DNA of 26,972 nucleotides from the IMG/VR virus record IMGVR_UViG_3300048589_000224, positions 1 through 26,972 of that record. The stretch is one strand, 5' to 3'. Below are positions 1 to 26,972 of the stretch, one piece after another. Every line of letters starts with the position of its first letter. Position 1 is the stretch's first letter. The stretch is from a virus. A program made the translations under genes and the position numbers. The notes below the pieces were generated by a model. It was not told where the DNA came from. It was given only the letters and a program-made list of their open reading frames with translations, and ran no database searches.

Positions 1-54
1 TCATGGGAAGCTTTCGCCGCCCCGCACCCCTCGACGCCGACAGGGGAACGCTAA
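1..54 (+). CDS. 3' end of an upstream gene (partial)
   Basis: Frame 1 is open from the window edge through 17 codons and ends in TAA at 52-54; the last residues read SWEAFAAPHPSTPTGER. The stop shares its final A with the ATG of the next gene (TAATG), the same coupling used repeatedly later in the window, which is the main reason to believe it. The fragment is too short to identify. It could be chance reading of a leader. Confidence 0.4.
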   Translation, partial: SWEAFAAPHPSTPTGER

Positions 55-233
55 TGGATAAGCAAACCGTGGTCCTGGGGGATAACACACAAGCCGAGGC
101 GCTTCGCATCGCGGAAAAATATCTGTCGTCCAAGGGCTGGCGTTTCGGCCCGTCCGAAATCGGCAAAACGGCGGGCGAGATATTGACTGCCTTGCACCTT
201 GCCTTGCCTCAAGCCCCAAAGGTGCAGCCATGA
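54..233 (+). CDS. Small hypothetical phage protein (59 aa)
   Basis: A 59-residue protein of unknown function. The ATG at 54 is preferred over the possible in-frame start at 3 because AGGGGA lies about 7 bases upstream and the ATG overlaps the stop of the preceding frame. It begins MDKQTVVLGDN and is mostly a short amphipathic helical segment (AEALRIAEKYL) followed by a second helix near GEILTALHLAL. There is no membrane segment or metal-binding motif. Its stop overlaps the next start as ATGA. The position, in a string of tiny overlapping genes upstream of the late region, suggests an early or middle phage operon, but nothing in the sequence names a role. Confidence 0.6.
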   Translation: MDKQTVVLGDNTQAEALRIAEKYLSSKGWRFGPSEIGKTAGEILTALHLALPQAPKVQP

Positions 234-454
234 GCGCCCTGCATCGTAGCGACGACCTCGACCGCATGTCGACAGGCTCGCCGGTGCCGCCGCCGGCGTG
301 GCAGATGATCTGCGAATTCGCCAACGGCACATGCGTTTGCGCGGCCACGCGCGCCGACGGCCCGCCCTGCCATGCTGTCGAGATCGTCACGCAACGGGTC
401 AAGAACCGCCTCGCCATCGACAAGGGCGAGCGCAGGAAGGCCAAGGCGCCATGA
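230..454 (+). CDS. Small hypothetical phage protein (74 aa)
   Basis: Not recognised. Starts at the ATG of an ATGA overlap with the previous gene and ends in another ATGA overlap at 451-454, so it is read as the middle of a coupled trio. Residues around 30-50 contain three cysteines (GTCVCAATRADGPPCHAVEIV), which could bind metal or simply be structural. The C-terminus is basic (RRKAKAP). No signal peptide or membrane helix is visible. Alternative frames over this interval give arginine-rich, unnatural translations, supporting this frame. Confidence 0.6.
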   Translation: MSALHRSDDLDRMSTGSPVPPPAWQMICEFANGTCVCAATRADGPPCHAVEIVTQRVKNRLAIDKGERRKAKAP

Positions 455-690
455 CGCCGCTCGCCGGGTTGATCGCGCATTGGGAACGACGGGGGCGCGA
501 ATGCGCGGCCGAGATTGATGGGCTGGTCGACCGCTGGAACGCGGAAACCCGGTACAACGGCGGGCGGATGGAACCCGCCGACGTCAAGCGCATGTGCGCG
601 GCATGGGAAGGCGAACGGCGCATCGCGCGCGATACCGTGGCATGGCTGAAGGTTGCGCTCGACCGCTCGCAAGGGGCGGCAAGGCGATGA
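451..690 (+). CDS. Small hypothetical phage protein (79 aa)
   Basis: Begins at ATG 451 in a 4-base overlap with its neighbour; the same frame is open further upstream but that part translates as an arginine-rich shadow. The protein (starting MTPLAGLIAHWERRGRE) looks wholly alpha-helical and charged, with regularly spaced tryptophans (HWERRG, DRWNAE, AAWEGE, VAWLKV). It resembles the short helical accessory proteins common in phage early operons, but I cannot assign a family. It is the last gene of the forward trio and runs tail to tail with the reverse-strand gene ending at 696, only 5 bases away, with no obvious terminator between them. Confidence 0.6.
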   Translation: MTPLAGLIAHWERRGRECAAEIDGLVDRWNAETRYNGGRMEPADVKRMCAAWEGERRIARDTVAWLKVALDRSQGAARR

Positions 691-695
691 CCGGC

Positions 696-1031
696 TTACT
701 GATGCGTCGCCCGCCAGGTCGCTGCCTCGTCGACCATGCAGCGCGAAAACGCCTCGACGTCGGGGCGCTCGCGTGCCTCGCAACCGCTGACGATCCTGAC
801 GCCGACATCGGCGGGCACGCCTGCACCGACATCGAGCGAGGCGACGGCAAGCGCTGCCTTTTCCTGCCGTGCGAGGCACTGCCGCAACGCGCCGGCGTCA
901 CCGGGCGTGCGGCTGCGGCACATGTCGATTGTTTCCTGCCGCCACTCTGGCGGCAGGCCGGGAAACGACTCGGCGGCCGCAAGGCCGCCTCCGATCAGTA
1001 TCCCGACCAGTGTGAGCGCGGCGCGTTTCAT
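696..1031 (-). CDS. Secreted protein with two CX13C units
   Basis: Predicted 111-residue exported protein. The start at 1031 is chosen over the open frame reaching 1247 because GAGGG lies 8 bases upstream of this ATG and the first residues form a classical signal peptide: MKRAALTLVGILIGGGLAAA, with cleavage likely just after AAA. The mature part contains two similar units, each with cysteines separated by exactly 13 residues (C-RSRTPGDAGALRQ-C and C-EARERPDVEAFSR-C), each followed by a short helix. The four cysteines would probably be disulphide-bonded in the periplasm. It is the only gene in the left half on the minus strand, so it is likely expressed independently, perhaps as a lysogeny-expressed cargo (moron) gene. 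Function unknown. Confidence 0.65.
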   Translation of the reverse strand: MKRAALTLVGILIGGGLAAAESFPGLPPEWRQETIDMCRSRTPGDAGALRQCLARQEKAALAVASLDVGAGVPADVGVRIVSGCEARERPDVEAFSRCMVDEAATWRATHQ

Positions 1032-1425
1032 TTGGTATGCCCTCAATTGCGGCGCCACCATGCGCGCGCCGTTCGTTCTTGTCCACTTCCGCCGGCCGCG
1101 TTTTCGCGCCGCCGCCCTTCTCCCCATCTTCGCCTCGCAACGGAAAAAGGGTCGGTTTGCGTCCCTGCCAGGGACGGTAGGGACGATAATTTTCGTTTCG
1201 GGGCGGGTAGAAAAAACGGGGGAAGGGGAAAAACCTTTGCAAATCAATGTGTTCGGACGCTGGGGACGCTAGGGGCGCAAATTCCCGCAGTTTTATATAT
1301 GCGCATTAAGCACAGATCGAAAAAACTGCGATCACTTTGCATGCGTTATACGGGATTTATCCTCCCTAGCGTCCCTAGCGTCCCTAATCTTATTTAAACT
1401 TCAATCAAATCAAGGGGTTATAGAA
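1032..1425. promoter_or_regulatory. Gene-free divergent control region
   Basis: This 394-bp gap separates the reverse-strand secreted-protein gene from the forward 332-aa gene, so it should hold promoters in both directions. I see no credible coding sequence; open frames across it are arginine-rich shadows. The right half (about 1240-1425) is much more AT-rich than the surrounding genes. It contains TTTTATATAT at 1291-1300, a TTGCAT at 1337-1342 that could be a -35 box with only weak -10 matches, and the inverted 9-bp repeat array described separately. A further perfect dyad, GTCCCTGCCAGGGAC, lies at 1161-1175. A good Shine-Dalgarno, AAGGGG, precedes the ATG at 1426. Confidence 0.5.
1257..1387. 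repeat. Inverted array of 9-bp repeats
   Basis: The left arm has two consecutive 9-mers, ACGCTGGGG (1257-1265) and ACGCTAGGG (1266-1274). The right arm has CCCTAGCGT at 1364-1372 and again at 1373-1381, followed by a partial CCCTAA (1382-1387). The right-arm unit is the exact reverse complement of the second left-arm unit, so the arms face each other across about 90 bp of AT-rich DNA. The related core GGGACG also occurs at 1171-1176, 1180-1185 and just inside the next gene near 1435. The arrangement fits operators for a dimeric regulator or iterated protein-binding sites at an origin; which of these cannot be told from sequence. Confidence 0.75.
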
Positions 1426-2424
1426 ATGGAAAACAGGGACGCAAGGATTGAAAGCGGGGTCGCTGGGGTCGCAAGCGCAAGGCTGCGGCGCAAAATGACC
1501 ATGTCTGACGCCCTGAAATGGGCATGGGGCGACGAGTTGCCGAAGATGCAGGCGGGGTCGGGCTTCGAAAGTGGCCCTTTGTCGGCGGCGTCGGCGTGGT
1601 CGTCGATCCTGCGCTATGGCGAAATGGGGTCGATCGTCGACCGCCAGCCTAACCGTTTTGGTTGCATCCCGTTCGATGAGGCCGGATGGCCGCACCCGGA
1701 TGCGCTGCGCATTGCCGACGCCGTCGCCGACCTGGCCGAATGCGCGGTCGACGTGCCGGAAGGCTGGCACCCGATGCCCGAGCTTGCCGCCATCGACGAG
1801 CATATGGCCGCTCGCGCGGTTTCCGACGCGCTGGTCAAGGCGACGACGGCGGACAAGGATGGTGCGCTGCGCTTTCGGGCGCGGCCCGACGTGCTGGTCG
1901 TTCGGCACGCCATCCTCGGCATGGTGCCTGAGTGGCGTCTATGGGAACAGCCGGTGAAGGAATATGAAAAGCACGCGAACGGCGCCCATCGCTGGTACGT
2001 GCGGCGCGAGGTGCGCGAGGTAATCGGCGAAATGGCCGACGGCAGCGACAGGGTCGCGGTGCAAACCGTCGAGGTTGAGGGCTGGTCGACGCGCCTGCAG
2101 CGGCCGGTCGCCGGCGCCTACCGCAAGGCGGGCTTCGTGCCGGATCCGGTGCCGGTCATGGTGGCGCGCGGCGAATATGAGATATTCTGCGGCGCCATGT
2201 GCATGCTGTTCGACCAGCTTGCCGACCAGCTTGAAACGGTCGAGCTTGTGGCGGTCGACTGGCCGGTTCAACCGTGGGCCGATTCCATCGCAGGCGGCTC
2301 GCGTTGGCCGACGCCGAGAATTCTGCCCGACCTGCGGGCGGCGCCCGCCGCAACGATGCCGCCAGAAATGCCAAGAAAATCAAAGCCTAAGCAGGTGAGG
2401 AAAGCCCGACAGAAAGTCGCTTGA
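1426..2424 (+). CDS. Hypothetical phage protein before the late genes (332 aa)
   Basis: Unrecognised 332-residue protein. ATG 1426 follows AAGGGG at a normal distance; a second in-frame pair MTMSDALKWAWGDELPK begins at about 1498 and is a possible shorter start. The body is a soluble alpha/beta protein with many tryptophans (SAWSSILRYGEMG, GWHPMPEL, PEWRLWEQPVKEYEKH, WPVQPWADSIAGGSRWP). The last 20 or so residues are strongly basic (PRKSKPKQVRKARQKVA), suggesting nucleic-acid contact. It stands alone between the repeat-rich control region and a rho-independent terminator, so it is its own transcription unit immediately ahead of the packaging genes. That position is typical of late-gene regulators or antiterminators, but no motif proves this. 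Confidence 0.75.
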   Translation: MENRDARIESGVAGVASARLRRKMTMSDALKWAWGDELPKMQAGSGFESGPLSAASAWSSILRYGEMGSIVDRQPNRFGCIPFDEAGWPHPDALRIADAVADLAECAVDVPEGWHPMPELAAIDEHMAARAVSDALVKATTADKDGALRFRARPDVLVVRHAILGMVPEWRLWEQPVKEYEKHANGAHRWYVRREVREVIGEMADGSDRVAVQTVEVEGWSTRLQRPVAGAYRKAGFVPDPVPVMVARGEYEIFCGAMCMLFDQLADQLETVELVAVDWPVQPWADSIAGGSRWPTPRILPDLRAAPAATMPPEMPRKSKPKQVRKARQKVA

Positions 2425-2437
2425 CCAACGGACGGAA

Positions 2438-2465
2438 TTTTGCGCATTAATTGTCACGCACAAAA
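2438..2465. promoter_or_regulatory. Imperfect inverted repeat, possible operator
   Basis: TTTTGCGC at 2438-2445 faces GCACAAAA at 2458-2465, 8-base arms with a single mismatch. It lies in the 150-bp gap between the 332-aa gene and the gpZ-like gene, before the terminator. The segment also contains TGCGCATTAA (2441-2450), which recurs at 1300-1309 in the control region upstream of the previous gene. A shared regulator site is plausible but unproven. Confidence 0.35.
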
Positions 2466-2478
2466 TGGCATCGAAACG

Positions 2479-2508
2479 ACCCGCCCGGCTCCGGCCCGGC
2501 GGGTTTTT
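2479..2508 (+). terminator. Rho-independent terminator
   Basis: A 7-bp perfect stem (ACCCGCC at 2479-2485 pairing with GGCGGGT at 2498-2504) has a GC-rich loop that can itself form a small inner helix, and it is followed by a T run (2504-2508). It lies about 55 bases after the stop of the 332-aa gene and before the gpZ-like gene, so it should end the upstream transcript and insulate the late operon. Confidence 0.8.
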
Positions 2509-2577
2509 CTTTGGCCGAACATCAAGAGGGCGCCGCCATGAAGTCGGCGGCCAAAACCGCCAAAGGGGTCTTTGCCT

Positions 2578-3105
2578 GTGATCATCGCCGACGCTTCCGA
2601 ATATCTGGCGCTATCGCGCGCCATTCGGAAGTTGCCCGGCGATATCCGGGCTAAGGCGTTCGCCCGCGCCGGCAAGCGCGTTACCGACATGGCGCGCACA
2701 CGCTACATCAAGCGCGCCGCGCCTCGGTTGAAGCTGGCGCAGAAGGTCATTCGCGACAAGACGACCGCGCGCTTCAATGCAGGCGGCAACACGTCCGACG
2801 TGGTCGTTCGCTCCGGTTGGATACCGCTCGCCAAGCTTGGCGCTCGCCAGACCGGGAAGGGTGTCACGGTCAATCTGCGCGGTTCGTACCGCAGCGCGTT
2901 CCTTGCCGGAATGGCATCGGGACACAAAGGCGTCATGATGCGCGAGGGCGCGGCGCGGCTTCCCATTCGGGAACTGTTCGGGCCGAACCCGGCGCACGAC
3001 ATAACGAACAACGATGCGGTCTATCTGTCGCTGCTCGCCGAGGTGATCGACGAGGCGCTTGCACCGCGCGTTCTGCATGAGATCGACCGGCTGCTGCCGG
3101 GCTGA
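2578..3105 (+). CDS. gpZ-like minor tail protein
   Basis: Resembles the lambda minor tail protein Z family, which acts at the head-proximal end of the tail during tail completion. The basic, helical N-terminal part (about residues 10-60, with KRVTDMARTRYIKRAAPRLK) is followed by a beta-rich core containing IPLAKLGARQTGKGVTVNLR and a C-terminal RLPIRELFGPN segment, which is the usual order in this family. Length (175-177 aa) also fits. There is no ATG. GTG 2578 sits 9 bases after AAGGGG and is preferred to TTG 2572, only 3 bases after it. Oddly, the gene lies upstream of the terminase genes and the putative cos region, far from the other tail genes. Confidence 0.75.
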   Translation: MIIADASEYLALSRAIRKLPGDIRAKAFARAGKRVTDMARTRYIKRAAPRLKLAQKVIRDKTTARFNAGGNTSDVVVRSGWIPLAKLGARQTGKGVTVNLRGSYRSAFLAGMASGHKGVMMREGAARLPIRELFGPNPAHDITNNDAVYLSLLAEVIDEALAPRVLHEIDRLLPG

Positions 3106-3289
3106 CCGTCGAGGCAAGACGCGAGGTGCGCCGCCATCGTGACCCGTCGGCGCCGAGGGGTCGATAGGTTCTTCCGGGCCTCCCCTCCCTTACGGGCCGG
3201 GGCGACCCCGAAATATCGCTAGTGAGGCTGGCCGAAACCTGGGTTAACACGGTTAACACCACGGCGGCCGGTTAACATGGAAAGGCCGC
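3106..3289. other. Candidate cos / packaging-initiation region
   Basis: A 184-bp gap without a credible gene lies directly before the small-terminase gene, where lambda-type phages carry cos. It holds a 22-bp dyad at 3141-3162, symmetric about 3151/3152 with one mismatched pair, and three GGTTAACA repeats listed separately. In lambda, cos consists of a partly symmetric nicking site followed by three binding sites for the small terminase. The resemblance in order and number is my inference; no cut site can be read from sequence alone. Confidence 0.4.
3242..3277 (+). repeat. Three GGTTAACA direct repeats
   Basis: GGTTAACA occurs at 3242-3249, 3251-3258 and 3270-3277, with start-to-start distances of 9 and 19 bases, ending 12 bases before the ATG of the Nu1-like gene. 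Each contains the palindrome GTTAAC. The adjacent gene encodes a winged-helix-type DNA-binding protein, so these may be its binding sites, either for packaging or for autoregulation. Confidence 0.7.
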
Positions 3290-3898
3290 ATGAGTAGCAA
3301 CGTCGAAGCCGAGGGCGGCGGCGTTTGGATTTCATGCGCCGAGCTTGCCCGACGCAAAAAGGTTTCGCGAGCGGCGATCAGCAAGCGGGTGGCGCAGCTT
3401 GCCGATGCCGGCAAGATCGACACGAAGCGCGACGGTAGATCCTTGCTGGTCGAACTTGCGTCATTCGACAGGGCTGTCGGCGAAACCGGCGACGCGGTCA
3501 AGGAACAGGCGGCCGAGACTTCGGCGCAGCACAAGACGAAAGCCTCGGCGCCGTTACGCGACGCGCAAACCGAGCGCGCCCAATACGACGCGCGGATCCG
3601 GGCGCTCGACCTGGCCGACCGGCAACGGGCGGTGCTGCCGATCGCCGGCCCGCACGGCATTGAAACCGCCGCGTCCGCGATAGGCATTGCGCTGGCGCGC
3701 GACCTTGACGGGTTGGCGCGCTACGCGGACGAGATCGCAATCGCGGTCAGCAAGGAAGGCGTCGCCGGCGCGCGGCGCCTGCTCAAGGAAATCGGCCAGG
3801 CAGTTCGCCGCCAGGTTGCGGACTCGCTTTCAAAAATCGCCGAGCAAGGCACCGACGCCGAGCGCGACGGCCCAATCGAGACATTGTTGCCCGAATGA
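3290..3898 (+). CDS. terS: Terminase small subunit, Nu1-like
   Basis: DNA-recognition subunit of the packaging terminase. Residues about 15-55 form a helix-turn-helix: ELARRKKVSRAAISKRVAQL is the HTH and DAGKIDTKRDGRSLLVEL reads as the following wing. A charged linker (residues 65-105) leads to a helical C-terminal half (DRQRAVLPIAGPHGIETAASA onward), presumably for self-assembly and contact with the large subunit. The gene overlaps the GpA-type large terminase by four bases (ATGA), the standard lambda-like pairing, and follows the three GGTTAACA repeats. The family assignment rests on the HTH and context; sequence similarity within this family is always low. Confidence 0.8.
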   Translation: MSSNVEAEGGGVWISCAELARRKKVSRAAISKRVAQLADAGKIDTKRDGRSLLVELASFDRAVGETGDAVKEQAAETSAQHKTKASAPLRDAQTERAQYDARIRALDLADRQRAVLPIAGPHGIETAASAIGIALARDLDGLARYADEIAIAVSKEGVAGARRLLKEIGQAVRRQVADSLSKIAEQGTDAERDGPIETLLPE

Positions 3899-5898
3899 AA
3901 ATCAGCCTTTCCAGATCGGCCCTGGCGGTTGTCGCCGGCGCGATGGCGCTTGCCGTCGTTCCGCCGCCGCCGTTGTCGCCGTCAGCGTGGGCTGAAGGCA
4001 ACCTCGTCGTGCCCGACGGGCCGCGCGCAGGGGAATATTGGGAGCGTTCGCTCGGCCTCCATTGCGTCGAGATCGTCGACGCGCTTGGGCCTGACGAGGT
4101 GGACAATGAATTCGCGGTAATGAAGTCGGCGCAAACCGGCTTTACCACCGTGCTTATCATCGGCGCCGGCCACTCAATCGACCGTGATCCTTGCCGCATG
4201 ATGATCGTGCAGCCGACTTCGGGCGCGCTGTCGGACTTCAACAAGGAAAAGCTGCAGCCGACGATCGAGGCGTCGCCGGTGTTGGCGCGCAAGGTGCGAG
4301 GGGTCACCTCGCGTTCATCCGAAGGTTCGACCGCAACGTCGAAGCAATTTGCAGGCGGTTCGCTCACATTGGCGATCGCCTCGTCGGCCGCCGATCTGCG
4401 GTCGAAAACGGTCAAGAAAGCATTCCTCGACGAAATCGACGAGTACCCCGACGACCTCGACGGCCAGGGCGACCCGATTGAAATGGTCGAGGCGCGACAG
4501 ATTGCGTTCCTGGCAACCGGCGACTGGAAACGGCTGAAGATATCGACGCCGACCGTCAAGGGCGCGTCCAAGATCGAGACGGCCTATCTCGCCGGCGATC
4601 AACGCCGCTGGCACGTCGCATGCCCTGGCTGCGGCGACCGTTTCGTGTTCGAATTCGATCGGAAGCATTTCCGCTTCAACGATGTCGCGCCCTACAACGC
4701 GCACTATGTGACGCCTTGTTGCGGCACGATCATTGAGGGCGTCGAAAAAAACAGCGTCTATCGCACCGGGCGCTATACTCCGACGGCGACGCGGCCCGGC
4801 GCCGGCCGGTCCTATCATTTCTGCGCCATGTCCTCGCCGCTTGTGCCGTGGGACGAGATCGCACGCAAGTTCGTCGAGGCAAACGGCGACCCGCTCAAGC
4901 TTAAGGCCTTCTACAATCTTTGGCTCGGCCTGCCCTATGAGGTGCGCGGCGATGCGCCCGACCATGTCAAGCTCTTGGAGCGGCGCGAGTCCGACCTTGT
5001 GCGCGGCCGCATTCCGCCGCTTGGCCTGATCATGACCGGCGCCGCCGACGTGCAAATGCGCGGCATTTATTGGGAGGTCGCCGCCTACGGGCCGGATCGG
5101 CAAAAATGGGTCGTCGATGCAGGCGTCATTGAAGGCGAGACGACCGACCCGCACAGCGGCGCCTTCCTGAAGCTGGCCGAAATTTATGAAAAGCAGTGGC
5201 CCGACGCTTTTGGCGGCAGCCGGCGCGTCGACGCATTCGGCGTGGACTCCGGCTTTCGGTCGCATGTCGTTTACACTTGGGTACGCGGTCGCCAGGGCGC
5301 CTTTGCCTTGAAGGGCCTTGACGGCTGGTCGCGCCCGGCGCTCGGCACCGGCTCGGCGGTGGACATCGACTTCAACGGCAAAATGATCCGCAAGGGAACC
5401 CATGTTTGGGGCGTCGGCACATGGCCGCTGAAAGGCGCGCACTATGATGATCTGCGCAAGGAAGGGGTCAAGGCCGGGCAAGAGCGCGACCCGTCCGGCT
5501 ATTGCCATTACGGCACATGGCTCGACGAGGTCTATTTCAGGCAGATCACGGCGGAATATCTTGGCAACGAAAATTTCCGGGGCCGCGTTCGCCGCGTCTG
5601 GAAAGTTCGCAACGGCGAGGAAAACCACTTCCTCGACTGCACGATCTACAACAACGCGCTTGCCGACTATCTCGGCCTATCGCGTTTGACGTCCGATGAA
5701 TGGGCCGCGCTCGCTTCCGAGCGTTGTGCGCCCGAGGTGGTGAAGAACCCCGACCTTTTCGCGGTGGCGCCGCTGGCGGTGCAGAAGCCGTCCGCGCCTT
5801 CCGACAGTTCGCGCGGCGCGACCGAACCAGTCGAAAACCAGCGTCACGACGTCGCCTCGGCAGGCAATGCCGGCGGTTCGTTTTGGGATGAATATTGA
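3895..5898 (+). CDS. terL: Terminase large subunit, GpA family
   Basis: Packaging ATPase and nuclease that pumps DNA into the prohead and cuts the concatemer. Length (667 aa) is normal for lambda GpA relatives. A Walker A-like loop is at residues 77-85 (KSAQTGFTT, lacking the classical GKT as is usual here). Walker B is around 175-183 (AFLDEIDEY). A zinc-ribbon-like set of cysteines follows (C243, C246, C275, C276). The nuclease domain begins near GAADVQMRGIYWEV (D385), with another acidic site in FGVDSGFRS (D451). The N-terminus looks hydrophobic, but PPPPLSPSAWAE is the normal terminase start and not an export signal. It overlaps terS by ATGA and the gpW-like gene by TGATG. Confidence 0.95.
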   Translation: MKISLSRSALAVVAGAMALAVVPPPPLSPSAWAEGNLVVPDGPRAGEYWERSLGLHCVEIVDALGPDEVDNEFAVMKSAQTGFTTVLIIGAGHSIDRDPCRMMIVQPTSGALSDFNKEKLQPTIEASPVLARKVRGVTSRSSEGSTATSKQFAGGSLTLAIASSAADLRSKTVKKAFLDEIDEYPDDLDGQGDPIEMVEARQIAFLATGDWKRLKISTPTVKGASKIETAYLAGDQRRWHVACPGCGDRFVFEFDRKHFRFNDVAPYNAHYVTPCCGTIIEGVEKNSVYRTGRYTPTATRPGAGRSYHFCAMSSPLVPWDEIARKFVEANGDPLKLKAFYNLWLGLPYEVRGDAPDHVKLLERRESDLVRGRIPPLGLIMTGAADVQMRGIYWEVAAYGPDRQKWVVDAGVIEGETTDPHSGAFLKLAEIYEKQWPDAFGGSRRVDAFGVDSGFRSHVVYTWVRGRQGAFALKGLDGWSRPALGTGSAVDIDFNGKMIRKGTHVWGVGTWPLKGAHYDDLRKEGVKAGQERDPSGYCHYGTWLDEVYFRQITAEYLGNENFRGRVRRVWKVRNGEENHFLDCTIYNNALADYLGLSRLTSDEWAALASERCAPEVVKNPDLFAVAPLAVQKPSAPSDSSRGATEPVENQRHDVASAGNAGGSFWDEY

Positions 5899-6095
5899 TG
5901 GCCTGGACGCAAAGCGACCTTGACCGGATCGAGGCGGCGATTGCGGGCGGCACGCGGCGCGTGAAGTTCCAATCGCATGAGGTCGAATACCAGTCGATCG
6001 GCGACATGCTGAAGGCGCGCGATGCGATCAAGGCCGAGATAAACGCGGACAGCCGTCCGGGCGTTTCCTTCGCCGACTACAGGGGCGGCTATTGA
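5898..6095 (+). CDS. gpW-like head-tail joining protein
   Basis: A 65-residue protein with the size and pattern of the lambda gpW family: an N-terminal helix (SDLDRIEAAIAGG), a beta hairpin (RRVKFQSHEVEYQSIGDM) and a second helix (LKARDAIKAEINA). gpW adds to the filled head at the portal and creates the platform for tail attachment. ATG 5898 overlaps the terminase stop (TGATG), and its own stop overlaps the portal start in the same manner. Its place between large terminase and portal is the same as lambda W, between A and B. Confident. Confidence 0.88.
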   Translation: MAWTQSDLDRIEAAIAGGTRRVKFQSHEVEYQSIGDMLKARDAIKAEINADSRPGVSFADYRGGY

Positions 6096-7597
6096 TGAAC
6101 GTGCTTGACCGCATCATCGGTACGGTTTCGCCCGTTTGGGGCGTGCGCCGCGCGAGCGCCCGCCAGGTCCTCGACAGCTACGGCGAGCGCGCCTATGCGG
6201 CCGCAAAATCCGGCCGGCGCAATAAGGGCTGGATGGGGCGCTCGACGTCGGCCAACGGCGAAATAGGCTCGTCACTGCGCGACCTGCGCAACCGCTCGCG
6301 CGAGTTCGTGCGGGATTCGTGGGCAGGCCAACGCATGCTCGACGTGCTGACATCGCATGTCGTCGGCACCGGAATCCTGACCGTGCCAAACACCGGGTCC
6401 GACCGGATGGACGGGCGGATCAAGCTGATTTTGGAGGAATGGTCGGAGCGCGCCGATGTCGAGGGCTTTCTCGACTGGCCGGGCATGCAGGCGCTTGCGG
6501 TGCGTTCGATGATCGAAGGCGGTGATACAGTCGTGCGCTATATCGACATCACACTCGACGAGGCCGGCGGCAGCGTTCCTTTCCGGCTGCAGGGGCTGGA
6601 AGGCGACCTGATCGACACGACGCGGGACGCCACCGCAACCGACGGCTCGGTTCGTCTCGGCGTCAAGCTTGGCACATGGGGACGGCGCGAAGGGCTTTAC
6701 CTGTTCGAAAATCATCCGGCCGAAGCTTCGTTGCGCTCGACCTCGTCCAATCTCGTCGCATGGGAAAACCTTTCGCATGTCTACAGGCCGTTGCGCTTCG
6801 GCCAGGTGCGCGGCGTGCCGTGGTTTTCGGCCATCCTGCTTAATGGCCGTGAAGTGCAGGACCTGATCGACACGACGCTGATCAAGGCGCGCACCGAGGC
6901 GTGTTTTGCCGGATTTATCAAGCGGTCGTCGGGCGGCTATTCCCCGTTGGGGAAACAGAAGGACGAAACGAGCGGCGAAAAGCTGACGCGGATCGAGCCG
7001 GGGATGCTGGCCGATATCGGCGACGGCGAGATTACATTCGCCAGCCCGTCATCGCAGACGCCTTTCGGCGAAGTCTACATGACGGCTTTGCAGGCGATGG
7101 CGGCAGGCGCCGGCATTACCTACGACCAGCTAACCGGCGATTTGCGCCAGGCGAACTATTCCAGCCTGCGGGCCGGAAAGATCGAATTCCGCCGCCTTGT
7201 CGAACAACTGCAATGGACGACGCTCGTCCCCAGGCTGATCGCGCCGGTTTATCGGCGCGTCCTCGACCGGGCCGTGCTGGCCGGGCAGATCAAGGCACGT
7301 CGCGAGGGCTTGCGCCTCGACTACATCATGCCGGCAGTCGAGCCGATCGATCCGAAGAAGGATCTTGAGGCCGATATCCTGGCCGTCAGATCGGGCCGCC
7401 TGTCGCCGCAGGAATTCATCGGCGCATGGGGGCGCGACTGGCGCCAGGTCGTCGCCGATACGGCGTCGTTTTTCGAACACCTCGACAAGCAGAGCGGCGG
7501 CGCGGGCCTCGCGCTCGATATCGACGGCCGCAAGCCAATGAAAGGGCAATCCGACAATGGCAATAAACCAGCCGCAGTCGCCGAAGATAACGAATAA
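6095..7597 (+). CDS. Portal protein, lambda gpB type
   Basis: Dodecameric portal through which DNA enters and leaves the capsid. The 500 residues show the lambda-portal pattern: an N-terminal segment (RASARQVLDSYGERAYAAAK), then LRDLRNRSREFVRDSWAGQR with the following VVGTGI, a central VYRPLRFGQVRGVPWFSAIL, and the characteristic MAAGAGITYDQLTGDLRQAN followed by YSSLRAGKIEFRR. The C-terminal tail is hydrophilic. ATG 6095 forms a TGATG overlap with the gpW-like gene. Its last 41 bases overlap the protease gene in another frame, an unusually long overlap for this cluster. Confidence 0.95.
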   Translation: MNVLDRIIGTVSPVWGVRRASARQVLDSYGERAYAAAKSGRRNKGWMGRSTSANGEIGSSLRDLRNRSREFVRDSWAGQRMLDVLTSHVVGTGILTVPNTGSDRMDGRIKLILEEWSERADVEGFLDWPGMQALAVRSMIEGGDTVVRYIDITLDEAGGSVPFRLQGLEGDLIDTTRDATATDGSVRLGVKLGTWGRREGLYLFENHPAEASLRSTSSNLVAWENLSHVYRPLRFGQVRGVPWFSAILLNGREVQDLIDTTLIKARTEACFAGFIKRSSGGYSPLGKQKDETSGEKLTRIEPGMLADIGDGEITFASPSSQTPFGEVYMTALQAMAAGAGITYDQLTGDLRQANYSSLRAGKIEFRRLVEQLQWTTLVPRLIAPVYRRVLDRAVLAGQIKARREGLRLDYIMPAVEPIDPKKDLEADILAVRSGRLSPQEFIGAWGRDWRQVVADTASFFEHLDKQSGGAGLALDIDGRKPMKGQSDNGNKPAAVAEDNE

Positions 7598-8210
7598 CGG
7601 CAATCGCGACCTGCCGATCGAGACGCGCGCCGCGCCGATCACGGCGATCGACGCCGAGGCGCGCACGATCGAGGTGACGTGGACGACAGGCGCAAAAGTC
7701 GATCGCTTCGACTGGATGAGCGGCCAACGCTACGTTGAAGAGCTTGTCGTTTCCGACAAGGCGATCCGTCTCGACCGCCTCAATGCCGGCGGGCCGGTTC
7801 TTGACAGCCACGACGTCTATGGCGGGCTGAAGTCGTTGCTTGCCGTCGTCGAGCGGGCATGGATCGAAAAGGGCGAGGGGCGCGCCGTGGTGCGCTTCCC
7901 GAAGGCCGAGGACAATCCCGAAGCCGACAAGGTGTTTCGCCTGATCGGCGACAAGATCATCCGGTCGCTGTCTGTCGGCTATCGCAGGATCAAGATCGAA
8001 GTCGACAAGGGCAAGGATCCGCAAGTCTGGCGGGTCGTCGATTGGGAGCCGTTCGAAATCTCCTTTGTCGCCGTTCCGGCCGATGTCGGCGCGCAGGTGC
8101 GCGACGGCAAGGCCAAGATGTTCCGCTGTGAATTCCGGGCTAGCGCGCCCGACCAGAATGAGGCGCGACGCATCCGCATGCGGAAGCGTGCCCTCGAAAC
8201 GGCCCGCTAA
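7557..8210 (+). CDS. HK97-type prohead protease
   Basis: Capsid maturation protease that trims scaffold or capsid N-termini after prohead assembly. The 217-residue protein has the expected HK97-protease layout: strands ETRAAPITAIDAEARTIEVTW, then GPVLDSHDVYG, with the likely catalytic histidine at H85, and RSLSVGYRRIKIE, with the likely catalytic serine at S139, then WRVVDWEPFEISFVAVPADV. The gene starts inside the portal gene (41-base overlap) and precedes the capsid gene, as expected. No scaffold protein is encoded separately, so the protease probably acts on the capsid protein's own N-terminal domain. Confidence 0.9.
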   Translation: MAINQPQSPKITNNGNRDLPIETRAAPITAIDAEARTIEVTWTTGAKVDRFDWMSGQRYVEELVVSDKAIRLDRLNAGGPVLDSHDVYGGLKSLLAVVERAWIEKGEGRAVVRFPKAEDNPEADKVFRLIGDKIIRSLSVGYRRIKIEVDKGKDPQVWRVVDWEPFEISFVAVPADVGAQVRDGKAKMFRCEFRASAPDQNEARRIRMRKRALETAR

Positions 8211-8279
8211 AGCACGCGCCTCGCGAGCCACGACCATTTTCCGGCCTTTGGTCAAGGCGTTTAACTGGAGCAATCCGAA

Positions 8280-9737
8280 ATGAAGAAGCTTCTCAAGAAA
8301 CTGCGCGACCTCGAAACCCGCGCAGCCGCCAAGCTTGCCGAGATCAAGGACGACACGTCCGACGATGCCGCGCGCGCGATCGAAAGCGAACATGAGGCCA
8401 TTCTTGCCGAAATCGTCCAGGTGCGCAGCGCCATCGACGCGAAAGCCGAGGAGGAGGATGACGAGGGCGAGGCGGATCCGGCACCCGGCGCCAGCAACCG
8501 CGCCGCTGATATCCTGTCGATCGGCAACCGTGCCGGCATTGCCGCCGCCGACATCGAAACGGCGATCCGCGACACAAATGTCACGGTCGAGGCGTTCCGT
8601 ACCCGCGCCTTCGACCATCTGGCAACGCAGTCGCAGCAGGCGCCCACCCAGCCGGGGCGCGTCATTCGCGACGAGGCGGAAACGCGCCGCTCGGGGATCG
8701 TGGCCGCAATGGCGTACCGCCTCGGAGGTCCTGCGCCGGCGGGCGACACAGCCGCCGCCGCGCGCGGTTTCATGGATCACCATGATGTCGTCGAATTCGC
8801 GGCGGCGCATATCGGTCACCGTGGCGCCATTCGCACCGTGCGCGAACGCGAGGACGTTCTCACCCGCGCGTTCCATGCGGTGAGCGACTTCCCGGCGATC
8901 TTCTCGGATGCGATCAATGCGACGCTTGAGCGTCGTTACGCCCTCGCGCAACAGAGCTATCGCGAGATTTCCCGCCGCCGCGATTTCATGGACTTCCGGC
9001 AACATTCCGCAATCGGCATCGGCGAGTTCCCGATGCTGGAAAAACTGACGGAAGCCGGCGAGATCAAGTTCGGCACGTTCGGCGAAAGCAAGGAAACGAT
9101 CGCGGTCGTGCCCTACGCAAAGGGACTGCGCGTTTCGCGGCAGATGCTGGTCAATGACCGTCTCGGCGCCATCGCCGACCTGATGGGCGGCTATGGTCGC
9201 ACCGTGTCGCGCTTCGAGGAAATCACCTTCTATGCCATGATGCTGTCGGCCAACACCAAGCTTGCCGACGGTCAGGTGATCTTCCACGCCAGCCACAACA
9301 ATCTTGCGGGGGCAGGCGCCGGCATCGACGTTACCACGATCGGGGCCGGGCAGGCCGCGCTGCGCAAACAGACCGGCATTGACGGCAAGTCGACGCTCAA
9401 CCTGACGCCGAGCGTGTTGCTTGTGTCGCCCGACAAGGAGGTCGAGGCGCTGCAATATCTCGCGCCGATCAGCGCAAACGACTCCCTCAAGGTTAATCCG
9501 TTCGTCGGCAAGCTGAAGCCGGTTGTTTCGGCCGAGCTTTCCGGCAAAGCCTGGTATCTGCTCGCCGACCCCGAGGAAGCGGCGGTCTACCAGTGGGGCT
9601 ATCTCGACGGCTACACCGCACCGCGCGTTCGCTTCGACGAGCCGTTCGGGACGCAGGGCATCGGCATGACGGTCGAACACGATTTCGGCGTCGGCGCCGT
9701 CGACTATCGCGGCGGCTACAAGAACCCCGGCCAATAA
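8280..9737 (+). CDS. Major capsid protein with N-terminal scaffold-like domain
   Basis: Main shell subunit, 485 aa. Residues 1-70 are highly charged and helical (KKLLKKLRDLETRAAAKLAE through an acidic EEEDDEGEAD stretch), the usual form of a delta/scaffold domain removed by the upstream protease. The C-terminal portion, ending VEHDFGVGAVDYRGGYKNPGQ, matches in my reading the Mu gpT-like major head proteins and the capsid half of protease-capsid fusions. The central part includes SREISRR-like positions (YREISRRRDFMDF) and LRVSRQMLVNDRLGAIADL. ATG 8280 has GGAG about 10 bases upstream. A 69-base gap separates it from the protease gene. Confidence 0.9.
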   Translation: MKKLLKKLRDLETRAAAKLAEIKDDTSDDAARAIESEHEAILAEIVQVRSAIDAKAEEEDDEGEADPAPGASNRAADILSIGNRAGIAAADIETAIRDTNVTVEAFRTRAFDHLATQSQQAPTQPGRVIRDEAETRRSGIVAAMAYRLGGPAPAGDTAAAARGFMDHHDVVEFAAAHIGHRGAIRTVREREDVLTRAFHAVSDFPAIFSDAINATLERRYALAQQSYREISRRRDFMDFRQHSAIGIGEFPMLEKLTEAGEIKFGTFGESKETIAVVPYAKGLRVSRQMLVNDRLGAIADLMGGYGRTVSRFEEITFYAMMLSANTKLADGQVIFHASHNNLAGAGAGIDVTTIGAGQAALRKQTGIDGKSTLNLTPSVLLVSPDKEVEALQYLAPISANDSLKVNPFVGKLKPVVSAELSGKAWYLLADPEEAAVYQWGYLDGYTAPRVRFDEPFGTQGIGMTVEHDFGVGAVDYRGGYKNPGQ

Positions 9738-9760
9738 ACCGGCCTGACACGATGACCGGC

Positions 9761-9785
9761 CGGGCGGCTTGAGCAAAGCCGCCCG
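9761..9785. other. Strong intercistronic hairpin after capsid gene
   Basis: CGGGCGGCTT (9761-9770) pairs perfectly with AAGCCGCCCG (9776-9785) around a 5-base loop. There is no T run after it, so a classical terminator is unlikely. It lies in the 107-bp gap between capsid and decoration-protein genes and may stabilise the abundant capsid mRNA or attenuate downstream reading. Confidence 0.6.
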
Positions 9786-9844
9786 CGCCATCGTTCGCCC
9801 TTCCATTAATCGGCGGCTGCGGCCGCAAGTCGAAAGAAACTTCG

Positions 9845-10177
9845 ATGAAAAACTATATCCAGCCCGGTAATTCGCTCACCGTTCCGGCGCCTGCCGGCGG
9901 CGTCACTTCGGGCCAGCCGGTTGTCATTGGATCGCTGCGCGGCTTTGCCGCCGCAACCGCCGCCGAGGGCGTTGACGTTCCTGTCGTCCGCGTAGGCCTT
10001 TTTGAGGCCGCCAAGATTACCGGCGAGGCATGGACGGTGGGCGTCAAGGTCTATCTCAAGGCCGACAACAGCGGCTTCACCACGACCAGCGCAGGAAATA
10101 CGCTGTTCGGCTTTGCCGGCGCCGCCGCGCTTTCCGCCGACACGGTCGGCCAGGTGCTGCTCGGCGACACGATCTAG
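9845..10177 (+). CDS. DUF2190 capsid decoration protein
   Basis: A 110-residue beta-rich protein of the DUF2190 family, which is found just after major capsid genes and is believed to cement the outside of the shell. The family pattern is visible: NYIQPGNSLTVPAPAGGVTSGQPVVIG at the N-terminus, then VPVVRVGLFEAAK and WTVGVKVYLKADNSGFTT, with the C-terminal GFAGAAALSADTVGQVLLGDTI. It follows the capsid gene after a 107-bp gap with a hairpin. There is no strong Shine-Dalgarno before ATG 9845 (only GAAAG some 10 bases up), which is surprising for an abundant structural protein. Confidence 0.88.
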   Translation: MKNYIQPGNSLTVPAPAGGVTSGQPVVIGSLRGFAAATAAEGVDVPVVRVGLFEAAKITGEAWTVGVKVYLKADNSGFTTTSAGNTLFGFAGAAALSADTVGQVLLGDTI

Positions 10178-10184
10178 CGCGCCG

Positions 10185-10577
10185 ATGCAAAGCGAGTTCG
10201 CGCGCCTCGCCGCTCTTGCCCGAACTGCGGTCGACGCAGTGTTCGGCGAGGCCGCGACACTCAAGCCCCGCGACCGGGCCAAGGGGCCGCATGGCGGCGC
10301 GGTTGCATCTGCAACGCGACCCGAGGCGGCCATTTCGATTGCCTTCTACCAGGATACCGAACTCGCCGCGCGGCGCAGGGCAATGCCGATTATCGGGCAG
10401 GCCGAGCGCATGGTCAGCCGCTCGCCGGAAATCTTCGGCTCGACTGGTTTCGCAGGCGACATTGCCGTCGGCGACCATGTCTTGAGGATTGCGACGGTCG
10501 AGCTTTTCGAGGTCGTCACGCGCGACCCGGACGGCATCGGCAACATCATCCTCGGCCTGGCACTGATAAAGGGATAG
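10185..10577 (+). CDS. Head-tail connector candidate (gpFII-like position)
   Basis: Predicted 130-residue protein in the slot held by lambda FII, between decoration protein and tail-completion gene. ATG 10185 is 7 bases after the previous stop; the frame is open further upstream but that part overlaps the DUF2190 gene and reads as a shadow. The protein has an N-terminal helix (FARLAALARTAVDAVFGEA), a disordered basic stretch (about residues 27-45) and a beta-rich C-terminal half (FAGDIAVGDHVLRIATVELFEV, then DPDGIGNIILGLALIKG). Those features fit small head-completion proteins. The assignment is from context and fold impression, not from diagnostic motifs. No good ribosome-binding site is visible. 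Confidence 0.65.
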   Translation: MQSEFARLAALARTAVDAVFGEAATLKPRDRAKGPHGGAVASATRPEAAISIAFYQDTELAARRRAMPIIGQAERMVSRSPEIFGSTGFAGDIAVGDHVLRIATVELFEVVTRDPDGIGNIILGLALIKG

Positions 10578-10584
10578 GGGCATC

Positions 10585-11298
10585 ATGCTTTCAGCCGAAG
10601 CCGCACGGCTTGCCGCGCTTGAGGTTCTGTGCCCGACGGCGGCGCTTGCCGGCGACGGGGCGTTTCCGACGCTTGCCGGCGTCAGGATATTCGATAGCCG
10701 GCTTGTCGGGATCGACGACCTCGACCGCGATGCGAAGTTCACGCCCGTTCTCGCGCTCTTTACGACGGACGCCTCGACGGCGCCGCGTGGTGAAATCGGC
10801 GCTTTCGACGATGGCGCGGCCGAGGGCGTGCTCGAAATCGTCGCCGAACTTGCGGTCGCCGCTAACGACGAGGCCGGCGCGCCGTTCGCCGACGCCATGC
10901 CTGCCGACGATTGGGATGCGCGGCTTGTGCTTGCCGCCCTGTGCGCGCAGGTGCGGCGCCTCTTGATGTATGACGAGCGCGGCCGCCTGTTCCGGCGTTT
11001 CGTGCGCAGGGTCGTGCGGTGGGAGGAAGAAGCCTTCGCCATTCCGCAGCTCGGCGCGCGCTGGCACCGGATAACCTTGCGGCTCACCTTGAGCCTGCCC
11101 GACGACGAATTTTCGGACAGCGCAGGCTTGCCGGAACCGCTGGCGACACTGGCGGGCTTGTTGCCTGCCGGGTCACCGGCTGCGGCAAAGCTTGCCGTGC
11201 TTGCCGGTCACTTCAACGAGGTTGCGCGCACGCCGCTTGCCTGCATCGACTTTGCCGACCCGGCGCTCGGCGCGGGCCTCACCGTAGAAACGGAGTAA
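10585..11298 (+). CDS. Putative tail-completion protein
   Basis: Not firmly recognised. The 237-residue protein begins MLSAEAARLAALEVLCPTAA, has a beta-strand region (AGVRIFDSRLVGIDD, then KFTPVLALFTTDAS), a helical middle (DDWDARLVLAALCAQVRRLLM) and RRFVRRVVRWEEEAFAI before a C-terminal helical domain. The middle resembles tail-terminator proteins, which compare an input to a reference beta sheet and join head to tail, and the position just before DUF2635 and the sheath supports that role. AGGGG is 5 bases upstream of ATG 10585. Other possibilities are a second head-tail adaptor. Confidence 0.55.
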   Translation: MLSAEAARLAALEVLCPTAALAGDGAFPTLAGVRIFDSRLVGIDDLDRDAKFTPVLALFTTDASTAPRGEIGAFDDGAAEGVLEIVAELAVAANDEAGAPFADAMPADDWDARLVLAALCAQVRRLLMYDERGRLFRRFVRRVVRWEEEAFAIPQLGARWHRITLRLTLSLPDDEFSDSAGLPEPLATLAGLLPAGSPAAAKLAVLAGHFNEVARTPLACIDFADPALGAGLTVETE

Positions 11299-11302
11299 AA
11301 CG

Positions 11303-11515
11303 ATGGCGAACCCGAAGCTTTATGCGCCGGCGCGGCCGGGCCTTGCCATACCGATGCCCGACCGTGACGGGCGCCTGATGCCGCCCGACGGCGTCGCGGC
11401 AGACATTGCCAAGCCCTATTACCGAACGCTTTTCGAGGATGGCGACATCGTCGAGGTCAAACCGCAACCCGAACGCGCGACCGCTGACGGCCGCCGCAAA
11501 ACCAACGAGGCCTGA
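11303..11515 (+). CDS. DUF2635 small tail-associated protein
   Basis: A 70-residue protein of the DUF2635 family found directly before the sheath gene in Mu-like phages. Recognisable parts are KLYAPARPGLAIPMPDRDGR, LMPPDGVAADIAKPYYRTL and the end of the core, FEDGDIVEVK. The C-terminal dozen residues are basic and probably disordered. Its job in tail assembly is unknown. It sits 4 bases after the previous gene and 3 bases before the sheath gene; GGAGT provides the ribosome-binding site. Confidence 0.85.
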   Translation: MANPKLYAPARPGLAIPMPDRDGRLMPPDGVAADIAKPYYRTLFEDGDIVEVKPQPERATADGRRKTNEA

Positions 11516-11518
11516 TCA

Positions 11519-13009
11519 ATGTTCAACACCATTCCCGGTAATCTCATCGCGCCGATCATCGCCTTTGAAGTGAATTCAGGCGGCCAGTTCGAAAACCGCT
11601 CGCGGCTCTTGCTGGTCGGGCACGCGCTTGCCGGCGCGGTCATCGCCGCCAATACACCGACGCCCTGCCCGACCATCGCCGAGGCGCGTCGCCTGGCCGG
11701 CGCTGGCTCCATGCTCGACGACATGGTGCGGCTTGCCCGCCAGAATGCGCCGGCGCAGGAAATCTGGATCCTTGCCGTGCCGGAAACCGGCACCAAGGGA
11801 AGCCGTTCGCTCACCATCAGCCCCGCGCCTGCGGCAGGCGCCGCCGCCGTCCAGATTGCCGGTGAAACGGTCATGTTTACCGTCGCGGCCGGCGACACGG
11901 CCAACGCGGTCGCAACGGCGCTTGCTGCGGCCATTAACGGCTATTTCAATCGCCTCACCGGCGCGAGCCTGCCCTTCACGGCCGCCGCCGGAACCAACGT
12001 CGTTACGCTGACGCCGCGCCATGCAGGCACGATCTGCAACGGGATCGACATTGTCGTGCCGGCGCTTGACGGTTCGAACGTGCTTTCCAGCAAGGTCGCG
12101 ATCGCCGCGCCGACGTCCGGTGCGGGCACGCCCGACCTGACTGCCGGTCTCGCGGCTCTCGGCGACGATGAATTCGACTGGATCGTCAGCGCTTTTGCCG
12201 ACGCAACCAATGTGGCGCGCTACTCGACCCTTTTGTCGGATATCTCGGGCCGTTGGGCGTGGAACCGGCAGATTTATGGGCATGTCTTTTTCCCGATGGC
12301 GGACTCCATCGGGAACCTGACGACCGCCGGCCTGGCGCTCGACGATCGCCATCTTTCTATCTTGCCGGTGATCGCATCTTCGAATGCGCCCAATCCGGTC
12401 TGGCAGTGGGCGGCGGGCATCGTGGCGCGCATCGTGCCGTGGCTTTCCGACGGGGCGACAGGCAATGTGTCGCGAAACCAGACCGGACTTGTCGTCGAGG
12501 GTCTTTTGCCGCCGCGCGACCGGGCGGGATGGTTGGACTATGCGACGCGCGACGCCTTCCTCGGCTCGGGTCTTTCGACGTGGAAAGTGAACGGCGCCGG
12601 CGATGTTGTCGTCGACAAGGTGATCACCACCGCGCGGACGTTCAACGGCGTGCCCGACACGACCTTTCGCGATGTGCAGAAGGCGGGCCAGCTCGTCTAT
12701 GCGCTGCGGCGCTTCCGCACCGACCTCACCGTCGAACACGGCCAGAAGGCGATTGCCGACGACAATCCCGGCAATTTGCAGACCCTCACCACGCCGGCCG
12801 ATATCCGGGCGACGGTCATGCATTCCTATCAGCGCATGGTGATGACCGGCGTCCTCACAAACGCCGTGAAGGCCGCCGAACTGATCGAGGTCAAGCGCAA
12901 TGCCGACAATCCGAACAGGGTCGACATTTACGCACCGATCGACACGGCCGATCCGCTGGACGTGATCGCGGCCAACGCGGTCGTCTATTCGCAGTTCTCG
13001 CCGGCGTAA
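11519..13009 (+). CDS. Contractile tail sheath protein (Mu gpL-like)
   Basis: Subunit of the outer contractile cylinder that drives the tail tube through the cell envelope; this makes the phage a myovirus in morphology. The 496-residue protein has the Mu gpL pattern. The N-terminal half includes NRSRLLLVGHALAGAVIAAN, PAQEIWILAVPETG and a variable beta insertion domain (about residues 100-190). The conserved C-terminal part includes FDWIVSAFADATNVARYSTL, GRWAWNRQIYGHVFF and FRDVQKAGQLVYALRRFRTD, ending AANAVVYSQFSPA. GAGG precedes ATG 11519. The tube gene follows, as in Mu. Confidence 0.92.
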   Translation: MFNTIPGNLIAPIIAFEVNSGGQFENRSRLLLVGHALAGAVIAANTPTPCPTIAEARRLAGAGSMLDDMVRLARQNAPAQEIWILAVPETGTKGSRSLTISPAPAAGAAAVQIAGETVMFTVAAGDTANAVATALAAAINGYFNRLTGASLPFTAAAGTNVVTLTPRHAGTICNGIDIVVPALDGSNVLSSKVAIAAPTSGAGTPDLTAGLAALGDDEFDWIVSAFADATNVARYSTLLSDISGRWAWNRQIYGHVFFPMADSIGNLTTAGLALDDRHLSILPVIASSNAPNPVWQWAAGIVARIVPWLSDGATGNVSRNQTGLVVEGLLPPRDRAGWLDYATRDAFLGSGLSTWKVNGAGDVVVDKVITTARTFNGVPDTTFRDVQKAGQLVYALRRFRTDLTVEHGQKAIADDNPGNLQTLTTPADIRATVMHSYQRMVMTGVLTNAVKAAELIEVKRNADNPNRVDIYAPIDTADPLDVIAANAVVYSQFSPA

Positions 13010-13066
13010 GCGCCAGCGGGAACGCCATCGACCCTGCACCATTCCTGACACACATGGAGACCAGAC

Positions 13067-13438
13067 ATGTCCGGTAACGACTTCGGCGGCGTGATGAAAT
13101 TTCGCGACTCGGCCGGGCGCAACATTTCGCTGCGCGGCAATTTCACCTGCTACCCATCGACCAGCACTGTCGAGGGTATCGTCAACCAGGACGGAAGTCC
13201 CGACCGGATTGCCACGCCGGCGGCGCCGCGCGCGGAAATCACCTTTGTCGACAAGGGCATCGACCTTGCCGGCATGATGGGCGACGACCGCCGCGATGTG
13301 ACCATCGTCGAGGAATTCACCGGGGCGATCCACCTGTTCACGCAGGCGTTTTACACCGGCGAACCGGCGTCGAACCGGCTTAACGGCGAGGTTTCGGGCG
13401 TCGGGATCATGGCCGAAAGCTACCGGAAGATCCGTTGA
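13067..13438 (+). CDS. Tail tube protein (Mu gpM-like)
   Basis: Forms the inner tube beneath the sheath. The 123-residue protein has the size and layout of the phage tail-tube family seen in Mu: an N-terminal GGVMKFRDSAGRNISLRGNF, then GIVNQDGSPDRIATPAAPRA followed by EITFVDKGIDLAGMM, then TIVEEFTGAIHLFTQAFYTG and a closing GEVSGVGIMAESYRKI. ATG 13067 follows GGAG at about 8 bases in a short 57-bp gap after the sheath gene. The stop overlaps the chaperone start (TGATG). Confidence 0.92.
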   Translation: MSGNDFGGVMKFRDSAGRNISLRGNFTCYPSTSTVEGIVNQDGSPDRIATPAAPRAEITFVDKGIDLAGMMGDDRRDVTIVEEFTGAIHLFTQAFYTGEPASNRLNGEVSGVGIMAESYRKIR

Positions 13439-13818
13439 TGGGCGACGTGACCGTTCCGCTTTCGCGGACTTACACCGAAACGGGTAAGCCAGTTGCGGCG
13501 CTGTCCTTCCGGTCGCCGCGTTGGCAAGACTTCGTCGACCTCGGCCATGTCGAGGAATGGCAACCTGTCGAGTTTGCCGCCGACGGGTCGCCCATTCGCT
13601 CGATGGTGGTGCGCCATCATGACGTCGTCGCCAAATACGCCGAGCGATGCGTGAAGGAACCGCATTCGGGTGCCGACCTTGCGCTGCTCGATCTTGTCGA
13701 CGCGCTCGCGGTTCATGATGCGATCCGCGATTTTTTTACCTCTGCCCGTACGTCGAAGAAGCCGCCGACCGACTCCTCTGGCGGTACGGAAAAGGGTTCG
13801 ACGAGGTCGGGCGTCTGA
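13438..13818 (+). CDS. Tail assembly chaperone, short (0-frame) form
   Basis: The 126-residue 0-frame product of the gene lying between tail tube and tape measure, the fixed place of the tail assembly chaperone in long-tailed phages. The folded part is residues 1-100 (including ALSFRSPRWQDFVDLGHVEE and ALLDLVDALAVHDAIRDFF). After the T7 run the 0-frame tail becomes low-complexity (TSARTSKKPPTDSSGGTEKG). That abrupt change is what would be seen if ribosomes normally shift frame at 13731-13737. ATG 13438 is in a TGATG overlap with the tube gene. The chaperone is thought to coat the tape measure before tube polymerisation. Confidence 0.85.
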   Translation: MGDVTVPLSRTYTETGKPVAALSFRSPRWQDFVDLGHVEEWQPVEFAADGSPIRSMVVRHHDVVAKYAERCVKEPHSGADLALLDLVDALAVHDAIRDFFTSARTSKKPPTDSSGGTEKGSTRSGV

Positions 13819-13883
13819 CGTTCGCTGAAGTGCTGACTTACGACGCGCGCGCCACTGCCTGGGAACAACGCAGACATGTCTAA
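13438..13883 (+). CDS. Tail assembly chaperone, -1 frameshift extended form
   Basis: Joined product 13438-13737 plus 13737-13883: 100 residues of the 0 frame followed by 48 in the -1 frame, ending at TAA 13881-13883. The extension begins YLCPYVEEAADRLLWRYGKG and continues VGRLTFAEVLTYDARATAWE, a normal-looking helical sequence, while the 0-frame alternative is low-complexity. The stop lies 8 bases inside the tape-measure gene. This is the classical G/G-T arrangement of lambda and Mu-like phages, in which a minor frameshifted fusion links chaperone and tape measure. The level of frameshifting cannot be judged from sequence. Confidence 0.8.
13731..13737 (+). promoter_or_regulatory. Slippery heptamer T TTT TTT (-1 frameshift)
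   Basis: Seven T residues are positioned as T TTT TTT with respect to the chaperone reading frame (codons GAT TTT TTT ACC), the X XXY YYZ arrangement that allows both tRNAs to re-pair after a -1 slip. The next -1 codon is TAC at 13737. I did not establish a stimulatory stem-loop, although GC-rich pairing is possible downstream. Confidence 0.8.
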
Positions 13884-15705
13884 CCGAACGATGGAGGCTG
13901 TGCTTCGGCTGTCGTCGAAGCTCGGCAACATGAACGCTTTCCGGCAGTTGTCGGGGAACCTCGACAAGGTCGACCGGAAGGCCAAGGCGTTCAACCGCAC
14001 ACAATCCGGCCTGATCGCTTCAACCAGCCGCGCCGCGATCGCTTCGGCGCGGCTGCTTGCGCCTGTGGCGGGCGTTTACGGCGTTAAGGAAAGCTTGACG
14101 GACTACGCCGCCGCCGAACGGCGACTTAACCGCATCGCCATCAATGCGGACAAGGGCAAGGACGCCGTGGACGGAATGTTCAAGGTGGTGAACCAGACAA
14201 GTCACGATTATGCGATGAGCCAGGATCAGGTGACGTCAGGCCTTGAAACGCTGGTCGCTGCCGGTCGCTCGATCGAGGATGCGATGAGCTTCCTGCCTTC
14301 GGTTTCCGCCACCGCGCAAGCCGCCGGTGCGGATATCGCCGATATTGCCACCACAGCCGATGCGGTCGGCAATTCGTTCCATATCGTCAGCGCGCGCATG
14401 CAGCACGCCTTCGATATCCTCGTAAAATCCGGCAAGCAGGGCAAATTCGAACTCAAGGACATGGCGCAATTTCTTCCGTCGATGGCGCCCGCCTTCGCGG
14501 CGCTCGGCTACGAAGGCGAAAAGGGCCTCGCGAAGCTTGCGGCCATGCTGCAGACCATCCGCCAGCGCACCGGCTCGGCCGGTGAGGCCGCGACCGCCGC
14601 GCAAAACATCTTCCAGAAGATGGAAAGCGACGAGACGGTCAAGAAATTCGCAAAATTCGGGATCAACCTTCGTGCGGCAATGGCCGACGCCCGCCGCGAC
14701 GGCAAGGACCTGGTCGACGTGTTCCTCGACCTGTCGCAAAAGGCGCTCAAGGGCGATCTTTCGAAGATCCCGCAACTATTCACCGATGCGCAGTTCCAAG
14801 TCGGCATGCGCGCGCTCTTGCAAGGGCGGCAGGACATGGAAGGGTTTCAAACGGCGCTTGCCGATGTCGACGGCACGACGCTGCGCGACCTCGGCCAGAT
14901 CCTTTCGGACAACGAAGCGAAGCTCGACCGCATGGCGTCATCGTGGGAAAAGTTCAAGACCTCGATTGGCAAGGCGGCCGTTAGCGCCGGCGTGCCCGAT
15001 GCGCTCGACTATGTCGCAAGCGGCGCCGAACGCGCTGCGGCGGTGAATGCCGGCCTTGAAAAGAACGGCGTTCACGGCTTCGTTGCGCGCAGCATTTGGG
15101 GCATAACGCACGGCGAGGCTGACAAGGACGCAATGGCGTTCGCCGGTGGCTTCCGCACGGATGAGCAAAACCGCGCCTATGCCGCCTATGGCGCCTATTC
15201 GCAAAGCCGCGCAGCCGCAGCTGCCGCCAATACAATACCGATCCCGACGCCGAGGCCTGACCCGACGCGAATGCCGGCGAGGCCTACCGTTGCGGCACCG
15301 CGCGGACCGCTTCGCACCGGCATGATGCCAGGGCCAAGCTTTCGGGAAACCGAGGTTGCGTCGATGGACGCGCTGCGGCGTGACGGCAACAGCATCGCCA
15401 ACGAGATCGACGCGGCGCTGTCAAAGGGCGCCGAGACGCTGGCGCCTGCGCTGATCGATGCCAGCCGCCCGGCAGGTCAATCGCTTGGCGACACGGCCGC
15501 GAGCGCGATTTCAATGCAGGCCGATGGCATCGGCACTAGGATAGGAACGGCGATCGGCACGGCGCTTCAGCCCTACATTTCCAGCGCCATCGCCGACCTG
15601 TCGCGGCCGATCGGAAGCCTGAAGGGCGGATCATCGGGCAGGCTTGCCACCGGCAACCCCGGCCGTTCCATGCCCAACGCCGGCCGCCTGCCTGGGCCGG
15701 TTTGA
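13876..15705 (+). CDS. Tail tape measure protein (TP901 family)
   Basis: Sets tail length and is probably ejected ahead of DNA. The 609-residue protein is largely helical. The TP901 core is at about residues 70-330: AAAERRLNRIAINADKGKDA, SQDQVTSGLETLVAAGRSIE, SVSATAQAAGADIADIATTA, FELKDMAQFLPSMAPAFAAL, then KAAVSAGV towards its end. A proline-rich linker at about 450-490 (IPIPTPRPDPTRMPARPTVA) leads to a glycine/serine-rich tail. At roughly 1.5 angstrom per residue the tail would be about 90 nm (inference). ATG 13876 overlaps the frameshifted chaperone stop. Confidence 0.92.
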   Translation: MSNRTMEAVLRLSSKLGNMNAFRQLSGNLDKVDRKAKAFNRTQSGLIASTSRAAIASARLLAPVAGVYGVKESLTDYAAAERRLNRIAINADKGKDAVDGMFKVVNQTSHDYAMSQDQVTSGLETLVAAGRSIEDAMSFLPSVSATAQAAGADIADIATTADAVGNSFHIVSARMQHAFDILVKSGKQGKFELKDMAQFLPSMAPAFAALGYEGEKGLAKLAAMLQTIRQRTGSAGEAATAAQNIFQKMESDETVKKFAKFGINLRAAMADARRDGKDLVDVFLDLSQKALKGDLSKIPQLFTDAQFQVGMRALLQGRQDMEGFQTALADVDGTTLRDLGQILSDNEAKLDRMASSWEKFKTSIGKAAVSAGVPDALDYVASGAERAAAVNAGLEKNGVHGFVARSIWGITHGEADKDAMAFAGGFRTDEQNRAYAAYGAYSQSRAAAAAANTIPIPTPRPDPTRMPARPTVAAPRGPLRTGMMPGPSFRETEVASMDALRRDGNSIANEIDAALSKGAETLAPALIDASRPAGQSLGDTAASAISMQADGIGTRIGTAIGTALQPYISSAIADLSRPIGSLKGGSSGRLATGNPGRSMPNAGRLPGPV

Positions 15706-15719
15706 GCTAGAGGACCGAC

Positions 15720-16181
15720 ATGGCGAGAGACTGGCTTACGACGCTGCGGCGGGCTTCGTTCCGGGGCGTTTCCTTTCACGTCGAGGCCGAGGACAATGTC
15801 GTCGGCCGCCGCGTGGCTGTACACGATATTTCGGGCGGCGAGGCGCCAGTAACCGAAGATATGGGCGCGCTGGCGCGCGAATTTTCGGTTGCGGCCTATG
15901 TCGCCGGCGATGCCGCCGATCGCGTGGGCCTTACGCTTGAAGCGGCATGCGGCGCGCCGGGGCCGTCATTGCTCATGCTGCCGATGGATGCCGCCCGCCT
16001 GATGCATTGCGTCGGGTGCCGCAGGCATCGCGAGAAGGACCGCGCAGGCTATGTCGCTTACGACCTCGCCTTCGTCGAGGCGGGTGCGGCCGGTGTCGCC
16101 AGCGGTGGTTTCCTGGCCACGCTTCGCACGATTTTCGCCGCAGGGGCTGCAACCGCCGCCGCTGCACTTTCATCGCTTTAG
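15720..16181 (+). CDS. gpN-like protein, N-terminal half (DNA circularization N domain)
   Basis: Corresponds to the N-terminal domain of Mu gpN, a baseplate or tail protein often labelled DNA circularization protein. The diagnostic start is present: RDWLTTLRRASFRGVSFHVE, then GRRVAVHDISGGEAPVTEDM and AREFSVAAYVAGDAADR. At 153 aa it is far shorter than Mu gpN (about 490) and ends in an alanine-rich segment at TAG 16179-16181. The C-terminal half appears to be the next gene, in another frame, 8 bases downstream. AGAGGA is the ribosome-binding site for ATG 15720. Confidence 0.85.
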   Translation: MARDWLTTLRRASFRGVSFHVEAEDNVVGRRVAVHDISGGEAPVTEDMGALAREFSVAAYVAGDAADRVGLTLEAACGAPGPSLLMLPMDAARLMHCVGCRRHREKDRAGYVAYDLAFVEAGAAGVASGGFLATLRTIFAAGAATAAAALSSL

Positions 16182-16189
16182 GGTGCATC

Positions 16190-16759
16190 ATGGACGAGGC
16201 GTTTGCCGTTCTGCTCGACCTTGCGCGCAGGCTGATCGTCGACAAGGAAGATCTCGCTCGCGTGGCCGGCTTTGCGGCTGTCATGTCGGCATCCGCCGCG
16301 CTCGATCTCGCTCGGCTCGTCGGCGAGGCAAGCGATCCGGTGGCCTTTGTAGACTCGGCCAGAACGACGCCTGTCGATGGCGTACCGGCGCGCTACTGCC
16401 TTGCCGTGGCGGGGTGCTTCGCGGCGGTGCGGGGCGACTATGCGGCGCGCCAAGACGCAATCGCGGCCCGCACGCGCCTGTCAGCCGATGCCGACGCGCT
16501 CTATCCTCTGCTTGACGATGCCGGCGGCGATGCGGTGGATTTCCTTGTGCGCCTGATCGGCGCCACCGTTCGGGCGCTATCGGACATCGCCGCAACGCGC
16601 GCGCCGCTTGTGCGCGTCGAGACAAAGATATCGCTGCCGTCGACATTGCTGGCTTTTGACCTTTATCAGGCGCCCGAGCGCGCGGCCGAACTGGTCGATC
16701 GTAACCGCAGCGCCACGCCTTTCATCATGCCCTCGGCGCTTGAGGCGGTGGCAAGCTGA
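16190..16759 (+). CDS. gpN-like protein, C-terminal half
   Basis: A 189-residue helical protein that, by position and by its ending (DLYQAPERAAELVDRNRSAT followed by PFIMPSALE), looks like the C-terminal part of Mu gpN encoded separately. ATG 16190 is preceded by AGGG at about 5 bases; the frame is open further upstream but that part overlaps the N-domain gene and reads as shadow. The middle has a helical run VDFLVRLIGATVRALSDIAA. The stop overlaps the gpP start (TGATG). The split could be a true gene fission or a frameshift. The dedicated ribosome-binding site favours fission. Confidence 0.7.
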   Translation: MDEAFAVLLDLARRLIVDKEDLARVAGFAAVMSASAALDLARLVGEASDPVAFVDSARTTPVDGVPARYCLAVAGCFAAVRGDYAARQDAIAARTRLSADADALYPLLDDAGGDAVDFLVRLIGATVRALSDIAATRAPLVRVETKISLPSTLLAFDLYQAPERAAELVDRNRSATPFIMPSALEAVAS

Positions 16760-17817
16760 TGCTCGACCGCGTGAAACTCACCGCAGGCGGCAAGATATTG
16801 ACGCACCGATCCTGCGCCTTGTCGGCCTCGGCCGAGGAAGCTGTCAGGACAGCAAGCTTCGAGGTCGTCTGGACCGGGCCGGGCCTGCCCTGCATGCCCG
16901 ACGAGGATGCGACCATTGAGGTTTCCGGCGAGCTTTGGGGAACGGGTTATGTCCGCGACGTCAACGGACAGCACGACGCCGCTGGCAGGGTCTACCAGAT
17001 CAGCTTTGTGTCGCGGACCTGCGACGCGACCGAATGCTCGATCGATCATCCAACGATGTTGGCGCGCGACGTCGACCTGATCGGCATCGCCAAGACATTC
17101 GACACGCTCGGCATCGGCGTCGACGGCGCGCCCAAAACCGAAAAGAAGCGCACGCACAAGGTGGTGCCAGGGGAAAGCCTTTTCGACACGATCGAGGCCG
17201 AGGCGCGCGCGCAGGGCGTGCTGATCCACGACACGCCGCAAGGCAAGCTGAAGCTTGCCGACAAGCCGGAAGGCCGCCATTCGGGCGGGCTTGTTCTTGG
17301 CGTCAACATCGCCGAGGCGACGGGGCAATTGAGCGGGGCCAAGGCGTTTTCGCCGATCAGCGTTCGCGGACAGGCAAGCGAAGGCGTGTCGGCCGCCTCG
17401 TTGCGACCGGAAGCAACCGCGCGGGGCACGGCAAAGCGCAAGCGGCCGCTGATCCTGATCCAGGAAGGCGAAGCGACATCGGCACGGTTGAAGCGCCGCG
17501 CCGATTGGGAGGCGCGCAGGGCCGCCGGCGACGGTATCTCGGCAAGCATCGTGACGCCGGGGTGGCGGGATGCGGACGGCAAGCTGTGGACGCGCAACTT
17601 TCTCGTCGCGGTGAACGACCCATGGCTCGGCATCGATCAGGACATGGTCATCGCCGAGGTCGGGCTTCGCCAGGATGGACAAGGCGGCACTGTTGCCGAA
17701 CTGACCTTGAAGGATCCGCGCTCGCTTGGCGGTGAGAACCCGCGCGGCAAATCGAGCGACGCATGGGCGGCGCCCGAAACTGCGGAACCGGACTACCGCG
17801 AGGACGATGATGTTTGA
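16759..17817 (+). CDS. Baseplate hub protein (Mu gpP-like)
   Basis: Central hub of the baseplate, holding the spike at the tip of the tube. The 352-residue protein follows the Mu gpP pattern: an early beta domain, then GELWGTGYVRDVNGQHDAAG, the segment KVVPGESLFDTIEAEARAQG followed by VLIHDTPQGKLKLAD (a peptidoglycan-binding-like fold in relatives), and a C-terminal domain with VTPGWRDADGKLWTRNFLVA followed by VNDPWLGIDQDMVIAEV. The C-terminus is acidic and disordered. It overlaps the spike gene by 8 bases. Confidence 0.9.
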   Translation: MLDRVKLTAGGKILTHRSCALSASAEEAVRTASFEVVWTGPGLPCMPDEDATIEVSGELWGTGYVRDVNGQHDAAGRVYQISFVSRTCDATECSIDHPTMLARDVDLIGIAKTFDTLGIGVDGAPKTEKKRTHKVVPGESLFDTIEAEARAQGVLIHDTPQGKLKLADKPEGRHSGGLVLGVNIAEATGQLSGAKAFSPISVRGQASEGVSAASLRPEATARGTAKRKRPLILIQEGEATSARLKRRADWEARRAAGDGISASIVTPGWRDADGKLWTRNFLVAVNDPWLGIDQDMVIAEVGLRQDGQGGTVAELTLKDPRSLGGENPRGKSSDAWAAPETAEPDYREDDDV

Positions 17818-18289
17818 CGCGAACCTGACGCGCATGGAATTCGACGGCACGGTCGACCATCGCGACGGCCAGCAATTCGTCGACGGCCGAGGCTTTGCGG
17901 GCGACCGCTTCGAACGAACGCACAGGATCGAGCCGCACGGCTTTGCCAGTTGGCCGGTCAAGGGCGGCATAGGCGTAACGCTCGGCACGCGCGGCCGCCG
18001 CGATGCGGCTTACGTTTTCGGCGGCGAGAACCCGAAGCTGCGGCCGCAGGTCGGCATGGGCGGGACGGCAATCTATGACCACGCAGGAAACATCATTTCG
18101 GTGGTGATGGCTGAATTGCGCATAGTTCATTCGGCAAAGGTGACGATCGTCGCGCCCGAAATCGTGCTTGACGGCCTCGTCAAGCTCGGCGGCGAGGATG
18201 CCGACCGACCGGCTTCCGCCGAGGGCACGGTCGACAGCGCGGGGCACACCGAGACCGGCAATTTGGCGACAAGGGTGTTGGTGAAGTAA
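17810..18289 (+). CDS. Baseplate spike protein (Mu gp45-like)
   Basis: Trimeric membrane-piercing tip of the tail. Family pattern: FERTHRIEPHGFASWPVKGG near residue 40, GTAIYDHAGNIISVVMAELR near residue 85, and the beta-helix-like SAKVTIVAPEIVLDGLVKLG. At 159 aa it is of normal length for gp45. ATG 17810 is favoured over ATG 17807 because GAGG ends 6 bases before it. I do not see the iron-binding HXH motif known from P2-type spikes; a single GHTETG occurs near the C-terminus. Stop and next start overlap as TAATG. Confidence 0.88.
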   Translation: MFDANLTRMEFDGTVDHRDGQQFVDGRGFAGDRFERTHRIEPHGFASWPVKGGIGVTLGTRGRRDAAYVFGGENPKLRPQVGMGGTAIYDHAGNIISVVMAELRIVHSAKVTIVAPEIVLDGLVKLGGEDADRPASAEGTVDSAGHTETGNLATRVLVK

Positions 18290-18795
18290 TGCGGATTGTG
18301 TCCATTGTCGGCCCGGCCGAGCCGCTGCTCGATCCCGATCTTATTTGGGACGGCCGCGCCGGCGACCTTGCGACGACCGGCCTTGTCGACCCGCTCAACC
18401 CCGGCGGCTTGCGCAACGGCGCGGCTATCGAGACGGCGGTGCTGATCTGCCTGATGACGGATCGACGGGTTGATCCGACCGAACTCCTTGATGGCGACGT
18501 CAACAGGGGATGGCCGGGCGACGCTTTCGACATGGCCGACGGCGAGACGCCGCTCGGCTCCAAGCTTTGGCTGTTGCGGCGCCGCGCCTTGACGGCGGAC
18601 ATCGAGATATTGGCGCAGGATTATGCGCGCGAGGCGCTGCAAACGCTGGTCGACCAGGGCGTTTTCGTGCGTGTCGACGTGACGGCCGAGGCGCGGCGCG
18701 ACCTGTCCATGCTGGACATTTCGATTTCCGGTTATGGCCGGGACGGCGGGCGCTCCTACGAGCAGCGCTATGCCGTTTTGTGGGAACAGGTCTAA
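18289..18795 (+). CDS. Baseplate wedge protein (Mu gp46-like)
   Basis: Wedge component, gp25-like, of the contractile tail baseplate. The 168-residue protein has the gp46 marks: an N-terminal LLDPDLIWDGRAGDL, the middle AAIETAVLICLMTDRRVDPT, NRGWPGDAFDMADGETPLGS followed by KLWLLRRRALT (the most characteristic part), and a helical C-terminus. It overlaps the spike gene by one base and precedes the gp47-like gene by 16 bases, as in Mu. Confidence 0.92.
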   Translation: MRIVSIVGPAEPLLDPDLIWDGRAGDLATTGLVDPLNPGGLRNGAAIETAVLICLMTDRRVDPTELLDGDVNRGWPGDAFDMADGETPLGSKLWLLRRRALTADIEILAQDYAREALQTLVDQGVFVRVDVTAEARRDLSMLDISISGYGRDGGRSYEQRYAVLWEQV

Positions 18796-18811
18796 GGCTA
18801 AGGAACGCATG

Positions 18812-19903
18812 ATGGGCTATTCGGTTCGCGCGCTGGCGACGATCTCGCAAAGCGTGCGCGGCGCTATCCGCCAATATCTTCCGGGCACCGACGCAAGCCT
18901 GAAGCAGAACGTCCTGACCGTCATCGGCAAGGTGGTTTCGCTGCTTGCCTACGAGTACGAGTTGCGAGTCGCATGGCTTTACAACCAGCTTTTCCTAACC
19001 TCGGCGACGAGCGAGGCGATTGTCGTCTTGCAGGCCGGCGAATATGGCGTTTTGCGCAAGCCTGCCGCCGCTGCATCCGGGTTGATTTCGGGCAGCGCCG
19101 CCGCCAATGGCATCTATCCGTCCGGCGTGCGCTTCCTTTCCGGGGCGCAGATTTACGTCACGATAGCGCCGTTCGTCGCCGACGCGCTCGGGGCCTACAC
19201 GGCCAATGTGCGCGCCGAAAAGCCGGGAAACGAGACGAACCGGGACGCCGGCGCGGTGCTGACGCTGGTCGACCCGTCGCTCTATCCCGATTTTGCCACA
19301 ACCGCGATTGTCGGCGCCGGCGGGCTTGGCGGTGGCGCCGACGACGAAACGGTCGAGGATCTTCGCCAGAGGGCTTTGCGGCGCAAGCGCACGCCGCCGC
19401 AAGGGGGCGCGTTGGCCGATTATGAACGCTTCGCGCTTGAGGTTCCGGGCGTCGTCAACGCCTGGGCGCGCAAGTTTGCAAACGGCAACGGCATGGTTGG
19501 CGCATGGGTTCTGTTCAAGGGGCGCGAAAACGGCATTCCGACGCCGTCAGACCTTGCGACCGTGCAGGCCTATATCGACGAACGGCGCCTTGTGCGCGTC
19601 GATTTCCAGGCGGTCGCGCCGCATCCGTCGCCCGTCGATATCGTGCTGGCGCTGTCGCCGGACAGCACGGCGACGCGCGCGGCCGTCACCGCTGCCCTGA
19701 CGGCATTCTTCGACGCAACGTCACCGGCTTCGCGCATTCGGCCGAGTCTTCCCGACGATCCGTTCGTGTTGCCGCTGGCGTGGATTTCCGAAGCGGTTTC
19801 GACGTCGCCGGGCGAAGCCAGCCACACCATAATCGAGCCTGCGGCAAACCTTTCCTTCGCGCCCGGCGAAATGCCGGTTCTCGGCGCGATTGCCTGGGCG
19901 TAG
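18812..19903 (+). CDS. Baseplate J-like wedge protein (Mu gp47-like)
   Basis: Main baseplate wedge subunit of the Baseplate_J family, 363 aa. Clear pattern: VAWLYNQLFLTSATSEAIVV and EYGVLRKPAAAASGLISGSA (N-terminal), a jelly-roll-like middle, then GGLGGGADDETVEDLRQRAL followed by RRKRTPPQGG and DYERFALEVPGVVNAWARK, the family signature. ATG 18812 is 7 bases from AAGGA; ATG 18809 directly before it is an equally legal start giving one more residue. The frame remains open upstream into gp46, where it is a shadow. Confidence 0.92.
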   Translation: MGYSVRALATISQSVRGAIRQYLPGTDASLKQNVLTVIGKVVSLLAYEYELRVAWLYNQLFLTSATSEAIVVLQAGEYGVLRKPAAAASGLISGSAAANGIYPSGVRFLSGAQIYVTIAPFVADALGAYTANVRAEKPGNETNRDAGAVLTLVDPSLYPDFATTAIVGAGGLGGGADDETVEDLRQRALRRKRTPPQGGALADYERFALEVPGVVNAWARKFANGNGMVGAWVLFKGRENGIPTPSDLATVQAYIDERRLVRVDFQAVAPHPSPVDIVLALSPDSTATRAAVTAALTAFFDATSPASRIRPSLPDDPFVLPLAWISEAVSTSPGEASHTIIEPAANLSFAPGEMPVLGAIAWA

Positions 19904-19910
19904 CACGATC

Positions 19911-20741
19911 ATGTCGCGCCACTTCGTCAACGCCGCATGGCCGGACTATTACGCCGCCGACGGCGGCCCGGTCGTATTCGTCGATTGCACCGACACCGAT
20001 GACGCGGCGGCAATCGACACGCGCGACGCGCTGTCGGAACCCGACGTCGAGACGCTTTTGCCTTCCGGGCTGGCGCTATGGCCGCGCGGGGCCGCGTGGG
20101 GCACGCCCGACGGCGAAGCGCCTTCGATGGCCTCGACCATAGCCGGCCTGACGCGCGCGCTTCTGGCGCCGTTCGCCGACCTTTACCGGCGGTTATGGCG
20201 GGTCAGCGAGGAGTCGCGCCCGTCGACGATCGTCGACAGCCTTGAAGATTGGGAGCGGGAATTCGGCTTGCCCGACCCTTGCGTCAGCGTCGAGCAATCG
20301 GACGAATTGCGCCGCAAGGTTCTGCGGGCAAGGGTTCGTTCGCTGGCGACGATCACCCCGGCCGACGTGGTGAGGCTAGCGGCTTCGCTCGGCTATGTGG
20401 TTGCGCTGGAGGAACCGTTTTCTTTCCGTGTCGGCGAAAGCGGTTGCGGTGAGGGCGAGGCAGGTTCGCCGTCGCTTGATCTGCAATGGGTGGTGCACCT
20501 TTACGACCTGCCGACGACGCAATTCGAGGCGGGGCTTGGCGAGGCCGGAACGACGCGCCTGCTCGATTTCGACATCGGAACGATCGAGTGCGCGGTGCGG
20601 CGCATCGCGCCGGCATGGACATATCCGATTTTCAGCCTCGCCCCGTTGCCGATCGGTTTTGTCCTGACGACCGAGACCGGCGCGCACATCGTCATCGAAA
20701 CCGGGGCCGCGCTGGTGGCTCCGTTCATTCCATCCACCTGA
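19911..20741 (+). CDS. DUF2313 baseplate protein (Mu gp48-like)
   Basis: Connects the wedge to tail fibres in Mu-type tails. The 276-residue protein has the family start (TLLPSGLALWPRGAAWGTPD), the helical ALLAPFADLYRRLWRVSEES followed by RPSTIVDSLEDWEREFGLPD, and the C-terminal strands. It is longer than Mu gp48 and has two cysteines (SGCGEGEAG and TIECAVRR). ATG 19911 is 8 bases after the gp47 stop. It is the last Mu-syntenic gene before the fibre genes. Confidence 0.88.
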   Translation: MSRHFVNAAWPDYYAADGGPVVFVDCTDTDDAAAIDTRDALSEPDVETLLPSGLALWPRGAAWGTPDGEAPSMASTIAGLTRALLAPFADLYRRLWRVSEESRPSTIVDSLEDWEREFGLPDPCVSVEQSDELRRKVLRARVRSLATITPADVVRLAASLGYVVALEEPFSFRVGESGCGEGEAGSPSLDLQWVVHLYDLPTTQFEAGLGEAGTTRLLDFDIGTIECAVRRIAPAWTYPIFSLAPLPIGFVLTTETGAHIVIETGAALVAPFIPST

Positions 20742-20759
20742 TCCAAGCGGGAGAACATC

Positions 20760-21668
20760 GTGAAGTACAATCAGCCTCCGGGCATGGACGAGGACGCGCC
20801 GTATATCGACGGCAACCGAAGTGCAGGCACCAAGGGGTCGATCGTGCCCGCGGCCGCCATCGAGCATACGCAGCGCGAATTGGTGAACCTGATCAATTTT
20901 GCCGGCCTTGTGCCCAATGCCGGTGACCTTGAACAGGTGCGCAAGGCGATCGAGGCGCTGATCCTCGCGGCGACGGGCGGCGGCGACACGTCGCAATATC
21001 TGCTTATTTCGCAGGCGCGCACCCGCTTGCCGCTATTCCCCGAGGTGCTGACAGCCGACGGCAGGATCAATGTAACCAGCCCCGGCGCCGGCTCGGTGCT
21101 TGTGCCGGAAGCGGTTGCGTTTCAGCACAGGGGAATTTTCCCGGTCAACACCAGCGACTACAACCTCGGCGCGCGGACGCTGGCGACGGCTGCGAACAAG
21201 ACCTATCACCTGCGCTGGACGCCTGGCGGCGGCTTCGTGCTGAAGGATCTCGCGAACGCCGGCTATAACCCGCTCGCCAAGGCGGAAATATCGACCGACT
21301 TCGACAGCGCCTATGACGACATGCTTGTCGCGCGCGTCGTGACCAACGCCGGCAACGTCGCCGCCATCACCAATCTGGCGAACCTCTCGGTACTGCGAAC
21401 CACCGGCGAAGAGGTCGGTGCCAAGGGCGTGTTGGGGTCTTTCGTTACCGAGGATGGCGTGCGGCCAAGCCTGATCGGGCAATACACGGCGGTCAATCTG
21501 AACTTCGCCAGGACGCCCGACGTCTACCTCACGGCCACGAACGACTATCTCGTTTCGGCGGTGGGCCGCGAATTCAACGTCGGCGCGCGCGCCTTGAGCC
21601 GCTATCAGGTGGCGGTGTGGGGACAAGGCGACGCGGATATATGGGTCGGATGGGCGGCGAGGGTTTGA
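20760..21668 (+). CDS. Tail fibre protein 1
   Basis: Probable receptor-binding or fibre-base protein, 302 aa. The start is GTG 20760, supported by GGGAG 7 bases upstream and by the N-terminal pattern MKYNQPPGMDEDAPYIDGNR. The first 75 residues (PAAAIEHTQRELVNLINFAG followed by LVPNAGDLEQVRKAIEALI) form the helical baseplate-attachment segment common in fibres. The rest is beta-rich: VFQHRGIF-like positions around residue 125 (AFQHRGIFPVNTSDYNLGAR), then a C-terminal domain ending VAVWGQGDADIWVGWAARV. Lack of transmembrane or enzymatic motifs supports a structural role. Confidence 0.8.
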   Translation: MKYNQPPGMDEDAPYIDGNRSAGTKGSIVPAAAIEHTQRELVNLINFAGLVPNAGDLEQVRKAIEALILAATGGGDTSQYLLISQARTRLPLFPEVLTADGRINVTSPGAGSVLVPEAVAFQHRGIFPVNTSDYNLGARTLATAANKTYHLRWTPGGGFVLKDLANAGYNPLAKAEISTDFDSAYDDMLVARVVTNAGNVAAITNLANLSVLRTTGEEVGAKGVLGSFVTEDGVRPSLIGQYTAVNLNFARTPDVYLTATNDYLVSAVGREFNVGARALSRYQVAVWGQGDADIWVGWAARV

Positions 21669-21670
21669 AC

Positions 21671-22594
21671 ATGGCTGACATCAGACTCGACTTTCTGCCT
21701 GCGATCGCCAACCCGTCGCTTACGCATATCGTTCCGGCGATGGGCGGCGAGGTTGCGGGCAGGCTGACACTTGCGCAGATTTTGGCCTCCTTTCATGTTG
21801 GAACGGTCAAGACTGCTCCCGCTGACAATGATGAGTTTGCATGGTCGGATAGCGCGGCAGCGTTTGAAATCAAGCGGATGAGCTTTGCAAATCTGAAAAG
21901 CGCGCTTAAGGCCATTCCCTTCGTTCCTGTTGGTGGGCCTGCGCCATCTGACCCGGACTTGAACACGTACATTTCGGGCGGGTTTCAAGGGCGCATCCAG
22001 TTGACGACAACCAGCATCCCGAACGCCCCGCCTGTGACGGGCTTGTTCTATGTGCTGGTGTTTGAGACGAGCGCGACCCGCACATCACAAATATTGGTCC
22101 CTTACACCAATGCAAACCAAGGCGTCTGGTTTAGGACACAAACGTCGGCATGGTCGGCGTGGGAGCGGTTCGCGCGCATGTCGGAAGTGTTGGCGCTTGC
22201 CGGCGGGATCATGACGGGGCCGCTCGTATTGAGCGGCGACCCTTCGGCGGCGTTGCATGCAGCGACCAAGCAGTACATCGACAAGCATCAGGGTGGGCTA
22301 AAGGCCTGGGTGAATTTCAACGGCACGGGCACGGTGGCTATTCGAGACAGCTACAACGTGTCGTCCATCACAGACAACGGGACCGGTGCCTATACCATCA
22401 ATTTTGCCAGCCCTATGGCAAACGCAAATTATGGGATGATCGCTTGTGCCGGTCATAGCTCGGGCGGCGGGTATGTCCGTTTGAGGGACGGCACGACACC
22501 GTCAACCAACAGCATCGCAATCGACACCCTGCAGTTTAACGGCGGCGGTTTGATCGATCACAGCTACATCTTTGCCGCGTTTTTCGGGGATTGA
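21671..22594 (+). CDS. Tail fibre protein 2
   Basis: Second fibre protein, 307 aa, with a classical fibre motif near residue 180: LALAGGIMTGPLVLSGDPSA followed by ALHAATKQYIDK, which appears in many phage side-tail fibres. The C-terminal 110 residues (KAWVNFNGTGTVAIRDSYNV, SSITDNGTGAYTINFASPMA, then NYGMIACAG) form a receptor-binding-type domain. ATG 21671 is 2 bases after the first fibre gene; GAGGG serves as ribosome-binding site. The DNA from about 21790 to 22560 is visibly less GC-rich than its neighbours, which suggests a recently exchanged module. Confidence 0.85.
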   Translation: MADIRLDFLPAIANPSLTHIVPAMGGEVAGRLTLAQILASFHVGTVKTAPADNDEFAWSDSAAAFEIKRMSFANLKSALKAIPFVPVGGPAPSDPDLNTYISGGFQGRIQLTTTSIPNAPPVTGLFYVLVFETSATRTSQILVPYTNANQGVWFRTQTSAWSAWERFARMSEVLALAGGIMTGPLVLSGDPSAALHAATKQYIDKHQGGLKAWVNFNGTGTVAIRDSYNVSSITDNGTGAYTINFASPMANANYGMIACAGHSSGGGYVRLRDGTTPSTNSIAIDTLQFNGGGLIDHSYIFAAFFGD

Positions 22595-22595
22595 C

Positions 22596-22910
22596 ATGGA
22601 GATTTCTACCAAACGCATCCTGTTCCCTGCGCCGAATGGCGGGGTGGGATTTCACCTGCCCGGCGCGGGATGGGAACCGATGGAGGTGGCGCGCAAGGAT
22701 ACGCCACCGGGTGTGCCCTTCCGAATCGTGGACGTCTCCGACATTCCCGAGAAAGACGAGACGCGCAATCGCTGGATGGCCGACTTCTCCCATCCTGACG
22801 GCTTCGGCATCGGTGCTAAAGCGTGGTTTGCGGAACGGGAAGCGGCGCGCCGTGCTGAAGAAATAGAGGCCGGCGATCCGCCGGGAGAGGAAAGGGGAGC
22901 GGGCCAGTGA
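22596..22910 (+). CDS. Small fibre-adjacent hypothetical protein (104 aa)
   Basis: Not firmly recognised. Starts at ATG 22596, one base after the fibre gene, with GGGGA upstream. It has a beta-rich N-terminal half (TKRILFPAPNGGVGFHLPGA, then VPFRIVDVSDIPEKDETRNR) and a charged helical C-terminus (AEREAARRAEEIEAGDPPGE). Small genes immediately after fibre genes are often fibre-assembly chaperones or adhesin accessory proteins, but here that is inferred only from position. It overlaps the next gene by four bases. Confidence 0.65.
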   Translation: MEISTKRILFPAPNGGVGFHLPGAGWEPMEVARKDTPPGVPFRIVDVSDIPEKDETRNRWMADFSHPDGFGIGAKAWFAEREAARRAEEIEAGDPPGEERGAGQ

Positions 22911-23221
22911 GTGTAATAATAATCCGGCCAGCGCCTGCGCCGACCGCGTCCGATTTTCAGGCGGCAATACAGGCTCACGTCGACGCGGTAGCCGTTTCCA
23001 AGCTCTACAACGACGGCAATGCGATGGCGTCCTATGCGAACAGCACCGTCGAACAATGGGCGGACGAGGCGCGGGCTTTCATCGCGTGGCGGGATGAGGT
23101 CTGGACTTACGCCTATGGCGAACTCGACAAGGTGATGGCCGGCCTTCGCGGAATTCCGACCCTCGACGAGTTTGTCGCGGAGCTTCCTTCCGTCGAGTGG
23201 CCGACGCCGCCGCCGGCCTGA
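22907..23221 (+). CDS. Small fibre-region protein (104 aa)
   Basis: Starts at GTG 22907 within the previous gene's last codons (GTGA overlap), with AGGGGAG upstream. Residues about 18-85 show a pattern I have seen in phage fibre regions: DFQAAIQAHVDAVAVSKLYN, then MASYANSTVEQWADEARAFI and AWRDEVWTYAYGELDKVMAG, ending in a proline-rich WPTPPPA. It is helical and soluble. Likely tied to fibre assembly or attachment, but the exact role is not known to me. It closes the receptor-binding module; the lysis genes follow after 64 bases. Confidence 0.7.
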   Translation: MSVIIIRPAPAPTASDFQAAIQAHVDAVAVSKLYNDGNAMASYANSTVEQWADEARAFIAWRDEVWTYAYGELDKVMAGLRGIPTLDEFVAELPSVEWPTPPPA

Positions 23222-23285
23222 CATCCATCAGCGCGGACAATGTGCCGCCCTGCGCAATCTACCTCATAAAATCTGGAGTGCTTCA

Positions 23286-24077
23286 ATGCCCCGTCTCGTT
23301 CATGACTGGCGCCGCGTGGTGCTGGTGTCGATAAGCTTTTGGATGCAGGTTGCCGGCCTGCTTGCCCTGATCCTGCCGGAAGCCCGCTTCCGGTGGACCG
23401 GTCAGGACAGCGACCCTTATTTTTCGTGGTGGCTCGGCGTGCTGTTGCTGCTCGCCGGCATTGTCGGGCGGGTTTACCCGCAAAGCACGTCGCGCTGGCG
23501 GGAATGGCTTCGCCTTGCCGCTGTTGCCGGCCTCGTCGTCATCCTGGCGCTGATCCTCGCAGCACCTTCCAACGCCGCCACGCCCGGCGCTGTTGCGCCT
23601 GACGCCTATGGTTCGACCGAGGCCGAGGCGCTGCGCATCGCGGTGCCGTTCATCGCCAAGGCCGAAGGCAAGAGCAACGTCGCCTATCTCGACACCATCG
23701 CCGTGCCGCCGGTGTGGACGATCGGATACGGGTCGACCGAGGGCGTTCGCCCCGGCATGGTGATAACCGACCGGCAGGCGCTCGACCTACTGCAGGTCGA
23801 CGTCGCCAAGCACCGAACCGGCCTGCGTCGCTATTTCACGCCTGCGACGCTGACCTTACGCCTGCCACCTCCCCGCGACGCGGCCTATACCTCGACCGCC
23901 TACAATTGCGGCGTGACGGCGATCGGCAACAGCACGGCGACGCGAAGGCTCAACAGCGGCGACATTGCCGGCGGATGCGAGGCCTTGACGTGGTGGAACA
24001 AGGCTGGCGGGCGCGTGGTGCGCGGCCTTTTCGAGCGCCGCAAGGGCGAACGCGCGCTTTGCCTGCAGGGGCTTTAG
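23286..24077 (+). CDS. Holin-like membrane domain fused to GH24 endolysin
   Basis: A 263-residue lysis protein in two parts. Residues 1-65 start with PRLVHDWRRV and have two membrane segments (about 11-31 and 48-64), an arrangement like small DUF7940-type phage holins. A third hydrophobic segment (76-93) ends with PSNAATPG, resembling a signal peptidase site or a signal-anchor. From about 108 on there is a T4-lysozyme-like muramidase: KAEGKSNVAYLDTIAVPPVW and TIGYGST give catalytic E127, D136 and T145, with the E-D spacing of T4 lysozyme and three extra residues before the threonine. ATG 23286 has GGAG upstream. Separate holins are usual, so the fusion is noteworthy. Confidence 0.85.
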   Translation: MPRLVHDWRRVVLVSISFWMQVAGLLALILPEARFRWTGQDSDPYFSWWLGVLLLLAGIVGRVYPQSTSRWREWLRLAAVAGLVVILALILAAPSNAATPGAVAPDAYGSTEAEALRIAVPFIAKAEGKSNVAYLDTIAVPPVWTIGYGSTEGVRPGMVITDRQALDLLQVDVAKHRTGLRRYFTPATLTLRLPPPRDAAYTSTAYNCGVTAIGNSTATRRLNSGDIAGGCEALTWWNKAGGRVVRGLFERRKGERALCLQGL

Positions 24078-24078
24078 C

Positions 24079-24198
24079 ATGGGGGATCCGCGTTTCACTC
24101 TAAAGGTGTTTCTGTTCGGCGCCGCCGAGGTTGCCGCCGGTGTCGTTGCCGGCGGGCTTATCCTTGGCGTGATCGCCTTTGCGGCGCTCATGTCATGA
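24079..24198 (+). CDS. 39-aa single-span membrane peptide
   Basis: Small gene between the endolysin and spanin genes, starting at ATG 24079 one base after the endolysin stop, with AGGGG 8 bases upstream, and ending in an ATGA overlap with the next gene. It encodes MGDPRFTLKVFLFGAAEVAA and then a hydrophobic run to the end (GVVAGGLILGVIAFAALMS), i.e. one membrane helix. Good ribosome-binding site and perfect coupling suggest it is real. Its place in the lysis cassette suggests an antiholin, pinholin or holin helper, but sequence alone cannot choose. Confidence 0.6.
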   Translation: MGDPRFTLKVFLFGAAEVAAGVVAGGLILGVIAFAALMS

Positions 24199-24644
24199 CG
24201 GCTGCGATTTTCGCTTTTGCAAAGTGGGCTTGGGGCTTCATCCGGCCGGTTCTGACATTCGGCATCACCTTGCCGGTGTGGTTCTTCCTCGCGGCCGGCC
24301 TTTGGCTCGCCATCGACCGCGCCTCGGCGGTGCGAACCGCCGTCAATGACGCCGTCGTCAAGCTTGTCGCCGGCGCGCAGATCGAGGGATTGCAGGCGAC
24401 GGTCCTCGAATATCAACGCATCAACGCATGGCAGGCCGGCAAGGCGGACGAGGCCAGCCGCATCGCCGACGACGAACGGGCGGCGCGCGCCGACCTTTCC
24501 GCCAAACTCACCGTTACCGACGAAGAAAGAAAGGCGCTGGCCGATGACCTGCAGGCTGTCCGCAACCATTACAAAAGCCTGCCTGCCGGCGCTGGTCGTT
24601 GCGTTGTCGACCAGTTTCTTTTTGACAGGCTGCGCAACAAATAA
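24195..24644 (+). CDS. Inner-membrane spanin (Rz-like)
   Basis: A 149-residue protein with one long hydrophobic N-terminal region (about 12-41, ending FFLAAGLWLAIDR) and then a helical periplasmic domain rich in A, E, K and R (QIEGLQATVLEYQRINAWQA, RADLSAKLTVTDEERKALAD), the Rz type. Rz subunits bind a partner lipoprotein to fuse inner and outer membranes at the last step of lysis. The partner gene starts inside this one in another frame (24544), as in lambda. C-terminal cysteine at GRCVVDQF may form intermolecular bonds. Confidence 0.8.
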   Translation: MTAAIFAFAKWAWGFIRPVLTFGITLPVWFFLAAGLWLAIDRASAVRTAVNDAVVKLVAGAQIEGLQATVLEYQRINAWQAGKADEASRIADDERAARADLSAKLTVTDEERKALADDLQAVRNHYKSLPAGAGRCVVDQFLFDRLRNK

Positions 24645-24921
24645 AGCGCAACGCTCGCTCGCCGAGGCCTACGCCGACAAGGCCAGGGCCGACGCGGCGC
24701 AAGTGGCGATGCGCGCGGCCGACAAGGCGATCGAGGACGCGCGGCGCATGCCCGACCTGCCGGCCGAGTGCCGGCGCACATGGCGAAGCGGCACGCAGCT
24801 CGACGAGGATGCCGGCGCGTCAAACCTCAAATATGACCAGGCGCTCGGCGACGCCAACAAGCAGATCACATGGTGCGCCGGCTGGTACGATCGCACGCAA
24901 GCGGGACGGGAACCGAAATAG
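24544..24921 (+). CDS. Outer-membrane spanin lipoprotein (Rz1-like)
   Basis: Starts at ATG 24544, 101 bases inside the Rz-like gene in another frame. The first 30 residues are a lipoprotein signal: a hydrophobic CLPALVVALSTSFFLTGC with the lipobox LTGC and lipid-attachment site Cys30. The remainder (125 aa in total) is a helical, charged domain (AQRSLAEAYADKARADAAQV) and ends with WCAGWYDRTQAGREPK. It is longer than lambda Rz1 and lacks a strong proline cluster, but nested location and lipobox are the defining marks. The frame remains open upstream of 24544, where it reads as a shadow. Confidence 0.82.
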   Translation: MTCRLSATITKACLPALVVALSTSFFLTGCATNKAQRSLAEAYADKARADAAQVAMRAADKAIEDARRMPDLPAECRRTWRSGTQLDEDAGASNLKYDQALGDANKQITWCAGWYDRTQAGREPK

Positions 24922-24922
24922 C

Positions 24923-25309
24923 ATGACCATCGACACAACCGTTACGCTCGGCAACCTACTGACCATCGGTGCCCTGATCGTAGGTGCAATCTCGGCGTGG
25001 TTCTTCCTGCGCGGCGACGTTACGGCGGCAAAGTCGGGCATGGCCGATTTGAGGGGCCGCTACGCCGATCTTTTCGCCAGCTATGAGGTCCTGTCGAGAC
25101 GGGTCGAGGAAGTGCGAGCCAAGAGCGCGCATGAGCTTGCCGAATACAAACTCACCGTGGCGCACGATTACGCGACAAACGGGGCGATCAAGGAGGTCGA
25201 GGAACGTGTCGTCGAGGCCATCAACCGCCTGGGCGATCGCTTCGACATGTATTTCGCGCCGCGCTCGCAAGGGGGTGGGCCGCGCCGCCGCGGCGGATCC
25301 TCGTCGTGA
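24923..25309 (+). CDS. Membrane-anchored coiled-coil protein (DUF2730-like?)
   Basis: A 128-residue protein with a single membrane helix at about residues 9-30 (NLLTIGALIVGAISAWFFLR) followed by a coiled coil (ADLRGRYADLFASYEVLSRR, EVEERVVEAINRLGDRFDMY) and a basic, glycine-rich tail. ATG 24923 is 1 base after the spanin stop. The layout resembles small membrane/coiled-coil proteins in Mu-like phages (such as DUF2730), and its position in the lysis cassette could make it a holin or lysis regulator. No motif decides. Its stop overlaps the next gene (TGATG). Confidence 0.65.
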   Translation: MTIDTTVTLGNLLTIGALIVGAISAWFFLRGDVTAAKSGMADLRGRYADLFASYEVLSRRVEEVRAKSAHELAEYKLTVAHDYATNGAIKEVEERVVEAINRLGDRFDMYFAPRSQGGGPRRRGGSSS

Positions 25310-25869
25310 TGCTGCCGATTATCGGGCTGACCGGCGCGCGGCACGTCGGCAAGTCGACCGCCGCCGACCATCTGGTCGAGGCCTTCGGTTTCGTGCGTGT
25401 GCATCCGCTTGCCGGCGGCAAGGTGGCGGCCGCCGCCTATTTCGAGCATATGGGTGCTGCGCCCGACGAGGCGCGGCGCATGGCCGACGGCGACCTGCGC
25501 GATGTACCCTCACCGCTTTTGCCCGGCAACGCGACGCCTCGCCTTTTCCTTGAGCGTTTCGGGCGCTTCATGGGCGTCGACATGGGGTGCGACTGGACAC
25601 TCGGCGCCGAGATCGCGCACGCCTGGCGGCACACGCCCGGCCGTCCGCTGGTCGTGGAATCCGTCGTCTATGAGGATCAGGCCATCCGCCAGGTGGGCGG
25701 GCTGATCGTGCGCATCGAACGGCCGGGGCATGCCGGACCTGCGGGCATCTGCACCGACGCGGTGCAAGCCGCGCTTGCCGTCGACGCAAGGATCGTCAAC
25801 GACGGCGATCTGGCGAAGCTGCGCCGCTCGGTCGGGCATATTGCGCAGGCCATGACTGGCGGGCGCTAG
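25309..25869 (+). CDS. P-loop kinase, deoxynucleoside-monophosphate kinase-like
   Basis: Predicted 186-residue phage nucleotide kinase of the T4 gp1-like type, which converts dNMPs to dNDPs for replication. A Walker A motif is at residues 9-17 (GARHVGKST). The fold continues with HLVEAFGFVRVHPLAGGKVA and ATPRLFLERFGRFMGVDMGC, then a substrate-lid-like region and VVESVVYEDQAIRQVGGLIV. ATG 25309 overlaps the previous stop (TGATG); a GTG at 25306 would give one more residue. Nucleotide kinases are unusual directly after lysis genes. The specific substrate is inference; the P-loop is certain. Confidence 0.8.
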   Translation: MLPIIGLTGARHVGKSTAADHLVEAFGFVRVHPLAGGKVAAAAYFEHMGAAPDEARRMADGDLRDVPSPLLPGNATPRLFLERFGRFMGVDMGCDWTLGAEIAHAWRHTPGRPLVVESVVYEDQAIRQVGGLIVRIERPGHAGPAGICTDAVQAALAVDARIVNDGDLAKLRRSVGHIAQAMTGGR

Positions 25870-26231
25870 CCGGGCCGGTCGTCAACACGACATCCATAAG
25901 CCCGCACGACGGCATTTGCGCGCCCGATGCATTCATAGCATGGCGCAGTGCAGCGCCGCGCCTCTCCCATTTTGCAAATCATCAATGCGACGGCGTTTCG
26001 TTCGGGCTTTGCTCCGGCCTTGCGCAGGTGCCCCGCAACGATTGCGGCCGTTTCGGGCGTAAGCGTGACGTGCTTGCCCATGCGTGCGCGGGCGTTCATC
26101 CATTCGGCAAGTTCGATTTCGTCACGCCACCGGCGCGCGGACGCCGGGTATCGCGCCGCCTGCACCTCGCGTTGAATGCGCTCGACGGCTTCGGCGTCCA
26201 GCGACTTCGGTCTTGATGGATTGTGTCCTAT
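25866..26231 (-). CDS. Hypothetical protein, apparently starting at AUA
   Basis: The reverse-strand frame is open from a stop at 26241-26243. Within it there is no ATG before residue 46 of the listed span; the first conventional start is GTG at 26165, which lacks a ribosome-binding site. However, a perfect AGGAGG (26242-26237) stands 5 bases before ATA (26231-26229), giving 121 residues that begin xGHNPSRPKSLDAEAVERIQ, the GHN start frequent in alphaproteobacterial phage proteins. The rest is helical with an end containing four cysteines, C-x7-C-x3-C-x2-C (CKMGEARRCTAPCYEC), perhaps metal-binding. The stop overlaps the convergent kinase gene by 4 bases. Function unknown; 25866-26165 is the conservative CDS. 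Confidence 0.65.
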   Translation of the reverse strand: MGHNPSRPKSLDAEAVERIQREVQAARYPASARRWRDEIELAEWMNARARMGKHVTLTPETAAIVAGHLRKAGAKPERNAVALMICKMGEARRCTAPCYECIGRANAVVRAYGCRVDDRPG

Positions 26232-26305
26232 AGCGGCCTCCTAATGGTGAGTGCCGCACCACGATCAACAAAGCATGTTCTGATTTTGTTCGCAAGCCGC
26301 AGGGG

Positions 26306-26662
26306 CTACTTGACGCACCACGGCGCGCGCTTGCCTGTCCATTTGCGGGCAAGGCCTTCGGCAACAAGTATCTCGCCGACGTCGCGCCCGTCGACGCTGA
26401 TCGTTGCCAGCGTGCGGCCGTGGCGGTCCTTCTGGCGACCGTCGTAGGGGTCGCCGCGCATGATCGTCACCTTGACGCCGCCGACCAGCGCTTCAAGCCG
26501 ATGCTTTGCCACGATGCCGAGGCGTCGCTCGGCGTCGCATTTCGCTTCGTGAATTTCCGGCGTATCGATATTGGCGATGCGGATGCGCTCGCCGTTAAGG
26601 GTAAAGGTGTCGCCGTCGATCGCGCTGAAGGCGGCGAGGGTGGCTATAACGGTCTCGATCAT
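26306..26662 (-). CDS. Staphylococcal-nuclease-like endonuclease
   Basis: A compact 118-residue thermonuclease-family protein. The active site can be read by alignment to staphylococcal nuclease: IDGDTF (D16, D18, T19 for calcium binding), RIRIANIDTPE (R28, D33 and E36, equivalent to R35, D40 and E43) and DRHGRTLA (R83, equivalent to R87). All catalytic residues are present, so it should cut nucleic acids. There is no clear signal peptide, so a cytoplasmic role is possible. It lies upstream of the AUA-start gene on the same strand with a 74-bp gap. Ribosome-binding site is weak: GGAG is about 16 bases from ATG 26662. Likely a lysogeny-expressed or accessory gene at the phage end. Confidence 0.9.
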   Translation of the reverse strand: MIETVIATLAAFSAIDGDTFTLNGERIRIANIDTPEIHEAKCDAERRLGIVAKHRLEALVGGVKVTIMRGDPYDGRQKDRHGRTLATISVDGRDVGEILVAEGLARKWTGKRAPWCVK

Positions 26663-26958
26663 GGCGGCTTGTGTCTACTCCAAGGGCTGAATGTGGGGCA
26701 AGCGTTCCGAAAAACACAACAGAAATGCGAAAATGAAAAGCGCCCACTTTTTTACAAGCCATTGATGTCTAACGAAAATGGCAGTCCTCTTCTGGGCACC
26801 ATCTGATCCCGACTGCCAACGGGGTCGACAAGGCAAACCCTTTCAATCCGGCCTGTTTGACCCGCATTTGTCGGGGCTCATGCTGGCGCATTCAACGCTT
26901 GCCCGCTCCAGCCAACCGATCGTTTACCATAGGTGAAGCGAAACCAGACGGGTAACGC
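26663..26958. other. Gene-free right-end segment
   Basis: No credible gene in 296 bases. From about 26695 to 26790 it is distinctly AT-rich for this window, which fits promoter DNA for the divergent nuclease gene. An inverted pair GGCAGTC (26780-26786) and GACTGCC (26811-26817) is present. I see no tRNA, no attachment-site repeat and no terminator I would defend. Confidence 0.4.
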
Positions 26959-26972
26959 ATGATTGTCTCTCG
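26959..26972 (+). CDS. 5' start of a gene cut by the window edge
   Basis: ATG at 26959 opens MIVS and runs off the window; GACGGGTAA upstream offers a modest ribosome-binding site. Four codons cannot identify a product, and this could equally be chance. It is listed because it is the only candidate for what follows the gene-free segment. Confidence 0.25.

Follow-up and report, generated by a model that had tools for sequence, protein, structure and literature searches.

Holins and endolysins are normally encoded by separate genes, and the usual assumption is that their relative amounts and their timing are adjusted independently of each other. Several exported endolysins have been described. 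The SAR endolysins R21 (phage 21) and P1 Lyz have a GH24 fold and leave the cytoplasm through Sec by means of one weakly hydrophobic N-terminal membrane segment, and each is served by a separate holin. Lys44 of Oenococcus phage fOg44 and the lactococcal LysP335 carry an N-terminal signal peptide with a signal peptidase I site; as long as the membrane remains energised, the activity of Lys44 is withheld (PMC6116005, PMC9371310). In phage Mu, a non-holin accessory membrane protein governs release of the exported endolysin, and release is blocked by basic residues on the cytoplasmic side (PMC9239132). A natural one-chain fusion of holin and endolysin, that of TpeE, was reported from six isolates of Clostridium sporogenes; it involves a one-span holin in a Gram-positive host, and the accessible part of that paper describes no internal signal peptide (PMC9527704). 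Stand-alone genes of the DUF7940/PHROG 1356 type (in phiM6 of Sinorhizobium, RHph_N2 of Rhizobium, and Mesorhizobium phage Cp1R7A-A1) encode two membrane spans with W8 and R62-x3-Q66, lie directly 5' of a lysozyme or endolysin gene, and end in an overlap with its start.

Here we describe a gene in which that frame does not end but continues into the enzyme. Its closest named counterpart is in Labrenzia phage vB_LagS-V1 (PP058680.1), which has the same fused architecture with 62% identity over the full length; the record labels the product only "putative endolysin" and does not mention the fusion, and our literature search found no paper on this phage. In the literature that we searched, a library outside which most subscription papers fall, we found no account of this architecture, and the one natural holin-endolysin fusion that we found is that of TpeE (PMC9527704). 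The fusion described below is real and widespread; a natural holin-endolysin fusion was already known, and this one differs from it in holin family, type of host, and junction.

A holin-like domain and a muramidase in one chain

The window, by which we mean the whole 26,972-base stretch analysed, is the full length of a virus contig and represents a fragment of a contractile-tailed phage, with genes for a gpA-type terminase, lambda-type portal, sheath, baseplate J, and Mu-type gpP and gp48 upstream of the fused gene. Its host is likely a member of the Rhizobiales, judging from the closest relatives, which sit in Mesorhizobium contigs. The fused gene occupies 23286..24077 on the forward strand, with an ATG at 23286, a stop at 24075-24077, and a Shine-Dalgarno-like GGAG at 23275..23278, 7 bases 5' of the ATG. 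A sequence-only reading had described a single polypeptide in which three membrane segments precede a GH24 muramidase with E127, D136, and T145, and the open reading frame (263 codons), AlphaFold2 model, Pfam scan, and alignment all bear this out. In the AlphaFold2 model (66 aligned sequences; mean pLDDT, 88), long helices at residues 16-38, 44-63, and 70-92 form a block with pLDDT of about 78-94. The first two belong to a DUF7940/PHROG-1356-type holin-like domain (residues 1-66; 23286..23483, forward strand). The third follows a basic, predicted cytoplasmic loop in residues 67-97 (23484..23576, forward strand), a stretch that terminates in S95-N96-A97 and is likely an internal signal peptide. 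Residues 95-106 are predicted to be disordered (pLDDT <50), and the predicted start of the mature enzyme (residues 98-117; 23577..23636, forward strand) is a poorly conserved flexible linker.

The remainder of the chain (23637..24074, forward strand) is a GH24 muramidase domain of the T4/R21 type, modelled mostly at pLDDT >95. We assign it to GH24 from a PF00959 match at residues 125-255 (E value, 8.5e-30; 104 bits against a curated cut-off of 22.3) together with its E-D-T catalytic triad, which is almost invariant in the alignment (E127, 66/66; D136, 65/66; T145, 66/66). Its Foldseek neighbours are R21, the DLP12 endolysin, P1 Lyz, and prophage muramidases (3hde, 4zpu, 1xjt). Cys231 and Cys259 co-occur in 65 of the 66 aligned sequences, and Cys147 and Cys165 are both kept in 63 and both missing in the other 3; such pairing fits disulfides that would be made in the oxidising periplasm. 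The window is itself one of the three sequences in which the near-universal second pair is jointly lost (residues 147 and 165; 23724-23726 and 23778-23780), along with L026 and L031.

Residues 3-66 span the entire DUF7940 model (PF25612, positions 1-63) at 17.7 bits, below the Pfam cut-off of 27, and we therefore treat the domain as a homologue of DUF7940 rather than as a formal member. Several relatives lie on the other side of that cut-off. Mesorhizobium tamadayense L027, from the same supported six-sequence clade as the window, scores just above it (27.3 bits). Other fused forms clear it by more (L007, 32.6; L010, 28.4; 39.7, 46.6, and 40.6 in a second fused clade), and stand-alone ones also exceed it (L009, 45.1; L016, 30.9). 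The PHROG 1356 "holin" profile matches stand-alone proteins of phiM6 (2.1e-12), RHph_Y52 (2.9e-8), and RHph_N2 (6.7e-8) as well as some fused forms (L152, 6.9e-7; L010, 4.3e-4). The domain keeps W19, P31, D41, P44, R62, and Q66 in 92-100% of sequences, whereas there is no such conservation in the third segment and linker. Fused and stand-alone forms have in common W8 and R62-x3-Q66, with P44 in most. The sequence-only reading had likened residues 1-65 to a holin; this homology, the two-helix architecture, and the position of stand-alone homologues, which precede and overlap the endolysin gene, agree with that view. No NCBIfam model was found for the domain, and our library, which holds few subscription papers, yielded no paper on DUF7940 and no member experimentally proven as a holin; to our knowledge there is no such member. 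The domain is too short and divergent for tblastn, so profile searches were needed: with the window's domain alone, tblastn against named phages matched only LagS-V1, and with the stand-alone L009 copy it matched none.

Fused and split relatives

The fusion is common to 78 non-redundant sequences, the window included, carried by Labrenzia phage vB_LagS-V1, many Rhizobiales and Rhodobacterales prophages, bacterial isolates, and metagenome contigs; it defines a large fused family in phages of marine and soil alphaproteobacteria. The architecture had been thought uncommon from the sequence alone and instead proves to be broadly distributed, though among named phage records only 1 of 50,697 (LagS-V1) has a match over ≥80% of the protein. 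To classify loci we used two profiles derived from the ten relatives first collected. Across 156 sequences these gave 119 fused and 26 split loci, counts that include near-copies and some contigs cut at their ends; the N-terminal domain was strong in 108, or 78 once near-copies were removed.

At the eight split loci examined, the stop of the holin-like gene overlaps the ATG of a separate, exported GH24 gene, the overlap being 4, 8, or 11 bases long; where the fused chain has helix 3, this second gene encodes an export segment of its own. The split pair occurs in the named phages RHph_N2, RHph_N1_10, phiM6, RHph_Y52, and Cp1R7A-A1, and in one named phage the stand-alone gene is annotated "putative holin." A few of the split calls (L066, L140) may be single-contig frameshifts. 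Six split loci (L009, L015, L016, L018, L019, L111) have conserved Gln-Gly codons (CAGGG/CAAGG) near the end of the holin-like gene, at the position expected for the Shine-Dalgarno sequence of the overlapping endolysin start. In a tree of the GH24 domain, fused and split forms are interleaved, with 11 changes of the fused label (shuffle mean, 20.3), at least 3 of them forced by well-supported branches; the tree is built from about 145 columns, leaves many forks open, and gives no direction of change between fused and split.

Membrane topology and the junction

The mean number of lysine and arginine residues over 77 sequences is 2.9 ahead of helix 1 and 3.1 in loop 2, against 0.8 in loop 1 and 1.1 following helix 3. 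By the positive-inside rule, this charge distribution gives a cytoplasmic N terminus and a periplasmic enzyme. A signal-peptidase-I-type site recurs in 17 of the 18 members of the window's clade. All 17 have Ala at −1 and one of A, S, V, and T at −3, which conforms to the classical rule for that peptidase, and share identical, gap-free spacing from a W-(L/M/V)-R motif to the −1 Ala. In the window, cleavage is predicted between A97 and A98 of S95-N96-A97-A98. The earlier suggestion of an AXA-type site near residue 97 thus survives in part: a third segment with a signal-peptidase-like site is there, but the motif is S-N-A rather than A-X-A.

A cleavage site throughout the family was considered and rejected: among all members with a long linker, a strict A-X-A close to where helix 3 ends occurs in 30 of 71, slightly more than the 23 expected from shuffles, and the signal is limited to certain clades. 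Elsewhere in the family the junctions include A-M-A-Q and A-L-A sites and proline-rich linkers with no site. L102 (2498-3310) has a lipobox LSGC at the end of its third segment (ALLSGC, then D), which suggests a lipoprotein endolysin held at the inner membrane. We also looked for an internal start that could yield a separate endolysin; the 78 sequences have no in-frame start with a Shine-Dalgarno-like sequence at a common position.

The junction also sets the window apart from SAR endolysins. Unlike the weakly hydrophobic N-terminal segment of R21 and P1 Lyz, helix 3 of the window is strongly hydrophobic (mean Kyte-Doolittle, 3.0) and internal, lying behind two more spans; it is separated from the catalytic Glu by a 33-residue linker and is followed by the cleavage-type site of its clade. 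The window's candidate signal peptidase I site recalls that of Lys44 and LysP335, but their signal peptide is N-terminal whereas this one would be internal, behind a holin-like hairpin. Six members (L010, L058, L070, L089, L106, L110) do have SAR-like junctions, with the catalytic Glu only 5-6 residues past the third segment. In these the third segment enters the catalytic helix, yet two more spans precede it.

A possible lysis precursor and competing readings

We propose, at a probability of about one in two, that the gene encodes a holin-endolysin precursor that is exported through Sec and cut by host signal peptidase I, its membrane part then triggering lysis. Sec would insert the chain into the membrane with a cytoplasmic N terminus. 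Helices 1 and 2 would form a DUF7940-type holin-like hairpin, and helix 3 would act as an internal signal peptide that delivers the muramidase to the periplasm. Host signal peptidase I would probably cleave after Ala97 in the window's clade, giving equal numbers of a membrane fragment (residues 1-97) and a free periplasmic muramidase, which would be restrained as long as the membrane stays energised. Once accumulated membrane fragments trigger, the muramidase would act, and the downstream spanin pair would complete lysis. A small depolarising lesion could be enough, with no need for large holes, because the enzyme would already have been exported by its own segment. Exported, energy-controlled endolysins have precedents in fOg44 Lys44, P1 Lyz, and R21, and a depolarising lesion suffices for phage 21 and fOg44 (PMC6116005).

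The precursor model is built on the fusion itself, the homology, the charge bias, the conserved cleavage-type motif, the cysteine pairs, and the overlapping two-gene relatives. To these we add by inference actual cleavage, holin activity, timing, and energy-dependent restraint of the enzyme, and with them the idea that one gene may both time lysis and degrade the wall. Several observations weigh against it. The N-terminal domain scores below the Pfam cut-off, the cleavage motif is not family-wide, and six members are SAR-like; the 39-residue one-span product encoded downstream, or other small membrane proteins in LagS-V1, may be a separate holin; and the model gives no reason for the free muramidase to remain inactive between cleavage and triggering.

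In an alternative that we consider unlikely though worth weighing, the N-terminal domain would be a mere anchor or insertion aid, the third segment would free the enzyme unless it stays membrane-bound, and lysis would be set off by the host or by a different small membrane gene. Such a gene would be at hand in the 39-codon open reading frame with one hydrophobic span directly 3' of the fused gene (24079..24198, forward strand), a possible accessory lysis protein, and this reading would also accommodate the six SAR-like junctions and the several relatives whose linker is long and rich in proline and lacks a clear cleavage motif. However, in L026, L028, L076, and L080 spanin-like genes follow the fused gene directly, and our scan shows no other small membrane gene. 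Conservation, too, makes residues 1-65 look unlike a generic anchor: the six N-domain residues held at 92-100% exceed an anchor's needs, and W8, R62, and Q66 are common to the stand-alone genes. Three other membrane proteins of LagS-V1 were scanned and matched no holin family, though a holin of another type may exist.

Less probable again is that the DUF7940 domain acts in cis as an antiholin or releasin (compare Mu gp25), controlling the exit of the muramidase from the membrane without making a lesion of its own. Mu offers a precedent (PMC9239132), a basic loop precedes helix 3 here, and SAR-like members exist; but the Pfam scan of the protein returned only PF00959 and DUF7940 and no DUF2730, the mark of a Mu-type releasin, and stand-alone DUF7940 genes hold the usual place of a holin, 5' of the endolysin. 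The clostridial TpeE fusion was interpreted as a carrier whose holin part flips the folded enzyme through the membrane (PMC9527704). We give this reading very little weight here, since a signal-peptide-like third segment and positive-inside charges already account for export, and TpeE, one short span plus an amphipathic helix, is unlike the window's two-span domain of another family. A sequencing error joining two overlapping genes, conceivable in that a small indel would fuse the split relatives, can be dismissed given the identical fusion in the complete LagS-V1 genome, bacterial isolates, and many independent metagenome contigs.

If the precursor model holds, the family might be described as a lysis polyprotein, in which one gene fixes holin and endolysin at 1:1, host signal peptidase separates them, one translation product sets the time of lysis without a holin gene that is tuned on its own, and genes have been joined or split more than once; this broader claim is tentative, and we rate it slightly below even odds. 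A widespread family of single 1:1 precursors makes the assumption of independent tuning testable and offers a handle on the function of DUF7940. Its split, cleavable, lipobox, and SAR-like forms are a natural series on how endolysins are restrained before triggering, and a single gene may hold most of a phage's exit programme.

The spanin candidates of the window are an i-spanin-like open reading frame (24195..24644, forward strand), with an N-terminal span, a charged helical stretch, and a weak Rz-like match, and an o-spanin-like lipoprotein gene (24544..24921, forward strand; lipobox LTGC) that overlaps it out of frame in the manner of Rz/Rz1. A one-span open reading frame of similar size to the window's lies at the same place in L046 and L027; L026 has none, and its spanin-like genes follow directly. 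LagS-V1 (L161) likewise has an unannotated spanin-like pair right after its endolysin (PP058680.1, about 17821-18320), the i-spanin-like part of which seems to carry two spans. Past the lysis genes, the window encodes a deoxynucleoside monophosphate kinase-like protein (25306-25869; phrog_139, 1.4e-19).
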